A stretch of 64,000 nucleotides of DNA from Sphingomonas yabuuchiae (GTDB taxonomy: Bacteria; Pseudomonadota; Alphaproteobacteria; Sphingomonadales; Sphingomonadaceae): positions 1-64,000 of the forward strand of contig NZ_LDTF01000015.1 in the NCBI RefSeq assembly GCF_001477495.1. Reading direction: 5' to 3'. Of this stretch, positions 1 to 64,000 are shown one piece after another. How positions within the stretch are numbered: position 1 is the first letter of the stretch; each line of letters opens with the position of its first letter. The translations under genes were made by a program, and so were the position numbers. Below the pieces are notes generated by a model, which made no database searches, was not told the origin of the DNA, and worked only from the letters and a program-made list of their open reading frames with translations.

Positions 1-114
1 GGCCAGCGTATCGAGAAGCAACAGGCCCACCGCCCCGTCCCGCCCCCCGGCCGCGTCCTTCAACCAGCGGTTCCGCATTCCGGGGGTCGAGGCGTCATGG
101 GCGATCGTCGTCAT
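1..114 (-). CDS. cydD: Probable CydD (bd oxidase assembly ABC exporter subunit), N-terminus only
   Basis: An open frame runs off the left edge on the reverse strand, starting at an ATG at 114. Only 38 residues are visible: a polar N-terminus containing NRWLKDAAGGRD followed by the beginning of a hydrophobic helix (GLLLLDTLA). CydD proteins typically begin with a short RWL-containing tail before the first membrane helix, and cydDC genes often lie beside cydAB. CydDC exports glutathione/cysteine to the periplasm and is needed for cytochrome bd assembly. The gene is divergent from cydA and shares with it a 123-bp intergenic region that carries an FNR-type box. The family call rests on the short N-terminus and on context; another membrane protein is possible. 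Confidence 0.55.
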   Translation of the reverse strand, partial: MTTIAHDASTPGMRNRWLKDAAGGRDGAVGLLLLDTLA

Positions 115-148
115 GGCCCGACCGTCGCCGCGACTGGCCGACCTGTCT

Positions 149-162
149 TTGACCGCGGTCAA
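149..162. promoter_or_regulatory. FNR/FnrL box between cydD-like gene and cydA
   Basis: The sequence is TTGACCGCGGTCAA, a perfect TTGAC-N4-GTCAA inverted repeat. It lies in the divergent cydD/cydA intergenic region, with its centre 82 bp upstream of the cydA ATG. The same half-sites recur four more times in the window. For class II activation of cydA the -10 element would fall at 185-190 (TAGCGA), a plausible but weak match. For the reverse-strand gene the same geometry would put the transcript start at its ATG, so the effect on that gene is unclear. Confidence 0.8.
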
Positions 163-237
163 TGTCGGCACGGCGCGCCAGGCCTAGCGAGTCGCTCGGC
201 AAGGGGCCGGGGGCGGCTCCTATTATGGAGACATGCT

Positions 238-1806
238 ATGGACCCCGGCGTCGTAGACCTGTCGCGACTGCAATTCGCGGCCACCGCCTTGTATCACTTC
301 CTGTTCGTGCCGCTGACGCTCGGCCTGTCGATGATGTTGGTCATCATGGAATCGGTCTATGTCATGACCAACCGCCCGGTGTGGCGCGTGACCACGCGCT
401 TCTGGGGTAAGATCTTCGGCATCAACTTCGTACTCGGCGTCGCCACCGGCCTGACCATGGAGTTCCAGTTCGGCACCAACTGGTCCTATTTCTCGCATTA
501 TGTCGGCGACATCTTCGGCGCGCCGCTGGCGATCGAGGGGCTGATGGCCTTCTTCCTGGAGGCGACGTTCGTCGGGCTGATGTTCTTCGGCTGGGATCGT
601 CTGTCGAAGCTGGGGCATCTGATCGTCACCTTCATGGTGGCGCTCGGCACCAATTTATCGGCGCTGTGGATCCTGATCGCCAATGGCTGGATGCAGAACC
701 CGGTGGGCGCGAGCTTCAATCCCGACACGATGCGGATGGAAGTGAGCGACTTCGGCGCGGTGCTGTTCAATCCCGTCGCGCAGGCGAAGTTCGTCCACAC
801 GGTCAGCGCGGGCTATGTCTGCGCCTCGGTCGTGGTGCTGGGCGTGTCGGCATTCTGGTTGCTCAAGGGCCGTTTCCTGCCCGTCGCGCGCCGGTCGATG
901 ACGGTGGCGGCGGCGTTCGGTCTCGCCTCCTCGCTATCGGTCGTCGTGCTGGGTGACGAGAGCGGCTATGCGCTGACCGACAACCAGAAGATGAAGCTCG
1001 CCGCGATCGAGGCGGTCTGGCACACCGAGCCCGGCCCCTCGGGCCTCACCCTGTTCGGCCTGCCCGACACAGTGGCGCGCGAGACGCGCTACAAGGTCGA
1101 AATCCCCTGGGTGCTGGGCCTGATCGCGACGCGCAGCCTGGACGGGACGGTCGCGGGCATGTCCGAACTGGTGCTCAAGGCGCAGGAGCGCATCGCCTCG
1201 GGCGTGATCGCCTATGACGCGGTGCAGCAGCTGAAGGCGAACCCGAACGACGTCGCCCAGCGCGCCCGGTTCGAGGCCCACAAGCGCGACCTGGGCTATG
1301 CGCTGCTGCTCAAGCGGCAGATGGCCGACCCGCGCGCCGCGACTGCGAAGCAGATCGAGGCGGCGGCCTGGGACACGGTCCCCAATGTCGGCCTGCTCTT
1401 CTGGAGCTTCCGCATCATGGCCGCGATCGGCTTTGCAATGATCGCATTGTTCGCCACCGCCTTCATCCTGTGTTCGCTCCGGATGCACATGGATGCCCGC
1501 TGGTTCCTCCGCCTCGCGGTGGCGGCGATCCCGTTGCCCTGGGTGGCGATCGAGCTCGGCTGGCTGGTCGCCGAACTGGGACGACAGCCCTGGGCGATCG
1601 AGGGTGTGCTGCCGACCTTCCTCGCGACCAGCTCGCTGTCGCGCGGGGCGCTGTGGACCACGCTGGCCGGGTTTACCGCGCTCTACGGCGTGCTGGCGGT
1701 GATCGAGGTGCGCCTGATCCTCGCCGCCATCGCACACGGCCCAGAGGAGCGAGACGACCAGCCCGCACCCGGACCGATCCCCGCCGCCACTCCCGTCACC
1801 GCCTGA
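238..1806 (+). CDS. cydA: Cytochrome bd ubiquinol oxidase subunit I (CydA)
   Basis: The product is the haem- and quinol-binding subunit of the high-affinity terminal oxidase of the inner membrane, oxidising ubiquinol and reducing O2 to water without proton pumping. The protein is 522 residues, the length of E. coli CydA. His20 (in ALYHFLF) and His187 (in FVHTVSAGYV) match the b595 and b558 ligands, and the Met in FWSFRIM matches the second b558 ligand. The quinol loop motif VEIPWVLGLIATRS and the GRQPW motif are present; the long C-terminal part of the quinol loop makes this the L (long Q-loop) type. The ATG at 238 is preferred over upstream in-frame codons because GGAGA lies 7 nt before it and the N-terminus then matches the family. 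cydB follows after 13 nt, and an FNR box lies upstream. Confidence 0.97.
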   Translation: MDPGVVDLSRLQFAATALYHFLFVPLTLGLSMMLVIMESVYVMTNRPVWRVTTRFWGKIFGINFVLGVATGLTMEFQFGTNWSYFSHYVGDIFGAPLAIEGLMAFFLEATFVGLMFFGWDRLSKLGHLIVTFMVALGTNLSALWILIANGWMQNPVGASFNPDTMRMEVSDFGAVLFNPVAQAKFVHTVSAGYVCASVVVLGVSAFWLLKGRFLPVARRSMTVAAAFGLASSLSVVVLGDESGYALTDNQKMKLAAIEAVWHTEPGPSGLTLFGLPDTVARETRYKVEIPWVLGLIATRSLDGTVAGMSELVLKAQERIASGVIAYDAVQQLKANPNDVAQRARFEAHKRDLGYALLLKRQMADPRAATAKQIEAAAWDTVPNVGLLFWSFRIMAAIGFAMIALFATAFILCSLRMHMDARWFLRLAVAAIPLPWVAIELGWLVAELGRQPWAIEGVLPTFLATSSLSRGALWTTLAGFTALYGVLAVIEVRLILAAIAHGPEERDDQPAPGPIPAATPVTA

Positions 1807-1819
1807 AGGAGGCCAGGAC

Positions 1820-2959
1820 ATGTTCGACTATGAGATGTTGCGCCTGATATGGTGGGCGCTGCTGGGCGTGCTGCTGATCGGCTTTGCGCTGACCGACGGG
1901 TTCGACCTGGGGGTCGCCGCCCTCCTGCCCTTCGTCGCGAGGAGCGATGCCGAGCGGCGGATGGTCATCAATTCCATCGGGCCGACCTGGGAGGGAAACC
2001 AGGTCTGGTTCATCCTGGGCGGCGGCGCGATCTTCGCGGCTTGGCCGTTCGTCTATGCGGTCAGCTTTTCGGGCTTCTACCTCGCGATGTTCCTGGTGCT
2101 GGCTGCGCTGATCCTGCGGCCGGTGGGGTTCAAATATCGCTCGAAGCGGCCGGACCCGGCCTGGCGCACCCGCTGGGACTGGGCGCTGTTCGTCGGGGGA
2201 CTGGTGCCAGCCCTCGTCTTCGGCGTCGCGGTCGGCAATGTGCTGCTCGGCGCGCCCTTCCGCTTGGATGGAGACCTGCGCGCCTTTTACGACGGCACTT
2301 TGCTTGGGCTGTTCACGCCCTTCACGCTGGTCTGCGGGCTGTTGTCGGTGGCGATGCTGGTGCTGCACGGCGCGGCGTGGCTGTCGATCAAGGTCGAGCA
2401 TGGTCCCGTCCATGACCGGGCGCGGGCGTTCGGTACGGCGGCGGCCATCGCCTCCATCCTGTTGTTCGCGGTCGGCTTCGCCTTCGTCGCATGGGGCGAT
2501 ATGGGCTATCGGATCGTCGGCGCGGTCGATCCGCTCGGCCCGTCCAACCCGTTGCGCATGACGGCGGAGCAAGCGGGCGGCGCATGGTTCGACAATTATG
2601 CGACCTATCCCTGGATGATGGCGCTGCCCGCACTGGGCTTCGCCGGGGCCGCGCTGGCGCTGATTGGTATCCGCAGCGGTCGTGAGGCGCTGGCCTTTGC
2701 CGGATCGTCGCTCGCCGCGACGGGGATCATCGCCACCGTCGGCTGCGCAATGTTCCCCTTCATCCTGCCGTCGAGCATCGACGCGCATAGCAGTCTGACG
2801 GTGTGGAACGCCTCGTCCACGCAGAAGACGCTGGGCATCATGCTGTTCGTCACGCTCGTCTTCCTGCCGATCGTGCTCGCCTACACCGCCTGGGCCTATC
2901 GGGTGATGTTCGGCCGCGTGACGGCGGACGCGGTGCGCACCAATCCCGACTTCTACTGA
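1820..2959 (+). CDS. cydB: Cytochrome bd ubiquinol oxidase subunit II (CydB)
   Basis: This is the second integral subunit of cytochrome bd, 379 residues as in E. coli. The N-terminal motif ALTDGFDLGVAAL holds the conserved Asp in the first helix. The family blocks GPTWEGNQVWFILGGGA and AWPFVYAVSFSGFYLAMF follow, and about eight to nine hydrophobic helices span the protein. The start has a strong Shine-Dalgarno (AAGGAGG) that overlaps the cydA stop region, so the two genes are cotranscribed. The small cydX gene follows 14 nt after the stop. Confidence 0.97.
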   Translation: MFDYEMLRLIWWALLGVLLIGFALTDGFDLGVAALLPFVARSDAERRMVINSIGPTWEGNQVWFILGGGAIFAAWPFVYAVSFSGFYLAMFLVLAALILRPVGFKYRSKRPDPAWRTRWDWALFVGGLVPALVFGVAVGNVLLGAPFRLDGDLRAFYDGTLLGLFTPFTLVCGLLSVAMLVLHGAAWLSIKVEHGPVHDRARAFGTAAAIASILLFAVGFAFVAWGDMGYRIVGAVDPLGPSNPLRMTAEQAGGAWFDNYATYPWMMALPALGFAGAALALIGIRSGREALAFAGSSLAATGIIATVGCAMFPFILPSSIDAHSSLTVWNASSTQKTLGIMLFVTLVFLPIVLAYTAWAYRVMFGRVTADAVRTNPDFY

Positions 2960-2973
2960 GAAAGGAACGACCC

Positions 2974-3090
2974 ATGTGGTATTTCTCCTGGGTCCTGGGC
3001 CTCGGCCTGGCGATCGGCTTCGGCATCCTCAACGGCATCTGGCACGAATTCCATCTGCCGCACGAGGACGACGTGTCACCGCGACACTGA
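2974..3090 (+). CDS. cydX: Cytochrome bd small subunit CydX
   Basis: This 38-residue protein begins MWYFSWVLGLGLAIGFGI and has one membrane helix followed by a short acidic, charged tail (HEFHLPHEDD). That start and single-helix architecture match the CydX/YbgT family, whose members stabilise the haems of the CydAB complex. An AAAGGA ribosome-binding site sits 7 nt before the ATG. It is the third gene of the cydABX operon. At 39 codons it falls below many gene-calling cutoffs and is easily missed. Confidence 0.93.
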   Translation: MWYFSWVLGLGLAIGFGILNGIWHEFHLPHEDDVSPRH

Positions 3091-3147
3091 CAGATAGGAC
3101 AATCCGTCCGACGACAGGGGATCATGGCGGCGCTATAGGGCAAGGCC

Positions 3148-3858
3148 ATGATCCCGAACGACATCTGTGCCGATTGCGCGGTGCGCGACCGGGCCTTGTG
3201 CGGCAGCCTCGACGACCGGGAATTGCTCGCCCTGAACGCCATCGGCCAGCGCCGCCGGGTCGCGCGCGGCCAGACCATCGCCTGGGCAGGCGACGAGGCG
3301 GTGATCTGTGGCAACCTGCTGACGGGCGTGCTGAAGCTGGTCGCCGCCACCGCCGACGGCCGCGAGCAGACGGTCGGCCTGCTCTACCCCGCCGACTTCT
3401 TCGGACAGCCCTATGCGGGCGATGTCGACTTCACCCTGACCGCGCTGACCGAGGCGGAACTCTGCGTCTTTCCCCGCGCCGCGTTCGAGCGGGTGCTGGA
3501 AGATCATCAGCGCATGGAGCGCCTGCTGCTCCAGCGCACCTTCGAATCGCTGAACGAGGCGCGCGGGCGGATGCTGATGCTGGCGCGCAAGTCGGCGGGG
3601 GAGAAGCTGGCGGGCTTCCTCCTCGACATGGCGGCACGCGCCGGGGCCAGCGGGTGCCGGGCCAGCCGCGACGGGCCGGTGACGTTCGATCTGCCGCTAA
3701 CGCGCGGGCAGATCGCCGATGTGCTGGGTATGACGATCGAAACGGTCAGCCGCCAGCTGACTCGGATGAAGCAAAGCGGCGTGATCGGCCTGCCCGGCGG
3801 CCGCGCCATCACGATCAGCGACCGTGAGGCATTGGCGGCACGTGCCGAGGCCGCTTAA
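3148..3858 (+). CDS. fnrL: FnrL-type [4Fe-4S] Crp/Fnr oxygen-responsive regulator
   Basis: This 236-residue Crp/Fnr-family protein probably senses O2 through an iron-sulphur cluster. Cys7, Cys10 and Cys18 form C-X2-C-X7-C, and Cys106 (in AELCVF) lies 88 residues after Cys18. That is the cysteine spacing known for Rhodobacter FnrL (C14, C17, C25, C113). A cyclic-nucleotide-type beta barrel is followed by a long dimerisation helix and a winged helix. The recognition helix ETVSRQLTRM contains E-xx-SR, the residues FNR uses to read TTGA half-sites. This agrees with the TTGAC-N4-GTCAA boxes around it. Its stop overlaps that of the convergent hemerythrin-like gene by a few bases. I see no FNR box in its own promoter. 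Confidence 0.9.
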   Translation: MIPNDICADCAVRDRALCGSLDDRELLALNAIGQRRRVARGQTIAWAGDEAVICGNLLTGVLKLVAATADGREQTVGLLYPADFFGQPYAGDVDFTLTALTEAELCVFPRAAFERVLEDHQRMERLLLQRTFESLNEARGRMLMLARKSAGEKLAGFLLDMAARAGASGCRASRDGPVTFDLPLTRGQIADVLGMTIETVSRQLTRMKQSGVIGLPGGRAITISDREALAARAEAA

Positions 3859-4391
3859 GCCGCCAAACTTTCCGCCAGCGCATCGACCAGCAGGCCGCGC
3901 GCCTCCGGGGTCAGCCGGTGCCCCGCCAGCGCGATGATGGCCAACTGCTCGAAATCGACCGCGCGGCGACATCCGGTGAAGAAGCTGCGCAGCATATGGC
4001 CCAGCGTCTCGGGCGCGGCGAAGGCATCCGCCTCGTCAAAGGCCGCGACCATTTCGCGCGCCGCTGCCGCATCCGCCTCATGCCGGTGGCGGACATGGTC
4101 GAGGAGCGTGTCGGTGAGCGGATCGGCCCGTCCGTTGGACAGCATCGCCTCCAGATAGACGCCGTCCGCCTGCGCCCCCCGCGTCACCAGCGCCTCCAGC
4201 GCCTGCAGGAACAGCGTCATGGTCGCGGCGTCGGGACGATCGGGCAAGGCGTCCGCCATCGCCTCCGCCTGCCCGCACAGCGCCAGCCGACGACGATGCT
4301 CCTGGACCAGGCGGATCAGGTCGATTTCCTGAATGACGTGCCAGCGCCGCGCGAACGACACGACGCTGCCTTGAAGCGGGTTGCGATCCAT
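3855..4391 (-). CDS. Hemerythrin-like (HHE-type) four-helix protein
   Basis: The product is a 178-residue, mostly helical protein. Its helices carry EHRRRL, HVRHRHEADAAAAREM and CRRAVDFEQLAII, which recall the His/Glu-bearing helices of bacterial hemerythrin-like proteins that bind O2, NO or act as di-iron sensors. However, the second-helix HxxxE and final His ligands are not obvious, so metal binding may be partial or lost. The ATG at 4391 is chosen over an upstream start because it begins a compact domain and leaves the FNR box at 4443-4456 outside the coding region. Regulation by FnrL is likely (box, then 22 nt, then CATCAG). The gene is convergent with fnrL, with overlapping stop codons. 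The family assignment is tentative. Confidence 0.6.
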   Translation of the reverse strand: MDRNPLQGSVVSFARRWHVIQEIDLIRLVQEHRRRLALCGQAEAMADALPDRPDAATMTLFLQALEALVTRGAQADGVYLEAMLSNGRADPLTDTLLDHVRHRHEADAAAAREMVAAFDEADAFAAPETLGHMLRSFFTGCRRAVDFEQLAIIALAGHRLTPEARGLLVDALAESLAA

Positions 4392-4442
4392 CGCGGGTCT
4401 TCTCCTTCGTCCCCCTGATGACGAAGGGCGGTGCACCCCGCA

Positions 4443-4456
4443 TTGACGATGGTCAA
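4443..4456 (-). promoter_or_regulatory. FNR/FnrL box upstream of the hemerythrin-like gene
   Basis: The sequence is TTGACGATGGTCAA, i.e. TTGAC-N4-GTCAA. Reading on the reverse strand, exactly 22 nt separate it from CATCAG at 4420-4415, which lies where a -10 element should be if the box is centred at -41.5. The predicted transcript start is about 17 nt upstream of the ATG at 4391. Confidence 0.8.
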
Positions 4457-4474
4457 AGCACCGGGCCGCAGCCC

Positions 4475-5512
4475 TCAGCGCTGGCGGGCGAGGTGCCGGT
4501 GGATGGTGCTGCGATGGACGCCCAGTTGCCGCGCCGCCGCCGAGACATTGCCGTCATGCGCCGCCAGTGCCGCGTCGATCGCCTCCGCCCGCTCGAAGGC
4601 CAGTGGGCGCGCCACCGACAATTCGATGCCGCCGCCCCGAACATCGGCGTCCCAACCACCGATCAGCGTCGCGCCATTCGTCAGGCGCAGATGTCCCCGC
4701 GCCGCCTGACCGCGCATATCAAGTAGCTCGCCCAGCGCGGTATCGTCCAACGCCTCCCAGCTGCGCCCGACCAGCGACAGGCCACGGCGATTGGCGGCGA
4801 CCAACTGCTCGTCGCGGAACACCAATATCCCCTCCCGCGCGGTGCCCAGCATCGCCGCATCGTCGTGCATCCGCAGCACGCGGCAATCGGTGAAACCTGA
4901 GCGGAAAAGGCGATGCTCGATCTGATCGACCGCCAGCCGGATCAGACCCAGCGCATGGCCATGGCCATTTACCGACGGGCCCGAGATATCCAGCGCGCCG
5001 ACGATCGCGCCGCGCGGGTCGAGTACGGGGGTTGCAGCGCAACTCAATACCGCATGCTCGGCAAAGAAATGCTCCGGACCATGGACGGCAATCGGGCGAC
5101 GCTCGGCAATAGCGGTGCCGATCGCGTTGGTGCCGGTGCTCGCCTCGGTCCAGGACACGCCGGGGCGTAGCGCCACCTGCGCGGCGCGCGACAGGAAGCC
5201 GGTGTCGCCGATGCTGTCCAGGATCATGCCGTCCGCATCGGCCAGGATCACGACGCTGCCCGTATCGCGCGCCTCGCCCGCCAGCATCTCCAGTTCGGGG
5301 CGGCACAGACGGCGCAGCGACTCTCGCCGCTGGCGAAGCGCAGTGAGGTCGCTCTCGGTCAGCGGACCGCCATCACGTCGCCGTCCTTGCGCCAGGCCCA
5401 TGTCGGTGCATCGTAACCAGGAGCGCAACACCGGCTGGCGCACGCTTTCCAGCGGCAACTGCCCCTCGTCGAAATAGGCGCGTCGCCCCTGCTCTATTCC
5501 GGCGCCGTCCAT
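4475..5512 (-). CDS. AcoR-like GAF/Fis transcription regulator without AAA+ domain
   Basis: The protein is 345 residues. A GAF-type sensor region (about 55-190, with GVSWTEASTGTNAIGTAIAERRPIAVHGPEHF) is typical of AcoR-family activators of acetoin/alcohol metabolism. The C-terminus (AIDAALAAHDGNVSAAARQL and the following residues) is a Fis-type helix-turn-helix. The sigma-54-interacting AAA+ ATPase domain normally between them is absent: there is no Walker A and no GAFTGA loop. It cannot activate sigma-54 promoters in the usual way. It is divergent from the aldehyde dehydrogenase gene, its likely target. A perfect 17-bp palindrome lies 20 bp before its start. The ATG at 5512 has AAGG 8 nt upstream. 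Confidence 0.8.
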   Translation of the reverse strand: MDGAGIEQGRRAYFDEGQLPLESVRQPVLRSWLRCTDMGLAQGRRRDGGPLTESDLTALRQRRESLRRLCRPELEMLAGEARDTGSVVILADADGMILDSIGDTGFLSRAAQVALRPGVSWTEASTGTNAIGTAIAERRPIAVHGPEHFFAEHAVLSCAATPVLDPRGAIVGALDISGPSVNGHGHALGLIRLAVDQIEHRLFRSGFTDCRVLRMHDDAAMLGTAREGILVFRDEQLVAANRRGLSLVGRSWEALDDTALGELLDMRGQAARGHLRLTNGATLIGGWDADVRGGGIELSVARPLAFERAEAIDAALAAHDGNVSAAARQLGVHRSTIHRHLARQR

Positions 5513-5531
5513 CGCCGCATCCTTCTCCCAC

Positions 5532-5548
5532 TGTCGCAAGTTGCGACA
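5532..5548. promoter_or_regulatory. 17-bp perfect palindrome, probable operator of the GAF/Fis regulator
   Basis: TGTCGCAA-G-TTGCGACA is a perfect 8+1+8 palindrome in the divergent region between the GAF/Fis regulator (start 5512) and the aldehyde dehydrogenase gene. A second, imperfect copy follows at about 5564-5578 (TTGCGCCATGCGACA), sharing the GCGACA/TTGCG arms. Fis-type HTH regulators bind such dyads. Assignment to this regulator is inference from position. Confidence 0.6.
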
Positions 5549-5670
5549 CTGGCGCGCCTTCGCGTTGCGCCATGCGACACATGCTACGCTTAGCCCGCAG
5601 AAAGTCCATCATCGCACAGACACTTCGTCGCGGATCGGCTTGTCGTCGGCTGGGGACAGGCAGAGCCTTT

Positions 5671-5684
5671 GTTTCATACGAAAC
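5671..5684. promoter_or_regulatory. GTTTC-N4-GAAAC palindrome upstream of ald
   Basis: GTTTCATACGAAAC is an inverted repeat ending 14 bp before the aldehyde dehydrogenase ATG and abutting its ribosome-binding site. Its position would suit a repressor site or an mRNA hairpin masking the Shine-Dalgarno. No regulator can be named from the sequence. Confidence 0.35.
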
Positions 5685-5698
5685 GAAGGAGAGGTTGC

Positions 5699-7206
<1,508 letters not shown>

Positions 7207-7210
<4 letters not shown>

Positions 7211-7220
7211 CGGCGGTCAA
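7207..7220 (+). promoter_or_regulatory. FNR/FnrL box upstream of adhP
   Basis: TTGACGGCGGTCAA is TTGAC-N4-GTCAA. Its first bases contain the TGA stop of the aldehyde dehydrogenase gene. Exactly 22 nt later is CATCCC (7243-7248), in the position of a class II -10 element; the predicted start of transcription is near 7255, 24 nt before the adhP ATG. Confidence 0.82.
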
Positions 7221-7278
7221 GGCAGGGACCGGCGCGGGCGCCCATCCCTGCCTCATCACATCCGACAGGAGAAACACC

Positions 7279-8313
7279 ATGGCGAAGACGATGAAGGCCG
7301 CCGTCGTGCGGGCATTCGGCCAACCCCTGACCATCGATGAAGTCCCCGTGCCCGAGGTCAGCGACGGCCTGATCCAGGTCGCGATCCAGGCCTCTGGCGT
7401 GTGCCACACCGACCTGCATGCCGCCGAGGGCGACTGGCCGGTCAAGCCCAACCCGCCCTTCATTCCGGGGCATGAGGGCGTCGGCTATGTCTCGGCGGTC
7501 GGCAAGGGCGTCAAGCACATCAAGGAAGGCGACCGGGTCGGTGTGCCCTGGCTCTACACTGCCTGCGGCCACTGCGTGCATTGCCTGGGCGGGTGGGAGA
7601 CGCTGTGCGAGAGCCAGCTCAACACCGGCTATTCGGTCAATGGCGGTTTCGCCGATTATGTCATCGCCGACCCCAATTTCGTCGGCCACCTGCCCGCCAA
7701 TATCGGCTTTACCGAGATCGCGCCCGTGCTGTGCGCCGGGGTGACGGTCTATAAGGGGCTGAAGATGACCGATACCAAGCCCGGCGATACGGTCGTCATC
7801 TCCGGCATCGGTGGGCTTGGGCATATGGCCGTGCAATATGCGGTCGCCATGGGGCTGAACGTCGCGGCGGTCGATGTCGACGACGCCAAGCTGGACCTCG
7901 CCCGGCGGCTGGGCGCGAAGGTCACCGTCAATGCGCGGACAGAGGCCGACCCGGCGGCGGCGATCAAGCGCGAGACCGGCGGCGGCGCGCAGGGGGCGCT
8001 CGTCACCGCCGTCAGCGAAAAGGCGTTCGCGCAGGCCGTGGGCATGATGGCGCGGGGCGGCACCGTCGCGCTCAACGGCCTGCCGCCGGGCGACTTTCCG
8101 CTCAACATCTTCGGGCTGGTGCTGAACGGCATCACCGTGCGCGGATCGATCGTCGGTACGCGGCTCGACCTTCAGGAGTCGCTCGACTTCGCCGCCGACG
8201 GCAAGGTCAAGGCAACCGTCGCCACCGCGCCGCTCGCCGAGGTCAACCAGGTGTTCGACCAGATGCGCCGTGGCCAGATCGAGGGCCGCATCGTCCTCGA
8301 CCTGGCGGCCTGA
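7279..8313 (+). CDS. adhP: Zinc-dependent alcohol dehydrogenase (AdhP type)
   Basis: This 344-residue medium-chain dehydrogenase interconverts ethanol (or other primary alcohols) and aldehyde with NAD(H). Catalytic-zinc ligands are Cys42 in [14 protein letters not shown] and His in IPGHEGVG. The structural zinc site is the four-cysteine segment around [17 protein letters not shown]. The coenzyme motif [13 protein letters not shown] follows. The start at 7279 has AGGAGA 6 nt upstream. Transcription from the FNR box at 7207 suggests use at low oxygen, possibly to re-oxidise NADH by ethanol formation or to feed ethanol into acetyl-CoA with the flanking enzymes. Confidence 0.95.
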
Positions 8314-8363
8314 AATCGCGGCGGGCGGTGGCTCCGGCCCCGCCCGCCAGCGTTGGAGAAACA

Positions 8364-9878
8364 ATGACCGACCGTATCGCCTGTGCCGCCCTTCGTTCGC
8401 GTATCACCGATGCCGACACCGCCTCCGCCCTGATCCGCCCCGGCGAAACGGTGGCGACCAGCGGTTTCACCGGCTCCGGCTATCCCAAGATGGTGCCCCA
8501 GGCGCTGGCCAGGCACATCGCCGAGTCCCATGGCGCGGGGCATCCGTTCCGCGTCAATCTGTGGACCGGCGCCTCGACCGGCCCCGAGTTGGACGGCGCG
8601 CTGGCGGCGGTCGACGGCATCGCCCAGCGCCTGCCCTATAGCGGCGACCCGGTCGCGCGCGAGAAGATCAACCGGGGCGAGATCGACTATCTCGACATGC
8701 ATCTCAGCCAGGTCGCACCGATGGCCTGGGAAGGCGTACTCGGCCCGCTCGACACCGCGATCATCGAGGTATCGGGCATCCGTGCCGACGGATCGCTCAT
8801 CCCCTCGTCGTCGGTCGGCAACAACAAGACCTGGGCAGACCGTGCAAAGCGCGTCATTCTAGAGGTCAATCGCTGGCAGGACGCAGCGCTGGAGGGGATG
8901 CACGACATCTATTACGGCACCCGCCTGCCGCCCGAGCGCGTGCCGATCCCGCTGGTGCGGCCGGACGACCGGATCGGCACGCCCTATCTGGCCTGCGATC
9001 CCGGCAAGATCGTCGCCATCGTCGAAACCGAGGCCCCCGACCGCAACCTGCCTTTCGCCGCGCCCGACGACACCGCCCGCGCCATTGCCGGGCACGTCAT
9101 CGAATTCCTGGCCCATGAGGTGTCGCGCGGGCGCTTGCCCCCCGCCCTGCTGCCGATTCAGTCGGGCGTCGGCAATATCGCCAATGCGGTGCTGTCCGGC
9201 CTGGTCGACGCGCCGTTCGACCCGATGACCGCCTATACCGAGGTGATCCAGGACGGCATGCTCGACCTGCTCGATGCCGGGCGCCTGCGCATGGCGTCGG
9301 CCACCGCCTTTTCGCTCAGCCCGCAGGCGGCGGCGCGGCTCAACGCGAACATGACCGCATACCGGGACCGCATGATCCTGCGTCCGCAGGAGATCAGCAA
9401 CCATCCCGAACTCGTCCGTCGCCTGGGGTGCATCGCGATGAACGGGCTGATCGAGGCGGACATCTACGGCAACGTCAATTCCACGCTGGTGATGGGATCG
9501 CGCATCCAGAACGGCATCGGTGGGTCGGGCGATTTCGCGCGCAACGCCTATGTCTCGATCTTCATGACACCCTCGACCGCCAAGGGCGGCAAGATTTCCG
9601 CCATCGTGCCGCAGGCCTCGCATGTCGATCACATCATGCAGGACGTGCAGGTGATCGTGACCGAACAGGGCCTCGCCGATCTGCGCGGCCTGTCGCCGCG
9701 CCAGCGCGCACGGGCCGTGATCGAACGCTGCGCCCATCCCGATTACCGCCCGATGCTCGCCGACTATGCGATGCGGGCCGAGGGCGGTTCCTATGGCCTC
9801 CATGCCCCCGCGCTTCCTGGCGAGGCATTGTCCTGGCATCGGCGCTTCATGGAAACGGGGACGATGCTGCCCTCTTGA
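8364..9878 (+). CDS. Acetyl-CoA hydrolase/transferase family (succinate:acetate CoA-transferase type)
   Basis: The 504-residue protein belongs to the Cat1/AarC-type CoA-transferase family. The N-terminal half has GETVATSGFTGSGYPKMVP. The second half has IQSGVGNIANAVLSGL and the EVIQDGMLDLLDAG motif around the probable catalytic Glu, followed by MGSRIQNGIGGSGDFARNAY. It would move CoA between succinyl-CoA and acetate, or hydrolyse acetyl-CoA. Following aldehyde and alcohol dehydrogenases, it would convert acetate to acetyl-CoA or the reverse. The start at 8364 has GGAGAAAC just before it. It is probably cotranscribed with adhP, 50 nt upstream. Confidence 0.9.
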   Translation: MTDRIACAALRSRITDADTASALIRPGETVATSGFTGSGYPKMVPQALARHIAESHGAGHPFRVNLWTGASTGPELDGALAAVDGIAQRLPYSGDPVAREKINRGEIDYLDMHLSQVAPMAWEGVLGPLDTAIIEVSGIRADGSLIPSSSVGNNKTWADRAKRVILEVNRWQDAALEGMHDIYYGTRLPPERVPIPLVRPDDRIGTPYLACDPGKIVAIVETEAPDRNLPFAAPDDTARAIAGHVIEFLAHEVSRGRLPPALLPIQSGVGNIANAVLSGLVDAPFDPMTAYTEVIQDGMLDLLDAGRLRMASATAFSLSPQAAARLNANMTAYRDRMILRPQEISNHPELVRRLGCIAMNGLIEADIYGNVNSTLVMGSRIQNGIGGSGDFARNAYVSIFMTPSTAKGGKISAIVPQASHVDHIMQDVQVIVTEQGLADLRGLSPRQRARAVIERCAHPDYRPMLADYAMRAEGGSYGLHAPALPGEALSWHRRFMETGTMLPS

Positions 9879-9888
9879 CCGCGGTCAA
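9875..9888 (+). promoter_or_regulatory. FNR/FnrL box upstream of the GNAT gene
   Basis: TTGACCGCGGTCAA is identical to the 14-mer at 149-162. It overlaps the TGA stop of the CoA-transferase gene. CATCGG begins exactly 22 nt after it (9911-9916), the same spacing as at adhP and the hemerythrin-like gene; the predicted transcript start is about 16 nt before the ATG at 9939. Confidence 0.82.
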
Positions 9889-9938
9889 TGCGGCACGCGT
9901 GCCACCGATTCATCGGTACGGCAACCCAGGAGGACACC

Positions 9939-10451
9939 ATGATCGCCGCCGATACCGAGATGCTCGTCACCCGCCACGGCACAGTGCTGCACGTCCGGCC
10001 CGCCCGCGAAGAGGACGAGCCCGCGTTCGCCGCCTTCTTCGCGAAGGTTTCGCCCGAGGATCTGCGCTTCCGCTTCCTGACCAGCGTGCGTGTAGTGAGT
10101 CACGAGCGGCTGTCCGGCATGATCCGTGCCAATGATGCAACCAGCGAAAGCCTGATCGCCTTTGACGACGGCGGATCGATCGTTGCGGCGGCGATGCTGG
10201 CCGGGAACGACATCGCGAAAACCGCAGAGGTCGCCGTCGCCATCCGGCGCGACATGAAGGCGCGAGGTATCGGCTGGACGTTGCTCGACCATCTGGTCGG
10301 TCATGCAAAACGAAAGGGATATCACACGATCGAAGCGCTAGAGGATCGCGACAACCAATCCGCCATCACGATCGAGAAGGAAATGGGTTTTATCCCTCAT
10401 CCAGTCGAGAGCGATCCCATGCTGGTCAGGCTAACGCGCGATATCGTCTGA
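9939..10451 (+). CDS. GNAT acetyltransferase resembling the Pat/acetyl-CoA-synthetase-linked domain
   Basis: The 170-residue product is a single GNAT domain. The N-terminal segment VRPAREEDEPAFAAFFAKVS followed by PEDLRFRFL resembles the stand-alone or fused GNAT domain of Pat/YfiQ-type protein lysine acetyltransferases. The acetyl-CoA pyrophosphate loop is MKARGIGWTLL (R-x-x-G-x-G). Pat proteins acetylate and inactivate acetyl-CoA synthetase, so a role in controlling acetate activation here would be logical, but the substrate is unknown. GGAGGA precedes the ATG at 9939. It has its own FNR box and is the last gene of the low-oxygen block. Confidence 0.85.
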   Translation: MIAADTEMLVTRHGTVLHVRPAREEDEPAFAAFFAKVSPEDLRFRFLTSVRVVSHERLSGMIRANDATSESLIAFDDGGSIVAAAMLAGNDIAKTAEVAVAIRRDMKARGIGWTLLDHLVGHAKRKGYHTIEALEDRDNQSAITIEKEMGFIPHPVESDPMLVRLTRDIV

Positions 10452-10868
10452 TCGACGCGCGCCGCCTCGATAAGATCCTACCCGAATACGATGCCATTCA
10501 CCCCTTCTCCCATTGTACATATGAACGCCAAAAGCGGTTGAATTTGACGTTTCCGATCGTATTTACATCCCATCATTTTCAACCGCGTTGGTACAGCGAG
10601 TAGGTACAGCGTGGCTGATCGTGAAACACAAAAAGCCCGGAAAACCGCGCCTTTTATGTTTGTGACATCCCTCCCGTAGGGGTCACCATTTCCCTGCCTT
10701 TTTTGGCGGAAATCGGCGAATTCAAATACATTCCAGCGACGCTCAGCCCACCCGGTGGCGCGAAATGAGGGTTCGATTGACTGTGCTGGACCGGTAAGCA
10801 CGCTGCTGCCGCACAGCGCCGATGCTTCCGCGCCAGTGATCCGGATGCGCCGGAGTTTGCGCTCGACC

Positions 10869-10991
10869 TGGCGCCATCAGATCGAACGACTATGCAGCGA
10901 TTTCAAGGATTGGCAACGGGTCGTTACCCGGTACGGCACGACGGCCGCAACCTATATCGGCTTCGTCGGCCTTGCGTCAGCTCTGCTCCGG
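10869..10991 (+). pseudogene. IS5-family transposase C-terminal remnant
   Basis: A 40-residue stretch containing RHQIERLCSDFKDWQRVVTR, then YGTTAATYIGFVGLASALLR, matches the C-terminal end of IS5-type DDE transposases (consensus pattern R-IERLF-LK-WRR-ATRYDK-A-NFLAF--LA). The glutamate of the DDE triad would be the E of QIERL. No catalytic Asp residues, upstream domain or terminal inverted repeats were recognised, so this is a decayed fragment. It sits in an AT-richer gap (10452-11068) that otherwise holds no convincing gene and may mark an old insertion point. Confidence 0.65.
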
Positions 10992-11068
10992 CCGTCCTTT
11001 GTCCGCGACACCCAAGGCATCGCGACACCGTATCCGTCTTCATCTCCAACAAATGGAATGGAGCGAAA

Positions 11069-11338
11069 ATGGAAACGACGCGTGGACCTTCGGCTTTTGA
11101 GGAACACCATTATTCGGTACAGGCCGTCGCCATCGCGAGCGCGCTGGCCGAGGGGGAGTGCGCTCATATCTACCGTGCGCAAACCCGCGAATGGCTCGAT
11201 CACCTGGAGACGATCTCGCATCCGCCTTCTTGCGATATCGAAAACGGGCTCCTGTTTGCCGAATTCCTGACCAAACTCTGTCGGGTTGGTGCGGGTCTGG
11301 AAACAGATTTCGGGCGCGAGGCTTTGAAGGGTTCATAG
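11069..11338 (+). CDS. Small hypothetical protein (89 aa)
   Basis: An 89-residue open frame starts at an ATG 7 nt after GGAG. The predicted protein is acidic, helical and soluble (EEHHYSVQAVAIASALAEGE, HIYRAQTREWLDHLETISH), with two cysteines and no signal peptide. I do not recognise a family. It lies between the transposase remnant and the first DUF333 gene. It could be a genuine accessory gene or a chance frame; the good ribosome-binding site is the main argument for it. Confidence 0.4.
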   Translation: METTRGPSAFEEHHYSVQAVAIASALAEGECAHIYRAQTREWLDHLETISHPPSCDIENGLLFAEFLTKLCRVGAGLETDFGREALKGS

Positions 11339-11667
11339 GCTGGAGCTTCGACTATGATACCATTGCCGGTCGGCTGTTTCGCAGCGATGCTGCGGAGGCC
11401 GACGGCAAGAGGCATCACGATCCGGCAATGCACCTCAAGGCCCCCTGCCATAGCCTCGCGCGCGAATGCGCTTCACTTGAGACGTGACGCCAATCGCCGA
11501 GCCTATTCAACGACCTGTACCGGCGAAGTCGCTTCCATGGGTCGATACGTTCGCTGAAGGCAATGGCCTTCCCCAAGGTGAAAGTCATTCTGCTCCGTCT
11601 GTCTATTGCAGGTCGAGCGAACGATTTGGGCGCTGGCCAGGGCACGCGAATGGGGAATGGTGGCGTG
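11339..11667. other. 329-bp intergenic region with no recognised feature
   Basis: Between the small hypothetical gene and the first DUF333 gene I see no convincing coding frame with a ribosome-binding site, no strong hairpin and no known operator. It presumably carries the promoter of the DUF333 gene. Confidence 0.4.
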
Positions 11668-12045
11668 ATGTATCGAACGGCCTATGGCGTCACTGCGCTT
11701 CTGATATGTACAGCCGTGCCAACGCTGATCATGACGACCGCCGAGGCTCTGCCACAGGCGGAGATCGAGATTGGCGGGACTGGTGCCTGTCTTCGAACGG
11801 GCGGGATTGGCGTCGTCGTCAATGGCGCGCCCTATTGCCGCCTGCTAGATGGACGGGTGGTCGATCAGCGGCTGCTCATGTTTGGACGGCGGCGGCGTGC
11901 GGTCATGCCCAATCCCGCCAGCGTCCAATGCGAGCGATATGGCGGGCGCGTGGAGGTGGTAAACGGTCCCGCTGGCCAGACGGGCTATTGCCATCTGCCG
12001 AACGGAGCCGTCGTCGAGGAATGGGCATTGTTCCGTGGTCGCTAA
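11668..12045 (+). CDS. Secreted tandem DUF333 protein (first copy)
   Basis: The protein is 125 residues with an N-terminal hydrophobic segment (YGVTALLICTAVPTLIMTTAEA) that looks like a signal peptide. Two DUF333-type units follow. The second is canonical: PNPASVQCERYGG, then GYCHLPNGAVVEEWALFR. The first (ACLRTGGIGVVVNGAPYCRL then DGRVVDQRLLMFGRR) is diverged but keeps the paired cysteines and the C-x-L-x-DG pattern. DUF333 proteins are small periplasmic or lipoprotein-like proteins of unknown function, sometimes labelled putative hemolysin. It lies just upstream of the ECF sigma/FecR/receptor cassette, and a second tandem DUF333 gene lies just downstream of it. The start at 11668 is preferred because it begins the signal peptide. 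Confidence 0.8.
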   Translation: MYRTAYGVTALLICTAVPTLIMTTAEALPQAEIEIGGTGACLRTGGIGVVVNGAPYCRLLDGRVVDQRLLMFGRRRRAVMPNPASVQCERYGGRVEVVNGPAGQTGYCHLPNGAVVEEWALFRGR

Positions 12046-12181
12046 CGTCGCCAGAGGGACGGCGGTGATAGCCTCCGGACGTCGACAGACGATCTCCCGC
12101 TCGGACAAGCGAAATACGGACAGTCGAAATTCATTTCTCACGATTCATCCTGTAAGGGCATCGGCATGGTCCATTCCATCA

Positions 12182-12700
12182 ATGTCGGTGCCGATGTCGT
12201 CAAACGGGCTTGAAGCTGTTTATCTTGCCAATCGCGACAAACTCGTCCGGTTTCTTGCCGCGCGTGGTGCGGGCGATGCGGCCGAAGACTTGGTTAATGA
12301 TCTTTGGCTAAAGATATCAACCTCTTCGTCATCGGGTCCGATCGCCAATCCCCTGTCATACCTGTTCCGGGCGGCCGATACGCTGATGATCGACCGCTAC
12401 CGGGCGAAACGCCAGGGGGAGAAGCGGGAGCAGGACTGGTACGAGCTTCGCGGCAGTGGCGAGGCTTCGTCCGAGCCGGTGGGCGAGCGGGTGATCGGCG
12501 CACAACAGGAAGTGGCGAAGGTCGCCGCGGTCCTGGCCCGACTGGGAGCACGCCGGGAAGCCATCTTCCGGCGCGCCCGGATCGACGGCGTGTCGCAACG
12601 GCAGATCGCTGCGGAACTGGGCGTCAGCCTGAGTACGGTAGAGGCCGATCTGCGGATCGCCACCCGTGCACTGATCGAATTGAAGGATGAACTGCAATGA
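12182..12700 (+). CDS. ECF RNA polymerase sigma factor (FecI type)
   Basis: This 172-residue sigma-70-family ECF factor has region 2 (AVYLANRDKLVRFLAARGAG and DAAEDLVNDLWLKI, then NPLSYLFRAADTLMIDRYR). Region 4 has RREAIFRRARIDGVSQRQIA and AELGVSLSTVEADL. The next two genes encode a FecR-like anti-sigma/sensor and an STN-bearing TonB receptor, so this is a FecI-type factor in cell-surface signalling. Its stop overlaps the fecR-like start (ATGA). The start is uncertain: ATG at 12182 or 12194, neither with a clear Shine-Dalgarno. Confidence 0.9.
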   Translation: MSVPMSSNGLEAVYLANRDKLVRFLAARGAGDAAEDLVNDLWLKISTSSSSGPIANPLSYLFRAADTLMIDRYRAKRQGEKREQDWYELRGSGEASSEPVGERVIGAQQEVAKVAAVLARLGARREAIFRRARIDGVSQRQIAAELGVSLSTVEADLRIATRALIELKDELQ

Positions 12701-13620
12701 CCGGCAGACAGGTCGACGAACAGGCGCTGGAATGGGCGATCCGCGCCGCCGATCCGCTCTTTGACGACTGGGACGGGCTGACCGGATGGCTGGAGGCCGA
12801 TCCAGGCAATCATGACCGGTATGACGATGCGCTGGCCGCCATGGCGGAGGCGCGCGATCGCGTTGCCGCCATGCCCGTGCAGACCGCGCCGGTGGCCGCC
12901 AATGACGAACGGCCGGTACGCCACGGCTTTTGGCGTTGGGGCGGCAGCGCCACCGCCGCGATGCTCGTCGCGGTCGTCGGCGTATCCGTCTGGAGCGAGC
13001 GCAGCCAGCCCTATGCGGTCGAAACCGCGCCGGGCGAACAGCGCACGGTGCAACTGGCCGATGGCAGCGAGGTCGTCCTGGCCGGCGGTTCGCGCGTGAC
13101 ATTGGACCGGGCCGATGCGCGGGTGGCGAGCGTCGAGCGCGGCGAGATGCTCTTCCGCGTCCGTCATGACGCCGCGCACCCGTTCCGGGTGACCGCAGGC
13201 GACACGCAGATGGTCGACCTCGGCACGGTGTTCGACGTCACGCGCGATCCGGGACGGGTGCGCATCGCCGTGGCGGAGGGGGCGGTGATGGTCGCTCCGG
13301 ACGGCGCGAAGCTGCGGCTCGATCCGGGGCAGGCGGTGGTGGCGAGCGGCGGGGAACTGCGTCGACAATCCGCGACGGATGTCGGCGGGTGGCGTGAGGG
13401 GCGGCTGACGTTCGACAACGCGCCCTTGTCCGACGTCGCGCGCGATCTCACCCGCGAGCTGGGTCGCACCGTCCGGGCCGACCCTGCACTGGCCGACAGA
13501 CCGTTCAGCGGGACGATCGATATCCGCAGCCTGCGGAACGATCCGGCGCGGCTGGGTCGCTTGCTGGGCGTATCGGTCCGCATCGATGGCGAGGCATGGG
13601 TGCTGGGCGACGATCGGTGA
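12697..13620 (+). CDS. FecR-family anti-sigma factor / transmembrane sensor
   Basis: The 307-residue protein has a cytoplasmic N-terminus (about 1-80, with the FecR_N-like WAIRAADPLFDDWDGLTGWL). One membrane helix follows near 84-100 (ATAAMLVAVVGVSVW). The periplasmic FecR domain (about 105-200, including GEQRTVQLADGSEVVLAGGS and GEMLFRV) is followed by an STN-like C-terminal domain (PLSDVARDLTRELGRTV through LLGVSVRIDG). It would relay receptor occupancy across the inner membrane to the sigma factor encoded just upstream. The start overlaps the sigma stop by 4 nt, and its end overlaps the receptor start by 25 nt, so the three genes are translationally coupled. Confidence 0.92.
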   Translation: MTGRQVDEQALEWAIRAADPLFDDWDGLTGWLEADPGNHDRYDDALAAMAEARDRVAAMPVQTAPVAANDERPVRHGFWRWGGSATAAMLVAVVGVSVWSERSQPYAVETAPGEQRTVQLADGSEVVLAGGSRVTLDRADARVASVERGEMLFRVRHDAAHPFRVTAGDTQMVDLGTVFDVTRDPGRVRIAVAEGAVMVAPDGAKLRLDPGQAVVASGGELRRQSATDVGGWREGRLTFDNAPLSDVARDLTRELGRTVRADPALADRPFSGTIDIRSLRNDPARLGRLLGVSVRIDGEAWVLGDDR

Positions 13621-16007
13621 CGTTCGGTGCGGCTGCGGTGGCGACAGGATTGACGCTCGCCATGATGGCGGCGGCTCCGGCGGAGGCACAGAGCCTGTCG
13701 ATCGACCTGCCTGCGGGCAGCGTCCGCGATCAGGTGACGACGCTGGGCCGCCTTGGCGGGATCAGCGTCGTGGTGACGGACCCCCGCCTCTGGTCGAAGC
13801 CGGTGCCGCGCCTGCGCGGACGGATGAGCGCGGTCGTCGCCCTTCGCCTGATCGCGGCGCGCTGCGGCGGCGAAGTCGAGGCGATCGACAGCCTGTTGTA
13901 CCGGATCGTCCCCAGACGCACCCCGACACCTCCTCCGACGCCGCACCGCCCTCACCCCCAGCCCGAAGCGGCGAAGACGCCCGAGGCTCCTCCGCCCGAC
14001 ATCATCGTCATCGGCAGCAAACGCGATCTGCCGTTCGGGCAGACCGCCGGGCAGGTCATGCGTGTGTCGGGGCAGGATCTCGAACTCGGTGGTGCCGGTG
14101 GAACCGAACGGCTGACGTCACGGCTGACGACGATCGCCTCGACCAGCCTGGGGGCGGGCCGGAACAAGCTGTTCATCCGGGGCATCGCCGATTCCAGCTT
14201 CTCGGGTCCCAGCCAGGCGACCGTCGGCCAGTATTATGGCGACCTGCGGCTCGGCTACAACGCGCCCGACCCCGACCTGCGCCTCGCCGATCTGGCGGCA
14301 GTCGAGGTGCTGGCCGGACCACAAGGCACGCTGTACGGGGCGGGTTCGATGGGCGGGTTGATCCGCCTCGTTCCCAATCCCGTCGAGTTGGACCGGACCG
14401 GCGGTTCGGTGGCGATCGGGGCATCCACCACGGCCCATGGCGCACCCGGCTTCGACACACAGGCCGTCCTCAACCTCCCGGTCGTCACCGATCGACTGGG
14501 AATGCGGCTGGTCGCCACGGCGGTTGAGGAAGGTGGCTATATCGACAAGCCGCTGCTCGGTCGCCGCAACGTCAATACGACCCGTATCGCGGGCTGGCGC
14601 GGCACCGTGCATCTGAACATCACCGATGGCTGGAGCGCGGAGCTGATCGGGATCGCGCAGCGTATCCGGGGGGCGGACAGCCAATATGCGGATCGCGATG
14701 CCCCCTTCCTCACGCGCAGGACGCGCGTGGTAGAGGCGTTCGGCAATGATTTCGGCCAGGGGCAGTTCGTGCTGGATGGCCGGATCGGCGATGTCCGGTT
14801 GCGCTCGTCGACCGGCCTTACCGCGCTGGACCTGACCGAGCGCTATGACGCGACGATCCCCGGCGATCCCGCGACGCTCTTCGTCCAGACCAACCGCACC
14901 CGCATGGTCGCCAACGAGACACGCGCCTGGGTCACGCATGCCGACGGATCGGGATGGCTTCTGGGCGTGAGCTATACTGGCAATCGCACCCGGCTGTTGC
15001 GCTCCTTCGTCCAGCCCGGTCAGCGCTACCCGCTACCCGGCGTGTCCAATCGGCTGCACGAACTCACCGCCTATGGCGAGGCCAGCGTCCGGCTGACCCC
15101 GGCGATCCTGTTGACCAGCGGCGCACGGATCAGCCGGTCCGTGCTGTCCGGCGCGGCGGAGGATCCCCGCGAGCAGATCATGCCGATCGTGTCCGCCACC
15201 GCGGCGACGCGGCAGGAATGGTCCGTGCTGCCCTCCGCCTCGCTTCTCGTCGACCTGCATGGCGGCGCATCCGCGTTCCTGCGCTACCAACAGGGCTTCC
15301 GGCCGGGCGGTCTGGCGGTCGACGACGACTATATCCGCCGGTTCGACAGCGACCGGGTCTCGACGATCGAGGCCGGCTATCGCTTCGGCCGCGCGGCGCG
15401 GGATCCCTTCGCCCTGACGCTCACCATCGCCCATACCGATTGGCGGAATATCCAGGCGGACTTTCTCGATAGCGGGAACCTGCCGTCGACCGCCAATATC
15501 GGCAATGGCGACGTCTGGACCGTGGAGGCATCCGGGGCGATCCGCCTCGCAAAGGGGTGGCGCATGGAGGGAGCCGTCTCGCTCAACGACAGCAGCGTCA
15601 ACGAACGCGGTCCGAACGACCTGCCCTTGCAGGATGCATCCGCCGGCGGTGCGGGAAGCCTGCGTCCCATTCCTAACATCGCGGATATCACGGCAAGGAT
15701 CGGCATGATCTATGAGACCGCGCTCGGCGACCGGTCGCGGCTGAAGATTGATGGCTGGCTTCGCTATATCGGGCTGTCGCGCCTGGGGCTCGGCCCTTTG
15801 CTGGGCGATGAACAGGGCAATTACGCCGACAGCGCCGTGACCGCGCGTATGGGCTGGGACCGCTTCGGCGTAACCGTCGGCGTGACCAATATCCTGAACG
15901 CGCGGGGCAACCGTTTCGCGATGGGCACGCCCTTCGTCACGGGCAAGGAGCAGATCACGCCCATTCGTCCTCGCACCATCCGCATCGGACTGGACACGGC
16001 CTTCTGA
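13596..16007 (+). CDS. TonB-dependent receptor with N-terminal STN signalling domain
   Basis: This is an 803-residue outer-membrane receptor. A signal peptide ends near residue 31 (AAAPAEAQ). An STN domain follows (about 33-107, SIDLPAGSVRDQVTTLGRLG), then a proline-rich linker (about 109-130), a TonB-box-like DIIVIGSKR and a plug domain with QGTLYGAGSMGG near 245-256. The 22-strand barrel ends with the C-terminal aromatic DTAF. The STN domain and the upstream sigma/FecR genes mark it as a signal transducer as well as an importer of a siderophore or other chelate; the ligand is not identifiable. The start may be ATG 13596 or GTG 13617; both overlap or abut the FecR gene end. Confidence 0.92.
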   Translation: MGAGRRSVTFGAAAVATGLTLAMMAAAPAEAQSLSIDLPAGSVRDQVTTLGRLGGISVVVTDPRLWSKPVPRLRGRMSAVVALRLIAARCGGEVEAIDSLLYRIVPRRTPTPPPTPHRPHPQPEAAKTPEAPPPDIIVIGSKRDLPFGQTAGQVMRVSGQDLELGGAGGTERLTSRLTTIASTSLGAGRNKLFIRGIADSSFSGPSQATVGQYYGDLRLGYNAPDPDLRLADLAAVEVLAGPQGTLYGAGSMGGLIRLVPNPVELDRTGGSVAIGASTTAHGAPGFDTQAVLNLPVVTDRLGMRLVATAVEEGGYIDKPLLGRRNVNTTRIAGWRGTVHLNITDGWSAELIGIAQRIRGADSQYADRDAPFLTRRTRVVEAFGNDFGQGQFVLDGRIGDVRLRSSTGLTALDLTERYDATIPGDPATLFVQTNRTRMVANETRAWVTHADGSGWLLGVSYTGNRTRLLRSFVQPGQRYPLPGVSNRLHELTAYGEASVRLTPAILLTSGARISRSVLSGAAEDPREQIMPIVSATAATRQEWSVLPSASLLVDLHGGASAFLRYQQGFRPGGLAVDDDYIRRFDSDRVSTIEAGYRFGRAARDPFALTLTIAHTDWRNIQADFLDSGNLPSTANIGNGDVWTVEASGAIRLAKGWRMEGAVSLNDSSVNERGPNDLPLQDASAGGAGSLRPIPNIADITARIGMIYETALGDRSRLKIDGWLRYIGLSRLGLGPLLGDEQGNYADSAVTARMGWDRFGVTVGVTNILNARGNRFAMGTPFVTGKEQITPIRPRTIRIGLDTAF

Positions 16008-16193
16008 AAAAATTCTACGGTGTCGGGCGCTCGGCTTCGTCATCGTCGTGCTGGCACCATCGCGTGGTGAGCGTGCCATGCAAGGCGGCGGGCATGTTCA
16101 GGCATCGGCCATGCCGATGACGGAACGTTTCGGCTGCTCAACTTGCAAACCGAACCGGACGATCGATCCGGCTTCGCCAGTAAGGACGATGAG

Positions 16194-16607
16194 ATGAAGT
16201 TTGTAGTATTGATGACCACCGGCCTCGCCTCGGCAGCGGCGGCTACGCTGCCTGTTCCTGCGCAGGCGGCCCCGGGCAAGGTAGGCCTGGCCAATCCGGC
16301 ATCGGTCTATTGCGGATCGATCGGCGGCAAGTCGTTCGTGCGCAAGACGCCATCGGGCGATGTCGGCTATTGCCGCCTGCCCAACGGTCGGGTCCATGAA
16401 GAATGGGCCCTCTTCCGCAAGAGCCAGAAGCGGTCGCCCAAGCGCCGCACCAATGCCCATCTGGCCAACCCCGCCTCTGCCTATTGCGAAAAGCAGAAGG
16501 GGACGATCGAAGTGAGCCAGGAAGAGAATTATTGCCATCTGCCGGACGGACGGATCATCGAGGAGTGGGAACTCTTCCGCGCCCAGCCGGTCGGCCGCGC
16601 CCGCTAA
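16194..16607 (+). CDS. Secreted tandem DUF333 protein (second copy)
   Basis: The protein is 137 residues with a clear signal peptide (MKFVVLMTTGLASAAAATLP, cleavage after AQA). Two well-conserved DUF333 units follow: LANPASVYCGSIGGK with GYCRLPNGRVHEEWALFR, and LANPASAYCEKQKG with NYCHLPDGRIIEEWELFR. They are joined by a basic linker (KSQKRSPKRRTN). The start has AAGGA 7 nt upstream. It follows the TonB receptor by 186 bp and is a divergent duplicate of the gene at 11668. The function of the family is unknown; the paired cysteines suggest a disulphide in each unit. Confidence 0.88.
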   Translation: MKFVVLMTTGLASAAAATLPVPAQAAPGKVGLANPASVYCGSIGGKSFVRKTPSGDVGYCRLPNGRVHEEWALFRKSQKRSPKRRTNAHLANPASAYCEKQKGTIEVSQEENYCHLPDGRIIEEWELFRAQPVGRAR

Positions 16608-16619
16608 ATATCAGTGCCG

Positions 16620-16647
16620 TGAGCCGCGTCCGAAAGAGCGCGGCTCA
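16620..16647. terminator. 9-bp stem hairpin after the second DUF333 gene
   Basis: TGAGCCGCG and CGCGGCTCA form a perfect 9-bp stem around a 10-nt loop, 13 bp after the DUF333 stop codon. No T-run follows, so it may be a weak or Rho-assisted terminator, or an mRNA 3' stabiliser. Confidence 0.5.
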
Positions 16648-16830
16648 TGCGTTGGCCGAAGCAGCCTGTTCCTCTGATATTGTTTGCCAGAATACTCGCT
16701 GACATCGTTTCAAAAAAAATTTCGGCGGCACCCAAGGCAATTCGGACAGGGTGACGTCTTGTGGATGTAGGGGGACGCGAACTGGTGCGACCCACTCGAC
16801 CAAATATTCCAATTCGAAGGACCGATTTCC

Positions 16831-17598
16831 ATGACCCTGGTTAGCACGCTCGTGCCCGCCTATCGCGGTGCGCGCCGGAACTCTGCCGCCCTGTTCGCAG
16901 GCTTCGCCGCAGCGATCGTCGTGGCGTCCCCTGCGGCCGCGCAGAAGGCCGAGCCAGGCACCTATGCCGTCGCCCGCGCCGGTGCGCAGATCGACTCCGA
17001 CGTGAAACCGACCCAGGTTCTGGCCAAGGGCCAGACCGTCTCCAAGACGACGCCGACCCTGCCCAAGACTATCGACCATGACGGCGGCTTCACCGGCGAA
17101 CTCGGCATGGGCTATGACTTCGGCGGCATCCGCGTGGAGGGAACGGCGGGCTACGACACCGCCAAGGTCAACGCCAAGGCGCTGAGCACCAAGACATATT
17201 CTGGCGCCGGGCGCACCAAGTCGTTCGATCTCGGGGTCGCCGCCTATGTCGATCTGGTCCGCGAAGGTCCGTTGAAGCCGTTCATCGGTGGCGGCATCGG
17301 TGCCTCGCGCGTCGACTATTCGATCAACCGCCTGATGATCGACAAGACCCCCGGAACGCAGAAGCCGATGGTCGCAATCACGGGCAAGGACTGGGGCTTC
17401 CGCTGGCACCTCGACGCCGGTGCAAGCTATGATGTGACGCCGCAGACCTCGATCGAACTGCTGGGTCGCTACTCGCAGACCGCGGGCTTGAAGATGAAGG
17501 CCGTGGCCCTCGACGAAAACCTGGCCCGCCAGACGGTCGATTACAAGCTGAAGAACACGTCGACCTCGATCATGGTTGGTGTCCGTCAGAAGTTCTGA
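16831..17598 (+). CDS. Outer-membrane beta-barrel protein (OmpA/porin-like)
   Basis: The 255-residue protein has an N-terminal signal sequence (AALFAGFAAAIVVASPAAAQ, cleaved near 38). About eight amphipathic beta strands follow: GTYAVARAGAQI, GFTGELGMGYDF, IRVEGTAGYDTA, SFDLGVAAYVDL, KPFIGGGIGASRVDY, WHLDAGASYDV and SIELLGRYSQ, ending VGVRQKF with a terminal Phe. This is the layout of small 8-stranded outer-membrane barrels. GAAGGA lies before the ATG. The role may be structural or adhesive; nothing specific can be read. It is monocistronic, with a terminator after it. Confidence 0.82.
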   Translation: MTLVSTLVPAYRGARRNSAALFAGFAAAIVVASPAAAQKAEPGTYAVARAGAQIDSDVKPTQVLAKGQTVSKTTPTLPKTIDHDGGFTGELGMGYDFGGIRVEGTAGYDTAKVNAKALSTKTYSGAGRTKSFDLGVAAYVDLVREGPLKPFIGGGIGASRVDYSINRLMIDKTPGTQKPMVAITGKDWGFRWHLDAGASYDVTPQTSIELLGRYSQTAGLKMKAVALDENLARQTVDYKLKNTSTSIMVGVRQKF

Positions 17599-17622
17599 AA
17601 CCGAACCTCGTACCGAATGAAG

Positions 17623-17652
17623 GCGTCGCTCCCATGGCGGGAGCGGCGCTTT
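17623..17652. terminator. Rho-independent-type terminator between convergent genes
   Basis: GCGTCGCTCCC and GGGAGCGGCGC pair as an 11-bp stem with one G-U wobble around a 5-nt loop, followed on the + strand by TTTCGCTTT. It follows the beta-barrel gene and faces the convergent chemoreceptor gene. Confidence 0.7.
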
Positions 17653-17733
17653 CGCTTTGCTCGAAGCGTAGGTTTGCGGCCGATCACCGATCGGCCGCGC
17701 CCCGCTCGTCTGTAGCTCGCCGCCAAAGCCTTC

Positions 17734-19521
17734 CTATCCGATGGCGGTGCGCCGATAACGATGGTCGTCCAGGCTGGCGATGTTCGTCGCGGCCCGCGCT
17801 GCATGATGGGCGATCGAGAAGCGGGCCATTTGCCGGGAGAGTTCGTCGGCCTCCCCCGCCAGGCTGCGGACCGCTGCCGTCGCTTCTTCGACCATGGCGG
17901 CATTCTGCTGCGTCACCATGTCCATCTGGCCGACCGCGATGTTGACCTGTTGAAGCCCACTGCTCTGGTTTTCCGCCGAGACGGCGATGTCGTTGACCAG
18001 ATGGTTGATCTCCGTGATGCGCGTCACGATACGCGCCAGCGCCTGGCCCGTTTCGTTGACCAGGCCGACACCCGCATCGACCTGCTCGGCGGATACCGAA
18101 ATGCGCGCCTTCACGTCCTTGGCCGCATCGGCCGATCGTTGCGCCAGCGCGCGAACCTCCGAGGCGACGACGGCGAAGCCCTTTCCGGCATCGCCCGCCC
18201 GTGCCGCCTCGACCCCGGCGTTCAGCGCCAGCAAATTGGTCTGGAACGCGATACCGTCGATGACCGAGATGATGTCGGAGATTTCGGTCGAGGCGCGCTC
18301 GATCCCGTTCATCGCCGCCACCGCATCCTCCATGATCCGGCCGGAATGCTGGACCTCTTCCTTGGCCTGGCCGACCATCTGGCGGGCCAGCCCCGCCTGA
18401 TCAGCCGTCTTGCGCACGGTGGTCGTGATCTCGGCCATCGCGGCGGCGGTTTCCTCCAGGCTGGCCGCCTGTTGCTCGGTCCGCTGCGACAGGTCGTCGG
18501 AGGCCTGCCGGATGTCGGAAGTGCCATCGATGATACCGCTGGTCGAGGCCGAGACCTGGGCCATGGCCGCCTGAAGCGCGTCCGCCGCCCGGTTGAAGTC
18601 GCGCTTGATCGCGGCGAAGGGGCCGTCGAGATCGCTTTCCAGCCGGGACAACAGATCGCCCTCCGCCAATCTGGACAGGGCCGCCCCCACGCTATCGACG
18701 ATCAGGCTGGCCTGTGCGGTCTTGGCCTCGTCCGCCGCCAGCAATCGCCCACGCAGATTGTCGAGCGCGGCGCCCAGCTGCCCGACCTCGTCGCGCCGGT
18801 CGGCATCGATCGAGGTCACGGCCATGTTCCCGCTCGCCAACGCCGTCAGGCCATGGGTGACCGCGTTCACCGGCCGGGCGATCTGGCGGACCAACAGGAT
18901 GAGGATGGCGACGGCCAGCAACAGGCTGATCAGCATCCCCCCGAAAATGGCCCGGGAAATCATGACGAAGGCCGCCTCCTGCGACGCCTGTCTTTCGGCC
19001 AGAAGCCGGTTTTCGGCGGCGATCACGGCCCCCGCCTGCGCCCGCAGCCGGTCCATCAGCGCCTTGCCCAGTCCTCTGGCCGCGCTGGCCCGCGCTTCGG
19101 CCTGTGTCGCGGGCGCGGTCATCAGGGCGATATTGGGCTGCGCCACCTCGTCGCGCCAGCGCTTGGCCAGCGCCCCGACATCGGTCAGGCGGACCTGCTG
19201 CCCCGGATTGTCGCGGGTCAATTGACGGGCTTCCTTCATGGCACGGTCGAAGTCCGACGCCCCCTGCTCATAAGGGGCCAGAAAATTCCGGTCTGCCGCC
19301 AAGAGATAGCCGCGAAGGCCCGTCTCCTGATTGATCATCGCCTCGACGAGCTTGTTGGAGGCCATGATGACCTTGTACGTATGCTCGTTGATATTCGTCG
19401 TTTCGCGAACCTGATTCTTTTTGGTGTATATGACGAAGTTCGTCGCCAAGGTTAGCGCCAGAATAACTCCCAGACACAGGGCAAGCTTCCTTACCATCGT
19501 GAGGTTATCGAAAAAGCGCAT
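17734..19521 (-). CDS. Methyl-accepting chemotaxis protein with CHASE3 sensor
   Basis: The 595-residue protein begins MRFFDNLTMVRKLALCLGVI. A first membrane helix (about 10-30) precedes a periplasmic CHASE3 domain (about 35-170, with AMINQETGLRGYLLAADRNF). A second helix lies near 190-210, then HAMP (RQIARPVNAVTHGLTALASG) and a second HAMP-like unit, then the signalling domain. Its hairpin tip reads FQTNLLALNAGVEAARAGDA followed by GKGFAVVASEVRALAQRS. The ATG at 19521 is preferred to an upstream codon because it begins directly before the first helix. No chemotaxis operon is nearby, so it signals to kinases encoded elsewhere. The ligand is unknown. Confidence 0.93.
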   Translation of the reverse strand: MRFFDNLTMVRKLALCLGVILALTLATNFVIYTKKNQVRETTNINEHTYKVIMASNKLVEAMINQETGLRGYLLAADRNFLAPYEQGASDFDRAMKEARQLTRDNPGQQVRLTDVGALAKRWRDEVAQPNIALMTAPATQAEARASAARGLGKALMDRLRAQAGAVIAAENRLLAERQASQEAAFVMISRAIFGGMLISLLLAVAILILLVRQIARPVNAVTHGLTALASGNMAVTSIDADRRDEVGQLGAALDNLRGRLLAADEAKTAQASLIVDSVGAALSRLAEGDLLSRLESDLDGPFAAIKRDFNRAADALQAAMAQVSASTSGIIDGTSDIRQASDDLSQRTEQQAASLEETAAAMAEITTTVRKTADQAGLARQMVGQAKEEVQHSGRIMEDAVAAMNGIERASTEISDIISVIDGIAFQTNLLALNAGVEAARAGDAGKGFAVVASEVRALAQRSADAAKDVKARISVSAEQVDAGVGLVNETGQALARIVTRITEINHLVNDIAVSAENQSSGLQQVNIAVGQMDMVTQQNAAMVEEATAAVRSLAGEADELSRQMARFSIAHHAARAATNIASLDDHRYRRTAIG

Positions 19522-19898
19522 AAGATCATAATCCGATGATATTCGCCTCGTGCCATACGCGGGCATTTGGCGACAAGCCTACAACATATCATGACCAATA
19601 ATATTTAATATTCGTAATGCCAAAGTATTTATACAAGGCATCGATACAGCCATGACGCGCGATTGAATAGGAACACACCCGTTAAAAACCCGTATACAAT
19701 TTGCAAATTCCTTGCCGCTTCAAGCAATCGGGCTTTTTGAAAAAAACTTTACTTGCTGGGAACCAAATGTAGCTTCGTGAATTCCGCACCCCTTGCCTAA
19801 AATCCTTCCACATTTGGTCGAATGCAACCGGCCCGATACTCCACTGCAATTGTAAGCATCGAGAATACTATTGGCCGGGCGATCGAAAACTGCCGCCA
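19522..19898. other. 377-bp AT-richer intergenic region
   Basis: This stretch between two reverse-strand genes is noticeably AT-richer than its surroundings and carries the promoter of the CHASE3 chemoreceptor gene. A 59-codon reverse frame begins at an ATG overlapping the DUF2254 stop (TGATG), but its product resembles nothing and I do not call it. No hairpin or known operator was recognised. Confidence 0.4.
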
Positions 19899-21137
19899 TC
19901 ACCCATGGTCGTGATAAACGGCCAGCGTTCTGGCCAGTGCGGCTTGGTCGAGCATCACGCGCTCGATATTCTGCTTCAGTTCGTTTCCTAGCGCCTGGGT
20001 GGTCGGAAGGGCGTGAGGCAGGGCTTCCCCCAAGGCGTGGAGCACCTTGAAGGCGCGAACGGCCACCTCCTCTTCTCCGGCGCCCTCACGTATGATCGGT
20101 GCGAAACCGGCGCGGATCAGTTCGTCCACGGAGGGTCTCGGCACATAGACCGGCGGCAATTCCTCATCCGGTGGCGACGCCTGCGCCGGAAGTTCGCTCA
20201 GGGTTCTGAGGAGGGCATTCATGACCTCGATCGCGGTGCCCGGATCGTTGGTGGCGGGCGCCAGCGCGCGTCCGGCGATCTCGCCCAGTGCGATCTGCCC
20301 CAGCCGCGGATCATGATCGAAATCGCGATGCCGCTCGATGACGAACGCACGTGACAATTCGCCATCGAGCTCCGCGCTCGCCCCGACCGCCCGGAGCAGC
20401 GGACGCCCCTTGTGTACCAGCGTGCCGGGAATCGCTTCCACATGCACGATGATGTCATGCTCCCGCGCCACGTCGGCGAGGTGCCCGATATCGACATGGG
20501 TCACATAGCCGATGCTCTGCGGGAATACCGATCGGGCGTCGGCGGGCACCGGGACCGCGGGTCTTCCGCCTTGATGGGGGTCTTTTGCGAACGTCACGAT
20601 CGCGGATCGCGCCGCATCCTCTACCCGGTCGATCACGTCCGACATCCGGCCGAAGGCGGCGAGATGGGCGATCCAGCGCAACAGGGTCACGACCACCAGC
20701 ACCACGAGCAGAACCGTGGAGATCAGGAGCAGCACACGCCCCTGCCCGCCATAAAGACGCGTCTGCAGGCCGATGATGCCGACGACGGAAAAGATGAAGG
20801 CCCCCAGGAAGGTCGACAGCGCGTTTTGCGACATGCGATCGGAGATCAGCAATTGCGTCGCGCGCGGCGTCGCCAACTGGGTCGCCGACGAATAGGCGCT
20901 GACCATCGCCGTCAGCGAAAAGGTGGTCACGGCCAGCATCGACGAGGCGATGATCTGCAGGACCGTACCGACCGCGTCTTGTCCGATGTCGCCGGTGAAA
21001 TGATAGGGCACCGCGCGTGCGACGATGCCGGCGAATGCGGCGACCACGACGCTGGCCAAGCTGATGACGGCCGCGCGAAACCATATCTTCCGGGCAATAC
21101 GATGGAGCAGCCATGCGATCCGAGCCTTGGAAATCAT
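19899..21137 (-). CDS. DUF2254 family membrane protein
   Basis: The 412-residue protein has two N-terminal membrane helices (about 20-45 and 55-85, including MLAVTTFSLTAMVSAYSSAT, a family hallmark with ATQLATPRA after it). Two more follow near 105-155 (FLGAFIFSVVGIIGLQTRLY and LLLISTVLLVVLVVVTLLRW). A long soluble C-terminal part contains GYVTHVDIGHL, ALAPATNDPGTAIEVMNALL and a helical tail. These blocks match DUF2254 (predicted membrane proteins of unknown function). The ATG at 21137 is chosen because the first membrane helix follows directly; upstream frames read low-complexity sequence. It is divergent from the outer-membrane protein gene at 21434. Confidence 0.85.
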   Translation of the reverse strand: MISKARIAWLLHRIARKIWFRAAVISLASVVVAAFAGIVARAVPYHFTGDIGQDAVGTVLQIIASSMLAVTTFSLTAMVSAYSSATQLATPRATQLLISDRMSQNALSTFLGAFIFSVVGIIGLQTRLYGGQGRVLLLISTVLLVVLVVVTLLRWIAHLAAFGRMSDVIDRVEDAARSAIVTFAKDPHQGGRPAVPVPADARSVFPQSIGYVTHVDIGHLADVAREHDIIVHVEAIPGTLVHKGRPLLRAVGASAELDGELSRAFVIERHRDFDHDPRLGQIALGEIAGRALAPATNDPGTAIEVMNALLRTLSELPAQASPPDEELPPVYVPRPSVDELIRAGFAPIIREGAGEEEVAVRAFKVLHALGEALPHALPTTQALGNELKQNIERVMLDQAALARTLAVYHDHG

Positions 21138-21433
21138 CGGGGCCCCTCGTCTCCTTTCGCCGCCGGTGCGGCCCTGGTTGAAGATGATCGCCATTCCTCC
21201 GCCATGGGTTCCCGCAGCGGCGGACGCAATCGAAGGCCGACAGTGAATTGTCGGGCGTTCGGCAGCTAATACGCAAGGCGCGGGTGTTCGGCTCACGGGT
21301 CTTCGCTCGATGGGTGAATTTCCCCATGGCGCGCCGGGCGCGTTTCCCTGGAAACCGTGGACGGCTTTACCGTTGCATCGCGCCGACAAACCGATGCAAG
21401 GCTTATGGATCAGAGAGTTACAGGGGGGCGGCA

Positions 21434-22240
21434 ATGGTGAAGGCTTGGGGTTGGCTGCTGGGCGCCGCGATGATGACGATCGGGGTCCCTGTCCATGCCG
21501 AAGACGAACCCCGCTTCTGCCCCACCAGGCCCAGTCTTGGGGGTTCGAGTTGCACGACCGAGCCGGGGCGGGTGCATTTCGAGATATCTGCGCTGGATTG
21601 GCAACGCGACGACCAGCCCGATCAGCGTGAAGACCGTTTCGTGACTGCCGACATCCTGACCCGCTTGGGGATCGGCAAGAATACCGAGCTTCAACTCGAA
21701 TGGGTCGGCTATGGTCGGGACCGGACGCGAGACAAGGCCACGGCCCTGATCGATACCGCGACCGGCACCGGCGATATGACCTTCGCCATCCGCCAGCATC
21801 TGGCCGGGCAAAAAGGAAAGCCGTTCTCCGCAGGCATACAGGCCTTCGTGACCGCGCCGACGGGCCGCTATCCGATCGGTGCGGGAAGCTGGTCGACGGG
21901 GGTCATCATCCCGGTCCAATATGACCTGACCGAAAAGCTCGCGATCGCCGTGACGGGCGAAGCCGATGCGGCGGCGAACCAGTCCGGCCATGGGCGGCAT
22001 CTGGCCTATAGTGAGATTACCGGCCTGCGCTACAAATTCACCGAGGCGGTTACGGCCACGGCCGAGCTGTCGCTGGAGCGTGACGACGAACCCGATCAGC
22101 ATGAGACGACGGCCTTGGCCGCCTTGTCGGCGGCTTGGCGGCCGACCAAGGTCCTTCAATTCGACATTCTGGCGGCGACCGGCCTCAACGCCGCCGCGCC
22201 CCATCTGCGGCTCGTTACCGGCGGCGCCATCCTGTTCTGA
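21434..22240 (+). CDS. Outer-membrane protein of the phenol/meta-pathway transporter-like family
   Basis: The 268-residue protein has a signal peptide (WGWLLGAAMMTIGVPVHAED, cleaved near 22) and a disulphide-capable N-terminal loop (CPTRPSLGGSSC). Repeated amphipathic beta strands follow (ILTRLGIGKNTELQLEWVGY, GDMTFAIRQHL, FSAGIQAFVTAPTG, VIIPVQYDLTEKLAIAVTGE), ending TGGAILF with a terminal Phe. The arrangement matches the porin-like family often annotated simply as transporter (Phenol_MetA_deg). A G-rich Shine-Dalgarno precedes the ATG. No substrate can be inferred. It is divergent from the DUF2254 gene. Confidence 0.78.
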   Translation: MVKAWGWLLGAAMMTIGVPVHAEDEPRFCPTRPSLGGSSCTTEPGRVHFEISALDWQRDDQPDQREDRFVTADILTRLGIGKNTELQLEWVGYGRDRTRDKATALIDTATGTGDMTFAIRQHLAGQKGKPFSAGIQAFVTAPTGRYPIGAGSWSTGVIIPVQYDLTEKLAIAVTGEADAAANQSGHGRHLAYSEITGLRYKFTEAVTATAELSLERDDEPDQHETTALAALSAAWRPTKVLQFDILAATGLNAAAPHLRLVTGGAILF

Positions 22241-22391
22241 CCCTTTCGTCCTCGCCCATCCCGTTTCCCGGAAGAGGCTCGGGCGATCCGCCGACGCCGG
22301 GTGGCGGCGTAAGGCTGTTCGATACGGATGCGTTTGCCCGATCGCGAAGGTCGTGCGTTCACCCGGCTCCGAAACGCCGAAGAAGGATAGG

Positions 22392-22616
22392 ATGATGGAT
22401 TCAGCCGCCCAGAGCCGCCGACGCGAGATCGCGACCGAGCATCTGCTGTTCAAGACGATGGAATATGTCGAGGCCCGGCATCCCGGCCTGCTCGACTTTC
22501 TGGAAGCGAGCCTCGACCATCTGGGCGATCCTTCGGACGGGCCGGACAAGGACGACGCGGCGGTTCGGGAGATTGCGCGGCGCATGATCATCGGTGCGCG
22601 ACGCGAAGGCGCCTGA
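22392..22616 (+). CDS. Small conserved-looking hypothetical protein (74 aa)
   Basis: This 74-residue, highly charged helical protein (REIATEHLLFKTMEYVEARH, DFLEASLDHLGDP, VREIARRMIIGARREGA) has no signal peptide. GAAGGATAGG precedes the ATG at 22392. It is followed 9 nt later by another small gene in the same direction, so the two probably form an operon. I do not recognise a named family; its composition and codon use look genuine. Confidence 0.65.
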   Translation: MMDSAAQSRRREIATEHLLFKTMEYVEARHPGLLDFLEASLDHLGDPSDGPDKDDAAVREIARRMIIGARREGA

Positions 22617-22625
22617 GCCACTCCG

Positions 22626-22826
22626 ATGGCCCTGCACTTCGTGGGTTTTCGCGGTGACGAATATGCCCGCGCGGTGCGGGTCTTCGGACCGCCGGACTTC
22701 ATCCATATCGGCTGGGACCGCTGGGCGAAACTGGAGATACAGCCCGACGACATGGCGGTTTTTGCAACCGGAACATCGGAGGACAAACCCTCCCCCTACA
22801 GCTTTCCCGACATCCGGGAGGGTTAG
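22626..22826 (+). CDS. Small conserved hypothetical protein (66 aa)
   Basis: The 66-residue product begins MALHFVGFRGDEYARAVRVF and continues GPPDFIHIGWDRWAKLEIQP and DDMAVFATGTSED. This is the pattern of a small soluble protein family I associate with sphingomonads (vFGxPDFIHxGWDrRA). The function is unknown. It starts 9 nt after the preceding small gene. The call rests on a recalled sequence pattern and on the operon position. Confidence 0.7.
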   Translation: MALHFVGFRGDEYARAVRVFGPPDFIHIGWDRWAKLEIQPDDMAVFATGTSEDKPSPYSFPDIREG

Positions 22827-22929
22827 CGCCGACACCGGACGGCTTCTGGAGCAAAACCGTCGAGGGTCGTCGCGCAAAGCGGTCCGCGTCGATGCGGCCT
22901 CGCTGCGGGCTTCGCGTTAACGATCAGGA

Positions 22930-22961
22930 GAACGGGAGGGCTCGGTACGCCCCTCCCGTTC
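22930..22961. terminator. 11-bp stem hairpin after the small-gene pair
   Basis: GAACGGGAGGG and CCCTCCCGTTC form a perfect 11-bp stem with a 10-nt loop, about 100 bp after the 66-residue gene and 150 bp before the MHYT gene. No T-run follows; a transcription terminator is the simplest reading. Confidence 0.55.
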
Positions 22962-23109
22962 ATCATGACATTCCACCGCAATTCGCCCTTGCCGTTGGTT
23001 CGGAACGTGCCGGCCGCCGCCCATCGGGGAAAATTAACCACGTTCCTTAACTGTCCATTTTAGGCAGTGATTTAACTTATGTTTCTAGTGCAGCCGGTCT
23101 GGAGGACCG

Positions 23110-25452
23110 ATGCGCTTTCTAACCTGCCTCGCCTATGACCATGATCTCCGCCTGGTCGTGCTTGCCGCGATATTCTGCCTGACGGGGTCCGCGATCACGA
23201 TCAGACTGCTTCAACGGCTGCGCTCCGCGGATCCTGGCACTCGTCCGGCCTGGGTGTTCATGGGCGGCGTGTCGACCGGCGCAACCATCTGGTGCACGCA
23301 TTTCATCGCGATGATGGCGTATCAGCCGGGGGTGGCGGTGGCCTACGACCCGCTGCTCACCGCGCTTTCACTGGTCATCGCCATCTTCGGCAGTTCCATC
23401 GCCCTGGCCGTTGCGGCCCATCGTCGGCCGTTCGCCCCGGCGGCGGGGGGCATGCTCTTCGGCCTGGCGGTCACCGCAATGCACTATACCGGCATGATGG
23501 CTTTCGCAGCCAGGGGGCTGGTGGAATGGTCATCCGCCTATGTGGCCGCGTCGATCCTGTTCTCCATCCTTTTCGGTGCGGTGGCGTTCCGCCGCGCCTT
23601 GTCGCATGGCAAGCGGGGCAATCCCTGGCCCGCGACCGCGCTCATGGTGACGAGTATCGTCCTGCTCCATTTCACGGGCATGGCGGCCCTGACGGTCATT
23701 CCCGTCGCCCCGGAACCGGGCCAGGTGGACAGCCAGAGCGCCACGATGGTCATGGCGTTTGCGGTCGCGGCGGTCGGGCTGCTGGTGCTCGGCACGGGTT
23801 TTGCCACCTCGGTCTTGGATACGTCGGCGCATATCGCCTCGCAGCGTCGCCTGGCCCAGGTGATGGAGGGCAGCGTCGATGCGATGATCGTGGAAAGCGA
23901 CGGCGTGATCGTCGCGGCGAACGGTGCCTTCACCGAGCTTCTGGGCACGGACGACGATGTCCTGGGCCAATCGCTGGACCGCTGGGTTTCGGACATCGGG
24001 TCGGTCGAGCCGGGTTCCCTGGCGCAGCGTGCGCTGCAAGCCGCCGACGGCTCCCCCATCCCCGTCGAGGTCGCCCTTCGCGTCGATACGAGCGAGACGA
24101 AATCCTACATGATCTACGCCCTTCGCGACGTGCGTCAGCGACTGGCGCAGGAGCGGCGCATCGCGCATCTGGCGCGCAATGACGGCCTGACCGGGTTGCC
24201 CAATCGCGCATCCTTTCTGGAATGGTCGCATCGCCAGGCGGCACCGGAAGGGCCGGGGCGTCCGCTGGCCTTGCTGTCGATCGATCTCGACCGGTTCAAG
24301 GAAGTCAACGACACCCATGGCCATGCCGCTGGCGACCATCTGCTGGCGACGATCGGCATGCGGATGAAGGCGCTGGCGCGGCCCGGCGAGTTCCTGGCCC
24401 GCCTGGGCGGCGACGAATTCGTCGCGCTGATCGGCATCGACAATCACGAGGATGCGATCGACCTGATCGATCGCCTGCGGACCGCGATCACCCTGCCCGT
24501 CGAATATGACCGCTCGACGCTGAGCTGCGGCATGAGCGTGGGTGTCGCGCTGTGGCCGCAGGATGCCGACGAGATTTCAGCGCTTATCAACAATGCCGAC
24601 CTCGCCATGTACCGGGCGAAATCGAGCATCGCGACGGACTTCTGCTTTTACGAGGAGGAAATGGACCAGACGGTCCGCACCCGTCGTCGCATCGCCACCG
24701 AACTGCGCGACGCGCTGGACCATGACCAGTTCGCCATCCATTGGCAGGTGCAGGCCTCGGTCGAGACGGGCGAGATCACCGGATATGAGGCGCTGCTGCG
24801 CTGGACGAAACCCGATGGCACCAAGGTTTCGCCGTTTGAGTTCATCACCATTGCCGAACAGACGGGCCTGATCCTGCCGATCGGCGAGTGGGTCCTGCGG
24901 CGTGCTTGTCAAGAAGCGGCGGCCTGGCCCGTCCCGTGGAAGATCGCGGTGAACCTGTCCCCCGTGCAGCTCGGCCACGTCGACCTGCCCCGGCTCGTCC
25001 ATCAGATACTGATCGAGACCGGCTTGGCCCCCACCCGACTGGAACTGGAAATCACCGAGTCGGCGATGATCACGGACCCGGAGCGCACGACGCATGTCTT
25101 GCGTCAGTTGAAATCGCTGGGTGTGTCGATCGCGATGGACGATTTCGGCACCGGCTATTCGTCGCTATCGACGCTGCGCTCCTTCCCCTTCGACAAGATC
25201 AAGCTCGACCGCTCGTTCATGACCGAACTGGATATCGCGCCGCAATCGGCCGCGATCATCCGGGCGGTGCTGGCGCTGGGCGAAAGCCTGGCCATCCCCA
25301 TCCTGGCCGAGGGTGTGGAGACGCGTTCGCAGCTCGAATTCCTTCGCGCCGAGGGATGCAACGAAGCCCAGGGTTATCTGCTGGGCCGCCCCGGACTGAT
25401 GAACCCGGATCAAGGCGTCGAGAAGCCGGGATCCGCCAAACACGCCGCCTAG
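23110..25452 (+). CDS. MHYT-PAS-GGDEF-EAL cyclic-di-GMP turnover protein
   Basis: The protein is 780 residues. Seven membrane helices (about 1-240) carry the three MHYT-type signatures WCTHFIAMMAY, AMHYTGMMAF and LHFTGMAAL. MHYT is a membrane sensor module proposed to bind a metal and respond to a diatomic gas. A PAS domain (about 250-345) follows. The GGDEF domain has an intact GGDEF at 433-437, and the EAL domain an intact EAL at 560-562 plus LELEITESAMI and DDFGTGYSSLS. Both catalytic motifs are preserved, so it may make and break c-di-GMP, with one activity dominant. It is monocistronic, with a hairpin at its end. Confidence 0.95.
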   Translation: MRFLTCLAYDHDLRLVVLAAIFCLTGSAITIRLLQRLRSADPGTRPAWVFMGGVSTGATIWCTHFIAMMAYQPGVAVAYDPLLTALSLVIAIFGSSIALAVAAHRRPFAPAAGGMLFGLAVTAMHYTGMMAFAARGLVEWSSAYVAASILFSILFGAVAFRRALSHGKRGNPWPATALMVTSIVLLHFTGMAALTVIPVAPEPGQVDSQSATMVMAFAVAAVGLLVLGTGFATSVLDTSAHIASQRRLAQVMEGSVDAMIVESDGVIVAANGAFTELLGTDDDVLGQSLDRWVSDIGSVEPGSLAQRALQAADGSPIPVEVALRVDTSETKSYMIYALRDVRQRLAQERRIAHLARNDGLTGLPNRASFLEWSHRQAAPEGPGRPLALLSIDLDRFKEVNDTHGHAAGDHLLATIGMRMKALARPGEFLARLGGDEFVALIGIDNHEDAIDLIDRLRTAITLPVEYDRSTLSCGMSVGVALWPQDADEISALINNADLAMYRAKSSIATDFCFYEEEMDQTVRTRRRIATELRDALDHDQFAIHWQVQASVETGEITGYEALLRWTKPDGTKVSPFEFITIAEQTGLILPIGEWVLRRACQEAAAWPVPWKIAVNLSPVQLGHVDLPRLVHQILIETGLAPTRLELEITESAMITDPERTTHVLRQLKSLGVSIAMDDFGTGYSSLSTLRSFPFDKIKLDRSFMTELDIAPQSAAIIRAVLALGESLAIPILAEGVETRSQLEFLRAEGCNEAQGYLLGRPGLMNPDQGVEKPGSAKHAA

Positions 25453-25461
25453 GCGTTCGGC

Positions 25462-25503
25462 CTGGGCGTCCGGCGGATCGAATTCATCCCGCCGGACGCC
25501 CAG
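25462..25503. terminator. Long stem-loop between convergent genes
   Basis: CTGGGCGTCCGGCGG and CCGCCGGACGCCCAG pair over 15 bp; the inner GAT/ATC bases can extend the stem with one bulge around CGAATTC. It begins about 10 bp after the MHYT gene stop and ends 20 bp before the convergent TadE-like gene stop, a good position for a bidirectional terminator although no T-run is present. Confidence 0.6.
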
Positions 25504-25522
25504 ACCGGTTTCGGCGCGGCGT

Positions 25523-26299
25523 TCACACCGTCGGAGCCGCCGCACTGTAGAGCTGGCAGTCCGCGCGCTTGGCCCCGGTCAGATTGCCGTCATTGCGCAG
25601 GGAATAGCTGTTTCGCTCGCGGACGTTGAAGGCGACGAGGCGCCTGATCGTCAGCTTGCCGAACGCGGTTGTGATCAGGCTGACCGGCACGATGGGCTGG
25701 TAATCATAGACGACCTCGGCCACCATCACGGCCGTACCGCCCGCAGCGGCGATCTGGCTTCCCGACTTGCCGACGCCGTCGATGGTCGACGCGGTTTCCA
25801 CAGCGCCATGATCGTCATTCGTCTTGTCGTCCAGATTGGTGATCGGGGCACCGGCATCGTTCATCGGACCGCCGGTCGACGACGACGCCGCCAGCGCGCC
25901 GGCGCAACGCTGCCACCGGAACCATTGACGGTATCCGTTGGGGTTGGTGGCCGACACCGGTCCCTTGCCCCCCGTTCCGGTGGTCGACGTCCGCTGTTCG
26001 AGATCGGACAGGATGATCCGCCCCTTGGATGCCAGGGAGAGCGGCTCCCCCATCTTCATCGCGCCGATCATGATCTCCGTCACATCGGCTTCGTCGATCG
26101 TGGTGCGGACCCGGCCCGCATTATCGGCGACCGCCATCGCGATCTGCGAAATTCGCAGGTTCGCCGTAACGTAGTTGCCGACCTCGACCCCGCCAAGGCC
26201 GATGAACAGGATCACCGGCGCGGCAAGCGCGAATTCGATCATCGCGACGCCGCGCCGATCGCGCGTCACATGTATGAACCGTTTGGCAAGACCCGTCAT
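25523..26299 (-). CDS. TadE/TadG-like pilus assembly pseudopilin family protein
   Basis: The 258-residue protein has a short basic N-terminus with DRRGVAMIEFALAAPVILFI, the TadE-type signature (R-G-x-x-x-x-E-F-A followed by one membrane helix). A periplasmic domain of about 200 residues with two cysteines follows. TadE-like proteins are minor pseudopilins of Tad/Flp pili. The ATG at 26299 overlaps the preceding stop (ATGA), so translation is coupled to the TadE-like gene upstream. It is the third gene of a tadG-tadE-tadE-like operon. No tadA/B/C or flp gene is in the window. Confidence 0.85.
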   Translation of the reverse strand: MTGLAKRFIHVTRDRRGVAMIEFALAAPVILFIGLGGVEVGNYVTANLRISQIAMAVADNAGRVRTTIDEADVTEIMIGAMKMGEPLSLASKGRIILSDLEQRTSTTGTGGKGPVSATNPNGYRQWFRWQRCAGALAASSSTGGPMNDAGAPITNLDDKTNDDHGAVETASTIDGVGKSGSQIAAAGGTAVMVAEVVYDYQPIVPVSLITTAFGKLTIRRLVAFNVRERNSYSLRNDGNLTGAKRADCQLYSAAAPTV

Positions 26300-26892
26300 C
26301 GGCACAGCGTCACCGGCTCGGCCTGCGAGGCATAGGGCTGGTTTTTCAGCATGGTCGTGGCGGTCAGCCTGGTCAGGGCGCTCCAGCCGACCAAGCGGCT
26401 CATCGGCACGATCTCGGGATAGGTCACCGTCGCGGTATACAGCACCACATCGTCGGACCCGCCGGTGCCCGCACGCGCGCCGTCAGCGTCCCAGACGCCG
26501 TTGCCGTTGATGTCGAGGAAACAGTCCCCGGCATTATACTGGCCCAGCGGCGGCGTGTCGGTGGTGATCGGCTCGGGCTTGGCCACCTGTTGGAATTTTC
26601 CGTAGCTGGTGGGAACGACGACGACATTGGCGTCCCGTGAAATCGCCTTGACGCTGTCGGAGACCATGGCGGTCAACTGGGCGGAAGTCGTGCCGGTCCC
26701 GATCGTGACCCGCCGCGCTGCACGGTCCAGCGCATCCTGGACCTGCGTGGCGACATATTGGCGGTATCCCAGATCGAACAGGCCGCACATGATCACGATG
26801 GCGGGCAACGAGATCAGCGCGAACTCGACGATCGAGGCGCCGCCGCGATCGCGGCCGATACGGCGCAGCACGCCGCCACCTCCCGCCCTCAT
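26296..26892 (-). CDS. TadE-like pilus assembly protein
   Basis: The 198-residue protein has the TadE signature DRGGASIVEFALISLPAIVI followed by a membrane helix. A periplasmic part of about 150 residues includes DCFLDINGNGVWDADG, an Asp-rich calcium-binding-like loop. The ATG at 26892 overlaps the stop of the TadG-like gene by 4 nt, and its own stop overlaps the next start, so the three genes are translated as a unit. It is a likely minor pseudopilin acting with the neighbouring proteins. Confidence 0.85.
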   Translation of the reverse strand: MRAGGGGVLRRIGRDRGGASIVEFALISLPAIVIMCGLFDLGYRQYVATQVQDALDRAARRVTIGTGTTSAQLTAMVSDSVKAISRDANVVVVPTSYGKFQQVAKPEPITTDTPPLGQYNAGDCFLDINGNGVWDADGARAGTGGSDDVVLYTATVTYPEIVPMSRLVGWSALTRLTATTMLKNQPYASQAEPVTLCR

Positions 26893-28565
26893 TGGGTCAA
26901 CCTCAAGGCGCCGATATTCTTGCCGATTTCCACGAAACGCGCCATCAACGCCGCCTGGTTCGACGAGGTGGACGCCTGGCTGGGCGTGCTCGCACAGTTG
27001 GTCAGCGACGCGTCGAGCGACGTGGCGAAACCGATCACCCAGATGGAATATCCCATGGACTTGGCCTGCGAGCAGAGCAGGTTGAAGCGCTGCTTGTGGC
27101 GGGCAAGCTGGTCGTTCTGGTCGGAATAGTCGCCACCGGGCGTGACGCGACCATCGAGCCGCTCCACGCCATAGGATGAATAGAGGCCAGCATAGCCGGT
27201 TTCGAACAGCCCATCCGTCATGAAGATGATGTACTTCTTGACGGGCATCATATTGTATTTTTCGGGATTATTGCTGCCGAAGATACCCCCGGACGAAGCC
27301 CAGCGCGCGCCCCACATCATCCCGTTGTCGTGATAGGTTCCACCGTCCGGGACAAGCGTATTGAGGTAATTGTTCAAATCGTCCCGTGTCCACCCCTGCA
27401 TGGATGCGGCTGGTGATGGGCACGCAACCTGCGGCTTGAAGCGATTACTATTATATCGCAGCATATAACTCGTATATTCTACTTCCGGCCAATAGGGTTT
27501 CCACTTCGTCGCATCGCTGTTCGGTATCAGATCGATATTCAGATCCGTGGCGCCCGACGGGATCGCCGAAGCGCTTGATCCCATGCGCACCGTCTGGCGC
27601 TCTTCGACGCATCCCGCCCAAGTGACGTTCTTGGGCGTCGTCTTGGCCGGCGTATCGCCACTATAATCGGCGGTGCCGACAAGTTGTGCCACATCGACGC
27701 TTGCTCCCGACACATATTGCGACGTGTCGAAAGTCCGGGGCAGATACCGGAAATAGGTGCAGACTCCGGACCATGAACTGTAGCTGCCATAGTAATAATC
27801 GCAATCGCTGGAACTCATCCTCGCGGTCACGACCTGCCGGGATTGATAGGTCCATGGACCGGACAGCATGTAATTGGGATTGGCCGCGCGGATCGACGCC
27901 CCGATATTCACGGCGCTGGCATAGGGAACGACGCCGTAGCGAAGACGCATGCCGGACGCTTCCAGCTGTTTCTGCACCGGCGACAGCTGATCATATAGCG
28001 CCAGCACCGCCGAACGCAGCGCCTCAATCTTGGTCTGGGAATCGCTGGACGTCGCCTTGTCCCGCATCGAGCCGGTCGTATCCAGCACGAACACGATGTC
28101 CGTGTTCACGAAATCCTGGGAGGCGTTGCAACTGACGCTCACCGGCAGTTCGACGAAGCCGAATATCCGCATCAGCGACGTCGGGATCGTGGTGGCGGCA
28201 TTGATGACGACGGTCGTCTTCGCCGTCGCGGCGCTGGAGATGGAGGGCGTGAACGGCTTCGATCCGAACATGCCCTGTTGAAAATTGAAGTTGAAGAACT
28301 TGGCCGCCTCGGCCCGCACGCCGTCGTCGACGGTCCCGTTGGTCATCGCGCGCCGACCGGCCAGCACCGCCGCGTCGCAAGCGATCTGCATCTGCTTGCG
28401 CGCCACATATTCGGTGCCGAGGTCGATGGCCGACCCCACAAGGGCCACGAGCGGGATCAGGAAAAACGCCCATAGCATCATGACGTTTCCGCGCCGATCG
28501 GCGGCAAGTCTGGCAAGAAGGCCGGATGCCGGGAAACGTGACGGGCGATGCCGTCGTCGAGACAT
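26889..28565 (-). CDS. TadG-like protein with von Willebrand factor A domain
   Basis: The protein is 558 residues. The N-terminal segment DRRGNVMMLWAFFLIPLVAL gives the Tad-type membrane anchor (about 20-45). A vWA domain begins near residue 155 with DIVFVLDTTGSM, an intact MIDAS D-x-T-G-S motif. Large insertions rich in Ser, Tyr and Cys follow, then the domain closes with KKYIIFMTDGLFETGYAG and YSIWVIGFATS. TadG-like proteins sit at the cell surface or periplasm and help anchor or assemble Flp pili. The ATG at 28565 has only a weak Shine-Dalgarno. It is the first gene of the trio. Confidence 0.87.
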   Translation of the reverse strand: MSRRRHRPSRFPASGLLARLAADRRGNVMMLWAFFLIPLVALVGSAIDLGTEYVARKQMQIACDAAVLAGRRAMTNGTVDDGVRAEAAKFFNFNFQQGMFGSKPFTPSISSAATAKTTVVINAATTIPTSLMRIFGFVELPVSVSCNASQDFVNTDIVFVLDTTGSMRDKATSSDSQTKIEALRSAVLALYDQLSPVQKQLEASGMRLRYGVVPYASAVNIGASIRAANPNYMLSGPWTYQSRQVVTARMSSSDCDYYYGSYSSWSGVCTYFRYLPRTFDTSQYVSGASVDVAQLVGTADYSGDTPAKTTPKNVTWAGCVEERQTVRMGSSASAIPSGATDLNIDLIPNSDATKWKPYWPEVEYTSYMLRYNSNRFKPQVACPSPAASMQGWTRDDLNNYLNTLVPDGGTYHDNGMMWGARWASSGGIFGSNNPEKYNMMPVKKYIIFMTDGLFETGYAGLYSSYGVERLDGRVTPGGDYSDQNDQLARHKQRFNLLCSQAKSMGYSIWVIGFATSLDASLTNCASTPSQASTSSNQAALMARFVEIGKNIGALRLTQ

Positions 28566-28722
28566 TCCATGACAGGGAGACCGACAATCCATCCCGTCGC
28601 CCTATCGGCAGAATGTAAAGGTCAGGTTTATGACAAGACGGTCATAACTCCTTCTATCAGCGTCCCTATTTCGCGCTCAACAGAGGGCCCTCGACGGAAG
28701 GGCGCGGATGTCCGCCCGATGG

Positions 28723-28980
28723 TTATCCGGACGGGTTCCGACGCGCGCCGTTGCTTGTGGCACCGCTCGTTTTCGCGGCCATGTCAGGTGCGTTTCGACC
28801 GTGGCGAGCGTGATGGTGGCGGGTGTGACGACCCGGTTCAAAACAGGGTGTCGCCTCAGCCATGGGCGCCGCCATGTCGAAACAGTCATTGCCCATATCC
28901 CTCTCGCTTCGCGAAGCCATGGCGGGAGAAGCGATGAGGCCGAGCGGGATGACGATCATCCATGGGCGAAAGCGGCGCAT
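28723..28980 (-). CDS. Small secreted His/Met/Cys-containing protein (85 aa)
   Basis: An open frame starts at ATG 28980 with AAGGG 6 nt upstream. It has a convincing signal peptide (MRRFRPWMIVIPLGLIASPA, cleavage after AMA). The mature part of about 63 residues has two cysteines, several methionines and the His-rich run GRHTRHHHARHGRN. No family is recognised. The composition would suit periplasmic metal binding. It is divergent from the response-regulator gene, and the 19-bp repeat at 29042 lies between the two starts, so both may respond to the same regulator. The existence of the gene is probable rather than certain. Confidence 0.5.
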   Translation of the reverse strand: MRRFRPWMIVIPLGLIASPAMASRSERDMGNDCFDMAAPMAEATPCFEPGRHTRHHHARHGRNAPDMAAKTSGATSNGARRNPSG

Positions 28981-29041
28981 GCGAAACCCTTTTGAACCGA
29001 GTCCGTGAGAGGGCCTCTGTCGTCCCAAAGGTCACGCCTGC

Positions 29042-29060
29042 CGACTTAAATGAATTTCAC
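29042..29060 (+). repeat. 19-bp inverted-repeat copy 1, upstream of the two-component system
   Basis: CGACTTAAATGAATTTCAC is the exact reverse complement of 31126-31144. It lies 53 bp upstream of the response-regulator start, in the region divergent to the small His-rich gene. Its core AAAT-GA-ATTT is a dyad. The likely function is a binding site for the response regulator encoded next to it. Confidence 0.7.
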
Positions 29061-29112
29061 CTGCGGCGATGCGGCTTGGCCACGCCGTGACCATGGGGTT
29101 ATGCCATACGCC

Positions 29113-29784
29113 ATGGCAGCCATTCTGGTCATCGAAGACGACGACGCCACCGCTGCGGCGATCATGGCGGAGCTGGATCGGCACGGACACAGCGCCAGCC
29201 GGACCGCCGATGGCGACAGCGGGTTGGACATGGCCACCCGCGAGGCCTTTGACGCGATTACGCTGGATCGGATGCTGCCCGGACTGGACGGCCTGACCCT
29301 GGTCGCGCGGCTGCGCGAGCGGCACATCGCCATCCCCGTCCTGATGCTCAGCGCGCTGAGCGATGTCGACGAACGGATCGCAGGGCTGCGCGCGGGCGGC
29401 GACGATTATCTGACCAAGCCGTTCGATTTCGCCGAAATGGCGATGCGGGTCGAGGTTCTGCTCCGGCGGCGCGAACAGGCCGAGGCGGTGGTGTTGCGCG
29501 GAGGGGGTCTCGAATGCGACCTCGTCCGCCGCACGGTCAAGGTGGATGGCGAGCCGGTCCGGCTGCTCCACATGGAGTTCCGTTTGCTGGAATTCCTGAT
29601 GCGCAATCGCGGGGAGGTCATGACCCGGCGGATCATCTTCGAGCGCGTCTGGGGCTATTATTTCGATCCGGGCGCCAATCTCATCAGCGTCCATATCGCC
29701 CGGCTGCGCAAGAAGATCGACCGTCCGGGCCGACCGTCCCCGATCCTGACGGTGAAGGGAGAGGGATATCTCTTCGAGGGCTGA
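29113..29784 (+). CDS. OmpR-family response regulator
   Basis: The protein is 223 residues from ATG 29113 (ATG 29101 is an alternative). The receiver domain begins AAILVIEDDD, and the phospho-acceptor is Asp52 in ITLDRMLPGLDGL; DDYLTKPFDFAEM holds the conserved Lys. The C-terminal winged helix has the OmpR/PhoB pattern LLHMEFRLLEFLMRNRGEVM with RRIIFERVWGYYF, ending TVKGEGYLFEG. The partner kinase gene starts 7 nt downstream. Together with the 19-bp repeat in front of this operon and in front of the RND operon, this suggests autoregulation and control of the efflux genes. Confidence 0.95.
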   Translation: MAAILVIEDDDATAAAIMAELDRHGHSASRTADGDSGLDMATREAFDAITLDRMLPGLDGLTLVARLRERHIAIPVLMLSALSDVDERIAGLRAGGDDYLTKPFDFAEMAMRVEVLLRRREQAEAVVLRGGGLECDLVRRTVKVDGEPVRLLHMEFRLLEFLMRNRGEVMTRRIIFERVWGYYFDPGANLISVHIARLRKKIDRPGRPSPILTVKGEGYLFEG

Positions 29785-29791
29785 CGCGCCG

Positions 29792-31129
29792 ATGCGCTGG
29801 CGCGATATCATCCGGATCAGTACGTTCCGGCTTTCGGCCATGCTGGGGGCGGTGTTCGTCATCGGGCTGATCGCGATGCTGGGCGTCGTCTATGCCGCGA
29901 CCGCCCGCGATCTGACGGCGCGGAGCGATCGGATCCTTCATGCCGCCGCGCAGCGCCTGTTGCAGGTCCCGGCCGACCAACTGCCCGACCGTATCCGGTA
30001 CGAGCTGCGCCGCGATCGCGCCGGTTTCAACTATCTGGCGCTGATCGCCGCCGACGGCACCCCGATCATCGGCAATATCCGCCTGCTGCGCCCCCTGCCG
30101 CCCGGCCTGCCCGTCGATGTCGAGGACGGATCGCGCGGCCCCTTGCGACTGGTCGCGCTGCGCACTCGTGAGGGGGAGACGCTGCTGGTCGGGCGCGATA
30201 TCAGCCTGCTGCGCGACCTGCGCCGGACGATCCTGGAGACATTGATCGTCAGCGGCCTGCTGACCCTGCTATGCGTCACCACCGCCGCCATCTGGTTCAG
30301 CCGGGCACCGCTCCGCCGGGTCCGGGCGCTGCAACGCGCCAGCCGGGAGATCGCGGCGGGCGACTTCTCGGTCCGGATGCCGATCGCCGGGCGGCATGAC
30401 GAGCTGGACCAGTTCGCGACGACGGTGAATGCGACGGTCGAGGAGGTCGGTCGCGTCGTCGCCCAGGTCAAGGGTGCCACCGACGCCATCGCCCACGATC
30501 TACGCACCCCCCTCACCCGCGTCCGCGCGACCCTGAACGCGCTGCATCACCGGCCGCATGATGCGGTCGAGGTGGCGACGGGCATCCGGCAGGCGACCGC
30601 CGATCTCGATCTGGTGCTGGAGCGCTTCGCCGCCTTGCTGCGTATTTCCGAGCTGGAGGCGGGGCGACGCCGTGCCGGGTTCCGCACCATCGACCTGGGC
30701 ACCCTCGTCGCGCAGATTGCCGAGCTCTACGAACCGCTGGCCGAGGATCGCGGCATCACCTTGTCGGTCGCGCCCCGGCCATGGTCGGTGAACGGTGACG
30801 ACAAGCTGTTGTTCGAGGCGCTGAGCAACCTGCTCGACAATGGCATCAAGTTCGGCCGCCCCGGCGGTCACGTCGCGATCGCCCTGGTCGAGGACGCCCG
30901 AGGACGCGCGATCGAGGTTCGTGACGACGGCCCCGGCATCCCGCCCGACGAACGCGATGCGGTGCTGCGCCGGTTCCACCGGGGACAGGATATGCAGGGC
31001 ATTCCCGGCAGCGGCCTGGGCCTCAGCCTGGTCGTGGCGATCCTGCACCTGCACGGCTTCCGCCTCAGCCTGTCCGATGCGACGCCGGGCCTGTGCGTGC
31101 GCATCTCGTTGCCCCCGGCGTCGGCGTGA
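29792..31129 (+). CDS. Two-component sensor histidine kinase
   Basis: This 445-residue inner-membrane kinase has two membrane helices (about 12-35 and 148-170) flanking a periplasmic sensor of about 110 residues. HAMP follows (about 170-225, RALQRASREIAAGDFSVRMP), then HisKA with His235 in AIAHDLRTPLTRVRATL. The HATPase domain has NLLDNGIKFG (N box), DDGPGIPP (G1) and GSGLGLSLVVAI (G2). It is paired with the response regulator just upstream. Its stop codon lies inside the second 19-bp repeat. The stimulus is unknown; the linked RND pump suggests an envelope-toxic compound. Confidence 0.95.
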   Translation: MRWRDIIRISTFRLSAMLGAVFVIGLIAMLGVVYAATARDLTARSDRILHAAAQRLLQVPADQLPDRIRYELRRDRAGFNYLALIAADGTPIIGNIRLLRPLPPGLPVDVEDGSRGPLRLVALRTREGETLLVGRDISLLRDLRRTILETLIVSGLLTLLCVTTAAIWFSRAPLRRVRALQRASREIAAGDFSVRMPIAGRHDELDQFATTVNATVEEVGRVVAQVKGATDAIAHDLRTPLTRVRATLNALHHRPHDAVEVATGIRQATADLDLVLERFAALLRISELEAGRRRAGFRTIDLGTLVAQIAELYEPLAEDRGITLSVAPRPWSVNGDDKLLFEALSNLLDNGIKFGRPGGHVAIALVEDARGRAIEVRDDGPGIPPDERDAVLRRFHRGQDMQGIPGSGLGLSLVVAILHLHGFRLSLSDATPGLCVRISLPPASA

Positions 31130-31144
31130 AATTCATTTAAGTCG
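31126..31144 (-). repeat. 19-bp inverted-repeat copy 2, upstream of the RND operon
   Basis: GTGAAATTCATTTAAGTCG is the exact reverse complement of the copy at 29042-29060. It overlaps the kinase stop codon and lies about 120 bp before the RND gene start. Together the two copies bracket the regulator/kinase pair, as expected for one operator in each of two promoters controlled by the same response regulator. Confidence 0.7.
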
Positions 31145-31262
31145 CCTGCGCCGACGATCGGCGCGATGGAGCCCCCGTCGGCGGCGCGCAGCGGGTTCCC
31201 CACCCCCTCGATCCCCGCGCCGTCGCCGACACCGCCCATCCCTGACGGTCACCGGGACGCCC

Positions 31263-34200
31263 ATGCTTCAGCTCGTCAAGCTCGCCCTCAGCAAGCCCTA
31301 TACCTTCGTCGTCCTCGCGATCCTGATCGTGCTGGGGGGCGGGATCGCGGCGGTCGAGACACCGACCGACATCTTTCCCGACATCCGCATCCCCGTGATC
31401 GCCGCGGTATGGACCTATCGCGGCCTGCCGCCGCGCGACATGTCGGGGCGCGTCATCTATTATTATGAGCGCTCGCTATCCTCGACGGTCGGGGACATCG
31501 ACCATATCGAGAGCCAGTCGCTGTCCGGCGTCGGCATCGTGAAAATCTTCTTCCGTCCCGGCGTCGACATCCGCACCGCCACCGCGCAGGTCACGTCCGC
31601 CTCACAGACCGTGCTGAAGCAAATGCCGCCGGGCATCACCCCGCCGCTGATCCTGAACTACAACGCCTCGACCGTGCCGATCCTCCAGCTCGCATTGTCG
31701 GGAAAGGGGCTGTCCGAGCAGAAGATCTATGACCTGGGGCAGAACATGATCCGCCCGGCGCTGGCCTCGGTACAGGGCGCGGCGATCCCCTCCCCCTATG
31801 GCGGCAAGGAACGCCAGATCCAGATCGACCTCGATCCCGCCGCGCTCCAGGCGCATCGGCTGTCGGCGACCGATGTCGCGAACGCACTGGCGCAGCAGAA
31901 CCAGATCGTGCCCGCCGGGACCGCCAAAATCGGCCAGTACGAATATAATCTCCGCTTGAACAACAGCCCCGACGCGATCGACGCGCTCAACGACCTGCCG
32001 ATCAGGACGATTGACGGGACCACCGTCATGATGCGCGACGTGGCGCATGTCCGCGACGGTTCGCCGCCGCAGCGGAATGAGGTGCGCGTCGACGGCGCGC
32101 GCTCGGTCCTGATGACCGTGCTGAAGAGCGGGTCGGCCTCGACCATCGCCATCGTCGATCAGGTGAAGGCGCTGATGCCCAGGCTGGAGGCGACGCTGCC
32201 GCCGGGCCTGAGCGTCAAGCCGCTTTCCGACCAGTCGGTCTTCGTGAAGGCGGCGGTGTCGGGCGTGATGCGCGAAGGCGTGATCGCCGCCGCGCTGACC
32301 AGCCTGATGATCCTGCTGTTCCTCGGTTCTTGGCGGTCGACCGTCATCATCGCCGCCTCGATCCCGCTCGCCATCCTGGCCGCCATCGCCGGACTGGCGC
32401 TGGCCGGGCAGACGCTCAACATCATGACGCTGGGCGGGCTGGCGCTGGCGGTCGGCATCCTGGTCGACGACGCGACCGTCACGATCGAGAACATCAACTG
32501 GCATCTCGAACAGGGCAAGTCGGTGCGCGACGCGATCCTGGACGGCGCCAAACAGATCGTCGGCCCCGCCTTCGTCTCGCTGCTGTGCATCTGTATCGCC
32601 TTCGTGCCGATGTTCTTCCTGCCGGGGGTCGCGGGCTTCCTGTTCGCGCCGATGGCGATGGCGGTGGTGTTCGCGATGATCGCCTCGTTCGTCCTGTCGC
32701 GCACTTTGGTGCCGACCATGGGCAATTATCTGCTGCGCGATCACGCCGGACCGCACACCGCCGAGGTGATGGTCAGCCACGACGCACAGGCCGGACGCCC
32801 GGAGAGCCGCAATCCGCTGCGCCGGTTCCAGCATGGTTTCGAGCGCCGGTTCGAGGCGGTGCGGCGCTATTATACCGGGCTGCTCGCCTTCGCCCTCGCC
32901 CGGCGGCGGCCCTTCGTCATCGGCTTCATGATCGTGGTGCTGATGTCGTTCGCGCTGGTGCCGATGCTGGGCCGCAATTTCTTCCCCGCGGTCGATGCGG
33001 GGCAGATCAGCCTCCACGTCCGCGCGCCCGTCGGCACCCGGATCGAGGAGACGGCGGCGCTGTTCGACCATATCGAGAACCGCATCCGACAGGTCATTCC
33101 CGCCGACCAGCTGGACACCATCGTCGACAATATCGGCCTGCCGGTCAGCGGCATCAACCGCGCCTATTCCAACACCGGCGGCGTCGGCCCGCAGGACGGC
33201 GATATCCTGGTCACGCTGAAGGAAGGCCACCGCCCGACCGCCGGTTTCGCCAAGGCGCTGCGCGAACAATTGCCCCGGGACTTCCCCGGTTCGTCCTTCG
33301 CCTTCCTGCCCGCCGACATCGTCAGCCAGATCCTGAACTTCGGCTCGCCCGCCCCCATCGACGTGCAGGTGGCCGGGCCAGACATGAAGGGGAACGAGGC
33401 CTATGCCCGGCTGCTCGTCGCCCGCCTGTCGAAGGTGCCGGGGCTGGCCGATGTCCGCCTGCAACAGGCATCCAACTATCCCGAATACGCCGTGGACGTG
33501 GACCGGGCGCAGGCCAGCCGACTGGGCATCACCGAAAATGACGTGACCCGCAGCCTGTCGGTCAATCTGGCGGGCAGTTCGCAAGTCGCGCCGACTTTCT
33601 GGCTCAACCCCAAGAACGGCGTATCCTATCCGATCGTGGTGCAGTCGCCGCAATATCGCGCCGGCACCATCGAACAGCTCGACAATCTGCCGATCACCGG
33701 CACGACGCCGGGCAGTTTCCAGACGCTTCAGGCGCTGGGCACGCTGCACCGCGAACCCAGCCCCGCGCTGGTTTCGCATTATGCGGTGCAGCCGGTGTTC
33801 GACGTCTATGCGACTCCGCAGGGGCGCGATCTGGGCGCGGTCGCCGCCGACATCGACCGGGTGCTCGCCCAGACCAAGAGCCAGTTGCCCAAGGGCGCCA
33901 CGGTCGCGATGCGCGGACAGGTGGAGACGATGAACACCGCCTTCACCGGCCTGATCCTCGGCCTCGCGGGCGCGGTCGTCCTGATCTATCTGCTGATCGT
34001 CGTGAACTTCCAGAGCTGGATCGATCCGCTGGTGATCGTCTCGGCCCTGCCCGCCGCGCTCGCCGGGATCGTGTGGATGCTGTTCGCGACGCACACGCCG
34101 CTCAGCGTGCCCGCGCTGACCGGGGCCATCATGTGCATGGGCGTGGCGACCGCCAACAGCGTATTGGTGGTCAGCTTCGCCCGAGAGCGACTGGCGGTGT

Positions 34201-34484
34201 GCGGCGACGCGATACAGGCCGCGATGGAGGCGGGCGCCACCCGCTTCCGGCCGGTGCTGATGACCGCCCTGTCGATGATGATCGGCATGGCCCCGATGGC
34301 GCTGGGCCTGGGCGAAGGCGGCGAGCAGAATGCGCCGCTCGGCCGCGCCGTCATCGGCGGGCTGCTGTGCGCCACGCTCGCCACCCTGGTCTTCGTTCCC
34401 GTCGTCTTCGCCATCGCGCACCGCCGCCGGAAGGCGACCGTGCCCTCCCCCCTGATGCCCATCGGAGAAGCCATCCATGCATGA
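31263..34484 (+). CDS. RND-family efflux transporter permease (HAE1-like)
   Basis: The protein is 1073 residues with twelve membrane helices and two large periplasmic loops. TM4 carries GILVDDATVTIENINWHLEQ, with the paired Asp of drug/organic-compound (HAE) pumps rather than the single-Asp heavy-metal motif. The TM10-12 region has GVATANSVLVVSFARERLAV and MIGMAPMALGLGEGGEQNAP. It would use the proton gradient to expel substrates with the fusion protein and outer-membrane factor that follow. The ATG at 31263 starts MLQLVKLALSKPYTFVVLAI, a normal RND N-terminus; longer upstream frames run through the kinase gene in another reading frame. The permease gene precedes the fusion-protein gene, the reverse of the usual order. 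Confidence 0.94.
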   Translation: MLQLVKLALSKPYTFVVLAILIVLGGGIAAVETPTDIFPDIRIPVIAAVWTYRGLPPRDMSGRVIYYYERSLSSTVGDIDHIESQSLSGVGIVKIFFRPGVDIRTATAQVTSASQTVLKQMPPGITPPLILNYNASTVPILQLALSGKGLSEQKIYDLGQNMIRPALASVQGAAIPSPYGGKERQIQIDLDPAALQAHRLSATDVANALAQQNQIVPAGTAKIGQYEYNLRLNNSPDAIDALNDLPIRTIDGTTVMMRDVAHVRDGSPPQRNEVRVDGARSVLMTVLKSGSASTIAIVDQVKALMPRLEATLPPGLSVKPLSDQSVFVKAAVSGVMREGVIAAALTSLMILLFLGSWRSTVIIAASIPLAILAAIAGLALAGQTLNIMTLGGLALAVGILVDDATVTIENINWHLEQGKSVRDAILDGAKQIVGPAFVSLLCICIAFVPMFFLPGVAGFLFAPMAMAVVFAMIASFVLSRTLVPTMGNYLLRDHAGPHTAEVMVSHDAQAGRPESRNPLRRFQHGFERRFEAVRRYYTGLLAFALARRRPFVIGFMIVVLMSFALVPMLGRNFFPAVDAGQISLHVRAPVGTRIEETAALFDHIENRIRQVIPADQLDTIVDNIGLPVSGINRAYSNTGGVGPQDGDILVTLKEGHRPTAGFAKALREQLPRDFPGSSFAFLPADIVSQILNFGSPAPIDVQVAGPDMKGNEAYARLLVARLSKVPGLADVRLQQASNYPEYAVDVDRAQASRLGITENDVTRSLSVNLAGSSQVAPTFWLNPKNGVSYPIVVQSPQYRAGTIEQLDNLPITGTTPGSFQTLQALGTLHREPSPALVSHYAVQPVFDVYATPQGRDLGAVAADIDRVLAQTKSQLPKGATVAMRGQVETMNTAFTGLILGLAGAVVLIYLLIVVNFQSWIDPLVIVSALPAALAGIVWMLFATHTPLSVPALTGAIMCMGVATANSVLVVSFARERLAVCGDAIQAAMEAGATRFRPVLMTALSMMIGMAPMALGLGEGGEQNAPLGRAVIGGLLCATLATLVFVPVVFAIAHRRRKATVPSPLMPIGEAIHA

Positions 34485-35652
34485 CGCCGCCCCGGCCCCC
34501 GCTGTGTCGGCCGACACGCCCACGCCCAAGGGCCTGAAGATCGCAGGCCTTGCCGCCGCCGTCCTGGCGATCGGCACCGTGAGTGTGGGAACCCTGGCCC
34601 GAAGCCATGACGTCGCGGCGGCGGCCAGCTGGTCCACGACCAACGCCATCCCGACCGTCCACCTGATCCCCGTCAAGGGTGGTGCAGCGCGCGACGCGCT
34701 CGACCTGCCCGCCACGCTGGAGGCCTGGGAAGCCGCGCGGCTTTTCCCCCGTGTCGGCGGCTATGTGCGCAGCTGGTCGCAGGATATTGGTGCGCATGTC
34801 GCGGCCGGACAGGCCTTGGGCGTGATCGATACGCCCGAACTCGACCAGCAGATCGGCCAGGCGCGCGCCGCGCTGGCCAGTGCCGTCGCGCGCGAGACGC
34901 TGGCGCGCAGTACGGCGGCCCGCTGGAGCGACCTGCTGACTACCTCTTCGGTGTCCAGGCAGGAGGTCGACGAGAAGAACGGCGATCTCGCGGTCAAGGC
35001 GGCAGGCGTCGCCGAGGCGCGTGCCGCCCTGTCGCGGCTGGAGACGATGAAGCGCTATGCCGTGATACGCGCGCCTTTCGCCGGGGTCGTGACCGCACGC
35101 AATGCCGAGGTCGGCGATCTGGTGGGCCCCGGCGCGGCGGCACAGGCGCCGATGTTCGGCGTGGCCGACACGCACCGCATCCGCGTCTATGTCAACGTGC
35201 CGCAATCGCTGTCGGCCACGATCAAGCCGGGCATGACCGCGACGCTGACCGTCCCCGCCTTTCCGGGCCGCTCATTCACCGCAACGGTCGCGGGCCTGTC
35301 GAGCGCGGTCGATCCGCAGTCCGGCGCCTTCCGGGTCCAATTGCTCGCCGACAATCCCGATGGGCTGTTGAAGCCCGGCGGCTATGCCCAGGCCCGGTTC
35401 GCCCTGCCCGGACAGCCGGGCGCGGCGCAGGTGCCGTCCAGCGCGATCCTGTTCGGTGCCGGCGGACCACAGGTCGCCACGGTCGACCCGCGCGGCCATG
35501 TCGTGATGCATCAGGTCCATATCGGGCAGGACAATGGCCCGACCGTGCAAATCCTGTCGGGCATCAGCCCCGGCGAACGGATCGTCGACAATCCGCCGGA
35601 CTCGCTGGCGCAGGGCGAGCTGGTCCGGGTGGGGCAGACGCGTCATGGCTAA
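34477..35652 (+). CDS. RND efflux periplasmic adaptor (membrane fusion protein)
   Basis: The 391-residue protein has an N-terminal membrane anchor (about 20-43, GLKIAGLAAAVLAIGTVSVG). A barrel-sandwich half motif follows (ARLFPRVGGYVRSWSQDIGA), then a short coiled-coil hairpin (about 120-190). The second lipoyl half is YAVIRAPFAGVVTARNAEVG, followed by beta-barrel and membrane-proximal domains (VPQSLSATIKPGMTATLTVP). It bridges the RND pump and the outer-membrane channel. The start overlaps the RND gene by 8 nt, and its end overlaps the next gene by 8 nt, so the three are translationally coupled. Confidence 0.94.
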   Translation: MHDAAPAPAVSADTPTPKGLKIAGLAAAVLAIGTVSVGTLARSHDVAAAASWSTTNAIPTVHLIPVKGGAARDALDLPATLEAWEAARLFPRVGGYVRSWSQDIGAHVAAGQALGVIDTPELDQQIGQARAALASAVARETLARSTAARWSDLLTTSSVSRQEVDEKNGDLAVKAAGVAEARAALSRLETMKRYAVIRAPFAGVVTARNAEVGDLVGPGAAAQAPMFGVADTHRIRVYVNVPQSLSATIKPGMTATLTVPAFPGRSFTATVAGLSSAVDPQSGAFRVQLLADNPDGLLKPGGYAQARFALPGQPGAAQVPSSAILFGAGGPQVATVDPRGHVVMHQVHIGQDNGPTVQILSGISPGERIVDNPPDSLAQGELVRVGQTRHG

Positions 35653-37081
35653 ACCGCTCCGCCGCTGCGTCGCAGGCGCGACACTCGCGCTGCTGGGCGG
35701 CTGTTCGATGGCCCCCGCCTATCGCCCGCCGATCCTGCCCGCGCCCGTCGCCTATAAGGAGATGCCGACCGCCGCAGACTCCGTGTGGAAGCCGGTCGAC
35801 GCCGCGACCACCGCCCTGCCCGGCAACTGGTGGGCAGGCTTCGGCGATCCGCTGCTCGACCGGCTGGAGGCCCGGATCGATAACGACAATCCCACGCTGG
35901 CGGGGGCGCTGGCGCGCTATGACATGGCGAAGGCCACGCTCGCAGGCGCGCGTTCGGGGCTGTTTCCCCGTGTCGAACTAACGCCCGGCCTTTCGCGCAA
36001 CCGGCAGTCGGACGAGCGTCCGTTGCGGGGCGGTTCCCAGCCGGATTTCTATACCGCCGCGACGCTGGGTGGCGACCTGTCCTATGAGGCCGATCTGTGG
36101 GGGCGTGTGCGCAATTCGGTCGCCTCCGGCCGCGCACTGGCCGAGGCCAGCCGCGACGATCTGGCGGCGGTCAAGCTCGCCCTGCAAGGCCAGCTTGCGG
36201 CCGACTTCGTGCGTTTGCGCGGGCAGGACCAGCAGCTTACGCTGCTTGCCCAGACCATCGATGCCTTGGCCAGGGCCGATGCGCTGACCCGCAACCGCTT
36301 TCGCGGCGGCATCGCGACGGGGATGGATGTCGGTCGGGCCGGTGCGCTGCTCGGTGAAGCCCGCGCCCAATATGCCGCGTTGCAGGCGGACCGCGCCGTG
36401 ACCGAACATGCGATCGCCAGCCTGGTCGGCCAGCCCGCCTCGGTCTTCTCCATCCCGCATCGCGAGACCCCGCTCCATCTGCCGCGCATTCCGGTCGGCG
36501 TCCCCTCGGCGCTGCTCGCCCAGCGTCCCGATGTCGCGGCGGCCGAGCGGCGCATGGCGGCGGCCAATGCGCGGATCGGCGTCGCCAAGGCGGCCTTCTT
36601 CCCCCAGATCACGCTGGGCGGCACGGCCGGTTTGCAGGGCACGGCGCTGGCGGGACTGGTCGCGGCCCCCAACATCTTTTGGGCGATCGGACCGGGCGCG
36701 ATCCTGAACCTGTTCGACGGCGGCAAGCGTCGCGCCGATGTCGCCGCCGCGCGGGCGGACTGGAACGCCGCCGCCGCCGACTATCGAACGCGTGCCCTGG
36801 GGGCCTTCCAGGATGTCGAGGACGCCCTCGCTACGCTGCGTCACCTCGACCAGGCCCAGGCCGCGCAGGATCAGGCGGTACGATCCGCCGCCAGCACCAG
36901 TGCCATCGCGCTGGACCGCTATATCAAGGGCGCCGCGACCTATCTGGACGTCGCCACCGCCCAGGAAAGCCTGCTCCGCGACCAGCAAAGCGCCCTGTCC
37001 CTGCAGACCCGACGCCTGACCGCCACCGTCGCCCTGGCCCGCGCGCTGGGGGGAGGATCGTCGTTCGCGCGACCGGCATAG
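35645..37081 (+). CDS. NodT-family outer-membrane efflux factor lipoprotein
   Basis: The 478-residue TolC-like protein has a lipoprotein signal (ALLGGCSMAPAYRPP; lipid-attached Cys at about 20), as is usual for the NodT/OprM family. Two OEP repeats are visible: GNWWAGFGDPLLDRLEARID with the following helices, and VPSALLAQRPDVAAAERRMA with AAFFPQITLGG. It would form the trimeric outer-membrane exit duct of the pump encoded upstream. The start overlaps the adaptor stop by 8 nt. It is the last gene of the operon; the convergent kinase gene ends 25 bp away. Confidence 0.94.
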   Translation: MAKPLRRCVAGATLALLGGCSMAPAYRPPILPAPVAYKEMPTAADSVWKPVDAATTALPGNWWAGFGDPLLDRLEARIDNDNPTLAGALARYDMAKATLAGARSGLFPRVELTPGLSRNRQSDERPLRGGSQPDFYTAATLGGDLSYEADLWGRVRNSVASGRALAEASRDDLAAVKLALQGQLAADFVRLRGQDQQLTLLAQTIDALARADALTRNRFRGGIATGMDVGRAGALLGEARAQYAALQADRAVTEHAIASLVGQPASVFSIPHRETPLHLPRIPVGVPSALLAQRPDVAAAERRMAAANARIGVAKAAFFPQITLGGTAGLQGTALAGLVAAPNIFWAIGPGAILNLFDGGKRRADVAAARADWNAAAADYRTRALGAFQDVEDALATLRHLDQAQAAQDQAVRSAASTSAIALDRYIKGAATYLDVATAQESLLRDQQSALSLQTRRLTATVALARALGGGSSFARPA

Positions 37082-37105
37082 GCCGCGCGTCGCTCACCTC
37101 CCGGT

Positions 37106-38959
37106 TCAGAGGGCGGCGTCGGCCAGGCGCCCCCTCAGGTTCAGGATCAATCCATCGGGACGGTAATCCGTCGCGGACAATTCCTTGAAATAGGAACGGA
37201 GCGATCGTTCGATCAGGACGGAACCGAAGCCTTTGCGCTGCGGCGGAATGACAGGCGGCCCGCCACGCTCCGACCATTGCACGGACAGCCGTGCGTCGTC
37301 GTCCGGTCCCTCCACCCACCAGTGCAGCGTCGCGATGCCCATATCGTTCGACAGGGCACCATATTTGGCGGCGTTCGTCGCCAGCTCGTGCAGCGCCAGG
37401 GCAAAGGCCATGCTGGCTTCCGGTTGCAGGACGATCGGCGGACCGTCGATGATGATCCGTTCCCCGATGCCGCCATGCGGGGCCAGCGTGCGTTCCGCCA
37501 ATTCGCGCAGGTCGGCGGATCGCCACGACTTGCCGGTCAGGATATCCGTCGCGCCGCCCAGCGCGACGAGGCGTGCCGACAGGGCCTTTCCGGCGGTTTG
37601 GGTATCGGGCGAATTGCGCAACGTCTGCTGCGCGATCGACTGGATGACGGTGAGCACGTTCTTCAGGCGATGGGCCAGTTCGCCGTTGAGGTACCGCATA
37701 TCCTCCTCGGCCTGCTTACGCTCGCGAATGTCGCGGGTGACCGTCCCGTATCCGACCATTTCGCCGCTCGCATCCGTGATGGGGAAAACCGAATAGAGCA
37801 TCGGGATCAGCTCGCCGGTTCCGAAATGCCGGAAGAGCACGTCACCCGACCAGCTTCCCCGCTCGGCCACGGCCGGGAGCGCTTCGTGCATCACGATTTC
37901 GAGGGCGTCAGGCAGGAAGAAATCGGCGATCGAGAGCGTGGTATAGTCCACGTCCTCCAGCCCGACGATGCCGCGGGCGGCGTCGTTCATGTAGAATATG
38001 CGCCCGTCGAGATGGGCCATTGCCACGAAATCGGTGCTGTTCTCCACCAGCCGGACGAAGCGGTCGCGCTCTTCCTCGCTCTCGCGCAATTCGGTGATGT
38101 CGCGCGAGACCGACAGGATACGGTCCCAACGCCCATCGGCGTCGAAAATGGGGCTGACCGCAACATGCCACCATTTCCAGTTGCCTTTCATGGTGCTGGC
38201 GCGACCGATGAAGCTGGAGGACTGGCCCGCGCGCGCAGCCTCCAGGGCAGCCTTGGCATCCCGATTGCCGTTACCCGTCCAGAAATCGGGCCACGGACAG
38301 CCGACGATGGCATTGAAGTCGCTGACTTCCATCACCCGCTGCCCGCCATCGCTCATGAAGGCCAGCCTGCCCTCCAGATCGAGGACCTTGATGCAATCGG
38401 TCGAGCTGGCAAGGACGCTGCCGGTGAAGGATTCGCGTTCCCGCAGATTCTCGAACGCCATGTCTCGATCGCGCAAGGCGCGAACTCGCTCGGTGGCGTC
38501 CGAACAGATGTTCAACAGCCCCGCGATTCGCCCGCTTTCATCGTGAACCGGCGAATAGGCGAAATCCCACCAGCTTTGCTCGTCGACGCCGTCCCGGGTC
38601 ATGGTGACCGGCTGATCGCGGACGGCGACACGCTCGCCGGAAAGGGCGCGGTCGATCAACGGGTGGAGGACGTCCCATCGCTCGGGCCATGTCTCGCTGG
38701 CGGGCCGCCCCAGGGCGGCAGGATGGCGGTCGCCCAAAATCCGTGTATATTCATCATTATAGATCTGGATCCGATCCGCCCCCCAGATCAGACACATCGC
38801 CTGACCGGCATGGAGCATGAGGTCGACAGCGGTGCACAGGCTCTGCGGCCAGTCCGCCATGGCACCGACCGACGAGGCGGCCCAGTCATGGGCGCGCACC
38901 CGCTCCGTCATCATCGGGCCATGCTCGGGCGGTCTGCCTTCGTCCTTGCCAAAATCCAT
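37106..38959 (-). CDS. PAS-domain HWE-family histidine kinase
   Basis: The 617-residue soluble kinase has three PAS-type sensor domains (about 35-165, 175-290 and 300-420), the later ones closed by the PAC-like SVSRDITELRESEEERDRFV and GTVTRDIRERKQAEEDM. The kinase core is the HWE type: the phospho-acceptor His lies in ELAHRLKNVLTVIQSIAQQT, the N box is LHELATNAAKYGALS, and VQWSERGGPPV supplies the WxE motif, with GFGSVLIERS as a shortened G2 box. HWE kinases are common in alphaproteobacteria and often serve general-stress or light/redox signalling. No response regulator lies next to it. The ATG at 38959 begins MDFGKDEGRPPEH. Confidence 0.92.
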   Translation of the reverse strand: MDFGKDEGRPPEHGPMMTERVRAHDWAASSVGAMADWPQSLCTAVDLMLHAGQAMCLIWGADRIQIYNDEYTRILGDRHPAALGRPASETWPERWDVLHPLIDRALSGERVAVRDQPVTMTRDGVDEQSWWDFAYSPVHDESGRIAGLLNICSDATERVRALRDRDMAFENLRERESFTGSVLASSTDCIKVLDLEGRLAFMSDGGQRVMEVSDFNAIVGCPWPDFWTGNGNRDAKAALEAARAGQSSSFIGRASTMKGNWKWWHVAVSPIFDADGRWDRILSVSRDITELRESEEERDRFVRLVENSTDFVAMAHLDGRIFYMNDAARGIVGLEDVDYTTLSIADFFLPDALEIVMHEALPAVAERGSWSGDVLFRHFGTGELIPMLYSVFPITDASGEMVGYGTVTRDIRERKQAEEDMRYLNGELAHRLKNVLTVIQSIAQQTLRNSPDTQTAGKALSARLVALGGATDILTGKSWRSADLRELAERTLAPHGGIGERIIIDGPPIVLQPEASMAFALALHELATNAAKYGALSNDMGIATLHWWVEGPDDDARLSVQWSERGGPPVIPPQRKGFGSVLIERSLRSYFKELSATDYRPDGLILNLRGRLADAAL

Positions 38960-39123
38960 ATGTCGTCCGCCCCCGGCTGTTGATCAGAAAGCCGTCATGC
39001 GCTTGCTGCCACCCTATGGGGGAACGGACTAACCCAACCCAGGCCAGAGATAAAGCAACCCGACCGACCCGCCAGGCACGCCGATGCCTCCACGGGGGCC
39101 CGGGGTCGCTAAAAAGACACCGG

Positions 39124-40599
39124 CTATGCCGGGGAAAGCCAGCCACCCTTGAACCCGGCCCGTTCCAGCCCGGCGCGGATATAGGGGTTCTTCTGCATCG
39201 TCTTCCAGATCAGGCCGCTGCGCCAGTTTTCGATCATGCAGGCGATCGGCCCCTGGTCGATACCGAGGAAGTCGTCCGCGACCCAGCCGATATAGGGCAC
39301 CACCTTGCCATGCTGCAGCTTGACGTCGGTCAGGGTCAGCGTCGGGTTGAAGCTGTCGCGAAAACCGTAGCGGTCGTAGATGGCGGTGCCATAGGTCGAA
39401 TACATCGCCCGCGCGGCAGGCAGCACGATTTCGGGTGCGAAGGCCACCGAGCCCAGCGCGGCGGTGGGCGCGATCGTGCCGTCGTCGCGATCGCCGGGAC
39501 CGCGCGCCGAATAGGAGAAGAACTCACGCTTGCGGCCGTTGATTTCCCGGACGAAATCCCCCGGCCCATCGCACGCGGTCAGCCCCCAGACATTCTCGCC
39601 ATAGCCGCGCCAACCCGCCGGATTGTTGATCGCATAACGGCGCTGCGCATAGGTCGCGCGGCGGCTATTCTCGAAATAATCGAACCCGCGCCGCTTGGAA
39701 TAGGTGTCCATCAGCCCGCGAAAGTCGATCCAGACCTGGCTGTACTGATGCCCGAACAGCGGCGGGAAGGCGGTGAAGGGATTGTCGTATTTCTCGTCCC
39801 AGGACGGGTCGAACTTGGCCGTCCACGCGTCCCAGGTCGTCGGCGGTAGCGCATGGGTCGGCGAGCCCAGCGCCAGGACGTATAGGATCAGGCTTTCGTT
39901 ATAGATATTCCAGTCGGAGCCGATGAACCCGCTCTCGGGATGCCAGCCCATCGAGACGAACGGCTTGCGCGGCGTGATCCAGTCCCATTCGACCGCGCGA
40001 TAGAGCTGGTCGGCGAGCCCACGGATTTCCCGCTCGGCGGGATCGGCCTCGTCATCGAACCAGGTCTGCGCGAACAGGACGCCGCCCAGCAACAGCGCGG
40101 TATCGATCGTCGACAGCTCGGTCCTGGCGAAACGATGCCCCTTGGTGACGCCGAGGAAATGATAGAAGAACCCTTTATAGCCGGTCATCCCCTCCTTGTC
40201 CGGCCCTTGCGGGGCGTTCGCGAAGAAGCGCAGCGTGGCCAGCGTGCGCTGCGCGGCGGCGGCTCGGGTAATCCAGCCGCGCGTCGCCGCGATCGGATAG
40301 GTGGTCAGCGCAAAGCCTACCGCCGCGATCGAGGCGAAACTGGGGGTCGGCCAGCGATCGGGGGCGAGGCCCGTCACCTGATCGGTGGTGTTCCAGAAAT
40401 AGCTGACGGTCCGACGCTGGATATCGTCCATCAACGGGTCGCTGGCGCTTGCCGGCGTAGTGCCGACCCTGGGCAGCTCTCCCGGAAAAGCCAGCAGCGG
40501 CGCCCGCTTCGGCGCAAGCGGCCCGGCGGTGCACCCCGCCAGCCACCCCGCCCCGCCCAGCGCCGTGGCGCGCAGGATATCCCGTCGATCGAACGTCAT
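39124..40599 (-). CDS. Tat-exported glucoamylase-family lipoprotein (GH144-like)
   Basis: The 491-residue protein has a twin-Arg motif at 5-6 (FDRRDILRAT) and a lipobox LAGC ending at Cys23, so it is a Tat-exported lipoprotein. The body matches the glycoamylase Pfam family (PF10091): QRRTVSYFWNTTD, TGYKGFFYHFLGVTKGHRFA, ELSTIDTALLLGGVLFAQTW, SMGWHPESGFIGSDWNIYNE and SLILYVLALGSPTH. That family includes GH144 endo-beta-1,2-glucanases. Placed after a TonB receptor and opposite a GH3 beta-glucosidase, an endo-acting beta-glucanase is plausible. The exact linkage is inference. Confidence 0.85.
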   Translation of the reverse strand: MTFDRRDILRATALGGAGWLAGCTAGPLAPKRAPLLAFPGELPRVGTTPASASDPLMDDIQRRTVSYFWNTTDQVTGLAPDRWPTPSFASIAAVGFALTTYPIAATRGWITRAAAAQRTLATLRFFANAPQGPDKEGMTGYKGFFYHFLGVTKGHRFARTELSTIDTALLLGGVLFAQTWFDDEADPAEREIRGLADQLYRAVEWDWITPRKPFVSMGWHPESGFIGSDWNIYNESLILYVLALGSPTHALPPTTWDAWTAKFDPSWDEKYDNPFTAFPPLFGHQYSQVWIDFRGLMDTYSKRRGFDYFENSRRATYAQRRYAINNPAGWRGYGENVWGLTACDGPGDFVREINGRKREFFSYSARGPGDRDDGTIAPTAALGSVAFAPEIVLPAARAMYSTYGTAIYDRYGFRDSFNPTLTLTDVKLQHGKVVPYIGWVADDFLGIDQGPIACMIENWRSGLIWKTMQKNPYIRAGLERAGFKGGWLSPA

Positions 40600-40620
40600 G
40601 CGGTTATTCTCGAATCTGTA

Positions 40621-40650
40621 CCGTCACCCCGGCACTGGCCGGGGTGACGG
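40621..40650. repeat. 12-bp perfect hairpin between receptor and hydrolase genes
   Basis: CCGTCACCCCGG and CCGGGGTGACGG form a perfect 12-bp stem with a 6-nt loop (CACTGG) in the 62-bp gap between two reverse-strand genes. No T-run follows. In SusC-type operons such hairpins often protect the upstream receptor mRNA or attenuate the downstream gene; it could also be one copy of a dispersed intergenic repeat. Confidence 0.6.
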
Positions 40651-40661
40651 CGGAGGACGCA

Positions 40662-43600
40662 TCAGAAGTTGAAGCCTGCCGACAGCTTTACCGTACGCGG
40701 CGGATTGCCGCCGATGCTGTAGGTCGACCTTTCCCGGTAGATGCTTGGCGAGCCCGGGGTCCGCGTCGTGTCGCTCGGGTCGTTGTTGTAGTCGACGTAA
40801 TTGCGGTCGTTCATCGCGTTGATGATGTCGACGCGGAAGCGGATGCGCGTTGCGTCGCTAATGAACTTCAGAGGCACATATTTGGTGAACGCCAGGTCCA
40901 GCTGGCGACGGCCCCAGCGATCGCCCAGCCCGAACACTTCCGAGCCGACCAGCGTCCGCTGATACGGGGTCGCCGTGTCGAGCAATGCACGCTGGAAGGT
41001 CGGGCTCTCGATCTGGAACTTCGCCGACATCGTCACGCCCAGCGGCGTGTCGACGCTGCCCGCCACCACGAAGCGGTGACGCGGCACCACGCCCGAGCGC
41101 AGCATCGGGTAATCCGACGCCTTGGGGAAATCGAGCAGGAAGTAGGACGACTGGTCGTTGTTCGGCCGGTTATCCACCGCCGCGGTGAAGGTATAGGTGG
41201 CGTCGATGCTCCACGGCGAGGCCGCCGAATAGGCCTTGGTCAGCTTGGCATAGGCCGAGTCCGCACGCGTCTCCAGCCCGTTGTCGCCCAGGATGATCGC
41301 GCCGTAACCGCTGGGCGCGAAGCTGGTGTTCGGCCCCTGCGGCGCGCCGGTGGTCGGCGACGGCGCGAAGAAGGACCCGTCGGCGCGACGCGTGCCGAGC
41401 AGATAGACGAAGCCGTCCTTGCTGACGATCCGCGTATAGCCGACCTCCAGCTCGACCGGATTGAACCGCCCGCGTAGCCCCAGGCTGAACTGATCCGAAT
41501 AAGGGACCTTCAGGTCGTTGTTGATGAAGCGGAACTCGCGCCCGCCCGGGCTGCCATTGCCGATCAGCTGCTGGCGACCCGCCTCGGTCAGGTAGATCGG
41601 GTTCCAGGGGATGCAGTTCGGTCCGGGCGTGCACGGATTGATCGTGTCGGCACCCTGGAACAGGAACTCGCGGCGCTGGAAACGGCCATTCGACAGTTCC
41701 TGCTGGAGGAAGTCGAACTGGTTGCGGTCGTACGACCGGCCATAGCCGCCGAACACCGCGAACCGGCCCTGCTCGTCCAGGCGATAGGTGAAGCCGACGC
41801 GCGGCTGCCATGCGCCCTTGAACGCCTTCCGGTTGCTACCGGTCGAGATATAATCGCTGATCTTGTAATCGGCGTTGACGAGGTTCGGATAGTTGGCGGG
41901 CGACACCGCGTTGACGTTCTCGGCGGAGGTCACATAGTTCAGGAAGGCCGGGGTCCGCTCATAATCCCAGCGAAGGCCGAGGTTCAGCGTCAACCGGTCG
42001 GTCACGTCCCAATCGTCCTGCGCATAGAGGCCGAGCTGGAAGTTCTTGGACCGGATGCGCGGATCGCCGAGACTCCCGTTCGCGCCGAATTGCAGGCTGT
42101 AGGGAATCTGGTCGTTGAACCCGCTCGCCGAGGGCAAGGTCGTGTCATAGAGATAGAGCGGATTAATCAGATTCTGCTCCAGCGAGTTGAGCGTCACCCA
42201 CTTCGCCTTCGCGCCGACCTTGAACGTGTGGTTCTCGACCCCGGTCCAGGTGAAGTCGTCCTGGACGGTCCAGCCCTTCTGCCCCTTGTCCTGGAAGCCC
42301 AGCCCGGCCCCGGTGCGGAACAGGTCGAAGGTCGACACGCTGCTGCCGTTGCGTGTCGTGGTGCGGAACTGCTGGCCGATGCCGTTCTCGGCGGGCTGCG
42401 GCGACCAGGCGACATCCTCATAGGAGACGCGCACGTCGTTGATCCACGAGTCCTCGCTATGCTGCCAGCGCAGCATGCCGCGCTTCTCGTTCACCTTGCT
42501 CAGGGTGCGGGTCGAGAAGGCGGCATTGCCGTTGCCGATCTGCACGCCGGTCTCGTTGCGATACTTGCCGGTCAGCTCGACCAGATCCTTGTCGGTCGGC
42601 TCGAGGTCGATCTTGCCGAAATACAGGTCCTGGCGGAAGCTCGAGTTGAACGACCCGAAAATGTCGCGATATTGCGCGGGCAGGCTGGACACCGCGACGC
42701 CGTTGGTCGGCAGGATGTCGATCGGCACCTGCCGCCGCTTGCCCTCATAGCTGACGAAGAAATGCGCGACGTCCTTGACGATCGGGCCGCCCAGCGCGAC
42801 GCCGAACTGCTTGTCCTCCGAGGGGATCTTGGCGATCTTGGCGGGATAGATTTCGGTCGGGCGACGGTCGCGCAGATTCTGATTGGTGAAGTCGAAAAAG
42901 CCCTCGCCATGGAATTCGTTGGTGCCCGACTTGGTGCCCGCGATGATCGCGACCGAGCTGACCTGGTCCAGTTCGGCCTTATAGTTGGACGACAGCACCT
43001 GATACTCACCGATCGCGAGCTGCGGGAACGGGTTGCCGGGCGAGCTGTCCTGGCCGGTCAGGCCGCCGCGCAGCACATAATCCTTCTGGCTGACGCCATC
43101 GATGAAGACGTTGACCGAGTTGGACCCTTGCGCCCCGCCCTGGATGCGCGAGCTGCCGTCCGAGCTTTCGATAAAGCGCACGCCGGGTGCGAGATCGGCG
43201 AAGGCCAGGAAGTTGCGGCTGTTCTGCGGCAGCTGCTCGATCAGGCGCGGCGTGATGTTGATGCCGACCTGACCACCCGACAGCGAACGGATGCGGCTAC
43301 CGGTGACGATGATATCGCCCTGCTGCGCCTCGGCAGGCGGCGGCGCGGTTTCACCGGCAGTGTTGTCGCCGGGCGCGGGCTGGGCCTGTGCCGGGGCGGT
43401 CGTCAGGTCGAGGTCGAGCCCGGCATTCTGCCCGACGCGCAGGGTGAACTGATCAGAATTGCGCGTGCCCTTCTGAAGGCGGATCTCCAGCCGGTACGCG
43501 CCCGCCCGCAGCGAAGGGAAATTATAGCTGCCGTCCGCGCCGGGCACGACCGTGCGGCGGAAGCCGGTGTCGACTTCGACCAGGGTCACGTCCTGCAGCG

Positions 43601-43745
43601 GGTTGTCGGGCGCGGTGCGGATCACGCCGCGCAGCGCCGCCTGCCCGGCCTGCGCCATGGCGGGCGCGCTCCAGATCATCGCGGTCCCCAGCCCCGCCAG
43701 CATCGTCGCCCCGGCAAGCGCCAGCCTGAAAGCGTTCCGTGTCAT
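40662..43745 (-). CDS. Oar-like TonB-dependent receptor with carboxypeptidase-regulatory domain
   Basis: The 1027-residue protein has a signal peptide (LAGATMLAGLGTAMIWSAPA, cleaved after AMA near 32). A CarboxypepD_reg-like beta sandwich follows (about 35-105, ALRGVIRTAPDNPLQDVTLV to AGAYRLEIRLQ), then a proline/glutamine-rich linker with GDIIVTGSRIRS as TonB box. The plug (FLAFADLAPGVRFI, SNSVNVFIDGVSQ) precedes a long barrel ending LSAGFNF. This architecture is typical of Oar-like receptors for carbohydrates or other large ligands. The ATG at 43745 has AGGGGATAGG upstream. It starts 4 bp after the LacI-family gene stop and precedes the glucoamylase-family gene; all three are one transcription unit. 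Confidence 0.93.
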   Translation of the reverse strand: MTRNAFRLALAGATMLAGLGTAMIWSAPAMAQAGQAALRGVIRTAPDNPLQDVTLVEVDTGFRRTVVPGADGSYNFPSLRAGAYRLEIRLQKGTRNSDQFTLRVGQNAGLDLDLTTAPAQAQPAPGDNTAGETAPPPAEAQQGDIIVTGSRIRSLSGGQVGINITPRLIEQLPQNSRNFLAFADLAPGVRFIESSDGSSRIQGGAQGSNSVNVFIDGVSQKDYVLRGGLTGQDSSPGNPFPQLAIGEYQVLSSNYKAELDQVSSVAIIAGTKSGTNEFHGEGFFDFTNQNLRDRRPTEIYPAKIAKIPSEDKQFGVALGGPIVKDVAHFFVSYEGKRRQVPIDILPTNGVAVSSLPAQYRDIFGSFNSSFRQDLYFGKIDLEPTDKDLVELTGKYRNETGVQIGNGNAAFSTRTLSKVNEKRGMLRWQHSEDSWINDVRVSYEDVAWSPQPAENGIGQQFRTTTRNGSSVSTFDLFRTGAGLGFQDKGQKGWTVQDDFTWTGVENHTFKVGAKAKWVTLNSLEQNLINPLYLYDTTLPSASGFNDQIPYSLQFGANGSLGDPRIRSKNFQLGLYAQDDWDVTDRLTLNLGLRWDYERTPAFLNYVTSAENVNAVSPANYPNLVNADYKISDYISTGSNRKAFKGAWQPRVGFTYRLDEQGRFAVFGGYGRSYDRNQFDFLQQELSNGRFQRREFLFQGADTINPCTPGPNCIPWNPIYLTEAGRQQLIGNGSPGGREFRFINNDLKVPYSDQFSLGLRGRFNPVELEVGYTRIVSKDGFVYLLGTRRADGSFFAPSPTTGAPQGPNTSFAPSGYGAIILGDNGLETRADSAYAKLTKAYSAASPWSIDATYTFTAAVDNRPNNDQSSYFLLDFPKASDYPMLRSGVVPRHRFVVAGSVDTPLGVTMSAKFQIESPTFQRALLDTATPYQRTLVGSEVFGLGDRWGRRQLDLAFTKYVPLKFISDATRIRFRVDIINAMNDRNYVDYNNDPSDTTRTPGSPSIYRERSTYSIGGNPPRTVKLSAGFNF

Positions 43746-43749
43746 AAAC

Positions 43750-44817
43750 CTATCCCCTGTCCGTTTCTCTTGTTGTCTCACGCACCATCAGATGCGGGAC
43801 GATGACCTCGTCCGCCCCGGTGGATGCGTCTCCCGAAGGTTGCTCGCGCGCGCCCGCGATCCGTGCGGCAAGCTGCGCCACGGCGCGCGCACCCATCGCC
43901 GCGATATCGATCGCGACGCTGGTCAGCGCCGGGCTCACCAGCCTTGCCAATGGAATGTCGTCGAACCCGGCGACCGCCACCTGTTCCGGCACCGCGACGC
44001 CGTGGCGCTTCAGCGCCATCATCGCGCCGATCGCCATCATGTCGTTGGCCGCGAAGATCGCATCCGCCTCCAGCGTTCCCGCCGCGACGCGTTCGCCGAC
44101 CATGGTGCCGCTGGCCTCCAGAAAGTCGCCCTCGATCACGCTCAGGGTCGCACCTGCTTCGGCGGCGGCGGCCTCGGCGCCCGCGCGGCGCTCCTGCGCA
44201 TCGAGATTGCCTGCCGGGCCGGAGATATGGACGATCCGCTTCGCCCCGCCCGCCGCCAGATGCCTCACGGCGGCGGCGGCCCCGGCGCGATTGTCGATGC
44301 GCAGGTTCAGGCTGCCGACCTGCGGCGCGCAGGCCAGGAACACTGCCGCCAGCCCGCGCGGCATATGCCGCGCCAGGACATCCGGATCGAGTTCGGGGGC
44401 CATCACCACCAGCCCGTCGACCTGCCCGCGCAGCGCCGTCAGCGTGTCGAGCCCGCGCCCGTCATGGAGCACGGTCAGCAGCAGCCCCAACCGGCGCGTG
44501 CTGGCCTCCCGGTCCATGCCGCGTAGCAGTTCGGAGAAGAATTCGCCGTGCAGATCGGGCAGCACCACGCCGATCGCGCCGGTCCGCGCCATGCTCAGGC
44601 TGCGTGCTCCGGCATGGGGGACATAACCCAGTTGCGCCGCCGCGTCCTCGACCCGTGTCCGCATCTCCGCGCGGACATGGTCGCGCCCGTTGAACACCCG
44701 CGACACCGACGCGACCGAAACGCCCGCCACCCGCGCGACGTCATGGATCGTCGCATGGGCACCGCGCGTCGCCGGGGCAGAATCAGGTCGGGCAGGCGAC
44801 ATGGCCGTTGGAAGCAT
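43750..44817 (-). CDS. LacI-family transcriptional regulator
   Basis: The protein is 355 residues from ATG 44817 (ATG 44802 is an alternative). The HTH and hinge are at about 22-75 (TIHDVARVAGVSVASVSRVF, then GARSLSMARTGAIGVVLPDL). The periplasmic-binding-protein-like sugar domain includes PRGLAAVFLA, ISGPAGNLDAQERRAGAEAA, ADAIFAANDMMAIGAMMALK and VAVAGFDDIPLARLVSPALT. It presumably represses the receptor/hydrolase operon and the divergent GH3 gene until an oligosaccharide binds. Candidate operators lie in the divergent region at 44837-44895. Confidence 0.92.
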   Translation of the reverse strand: MLPTAMSPARPDSAPATRGAHATIHDVARVAGVSVASVSRVFNGRDHVRAEMRTRVEDAAAQLGYVPHAGARSLSMARTGAIGVVLPDLHGEFFSELLRGMDREASTRRLGLLLTVLHDGRGLDTLTALRGQVDGLVVMAPELDPDVLARHMPRGLAAVFLACAPQVGSLNLRIDNRAGAAAAVRHLAAGGAKRIVHISGPAGNLDAQERRAGAEAAAAEAGATLSVIEGDFLEASGTMVGERVAAGTLEADAIFAANDMMAIGAMMALKRHGVAVPEQVAVAGFDDIPLARLVSPALTSVAIDIAAMGARAVAQLAARIAGAREQPSGDASTGADEVIVPHLMVRETTRETDRG

Positions 44818-44836
44818 CCTCTCTGTATCGCAGGCT

Positions 44837-44864
44837 TGTAACCGCTTACAGAAACCGCTTACAT
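44837..44864. promoter_or_regulatory. Tandem LacI-type operator candidates
   Basis: TGTAACCGCTTACA (44837-44850) is a near-palindrome with the central CG typical of LacI-family sites. The 10-mer ACCGCTTACA is repeated 13 bp later (44854-44863). They lie between the LacI-family gene (start 44817) and the GH3 gene (start 44984). Binding by the adjacent regulator is inference. Confidence 0.6.
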
Positions 44865-44881
44865 GAAGCGGAGATGACAAT

Positions 44882-44895
44882 CAATCGGTCGATTG
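44882..44895. promoter_or_regulatory. 14-bp perfect palindrome in the lacI/GH3 intergenic region
   Basis: CAATCG-GT-CGATTG is a perfect 6+2+6 dyad, 89 bp upstream of the GH3 start and 18 bp beyond the second ACCGCTTACA repeat. It could be a second regulator site or part of a promoter. No specific factor can be named. Confidence 0.35.
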
Positions 44896-44983
44896 GCCGG
44901 CGTAACGAAATCTGGATGGCGGCCTGGAATATGATCCGGGCAACGGCGTAGACGGCATGGAAATGACAGGGAAAGGGAGCAGG

Positions 44984-47239
44984 ATGGACGGGCAGGATCG
45001 GCGGATTTCACGGCGCGCATGGCTGGCCGGGGCGGGCGCGACGCTGGCATGGTCGGCCAGTCCGGCCCGCGCCCTGCTCTCCCTCGTTGCCGAACGACCG
45101 CTTCCCGCGACGGTCGAGGCGCTGATCCCGCGCATGACGCTCGCCGAAAAGGCGGGACAGCTCAATCTGCTGGCCGCCGCCTGGGCGGGGGGCGCGGCGA
45201 CCTCGCTCAACCCGGCGGGTGCGGCGTCGAGCTTCGACACGCAATTGCGCATGGTGCGCCGGGGTGAACTGACCGGCGTGTTCAACGGCAATGGCGCGGA
45301 AATGGCGCGTCGGATGCAGACCGAGGCGGTGCGCCGATCGCGGTTGAAGATCCCGCTGCTGTTCGCCGCTGACGTCATTCACGGTCTGCGCACCGTCTTC
45401 CCGGTGCCGCTCGCCGACGCGGCCAGCTTCGATCCCGATCTGGCGCGCCGGACCGCCCGCGCGGCGGCCGTCGAGGCGGCGGCGTCGGGGATCGACTGGA
45501 CCTTTGCCCCCATGGTCGATATCGCCCGCGATGCCCGCTGGGGGCGGGGCGTAGAGGGAGCGGGCGAGGATGTGCTGCTCGGCCGGTTGATGGCGGCGGC
45601 GCGCGTCCAGGGGTTTCAGGGCAGCGGCCTCGCCGCGCCGGATGCCGTCGCCGCCTGCGCCAAGCATTTCGTGGCTTACGGCGCGGGCGAGGCCGGGCTC
45701 GATTACAACAGCGTCGACGTGTCGGAACGGACGCTGCGTGACATTTATTTCCCGCCCTTCCAGGCGGCGTTCGCGGCCGGAGCGCCGACCGTGATGGCCT
45801 CGTTCAACGATCTGTCGGGGATACCCGCCACCGGCAACCCATGGCTGCTCGATACCGTCCTGCGCAAGGAATGGGGGTTCGGCGGGCTCGTCGTCTCCGA
45901 CTATACCGGCGACGAGGAACTGATCGCGCACGGCTTTGCCAAGGACGGACGCGACGCGGCGCGGCTGGCCTTCCTGGCCGGGGTCGACATGTCGATGCAG
46001 AGCGGCCTGTATCTCAAATATCTGCCCGATCTGGTCGAGAAGGGCGAAGTGCCGCTGGCCCGACTGGACGAGGCGGTGCGCCGCGTGCTCGCGCTCAAGG
46101 TCGCACTCGGGCTATTCGACGACCCGTTCCGCCGCATCGACCCGGCGCGCGAAAAGACGCAGATTCGCACCCCCGCGACACTAGCGCTGGCGCGCGAGGC
46201 GGGCGCGCGCAGCATCGTCATGCTGCGTAACGAGGGCGACCTGCTCCCCCTGCCCCGCTCCGGCAAGAGGATCGCATTGATCGGACCCTTTGCGGGCGGC
46301 GGGCATGACCTGATCGGGCCATGGAACGTCTATGGCACCGACCGCGAGGCCGTCGATCTGGTCACGGCGGTGCGTGAGGCGCTTCCCGGTGCGACCCTGG
46401 ACGATGGCAGCGATGTGGCGCGTGCCGTCGCCACGGCGCGGGCCGCCGACATCGTGGTTCTCGCGATCGGCGAGACACAGAATATGTCGGGCGAGGCGCA
46501 GTCGCGCACCGAGATCACCGTACCCCCTGAGCAACAGGCACTGGCCGAGGCGATCGCAGCGACGGGCAAGCCCTATGTGGTCCTGCTGCGCACCGGGCGC
46601 GCGCTGGCGCTGACCGGCGCGGTGGCGAAGGCCCCTGCCCTGCTGGTGACATGGTTTCTGGGGTCGCAGGACGGCCCCGCCATCGCCGACATCCTGTTCG
46701 GCGCGGTGTCGCCCTCGGCGCGGCTGCCCGTATCCTTCCCGCGCGCCAACGGGCAGGTGCCCTATTATTATGCGCACCACAGCACCGGCCGCCCCAATCC
46801 GCCGGGCGCCTTGCAGCCCTATAAAGCGCACTTCCGCGATCATCCGAACAGCGCATTGTTCCCGTTCGGGCACGGCCTGACCTATGGCGCCATGGCCTAT
46901 TCGGACCTGCGCCTCAGCAGCCCGACAATGGGCGATACTCCCCTGACGATCCGCGCGACCGTCACCAATACCGGTCGCATGACGGCGACCGAAGTGGTGC
47001 AGCTCTATATCCATGACGTCGTGGCCAGCGTGACCCAGCCGGTGCGCGTGATGAAGGCCTTTACCCGCGTCACCTTGGCGCCGGGCGCGCGACAGGAGGT
47101 GACCTTCACCCTTACCCGCGCCGACCTGTCCTTCACCGGTCGCGACCTGAAGCCGACCACCGAACCCGGCGTCTTCCGCCTCTGGGTCGCGCCATCCGCC
47201 GAGGCCGAGGGGCTTGCGGGCATGTTCACCTTGGCGTGA
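44984..47239 (+). CDS. bglX: GH3 beta-glucosidase (BglX type), Tat-exported
   Basis: The 751-residue protein begins with a Tat signal (RRISRRAWLAGAGATLAWSA, cleaved after ARA). The GH3 barrel has FAADVIHGLRTVFPVPLADA, FAPMVDIARDARWGRGVEGA, AKHFVAYG and the nucleophile Asp306 in GLVVSDYTG. The alpha/beta sandwich domain has SIVMLRNEGDLLPLP and NVYGTDREAVDLV, and a fibronectin-III-like domain closes the protein (TLAPGARQEVTFTLTRADLS). It would release glucose from beta-linked oligosaccharides in the periplasm. GGGAG precedes the ATG at 44984; two upstream ATGs are possible. It is divergent from the LacI/receptor/glucanase operon. Confidence 0.93.
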   Translation: MDGQDRRISRRAWLAGAGATLAWSASPARALLSLVAERPLPATVEALIPRMTLAEKAGQLNLLAAAWAGGAATSLNPAGAASSFDTQLRMVRRGELTGVFNGNGAEMARRMQTEAVRRSRLKIPLLFAADVIHGLRTVFPVPLADAASFDPDLARRTARAAAVEAAASGIDWTFAPMVDIARDARWGRGVEGAGEDVLLGRLMAAARVQGFQGSGLAAPDAVAACAKHFVAYGAGEAGLDYNSVDVSERTLRDIYFPPFQAAFAAGAPTVMASFNDLSGIPATGNPWLLDTVLRKEWGFGGLVVSDYTGDEELIAHGFAKDGRDAARLAFLAGVDMSMQSGLYLKYLPDLVEKGEVPLARLDEAVRRVLALKVALGLFDDPFRRIDPAREKTQIRTPATLALAREAGARSIVMLRNEGDLLPLPRSGKRIALIGPFAGGGHDLIGPWNVYGTDREAVDLVTAVREALPGATLDDGSDVARAVATARAADIVVLAIGETQNMSGEAQSRTEITVPPEQQALAEAIAATGKPYVVLLRTGRALALTGAVAKAPALLVTWFLGSQDGPAIADILFGAVSPSARLPVSFPRANGQVPYYYAHHSTGRPNPPGALQPYKAHFRDHPNSALFPFGHGLTYGAMAYSDLRLSSPTMGDTPLTIRATVTNTGRMTATEVVQLYIHDVVASVTQPVRVMKAFTRVTLAPGARQEVTFTLTRADLSFTGRDLKPTTEPGVFRLWVAPSAEAEGLAGMFTLA

Positions 47240-47251
47240 TTGCGTCGCCCT

Positions 47252-47298
47252 CCCCTCTCCAACGCTGGGCTGGCTTGCCGCTCCGCGTTGGAGAGGGG
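47252..47298. terminator. 14-bp stem hairpin after the GH3 gene
   Basis: CCCCTCTCCAACGC and GCGTTGGAGAGGGG form a perfect 14-bp stem with a 19-nt loop, 12 bp after the GH3 stop. It could terminate transcription or be one copy of a GC-rich intergenic repeat. A weaker C-run/G-run pair follows at about 47402-47424. Confidence 0.55.
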
Positions 47299-47487
47299 CC
47301 GGATCGCTGCGGCACTCCGCCGCCATGCGCCGAAGCGCGTCCCGAGACGCCGTAGCCGACGCCAGTCCGATCGTGATGACATTGCATAAAACCGACGCGA
47401 GCCCCTCCCCTGACGGGGGGGGCGTTCATTTCATGTCGTCTTGCTCGCCCCCGCATATCGACCCAAGCAGAACGACAACCCACAAAG

Positions 47488-47562
47488 AATAATGCAACTC
47501 ATTCGCATATTTTGATTGCGCAGCTGCACCGCCGCCGATTAATGCGAATGATTGTTAATATC
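47488..47562. promoter_or_regulatory. Two Fur-box-like elements upstream of the haem-type receptor
   Basis: By hand alignment to the 19-bp E. coli Fur consensus, AATAATGCAACTCATTCGC (47488-47506) matches at 13 positions and the reverse complement of GCGAATGATTGTTAATATC (47544-47562) at 14. The second ends just before the AAGGGG ribosome-binding site. The region is AT-rich and the next gene is an iron/haem-type receptor, so iron repression by Fur is likely. Confidence 0.6.
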
Positions 47563-47576
47563 TAAAGGGGTAATTC

Positions 47577-49748
47577 ATGTTTTTGACGCTGGCCGCGATG
47601 GCAGCGCTGGGACAGCCTGTGCGCGACGAAGACGCGACGGAGCAGCGTGATGTCGTCGTCACCGCAACCCGCATACCGATCCAGGTGCAGGATGCTCCGG
47701 TGACTGTCTCGGTCAAGAACGCCGATGAGATGGCGGATGAACTCGCGACCGACATCAAGGATCTGGTCCGCTTCGAACCGGGGATCAGCGTCCGGCGTGC
47801 ACCCACCCGCTTCGGCGCGGCGCAGGGTACGACGGGGCGCGCGGGAAATGAGGGCTTCGTCGTTCGTGGCATCGGTGGCAACCGCGTCCTGATCCAGGTC
47901 GACGGCGTCCGTGTCCCCTATGGCTTCAGCTTCGGCGCGCAGGATGTCGGGCGCGGCGACTATGTCGATCTGGGCCTGATCAAGTCGGTCGAGTTCCTGC
48001 GGGGGCCTGCCTCCGCCTTGTACGGCAGCGATGGTCTGGCGGGGGCGATGAGTTTCACCACCAGCGATCCCGCCGACATTTTGGGCGACAAGGCGTTCGG
48101 CGGCTCGCTGCGGACGCAGTATAGTTCGGCGGACGAGGAATTTGCCCATTCGGGGGTCGTCGCGGGGCGCTCGGGCGCGGTGTCGGCGATGCTGGCCTAT
48201 ACGCGGCGCGACTTTTCCGAATTGAAGAACAAGGGCGATGTCGAAGGGACCGGCGTCACCCGGACCGCGCCCAATCCGCAGGATGGCCGCGCCAATGCGC
48301 TGCTCGGCAAGCTGGTTTGGGACGTCGCGCCCGGACATCGCCTGCGCGCCACCGGCGAGTATCTCGACAACCGCATCGAAACCGATGTGCTGACCGGCAT
48401 CAACCGCAATGTCGCGGGATTGCAGGCGCGCGACACGGGCAGGCGGTGGCGCGCCGGGCTGGACTGGACCTATGACGGGGCCGGGCTCGTCCAGTCCGCG
48501 CGCGCGGCCGCCTATGTACAGGACGCGGACAACCGCCAGTTCAGCGCCGAGGACCGGGTGACTCTGGCCGACCGCACCCGGCTCAATACGCTGGAAAACC
48601 GCGTCTATGGCGGATCGGGCGAGATACGGCTGGGCTTTTCGACCGGCCCGGTCACCCACCGGCTGGTGACGGGTGCCGATATCAGCGTGCTGCGCCAGCG
48701 GGGGCTGCGCGACGGCACGGTCCCGCCGGCAGGCGAGACCTTCCCGACACGCGCCTTTCCGACGACCGACTTCACCTTGGCCGGGGCCTTTGTCGGGGAT
48801 GAGATCGGAATCGGGCCGCTGACGCTGCATCCCGCCCTACGCTACGACTGGTATCGCCTGTCGCCCGATCGCGATCCGCTGTTGCCCCGATTTGTCGGCG
48901 CCGCGCAGTCGGCGGACCGGTTGAGCCCGCGCATCGGCGCGGTCCTGACCCTCGCCCCCGCCTTGCGCCTGTTCGCCAGCTATGCGCGCGGTTTCCGCGC
49001 GCCCGAGCCGGGGCAGATCAACCAGTTCTTCTCGAACCTGGCCTTTGGCTATACCTCGATCCCCAACCCGAACCTTCGCCCGGAAACCAGCGAGGCGATC
49101 GAGGCGGGACTGCGCCTGAACAGCGAGGCCGTCGACCTGTCGGCCAGCGTCTTCCGGGCCGATTATCGCGACTTTATCAGCCAGGAGGTCGTGGGCGGCA
49201 CTTTCACGCCCGCCGACCCCGCCTTGTACCAGTTCGTCAATCTCGACCGCGCCAAGGTGAAGGGGGCGGAGGCCCGCTTCGAGGGGCGGGCGCGCAACGG
49301 CCTGACCGGGCAGATCGCCCTGTCCTATGCCGAGGGCGAACAGATCGCCGCCAATGACAGCCGCAGGCCGCTCGCCACCGTCGATCCGCTCAAGCTGGTG
49401 ATGGGCATCGGCTGGCGCGAGCCGGATCATGGGCGCTTCGGCGGCCAGGTCATCATGACGCACAGCACGCGCAAGGCGGCCCGGGACACCACCGGCTTGT
49501 GCAGTACGGAATGTTTCCGACCCGCCGCCTTCACGATCCTGGACGCGACGCTGTTCGCCCGGGTGACGGACGCGCTGACGCTGCGTGCAGGCATCTTCAA
49601 CCTGACCAACGCCACCTATGCCTGGTGGTCCGACGTGCGGGGCCTCGGCGTGCCGCGCCCCCTGCCCACAGGCGCCTCCGACGTGCCGCCCATCGCCTTC
49701 ACCCAGCCTGGCCGCAATGCCAGCGCCTCGCTCACCCTCCGTTTCTGA
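47577..49748 (+). CDS. TonB-dependent haem/haemoglobin-type receptor
   Basis: The 723-residue receptor has a short hydrophobic leader (MFLTLAAMAALG) unusual in lacking basic residues. The TonB box is RDVVVTATRIP, and the plug contains GNEGFVVRGIGGNRVLIQVD and FLRGPASALYGSDGLAGAMS. The barrel holds GFRAPEPGQINQFFSNLAFG and NPNLRPETSEAIEAGLRL, a block typical of the TonB-dependent haemoglobin/transferrin/lactoferrin receptor family, and ends SASLTLRF. AAGGGG lies 7 nt before the ATG. Fur-like boxes precede it, and a DUF6607 gene follows after 13 nt. Import of haem or another iron source is the best reading. Confidence 0.88.
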   Translation: MFLTLAAMAALGQPVRDEDATEQRDVVVTATRIPIQVQDAPVTVSVKNADEMADELATDIKDLVRFEPGISVRRAPTRFGAAQGTTGRAGNEGFVVRGIGGNRVLIQVDGVRVPYGFSFGAQDVGRGDYVDLGLIKSVEFLRGPASALYGSDGLAGAMSFTTSDPADILGDKAFGGSLRTQYSSADEEFAHSGVVAGRSGAVSAMLAYTRRDFSELKNKGDVEGTGVTRTAPNPQDGRANALLGKLVWDVAPGHRLRATGEYLDNRIETDVLTGINRNVAGLQARDTGRRWRAGLDWTYDGAGLVQSARAAAYVQDADNRQFSAEDRVTLADRTRLNTLENRVYGGSGEIRLGFSTGPVTHRLVTGADISVLRQRGLRDGTVPPAGETFPTRAFPTTDFTLAGAFVGDEIGIGPLTLHPALRYDWYRLSPDRDPLLPRFVGAAQSADRLSPRIGAVLTLAPALRLFASYARGFRAPEPGQINQFFSNLAFGYTSIPNPNLRPETSEAIEAGLRLNSEAVDLSASVFRADYRDFISQEVVGGTFTPADPALYQFVNLDRAKVKGAEARFEGRARNGLTGQIALSYAEGEQIAANDSRRPLATVDPLKLVMGIGWREPDHGRFGGQVIMTHSTRKAARDTTGLCSTECFRPAAFTILDATLFARVTDALTLRAGIFNLTNATYAWWSDVRGLGVPRPLPTGASDVPPIAFTQPGRNASASLTLRF

Positions 49749-49761
49749 AAAGGTCTGTCCG

Positions 49762-50736
49762 ATGAAGAACCGTTCGATGCTGATCGTCGCGGCGCTCGCG
49801 CTGCTGCCCGCCCCCGCCCTGGCTGACGGCCCTCTCCGCCAGACCGCCGTCGAGGCACAGGCCGCCAAGGCCGCCGACCGCGCCGACATCCTGGCGATGG
49901 CCGGAACCTATAAGGTCCGCTTCGACATGCAGGAAACGACGCCCTGGGCGGCAGGCTATACGCCCCTCGACCGCAAGATTTCGGGCGGAAACGAGGTCGT
50001 TCGCGTGATCGAGGACACGCCCGACCATATCGCGCTCCAGCATCTGCTGGTGGTCGAGCATGGCGGCGAAACCCATGTCATCAAGCATTGGCGACAGGAC
50101 TGGGATTACCAGCCCTCGCGCGTGCTGGTCTATGCGGGCCAGGGCAAATGGGTGTGGGAGGCCGTGCCCGAACGGATGCGCGCCGGGCGCTGGTCGCAGA
50201 CGGTCTATCAGGTCGATGACAGCCCGCGTTATGCCGGATGGGGCCAGTTCGAGACGCAAGGCGGTGTCCGCCGCTGGCGATCCAACTGGACGTGGCGGCC
50301 GTTGGCCCGCCGCGATGCCGTGCGCCATCCGGTCTATGACCGCTATTACGCGATCAACCGGCACCAGCCGACGCCGACCGGCTGGGTGCATTGGCAGGAC
50401 AATATGAAGATGGGCCTGAAGGACGGCAAGCTCGTCCCCATCGTCCAGGAATCGGTGCTGAACACCTATGATCGCTTCGATGGCTTTGATGGGAAGGCGG
50501 CCGACAATTACTGGGCCAAGACGAAGGATTACTGGTCCGCCGTGCGCGCGGCCTGGAGCCGGGTGGCCGACACGAAGGGCGGCATCGCGATTCAGGAGCA
50601 GGCGGAAACCGGGACGGTCATCAGCGGTCGTCTGCTGACTATCGCCGACGACATCCGGTCGGGCAAGATGACCAGCGCGGCCGGAACGGCCGAGGCGACC
50701 GCGCTGATCGATCGGAACACCAGACGGATTGGATGA
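49762..50736 (+). CDS. DUF6607 family secreted protein
   Basis: The 324-residue protein has a signal peptide (MLIVAALALLPAPALADG, cleaved near 22). A Trp/Tyr/Arg-rich periplasmic or outer-membrane-associated domain follows: YKVRFDMQETTPWAAGY, HVIKHWRQDWDYQP, VWEAVPERMRAGRWSQTVYQ, WRSNWTWRPL and YDRYYAINRHQPTPTGWVHW. This matches DUF6607, a family often found beside TonB-dependent haem receptors; its function is not established. It starts 13 nt after the receptor stop, so cotranscription and iron regulation are likely. Its stop codon abuts the convergent OmpA-like gene with no gap. Confidence 0.82.
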   Translation: MKNRSMLIVAALALLPAPALADGPLRQTAVEAQAAKAADRADILAMAGTYKVRFDMQETTPWAAGYTPLDRKISGGNEVVRVIEDTPDHIALQHLLVVEHGGETHVIKHWRQDWDYQPSRVLVYAGQGKWVWEAVPERMRAGRWSQTVYQVDDSPRYAGWGQFETQGGVRRWRSNWTWRPLARRDAVRHPVYDRYYAINRHQPTPTGWVHWQDNMKMGLKDGKLVPIVQESVLNTYDRFDGFDGKAADNYWAKTKDYWSAVRAAWSRVADTKGGIAIQEQAETGTVISGRLLTIADDIRSGKMTSAAGTAEATALIDRNTRRIG

Positions 50737-51381
50737 TCAGGACGGATCACTGCCCTCGGCCGCCGGTGCGGCCTTGGGCAGGTCCACCTTGATCTCGACC
50801 CGGCGGTTCTTGTCGCGCCCCTCGGGATCGTCCGATCCGTCGAGCTTGCGGTTGGGAGCGATCGGCCGCGCTTCGCCTAGCGCGATGACGGTGATCCGCT
50901 CCGCCGCGACGCCCTTCTTGACCAGATAGTCCCGCGCCGCCTCGGCCCGCTTGCGCGAGGCGATCAGGTTGGAAGCATCCGAGCCGGAGGAGTCGCTATG
51001 TCCCCAGATGGTGATCGGCCCGCCCAGTGCGAGCACGGGATCGGCGGCCAGCGTGTCGAGCAAGGCCATTCCCGCCGGATCCGGCTGGGCGCCCTTGGCC
51101 GGGAACGGAACGGTCAGTTCGACCGGCTCGGCGGGCGGGGTCGGGGTGGGCGAAGGTTCGACATCCGGGCGGATGATCGATTTCTTGGCCTCTTCGGGTT
51201 CGGCCGCTGTCGCAGCGTTGCCCGGCACAGTCATATTGCTCTCGGCCTCGACATTGGCCGGGGCTTCGGCGACTTCATTCGCGGCCGGTTCGCGGCTTGG
51301 CTGACAGGCGGTGATGCCCAGCGCGATCAGGGCCGTCGCGACGGCGCGCGCGGACCGGATGGTTCCTGTCGGTATCGTCAT
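50737..51381 (-). CDS. OmpA-family peptidoglycan-binding lipoprotein
   Basis: The 214-residue protein has a lipobox ALGITAC (Cys at 26). A low-complexity acidic/proline linker (about 30-90) is followed by an OmpA C-terminal domain (about 90-200): VELTVPFPAKGAQPDPAGMA, ITIWGHSDSSGSDASNLIAS with RKRAEAARDYLV, VIALGEARPIAPN and DKNRRVEIKV. Such lipoproteins tether the outer membrane to peptidoglycan. The ATG overlaps the stop of the CPA1 antiporter gene (ATGA), so its translation depends on the antiporter mRNA, an unusual pairing. Confidence 0.88.
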   Translation of the reverse strand: MTIPTGTIRSARAVATALIALGITACQPSREPAANEVAEAPANVEAESNMTVPGNAATAAEPEEAKKSIIRPDVEPSPTPTPPAEPVELTVPFPAKGAQPDPAGMALLDTLAADPVLALGGPITIWGHSDSSGSDASNLIASRKRAEAARDYLVKKGVAAERITVIALGEARPIAPNRKLDGSDDPEGRDKNRRVEIKVDLPKAAPAAEGSDPS

Positions 51382-53213
51382 GCGACTACCTCTCCCGTTT
51401 CGAGGACCTGATTAGCGTCCGGATCGCCGTGACGCGAGGGGCCGTAGGATATGACGATATCACCATTTTGCGGCACCGGCCGGGCGGCATGGGTGAAGAA
51501 GCGGATCACCCCGTCCTTGCGCAGCACGAGCAGCATGTCGGCCTCGTCCGGCAGGATCGACCGGGCATGGTCGAACTTGAACTGCTCGCTGATCCGCGTC
51601 TTGCGGAAGGTCCAGCCCGCCGCCTCGCGCCGCAGAATGTCCTCGACGCCGTGCCCGGCGGTGAACATCGCGCGGCCGCGAAGGGCTTCGGGCAGGCGGC
51701 GATGATCCTCATGGTCGCCGCTGCCGCCGAGCTGGTAGACCGAATCCCGGCCGATATCGTGGGCGAACTCGCTACAGACCAGCGCGTTATACGCCTCGTT
51801 CTCGGTCGTCGCGACCAGCACCTGGAACTGGGTGAGGTCGAGCCGCTCCTCGGTCGTCTCGGCCAGGATCTCGCCATGATAGGTCTCGATCCCCGCCTGA
51901 CGTGCAGCCGATAGACGCTGCCAGCTGGTGTCGACGATCATCACGGGCAGGCCCAGCGAATGGATCTGGCGGGCGAGCGAGATGCTCCACGGCGTGCTGC
52001 CGACGATCAGCAGCCCCTTTTGCGTGGCCCCCGTCACCTTCAGCCAGCGCGCGACATGGCGGATACTGAAACCGTGCGCGATGATCGTCGCGACCACCAC
52101 CGCAAAGGACAGGGTCACGAGGATATTGCCGTTGCCATAGCCCAGCTGGTCGAGGCGCAGCGCGAACAGACCCGACACCGCCACCGCGACGACGCCGCGC
52201 GGCGCGATCCACGCGATCAGCAGCCGTTCGTTCCAGGGCAGCTTGCTGAAGGCCAACGCGATCAGCACGGTCGCCGGGCGGACCAGGAACATCAGCGCGA
52301 ACAGGAAGGCGGCGAAGCGCCATTCGAACAGGCGCAGCACCTCGAAATCCAGCGAGGCGGACAGCAGCACGAACACGCCGGAGATCAGCAGGACCGTCAC
52401 ATTCTCCTTAAACGGATGAATGTCGCGCAGCGAGTCCAGTCGCATATTGGCGATCGCGATGCCCATCACCGTCACCGCCAGCAGCCCGGTTTCCTGCTGG
52501 ATCAGGTTGGACAGGACGAAGGTGCCGATCACCGCCACCAGCAGCACAGGGGCTTTCAGATATTCGGGCACATGGCCGCGCGGAAAGGCCCAGGCGATGG
52601 CGCGCGCCATGCCATAGCCGATCAGCCCCGACACCACCGCCGCGCCCAGCAGCGCGATGACGACCGACGCCAGCGTGCCGCCCTCGTCGACGCGGCGCAG
52701 ATATTCATAGGTAATGACGGCGCACAGCGCGCCGAAGGGATCGTTGACGATCGCTTCCCATTTCAGGATCGCACGCGGGCGAGCCGCGATATTGCTCTGG
52801 CGTAGCAGGGGAATGACGACGGTCGGCCCCGTCACGACGAGGATACCGGCGAACAGGATCGCCACCGGCCACACCAGCCCCGCGACATAATAACAGGCCA
52901 GCGACCCCAATACCCAGCCCAGCGGGATGCCGATCGCCATCAACCGCGTGACGGCCCCTTCGGTCTTGCGCAACTCGCGGAAATTGAGGCTCAGCCCCCC
53001 CTCGAACAGGATCAGCGCGACCGCCACCGAGATCATCGGCTCCAGCAGATCGCCGAAGGTGTGTTCGGGAATGATGAGGCCGGTGATCGGCCCGGCGATG
53101 ACGCCTGCGGCCAGCATCAGGGCGATGGCGGGCCACCCCGTCCGCCACGCAATCCACTGCGCACCGATCCCCAGAACACCGATCAGCGCGAAAACAAGTG
53201 CTTGTTGTTCCAT
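51378..53213 (-). CDS. CPA1-family Na+/H+ antiporter with RCK (TrkA-N) domain
   Basis: The 611-residue protein has about twelve membrane helices (residues 5-400). CPA1 signatures are ALILFEGGLSLNFRELRKTE, FAGILVVTGPTVVIPLLRQS, WEAIVNDPFGALCAV (the ion-binding ND pair) and AWIAPRGVVAVAVSGLFALR. A cytoplasmic NAD-binding RCK domain (about 415-535, LLIVGSTPWSISLARQIHSL) and a TrkA-C-like tail follow. It would exchange Na+ or K+ for H+, gated by nucleotide binding. The ATG at 53213 begins MEQQALVFALIGVLGIGAQW; longer frames upstream read non-membrane sequence. The stop overlaps the start of the OmpA-like lipoprotein gene. Confidence 0.92.
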   Translation of the reverse strand: MEQQALVFALIGVLGIGAQWIAWRTGWPAIALMLAAGVIAGPITGLIIPEHTFGDLLEPMISVAVALILFEGGLSLNFRELRKTEGAVTRLMAIGIPLGWVLGSLACYYVAGLVWPVAILFAGILVVTGPTVVIPLLRQSNIAARPRAILKWEAIVNDPFGALCAVITYEYLRRVDEGGTLASVVIALLGAAVVSGLIGYGMARAIAWAFPRGHVPEYLKAPVLLVAVIGTFVLSNLIQQETGLLAVTVMGIAIANMRLDSLRDIHPFKENVTVLLISGVFVLLSASLDFEVLRLFEWRFAAFLFALMFLVRPATVLIALAFSKLPWNERLLIAWIAPRGVVAVAVSGLFALRLDQLGYGNGNILVTLSFAVVVATIIAHGFSIRHVARWLKVTGATQKGLLIVGSTPWSISLARQIHSLGLPVMIVDTSWQRLSAARQAGIETYHGEILAETTEERLDLTQFQVLVATTENEAYNALVCSEFAHDIGRDSVYQLGGSGDHEDHRRLPEALRGRAMFTAGHGVEDILRREAAGWTFRKTRISEQFKFDHARSILPDEADMLLVLRKDGVIRFFTHAARPVPQNGDIVISYGPSRHGDPDANQVLETGEVVA

Positions 53214-53396
53214 GGTGCCGTGTAACTCATGGGCCCACCAAAGGTAACCGCCGCCCCGCCAAATGCGGCACGCCGGGCACGATCCGCCGAAAAGGGAGCG
53301 CGCTTGACCTGAAGCATATCCAAGGGCTGGTCCGCCGCCTACAGTTGCGCCGGCGTCGCAAGACGGTAGTTTCGGCGCCCCTTTCACCTCAACGCC

Positions 53397-56300
53397 ATGG
53401 CCGGATCATCGATGGACCGTAACGACAGCGACGCGCCCGAGAGACGCAGGCTTGCGGCGTTGGATCGCTATGGCGTGATGGACACGCCGCGCGAGCCGAC
53501 TTTCGACGAACTCGCTGCGCTGACCGCCAGGCTGTGCGATACGCCGATCGCGGTCGTGAACCTGGTCGGCGAAGGACGCCAGTTCTTCAAGGCGGAGGTT
53601 GGCCTGGGCGTGCGCGAGACGCCGCTGCACAGCTCCTTCTGCGCGCATGCGCTGCTGGAGGAGGATTTCCTGATCGTGCCCGACCTGCGCGAGGATGCGC
53701 GGTTCGCCTGCAATCCGCTGGTCACGGGGTCCCCGCATATCCGGGCCTATGCGGGCGCCTTGCTGAAGACCGGGGACGGTTTGGCGATCGGCACGCTCTG
53801 CGTCCTCGACCATCGGCCGCGTGCCTTCACCGATGTGCAGCAGGAAACGCTGCGCGTGCTGGCGCGGCAGGTGATGGCGCAACTCGATCTGCGCCGCTCC
53901 GTCCAGGACCTCGACCGACAGAATGAGGCCCTGCGGGCCAGTGAGGAACGGATGCGTCTGATCCTCGACAGCGCGCGAGACTATGCGATCATCGCGACCG
54001 ACACCGATCGGCGGATCACCAGCTGGTCGGCGGGGGCGCAGGCCATCTTCGACTGGCGCGACGGGGACGCGATCGGCCGCTCCATCGACGAGATTTACGG
54101 CCCCCAGGACCGTGCCGACGGCATTCCGGTCCGGCACATGGCCCGTGCCGCCGCGGAGGGTTGCGCGCCGGACCTGCGCTGGCACCGCAAACCGGACGGC
54201 GCGCTCGTGCTGCTCAACGGCACGACCCATCCGATCAGGGACGGCGGCGACCGGATCATCGGCTATCTGAAGATCGGCCGGAACGAGACCGAGGACCGCG
54301 CCCGGGACGCCGAGCTGGCGCGGGCGCGGGTCGAGCTGGTCGACAGCGAGGACCGGTTCCGCAACATGGCGGACCATGCGCCGGTGATGATGTGGATCAC
54401 CGATGCGGACGGTGTCTGCACCTATCTCAACCGACGCTGGTACGAATATACCGGTCAGACATGTGACGAAGCGCTGGGCTATGGCTGGCTCGACGCCACC
54501 CACCCCGACGACCGGGCCGAGGCGGAGCGTATCTTCGGCCAGGCCAATACGACGCATACCTCGTTCCGCATCGACTATCGCCTGCGCCGGGCGGACGGGT
54601 CCTATGGCTGGGCGATCGATGCCGCCTCGCCGCGTTTCGGCCCGGATGGCGAGTTTCTGGGCTATATCGGCTCGGTCATCGACATCGCCGACCGGCGCGA
54701 GGCCGAGGATGCCCTGCGTCACGCCAATGCCATGCTCGCGGCGGTCATGGAGGCGGTGCCGGGCGTCGTCTATGCCAAGGACAGCAGCGGGCGGATGCTC
54801 GCCGCCAATCGCGGGACCGTCGAACTGGTCGGCAAGCCGATCGAGGCGATCATCGGGCATACCGATCTGGAATTCCTGGACGACCGGGCGCAGGCGGAGA
54901 TCGTCATGGCCAATGACCAGCGGGTCATGGCCGAAGGTCGGACCGAAGTCCTGGAGGAACAGGTCGACTTCCCGGACGGAACGCACGCGACATGGCTGTC
55001 GACCAAGGCCCCGTTCCGCGATGCGGCGGGCCATGTCGTCGGACTGGTCGGCTCGTCGATCGACATCACCGAGCGCAAGCGGGCCGAGGAAGCGCTGCAG
55101 CGGATGAACGAGACGCTGGAGGACGAGGTCGCCGAACGCACCGCCGAGCGCGACCGCATGTGGGATACCTCGCCCGACCTGATGCTGGTCATCGATTTCC
55201 ACGGCGTGGTCCGGCGGGTCAATCCGGCCTGGACCAATCTTCTGGGCTATGATCAGGCCGAACTGGTCGGCCGTCACGTCAACGAATTCGTCGTGTCCGA
55301 GGATCATGACGACACGGTATATGCCTATGAACTGGCGGCGAACGGCGGCAAGCCGGTGGTGCAGAACCGGTATCGTCACAAGGACGGCTCGATCCGCTGG
55401 ATTTCCTGGAACGCAGCGCCTGCCGGCGACATGACCTATGCCACCGGCCGCGACGTGACCGCGCAGAAGGAACAGGCGCTCGCGCTGGCGCAGGCCGAGG
55501 AACAGCTCCGCCAGGCGCAGAAGATGGAGGCGGTAGGCCAGCTGACCGGCGGCCTGGCGCATGACTTCAACAATCTGCTGACGGCGGTGACGGGCGGCCT
55601 CGAACTGCTCGCCATGCGGATCGCCAGGGGGCAGCACGACCAGCTCGACCGCTATATCTCCATGGCGCAGAACGGGGCGCACCGGGCCGCCGCGCTGACC
55701 CAGCGTCTGCTCGCCTTTTCGCGGCGACAGACGCTGGCGCCCAAGCCCACCGATGTCGATCGCCTGATCGCAGGGATGGAGGACATCATCGTCCGCACCA
55801 TCGGTCCGGCCATCGAAGTAAAGTTCGTTTCCGCGCCGGGCGTATGGCCGATCCTGGTCGACGCACCGCAACTGGAAAGCGCGCTGCTGAACCTGTGCAT
55901 CAACGCACGCGACGCCATGCCCGAGGGCGGCAGGCTGACCATCGAGACCGCCAACAGGACGCTTGACGCCCGCGCGGCGGCGGCGCAGGACCTGCCCGCA
56001 GGCGACTATGTCTCGCTCTGCGTCACCGATACCGGCACCGGCATGACGCCCGAGGTGATGGCGCGTGTCTTCGACCCCTTCTTCACCACCAAGCCGATCG
56101 GCGAGGGCACCGGGCTGGGCCTGTCGATGATCTATGGTTTCGTCCGCCAGTCGGGCGGCCAGGTCCGCTTCCATTCGGAAGTCGGCACCGGCACCACCAT
56201 GCGACTATACCTGCCCCGCCTGCCCGGTGAGCATGAACTGGCCGATCGAAACGAAACCGCCACGAACCGGCACCGCGCGCACGACGGGGAGACGGTCCTT

Positions 56301-56651
56301 CTCGTCGAGGATGAAGGCGCGATCCGCGATCTGGTCGGCGAGGTATTGCGCGATGCCGGATATCGCGTGCTGACCGCCGATAACGGTCCGATGGGCGTCT
56401 CGCTGCTCCGATCGGACGAACGGATCGACCTGCTCGTCACCGATGTCGGCTTGCCCGGTGGACTGAACGGCCGTCAGGTCGCCGATGCGGGCCGGGCGGT
56501 TCGCCCAACACTCAAGATCCTGTTCGTCACCGGCTATGCCGCCAATGCCGCGGTCGGCGCTGGCCATCTGGACGAGGGCATGGAGGTGCTGACCAAGCCG
56601 TTCAACGTGTTGGAACTGGAACGCCGCGTCGGCGAGATGCTGTCGGGCTGA
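53397..56651 (+). CDS. GAF/multi-PAS hybrid sensor histidine kinase with C-terminal receiver
   Basis: The protein is 1084 residues and has no membrane helix. Order: GAF (about 20-165, [40 protein letters not shown]), four PAS domains (about 180-295, 315-435, 440-560, 575-690) and HisKA with His722 in [20 protein letters not shown]. HATPase (about 810-935, [33 protein letters not shown]) and a receiver (about 960-1080) with Asp1016 in [11 protein letters not shown] close the chain. It probably integrates redox or light cues through the PAS domains. It is alone on its strand; the start may be ATG 53397 or 53412. Confidence 0.94.
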
Positions 56652-56665
56652 ACCGCGCCCTGCCC

Positions 56666-56938
56666 CTATAGCCCGACCCGCTCGATCATCGTCGCGATCT
56701 CGACCGGAAGCGCGCTGTCACCCTTGGGGAGCAGCCGGTTCAGGGCCGTCTGCACCCGCTTGCGCGCGACCTGATACGCCTTGTGCCGGATCGATCGGGT
56801 CGCATTGGTTCGCCAGGACGGGCTTTCCCCGAGCAACGCCTCCCACTTGGCCTCCTCCGCCTCGAGGATCGACAGCGCCAGCCGCAGGCCGTCGCGCCGC
56901 CCGCGTGCATAATCGTCGGATTTCTCAGCTTTCTCCAT
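56666..56938 (-). CDS. Small conserved-looking hypothetical protein (90 aa)
   Basis: This 90-residue charged helical protein (SDDYARGRRDGLRLALSILE, AEEAKWEALLGES, RHKAYQVARKRVQTALNRLL) has no signal peptide or membrane helix. It lies downstream of the HxlR gene on the same strand, 45 bp after its stop, so the two may be cotranscribed. It is convergent with the hybrid kinase gene, ending 14 bp from its stop. No family is recognised. Confidence 0.65.
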   Translation of the reverse strand: MEKAEKSDDYARGRRDGLRLALSILEAEEAKWEALLGESPSWRTNATRSIRHKAYQVARKRVQTALNRLLPKGDSALPVEIATMIERVGL

Positions 56939-56983
56939 CGCCCTGCACGCTGCCCCCGATCCCGGCTCGAGGCAAATCGGCGC

Positions 56984-57364
56984 TCAGGCCCGGCGCGAAC
57001 GCGGGCGGGGCACCAACTTGTCCAGCGCATCGGCATTGTTGCGGCCCCAGCCATAGAGCAATTCCACCGGCTCGACGAAGCGCTGACCCAGATCGCTCAG
57101 GCGGTACTCGACCATCGGCGGCATGCTGCTCTGGACATGGCGGGTCAGCAGCCCGCTGCCCTCCATGTCGCGCAGCGTCTGGGTCAGCATCTTCTTCGAG
57201 ATGCCCGGCAGGCTGCGCTGGAGAACGCCCGTCCGGGCGACGCCGCCATGGCGGGCATGCAGCGTATGCAACACCATGCTGGTCCACTTCGTCGCGAACA
57301 GCTCCAGCACGCGGCGCGGGGCGCAATCCTCCCGCCATTCCTCGTCGCGTGATCCCGGCTGCAT
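56984..57364 (-). CDS. HxlR-family winged-helix regulator
   Basis: The 126-residue protein has the HxlR/DUF24 pattern: Cys14 near the N-terminus, FATKWTSMVLHTLHARHGGV, RSLPGISKKMLTQTLRDMEG with SGLLTR, VEYRLSDLGQRFVEPVELLY. A conserved Cys in this position senses electrophiles or redox state in several HxlR proteins. The ATG at 57364 is preferred because upstream codons would read through the palindrome at 57383-57394. It is divergent from the SDR gene at 57459, its likely target. Confidence 0.92.
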   Translation of the reverse strand: MQPGSRDEEWREDCAPRRVLELFATKWTSMVLHTLHARHGGVARTGVLQRSLPGISKKMLTQTLRDMEGSGLLTRHVQSSMPPMVEYRLSDLGQRFVEPVELLYGWGRNNADALDKLVPRPRSRRA

Positions 57365-57382
57365 ATGGTTACCTTCTGGTGC

Positions 57383-57394
57383 CTGGGGCCCCAG
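57383..57394. promoter_or_regulatory. 12-bp palindrome, probable HxlR operator
   Basis: CTGGGGCCCCAG is a perfect palindrome inside a wider imperfect dyad (ACCTTCTGG on the left, CCAGATGGT and GTCTGGAAGT on the right). It lies 19 bp from the HxlR start and 65 bp from the divergent SDR start, the normal position for an HxlR-controlled operator. Confidence 0.55.
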
Positions 57395-57458
57395 ATGGTG
57401 CCGTCTGGAAGTGCTGTCCACCCATGCCTAGCTGAAACCCCTGACAAAGGAGGCTTTT

Positions 57459-58520
57459 ATGGCGAAGACGGCATTGGTGGTGGGCGCGAGCGGGATCGTC
57501 GGCAGCGCGACGACGGCGCTGCTGGTGGAACAGGGCTGGACCGTCCATGGCCTGGCCCGCCGGCCGACCGCACAGGCGGGCGTGCATCCGGTCGCCGCCG
57601 ATCTTCAGGACCCGAGCGCGACGACGGCGGCGCTGCGCGATGTGAACCCCGATGCGGTCTTCATCACCACCTGGGCCCGACAGGACAGCGAGGCGGAGAA
57701 TATCCGCGTCAACGCCGCGATGGTGCGCAACCTGCTCGACGGGCTGCGCGGGGGCACCGGCCCGCGCCATGTCGCCCTGGTCACGGGCCTCAAACATTAT
57801 CTCGGTCCGTTCGAGGCCTATGGCAAAGGCACGCTGCCGCAGACACCGTTCCGCGAGGAACAGGGTCGGCTGGACGTCGAGAATTTCTACTATGCGCAGG
57901 AGGACGAGGTGTTTGCCGCCGCCGAGCGCGACGGCTTTACTTGGAGCGTGCATCGCCCGCATACCGTGATCGGGCTGGCGGTCGGCAATGCCATGAACAT
58001 GGGCACGACGCTGGCGGTCTATGCGACCTTGTGCCGAGAGACGGGGCGACCCTTCGCCTTCCCAGGCTCCGCCGCGCAGTGGTCGGGGCTGACCGACATG
58101 ACCGACGCCGGGCAACTCGCCCGCCATCTTCTCTGGGCGACGGAGACAGAGGCGGCGCATGACGAGGCGTTCAACGTCGTCAATGGCGACGTCTTCCGGT
58201 GGCAGTGGATGTGGGGCCGCATCGCCGACTGGTTCGGCGTCGAGGCCGCGCCGTTCGACGGCATCGTGCGGCCGCTGGAGCAGCAGATGGCGAACGATGC
58301 GGCGCTATGGCGCGAGATCGCCACGCGGGAGGGGCTGGTCGAACCGGATCTGAACCGCCTCGCCTCGCCCTGGCACACCGATGCCGATCTGGGCCGCCCG
58401 GTCGAGGTCGTGACCGATATGTCCAAGAGCCGACGGCTGGGCTTCACCGGCTATCAGCCGACCGACGACGCCTTCTTCGCGCTCTTCGAACGACTCCGTG
58501 ACGACCGCCTGATTCCGTAA
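57459..58520 (+). CDS. PRISE-type SDR oxidoreductase
   Basis: The 353-residue atypical short-chain dehydrogenase has its NAD(P)-binding GASGIVGSA at 8-17. The blocks LVTGLKHYLGPFEAYGKGTL, TPFREEQGRLDVENFYYAQE and FTWSVHRPHTVIGLAVGNAM match the progesterone 5-beta-reductase/iridoid synthase-like (PRISE) enzymes that reduce activated C=C bonds of enones. AAAGGAGG precedes the ATG. It is divergent from an HxlR regulator, a common arrangement for electrophile-inducible reductases. The substrate is unknown. Confidence 0.87.
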   Translation: MAKTALVVGASGIVGSATTALLVEQGWTVHGLARRPTAQAGVHPVAADLQDPSATTAALRDVNPDAVFITTWARQDSEAENIRVNAAMVRNLLDGLRGGTGPRHVALVTGLKHYLGPFEAYGKGTLPQTPFREEQGRLDVENFYYAQEDEVFAAAERDGFTWSVHRPHTVIGLAVGNAMNMGTTLAVYATLCRETGRPFAFPGSAAQWSGLTDMTDAGQLARHLLWATETEAAHDEAFNVVNGDVFRWQWMWGRIADWFGVEAAPFDGIVRPLEQQMANDAALWREIATREGLVEPDLNRLASPWHTDADLGRPVEVVTDMSKSRRLGFTGYQPTDDAFFALFERLRDDRLIP

Positions 58521-58931
58521 GGAGGGATGCAAGGGAGAACCATCAAATCCGGCAGCGTCGAGGGGTTAGCACCATGATTCGGTCCTTCGGCGTTGCCGCC
58601 AACTCCGTCGCCGCCCGCCTCACAAACGGACTGCGGGTGGCGTGGGCAAAAAATATTTTTGGCTCACAGCCCGACTTCCAACTGATGCCGAGGCAACAAC
58701 AATATTCAATGATCTATGATAACGCTATCATCAATCAATTTCGGACCGTGGCGCAATTTTCAGCATGTTAGCGTCGGTTTGATCAAATAATGACCAATTT
58801 CATACCATTTTGCCTCGGGGCACCGATGCATCACGGGCGACGAATCTATCGCTCAACCCGCTTGATCCCCGCTGGCCGGACGGCAATCGATTTATAAAGT
58901 GTTAGAAATTTCCATGTGACCGGTACCGGGC
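58521..58931. other. 411-bp intergenic region upstream of the FNR-box chemoreceptor
   Basis: This stretch is AT-rich towards its right end and includes TATAAA at 58893-58898, a possible -10 for the chemoreceptor gene. A 65-codon frame at 58574-58771 has no family resemblance, and I do not call it a gene. TTGATCAA occurs near 58778 without the FNR spacer. No hairpin stands out. Confidence 0.4.
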
Positions 58932-58945
58932 TTGACGCAGGTCAA
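58932..58945. promoter_or_regulatory. FNR/FnrL box immediately upstream of a chemoreceptor gene
   Basis: TTGACGCAGGTCAA is TTGAC-N4-GTCAA, ending 20 bp before the chemoreceptor ATG at 58966. Class II activation would place the transcript start inside the gene, and if the TATAAA at 58893 is the -10, the box lies downstream of the start. The position therefore suggests repression at low oxygen rather than activation. Confidence 0.72.
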
Positions 58946-58965
58946 TGTCACAAACGGGGAATATC

Positions 58966-60873
58966 ATGCGGGCCACCATCAAACTCAAACTGGGCGCGAC
59001 CTTCGCGGTTGTGCTCACATTGCTGCTGGGCATGGCGGCCCTCGCTGCCTCGAAGCTGAGCGAAATGAACGATGTCACGACCCAGCTCGTCACTGGCCCG
59101 GTGGCCCGATTGGATCGTGCCGAAACGCTGAACGAGCGCATCAGCTATGCGCTTCGCATGGAAAAGAACCTCGCACTGTCGTCCGATGATCAACAGATGC
59201 GCGTTTTCGACGGCGACCTGATGCGGGCTCGCACGGACATAACGTCGCTGATCGAAACCGGCCTGGCGACCGCGACGCCGGCGGGCCGACCGATCTGGGC
59301 CGAGATCAAGAACGACTATACGGCGTGGCTGCCCATCAATGACACGGTCCGCCGCTTGGGCCTGGCCAATCACAACGAAGAAGCCGGTGCGTTGTCGATG
59401 ACGAAATCGCGCGAATTGGCTGCCAAGATCAGCGAAGGGACGATGCAACTCGTCAAGAATGCCAAGACCGATATGGACGCCGCCAAGCAGAATGCCGACG
59501 CCATCTACAACAGCGCGCGCAACACGCTGTTCGTCATTTCGGGCCTCGCGCTGCTGATCGCGCTGGTTGGCGCGGTATGGATCGCCCGGATCGTGTCGCA
59601 GGGTCTGAAGAGGATTTCGGTCGCGATCGAGGCGGTGGCCATCGGCGATATCGAACAGGAGGTGACGGTCACCACCAATGACGAGATCAAGGATCTGGTC
59701 GACACGGTGAACCACATGACCGTCAATCTGCGCCAGAGCGCACGGCTGGCCGATACCATCGCCGAGGGTGACCTGAGCATCGATCACCAGGCGCTGTCGG
59801 ACAAGGACCTTCTGGGCCACGCCCTGATCCGCATGACCACCAACCTGCGCAAGTCGGCGGAACTGGCCGAGACGATTGCGGGCGGCGACCTGACCGTCAA
59901 CCACCGGCCGCTTTCGGACCGGGATTCGCTGGGCCAGGCGCTGGTCATGATGATCGAGCGTCTGCGCGGTGTCGTCGGCGACGCCACGCTGGCCGCCAAG
60001 AATGTCGCGGCGGGCAGCCAGCAGCTGTCCTCGTCGTCGGAGCAGATGTCACAGGGCGCGACCGAACAGGCGGCAGCGGCCGAGGAAGCCTCTGCCTCGA
60101 TGGAGCAGATGGCGGCGAACATCAAACAGAATGCCGACAATGCCAGCCAGACCGAAAAGATCGCCCGCCAGTCCTCGCAGGATGCCGAGATGAGCGGCGC
60201 GGCCGTGCAGAAGGCCGTCGGCGCGATGCGCACCATCGCCGAGAAGATCGGCATCGTGCAGGAAATCGCGCGCCAGACCGACCTGCTCGCGCTGAACGCC
60301 GCGGTCGAAGCGGCGCGCGCGGGCGAGCATGGTCGCGGCTTCGCGGTCGTGGCCGCCGAGGTCCGCAAGCTGGCCGAACGGAGCCAGGTCGCGGCGGGTG
60401 AGATCAGCGGCATGTCCTCCGACACGGTGGCGGCGGCGCAGCAGGCCGGGGAGATGCTCGGATCGCTTGTGCCCGACATTCGCCGCACCGCCGAGCTGGT
60501 CGCCGAGATCAGCGCCGCGTGCCGCGAACAGGATATCGGAGCGACCCAAATCAATGCCGCGATCCAGCAGCTCGATCAGGTCACGCAGCAGAACGCCGCC
60601 GCCTCCGAGCAGATTTCGGCCACCTCCGAGGAACTCGCCAGTCAGGCCGAGGAGCTGGAGGAAAACATCGCCTTCTTCCGCATCGACAGCGGCAAGCGCA
60701 GCGCAGGCCGCCCATCCGCCTCGGCACGCGCGGCCACGCCCGCCAAAAAGGCCAAGCCCGCCGCCCGCACAAACGCGGTCGCCGACCAACAGGCCCGCAT
60801 CCGCGGCTTTGCGCTAGACATGTCGACCGGCGGCCCGGACGGTGAAGACGCCGATTTCGGCCGCGCCGCCTGA
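58966..60873 (+). CDS. Methyl-accepting chemotaxis protein with tandem HAMP units
   Basis: The protein is 635 residues. The first membrane helix (about 9-29) precedes a helical periplasmic sensor (about 30-180) of the four-helix-bundle kind, and the second helix lies near 185-205. HAMP and two further HAMP-like repeats span about 205-335; the last two are near-duplicates ([20 protein letters not shown] and [20 protein letters not shown]). The signalling domain has its tip at about 435-475 ([20 protein letters not shown] and [18 protein letters not shown]). An alanine/lysine-rich tail follows. The start at 58966 has GGGGAA 5 nt upstream. An FNR box precedes it, so oxygen probably influences its expression. 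Confidence 0.93.
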
Positions 60874-60887
60874 CGGGCGGACGCATC

Positions 60888-60903
60888 CCCGGCGGAAGCC
60901 GGG
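60888..60903. terminator. Short GC hairpin between convergent genes
   Basis: CCCGGC-GGAA-GCCGGG is a perfect 6-bp stem with a GNRA-type tetraloop, 14 bp after the chemoreceptor stop and convergent with the LysR gene. No T-run follows. It is a candidate terminator only. Confidence 0.4.
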
Positions 60904-61021
60904 AGCCGGATGGGGAAAGCGCCCGCCGTTCGATCGGGCCGTCCCGTCACTGGCCCCCGGCCTCCGCCGGAGTGGTGCGTGAGGGGACGGCACGCCATCG
61001 CCGAACGCGCGAACGGCCCCC

Positions 61022-61927
61022 TCACCCCGCCAGCAACGTCCGCGCGCATCCCTGCACATGATCGGCGATCAGCTTGAACGCCGCGCTCATCGGCGATTGA
61101 CGGCGCCAGGCGATGGCGATCGACCGATGGGCGCGCCAACCCTGGACCGGCAGGATCTTCAATCCCGCCGCCCCGCCCACTTCCGATTGCAGATAAAGGC
61201 TGGGCAGCAGCGTCAGGCCCAGCCCGCTTGCGACCATCTGGTGCAGGCTTTCCAGGCTGGTGCCATAATAGTCCGGCGCGATGGTCATGCCATAACGGTC
61301 CGCGACCTCGGCCGCCTGCCGCGCCAGATGATGCCGCGGATCGAGCGTCAGAAGCGGACTGCCGCTCAGCACCTCGCGATCCGCCGCGATGGCGGCATCG
61401 ATCGGATGGTCGAGCGCCGCGACCAGATGCAACGGCTCGCGAAACAGGGGTTCGACGGTCAGGTCCTCGCCGGTCATGGGCAGCGGGCCGAGCAGCACGT
61501 CGATATCGCCGCGCGACAGCTCCAGCGCCTGTTCGTCCGGTATCCCCTCGCGCACATGCAGGCGCAAGCGCGGGGCCATGCGGTGCAGTTCGGCGATGAT
61601 CGGCGACAGCAGATACGGCCCCAGCGTCGGCGTCGTCCCCAGCTTCAGCGTGCCGGTCAGGCTGTCGGTCGAACCCGCCGCCAGCGCCACGATATCGCTG
61701 GCATCGCTCAACATGCGCCGCGCGGTCGCCACGATGCTGCGCCCGACCGGCGTCAGGATCGCACCCGTCGCACTCCGCTCCAACAGCCTGGCGCCCAGCC
61801 GCTCCTCCAGCGTCCGGACCTGCTGACTGAGTGTGGGCTGCGAGACATTGGCGACCCGCGCCGCCAGCGCAAAGGAACCCGTATCCGCGATCGTCACCAG
61901 ATATTCGAGTTGACGCAAGGAAAGCAT
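61022..61927 (-). CDS. LysR-family regulator, OxyR-like branch without redox cysteines
   Basis: The 301-residue LysR protein has its HTH at about 3-60 (LRQLEYLVTIADTGSFALAA, SQPTLSQQVRTLEERLGARL). The substrate domain (about 90-295) contains TLKLGTTPTLGPYLLSPIIA and QMVASGLGLTLLPSLYLQSE. The overall pattern resembles OxyR, but the only cysteine is near the C-terminus (QGCARTLLAG), so the OxyR disulphide switch is absent. It is divergent from the ABC-exporter gene, whose start lies about 200 bp away, and may regulate it. The inducer is unknown. Confidence 0.9.
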   Translation of the reverse strand: MLSLRQLEYLVTIADTGSFALAARVANVSQPTLSQQVRTLEERLGARLLERSATGAILTPVGRSIVATARRMLSDASDIVALAAGSTDSLTGTLKLGTTPTLGPYLLSPIIAELHRMAPRLRLHVREGIPDEQALELSRGDIDVLLGPLPMTGEDLTVEPLFREPLHLVAALDHPIDAAIAADREVLSGSPLLTLDPRHHLARQAAEVADRYGMTIAPDYYGTSLESLHQMVASGLGLTLLPSLYLQSEVGGAAGLKILPVQGWRAHRSIAIAWRRQSPMSAAFKLIADHVQGCARTLLAG

Positions 61928-62125
61928 AAGGCCCTATAACCACTTTCTATACCCTGGGCACGGCAATTCCGATTGGCCACGACTGTGATATGTCGTTACA
62001 TCGACGTCACTAGGATCAGGCCGAAGCGTAACTTTCATGGAGGGGAACATGAGGGTGCTGCGGAGTGACGGTGGCCGTCGGCTGCCCGCTCCGGCTCGGC
62101 CAAGATACGAAAAAAGGGGCGTGTT

Positions 62126-63805
62126 TTGGCGGGACAACGATTGGGTTTTCGGGATGCGGTGGGCTGGCTGTCGCAGATCATAGGCCCTGATTCGGCCTAT
62201 GTCCGCCTCGGCATCGTCTATACCATCGCGATCAGCCTGTTGGCGTTGGCGACGCCCATCTCGGTCCAGTTGCTGATCAACAGCGTCGCCAATACCGCCA
62301 TGCCTGCCCCGCTCTGGGCGCTGTCGGGCGTGCTGCTGATGCTGTTGCTGATGGTCGCGGGGCTCAGTGCGCTCCGGGTGTGGATCATGGCCGCGTTCGA
62401 GCGTCGCCTTTTCTCCCGCGTGGTCGCCGAGGTCACGGTGCGTGCGGTCCATGCGCAGGATCCTTTCTTCGCCGACGGCAATCGAGGCGACCTGTTCAAC
62501 CGCTATTTCGATCTGGTGGTCGTCCAGAAATCGGTGCCCAGCCTGGTCATCGGCGCCTTCACCATCATGCTTCAGGCGGCGATCGGCCTGACCATCACCA
62601 GCTTCTACCACCCGGTCTTCCTCGCCTTCAACGTGGTGTTGGTCGCCGCACTCCTGCTGGTATGGATGCTGTGGCGGCGCGGCGCGATCAGCGGGGCGGT
62701 GGCGCTCAGCCATGCCAAGCATAATGCCGCGCGCTGGCTGGAAAGCGTCGGCGGGTCGAACGGCTTCTACAAGTCGCTGCGCCATCTCGACTTCGCGATG
62801 AACCGGTCGGAGGCGATGACGGCGAACTATGTCGACACGCATCGTCGCTATTTCCGCTATCAGTTCGCACAGACCATCGCCTTCCTGCTGATCTACGCCT
62901 TTGCCAGCGCCGGATTGCTGCTGCTGGGCGGCATGCTGATCCTGCGCGGACAGCTGTCGCTGGGGCAGCTGGTCGCGGCCGAGCTGATCCTGTCGGGCGT
63001 CTTCTACGGCATCTCGCAATTCGGCTGGTATCTCGACACCTTCTACGATCTGGTCGCCAGTTCCGAAGAGCTGTCGCTGCTGTTCGCCATTCCGCAGGAG
63101 CCGACCGTGCGCGGCGACAACGGCCCGCGTGACGGATCGGTCAAGCTGACCGATGTGGCGTTCAACGACGCACGCTATAATCTGACGCTGGCGGCCGGAG
63201 AGCAGCTCGTCACCGTGACCGAGCCGGGGGCCGAGCGACTGCTGGCGATGCTGCTGAAACGGCATTCGCTACCCGATCGCGGCCTGGTGCGGATCGGCAA
63301 TGCCGATCTGGGCTCATTCGACATGTACCGCCTCCGCTCGGACGTGACGGTGCTCGACCGTTCGACCATCGTCGAGGTGACGATCCGCGAATATCTGCGC
63401 CTCGCCTCGGGCGAACTCGCCGAAAAGGCGATGGAGGCGCTGGCGCTGGTCGGGCTGGAACGTCGTCTGGCGAGCCTGCCACAAGGGCTGGACACGCCGC
63501 TGGGTTCGACCGGCTATCCGCTGAGCGTCGGCGAGACGATGGCGCTGAAGCTCGCCAATGCCCTGCTGGTCGGCCCCAAGCTGCTGCTGCTCGGGCAACT
63601 TTACGACCTGTTGCCGCCCGAACGATTGCGCGCCGCGCTGCGGCTGTTGCGGGCGCATGGCACGACCGTGCTGCTGTGCACCGGCCGCCCCGAGGACATG
63701 GAACTCGACGGCTATCTCTATCTCGGTCTGACCGAGCAGCGTCGCTTCGAGCGGCTTGCCGACCTCCAGAACGCCTATCGCCGGGAGGACGCCGATGTCG
63801 CCTGA
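62126..63805 (+). CDS. ABC exporter-like protein with a catalytically dead nucleotide-binding domain
   Basis: The 559-residue protein has an ABC type-1 exporter membrane domain (six helices, about 20-310), then an NBD-like domain from about 335. Every catalytic motif is altered. The Walker A position reads TEPGAERLL (365-373; invariant Lys replaced by Arg371), and the signature is LSVGE (466-470). Walker B reads LLLLGQLYD (486-494; Asp to Gly490, catalytic Glu to Gln491), and the switch His is lost in LLCTGRPED. It cannot be a working ATPase. There is no N-terminal C39 peptidase. The start is TTG 62126 behind AAGGGG. The gene for an HlyD-like adaptor overlaps its end by 11 nt, so it belongs to a type 1-like export system. 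Confidence 0.88.
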   Translation: MAGQRLGFRDAVGWLSQIIGPDSAYVRLGIVYTIAISLLALATPISVQLLINSVANTAMPAPLWALSGVLLMLLLMVAGLSALRVWIMAAFERRLFSRVVAEVTVRAVHAQDPFFADGNRGDLFNRYFDLVVVQKSVPSLVIGAFTIMLQAAIGLTITSFYHPVFLAFNVVLVAALLLVWMLWRRGAISGAVALSHAKHNAARWLESVGGSNGFYKSLRHLDFAMNRSEAMTANYVDTHRRYFRYQFAQTIAFLLIYAFASAGLLLLGGMLILRGQLSLGQLVAAELILSGVFYGISQFGWYLDTFYDLVASSEELSLLFAIPQEPTVRGDNGPRDGSVKLTDVAFNDARYNLTLAAGEQLVTVTEPGAERLLAMLLKRHSLPDRGLVRIGNADLGSFDMYRLRSDVTVLDRSTIVEVTIREYLRLASGELAEKAMEALALVGLERRLASLPQGLDTPLGSTGYPLSVGETMALKLANALLVGPKLLLLGQLYDLLPPERLRAALRLLRAHGTTVLLCTGRPEDMELDGYLYLGLTEQRRFERLADLQNAYRREDADVA

Positions 63806-64000
63806 TCAGCTCACGCATTTCCGCACCCTTTCGTCGCTGCGCCCGCCTCGGGTCACGGTCGCCATCGCCTGGATCCTGACGGTCGGCATCGCGGCGGTCA
63901 TCTTCATCCTGTTCTTCGTGCCGTGGTTGCAGACCGCGCAGGGGCGTGGCCAGGTCGTCTCGCTCGATCCCACCGACCGCGCGCAGGACGTGACCGCGCT
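63795..64000 (+). CDS. HlyD-family membrane fusion protein, N-terminus only
   Basis: The gene is cut by the right edge. The 68 visible residues have a short cytoplasmic N-terminus (MSPDQLTHFRTLSSLRPP), one membrane helix (about 20-45, VTVAIAWILTVGIAAVIFIL followed by FFVPWLQ) and the start of a periplasmic domain (TAQGRGQVVSLDPTDRAQDV). The helix followed by QGRGQVVSLDP is typical of HlyD/EmrA-like adaptors of type 1 secretion. The ATG overlaps the end of the degenerate ABC gene, so the two are cotranslated. Confidence 0.85.
   Translation, partial: MSPDQLTHFRTLSSLRPPRVTVAIAWILTVGIAAVIFILFFVPWLQTAQGRGQVVSLDPTDRAQDVTA

Follow-up and report, generated by a model that had tools for sequence, protein, structure and literature searches.

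How does an ABC exporter subunit work if it has lost the residues that bind and hydrolyze ATP, and why is it encoded beside an HlyD-type adaptor? The question is raised by one end of the window, by which we mean the whole 64,000-nucleotide stretch analyzed (positions 1 to 64,000 of contig NZ_LDTF01000015.1 of Sphingomonas yabuuchiae). The initial annotation had proposed that such a subunit implies an obligate active partner, a role in gating, or energy drawn from something other than ATP. We refer to the gene as degABC. The features of the locus are as follows.

61022-61927, minus strand: LysR-type regulator, divergent from degABC (Pfam LysR)
62126-63805, plus strand: degABC, an ABC exporter half with a membrane domain and a catalytically dead nucleotide-binding domain (NBD) (ORF, Pfam, alignment, AF2 model)
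62126-63115, plus strand: membrane domain, residues 1-330, exporter-type helices (Pfam, AF2 model)
62717-62719, plus strand: Lys198, part of the family signature S195xxK198; lies within the modeled long helix 163-210, presumably on the cytoplasmic side
62981-62983, plus strand: Glu286, family-invariant, within modeled TM6 (a helix beginning at 279), presumably in its periplasmic half; found in 0 of 22 canonical exporters
63128-63802, plus strand: degenerate nucleotide-binding domain, fold retained in the AF2 model
63218-63244, plus strand: Walker A site TEPGAERLL, P-loop Lys absent (alignment)
63359-63361, plus strand: Q-loop site, Arg412 in place of Gln; 120 of the 123 distinct sequences have Arg here (alignment)
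63521-63535, plus strand: signature site LSVGE (alignment)
63581-63598, plus strand: Walker B site LLLLGQ, Asp and Glu gone (alignment)
63683-63685, plus strand: switch-His site, Gly520 (alignment)
63795-64000, plus strand: 5' part of the HlyD-type periplasmic adaptor gene, which ends at contig position 64871
Contig 64868-66319, beyond the window: TolC-type gene following HlyD

The degABC gene and its operon

The degABC open reading frame begins at a TTG codon and encodes 559 amino acids with zero internal stops, and a gene of equal length annotated on the Sphingomonas parapaucimobilis plasmid NZ_CP155757.1 is 99.3% identical to it, so the intact frame noted at the outset stands. The motif readings TEPGAERLL, LSVGE and LLLLGQ and the missing switch His all fell at the correct places in our alignment, and the Q-loop Gln, a loss absent from the earlier list, is gone as well (Arg412). 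At the level of sequence, degABC is confirmed as an intact ABC exporter half without ATPase residues. Profile searches recognized it only at threshold, with 28.4 bits to Pfam ABC_membrane (cut-off 28) and 24.9 bits to ABC_tran (cut-off 25). NCBIfam scores all fell far under the curated cut-offs: the best model, type_I_sec_HlyB (TIGR01846), gave 97.7 bits (cut-off 725.55), TIGR03375 89.6 bits (693.1) and TIGR01842 52.0 bits (510.15). Some database records nonetheless name family members "ABC transporter ATP-binding protein" despite the lost residues.

The window is carried on a 97,856-base contig, which we followed 17 kb further to the right. This extension contained the TolC-like gene that the initial annotation had suggested looking for, followed by a convergent EAL-domain gene; a second ABC gene was not found beside the operon, and the idea of an active partner next door was not borne out. 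The reported overlap is real, since the HlyD start at 63795 lies 11 nt inside the degABC gene. Pfam assigned HlyD_3/HlyD_D23 to the adaptor, OEP to the TolC-type gene and LysR to the divergent gene, whose counterpart on the S. parapaucimobilis plasmid is named "hydrogen peroxide-inducible genes activator".

Gene order from 57459 to 64000 of the window matches NZ_CP155757.1:86843-118519, part of the 138-kb plasmid of S. parapaucimobilis YK209, and this common order indicates that the window is probably on a secondary replicon. Upstream of the operon lie a Na/H antiporter-like gene (51378-53387), a PAS-rich hybrid histidine kinase with a receiver (53397-56651) and a methyl-accepting chemotaxis protein gene (58945-60873); genes for a chemotaxis protein and an antiporter are annotated in the plasmid relative as well, which downstream carries a Cas3-type helicase and a DISARM drmD gene. 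An anti-phage role was considered and rejected, PADLOC giving no match for the degABC, HlyD and TolC proteins.

A conserved family with shared motif loss

Whole-genome searches at E <= 1e-30 identified relatives in 32 of 101 genomes from the same genus and 56 of 296 from the same order. At E <= 1e-25 there were matches in 4 of 385 genomes across the class (in G459, to a canonical exporter only) and 11 of 398 across the phylum; these samples overlap and each includes the window's own genome. A scan of the GTDB collection at a loose threshold confirmed at least 559 of 593 candidate stretches, and the best 80 were kept. After removal of one canonical sequence (L046, used as a control) and its context (L083), the alignment held 129 close rows, that of the window included; dropping six duplicate rows left 123 distinct sequences, from Sphingomonadales, Alteromonas, Xanthomonas, Parvularcula and others. 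The 22 canonical controls came from the same genome, the same genus and one other alphaproteobacterium. Our search of the open-licence literature found no description of such a family.

Among the 123 distinct sequences the Walker B Asp and the Q-loop Gln were never present, the Walker B Glu occurred in five and a His at the switch place, as aligned, in three. A Lys stood at the Walker A place in one sequence, outside any P-loop, and a signature of the S-A/G-G type was seen in a single row (L029); the A-loop Tyr was also missing from the close family. All 22 canonical exporters had the Walker A Lys, Q-loop Gln, Walker B Asp and Glu and switch His, with a slightly variable signature and the A-loop Tyr in 20. 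Degeneration common to 123 distinct sequences is more than chance, and the relatives with intact Walker A and B motifs that would have pointed to a recent pseudogene or sequencing error did not appear among them.

The initial annotation had judged the gene maintained rather than decayed, and three lines of evidence agree: conservation across the family, full-length open frames in all 80 of the best GTDB loci, and dN/dS ratios (11 pairs drawn from 9 sequences) of 0.05-0.10 in the membrane domain and 0.06-0.26 in the NBD, which at the level of sequence is under purifying selection. Conservation of the membrane domain exceeded that of the NBD in all five identity bins within the family, in contrast to canonical pairs, where it was the lower of the two in all four bins that held them. 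An AF2 model built from 52 sequences (pLDDT 80.6, pTM 0.67) had the ABC exporter fold; its best Foldseek match was HlyB of the HlyB/D complex (8dck_A, E 3.2e-19, TMq 0.68), and residues 328-550 aligned with the TAP1 NBD (2ixe_A) with Z 21.8 and 2.5 A over 220 residues. Taken with the lost residues, the model predicts an NBD that folds without its chemistry.

The three genes occur together. In the 80 best GTDB loci HlyD followed degABC in every case and TolC in 77, the other three ending at a contig edge, while in the window's own contig and 39 further genomes, some sharing loci with the 80, similarity searches found HlyD in all 40 and TolC in 39 of them. Over 120 family contexts the totals were 120 for HlyD and 116 for TolC; a 594-amino acid frame occupies the TolC place in L082. 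The consensus of 77 aligned adaptors carried the signature FEGWPxxQFSGWP. In a plasmid collection, 18 records matched the ABC protein and 20 the adaptor (query the window's HlyD, 1e-8), with 16 in both sets at adjacent coordinates. The four adaptor-only records were from Riemerella, and the one inspected carries the whole trio, its ABC gene lying outside the matches of the ABC search. The trio also lies on pNL2 of Novosphingobium aromaticivorans DSM 12444. Two of the 18 ABC records lacked a neighboring adaptor match: in Sphingopyxis 113P3 the match ends at residue 422 beside an IS3 transposase, and in Sphingobium TKS an IS3 transposase occupies the adaptor place. These two transposases, behind the family gene at 6310-7673 of L231 and 6700-8063 of L232, have the same annotated length. 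These exceptions to the trio look like breakage, and in genome G006 too the family ABC is in two overlapping pieces.

A LysR gene lay directly upstream, in either orientation, in 43 of the 117 contexts with enough sequence. ORF clustering of 41 contexts found no recurring substrate or accessory gene; the clusters consisted of LysR, with antisense shadows, and of sensor and TonB-type genes without a fixed place. Thus, of the type 1-like secretion unit first proposed, the complete HlyD/TolC operon stands, while secretion itself gains no recurring candidate substrate gene nearby. Together, the LysR-type regulator and the absence of a recurring substrate gene suggest that the substrate is a small molecule rather than a protein. 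The regulators appear to differ in kind; a divergent LysR gene of Alteromonas (L107, 4958-5885) appeared NhaR-like by eye, unlike the OxyR-like regulator of Sphingomonas.

Far relatives with the family adaptor and membrane signature turned up elsewhere in the phylum (L052, L099-L103) and among Bacteroidota (Persicobacter, Aureibacter and Riemerella plasmids), and GWP-type motifs recurred in their adaptors. The decay of the NBD differs among them: L052 and L099 retain GxxGSGKS/T with LSGGQ and the Walker B Glu gone, a P-loop-like Lys is kept in Persicobacter and Riemerella, and the P-loop is gone from L100 to L103 and from Aureibacter. Given the P-loop-like Lys in L052, L099, L104 and Riemerella (L229), some members of the wider clade may still bind nucleotide. 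TolC is annotated in the Riemerella and Aureibacter loci. The trio of the Riemerella anatipestifer plasmid (L229, 3732-8086), which keeps the P-loop Lys and has lost the signature and Walker B Asp, lies near cell-wall genes, namely a UDP-MurNAc ligase/alanine racemase fusion and murB. The Persicobacter (724 aa) and L100 (776 aa) frames have an extended N terminus like that of type 1 secretion exporters, and at a guess this extension is C39-like.

A quick tree of the membrane domain alone (39 of the 129 close rows, 7 far and 16 of the 22 canonical sequences) placed the family on one side, apart from canonical exporters, with support of 85. Since the far members, some with a P-loop, nested inside the family on long branches rather than at its base, we claim neither one loss nor many, and a stepwise order of motif loss was not supported. 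The sole Xanthomonas copy in the tree (L160) nested among copies from the genus Sphingomonas, which, with the OxyR-like LysR gene directly upstream of the Xanthomonas copies, suggests horizontal transfer. One member comes from a MAG titled Klebsiella pneumoniae (L151), a title that is probably wrong, since in the tree it grouped loosely with MAGs of Alphaproteobacteria.

Energy source and possible partners

That so many species keep a gene for a dead ATPase intact beside the same two partners suggests that the exporter may use energy other than its own ATP. We compared the 136 family rows (129 close and 7 far) with the 22 canonical exporters for residues peculiar to the membrane domain. Lys198, Gln249, Glu286 and Tyr307 were present in all 136 rows and in no canonical sequence, Gln281 in all 136 rows and one canonical sequence, Ser195 in 134 rows and one canonical sequence, and His162 in 129 of 129 close rows, 5 of 7 far rows and one canonical sequence. 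Riemerella and Aureibacter retain Ser195, Lys198, Gln249, Glu286 and Tyr307, with Gln281 lost in Riemerella. TM6 begins at residue 279 in the model, which puts Glu286 some two helical turns in from an end that is presumably periplasmic. An ion-coupled permease would need an acidic residue that stays fixed however far the NBD has decayed, and on the alignment Glu286 plausibly fits. It favors a non-ATP energy source over a gating role, although Glu286 may instead serve in folding or adaptor contact.

There is a possible precedent in reports on LmrA and MsbA, where membrane domains without an NBD are described as transporting ethidium with protons and Glu314 in TM6 of LmrA as required (PMC2704374, PMC6155054, PMC4979069); for MsbA, the full-length protein is said to export better than the NBD-less one (PMC4979069). 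We liken Glu286 to Glu314 by analogy only.

Our best explanation is that degABC, HlyD and TolC form a dedicated three-part exporter in the envelope that descends from an ABC exporter of the type 1 secretion class, with degABC as an inner-membrane subunit that no longer holds the residues for ATP binding and hydrolysis. It would work as a homodimer whose dead NBDs only hold the dimer together and brace the intracellular loops; the membrane domains alone would move the substrate, driven by an ion gradient as in a secondary-active transporter. Glu286 would be the residue most likely to provide the coupling, and HlyD and TolC would carry the substrate outside. For this exporter ATP independence appears likely and ion coupling plausible. 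Taken whole, as a homodimeric, ATP-independent pump run by an ion gradient through Glu286, the explanation is offered tentatively, and we would give it somewhat less than an even chance. The broader proposal, that a natural ABC lineage in Pseudomonadota and Bacteroidota gave up ATP and became an ion-driven permease in an HlyD/TolC exporter with Glu286 as its proton or sodium site, is possible and more doubtful.

The main rival is a partner encoded elsewhere: degABC would be an inactive half that joins, as a heterodimer or in a mixed oligomer, an ATP-hydrolyzing exporter of the MsbA-like or type 1 secretion (T1SS) type, through which ATP would drive transport. PF00664 exporters occurred in all 101 same-genus genomes. 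Among genomes at least 90% complete, the mean number of PF00664 matches was 5.28 in carriers (n=29, degABC subtracted) and 4.13 in non-carriers (n=61; p 0.004, kinship uncorrected); this surplus of about one could reflect either a partner such as an MsbA-like exporter or genome history. Selection on the NBD and its modeled fold also accord with this reading, and mixed complexes are conceivable, one HlyD/TolC complex reportedly being able to hold three HlyB transporters.

Against it, our motif search found no intact ABC frame beside the family gene in 109 of the 120 contexts. The other 11 were L091, with two adjacent CydDC-like frames as judged by eye, and ten Xanthomonas contexts with an upstream exporter frame, which was MsbA-like by eye in the two contexts inspected. 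A LysR gene, OxyR-like, lies directly upstream of the operon in all ten (L150, L160, L162, L165, L166, L168, L171, L177, L178 and L182), and in two it was seen to lie between the exporter frame and the operon. A co-occurring T1SS-type partner was rejected as a candidate: with ten candidates scored per genome, a TIGR03375 match at 1e-90, a threshold that admits some MsbA-like exporters, was absent from 4 of 32 carriers and 7 of 69 non-carriers, showing no association with degABC (Fisher p 0.74). One of the four carriers without a match, the single-contig genome G010, had 32 PF00005 matches and six long single-match frames; three of the five frames examined were exporters, with MsbA_lipidA, MsbA_rel and HepA/PglK-like as best models and none over a listed NCBIfam cut-off, and none of these exporters was of the T1SS type. 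Judging from the motifs, pairing with degABC would moreover leave neither composite nucleotide site complete. We regard such a partner as unlikely, if still a serious contender.

Rather unlikely too is a passive gated channel or scaffold, in which degABC would dock HlyD and TolC and either let a solute leave downhill or lend the conduit to another pump. The strong conservation of the membrane domain would fit, as would the tie between adaptor and ABC gene, given that all 20 adaptor-matching plasmid records appear to hold a family ABC (16 by coordinates). A conduit open across both membranes is harmful unless tightly gated, however, and no other pump gene recurs beside the operon. That nucleotide binds without the classical motifs and gates degABC without hydrolysis strikes us as very improbable: the P-loop Lys retained in part of the far clade and the modeled NBD fold are in its favor, but the close family has lost the Walker A Lys, Q-loop Gln, Walker B Asp and A-loop Tyr. 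A pseudogene, frameshift product or sequencing error, as the few broken copies (Sphingopyxis 113P3, Sphingobium TKS and G006) might suggest, is ruled out for practical purposes by the family-wide conservation and shared degeneration, the full-length frames and dN/dS well under 1 in both domains.

Comparison with known systems

Type 1 secretion ABC exporters of the HlyB, LssB and PrtD types share with degABC the gene trio with HlyD and TolC and the domain folds; degABC has the exporter membrane domain, the NBD fold in the model, and HlyD and TolC beside the gene. It differs from them in lacking the catalytic motifs, in scoring far below the NCBIfam cut-offs, in its own set of invariant membrane residues and in having no recurring substrate gene nearby. 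HlyB also has an N-terminal C39-like domain, whereas the close degABC family begins at the membrane domain. Heterodimeric exporters (TM287/288, TmrAB, TAP and BmrCD), several of which were among the structural matches, likewise combine the exporter fold with a degenerate NBD. Those with a degenerate site are described as possessing a canonical second site (PMC7756269); degABC retains no catalytic motif, and no second ABC half was found encoded beside it.

A further comparison is with the engineered LmrA-MD and MsbA-MD, NBD-less exporter membrane domains reported to work without ATP, with a Glu in TM6 that matters in LmrA (PMC6155054, PMC2704374, PMC4979069). Those proteins are engineered truncations, and lone transport by an ABC exporter membrane domain has so far rested on them; degABC by contrast represents a widespread natural family that has lost its ATPase residues and retained the membrane domain, a dead NBD, the adaptor and the outer-membrane channel, so that transport by the membrane domain alone becomes directly testable.

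In the tripartite pumps EmrAB-TolC (MFS) and AcrAB-TolC (RND), an ion-driven inner pump is joined to an adaptor and TolC, and the inner-membrane fold is unrelated to that of ABC exporters. The adaptor and TolC arrangement of degABC is alike and its inner-membrane fold is not, so that an ion-driven permease here, if true, would extend gradient-driven tripartite pumps from the RND and MFS folds to a third.
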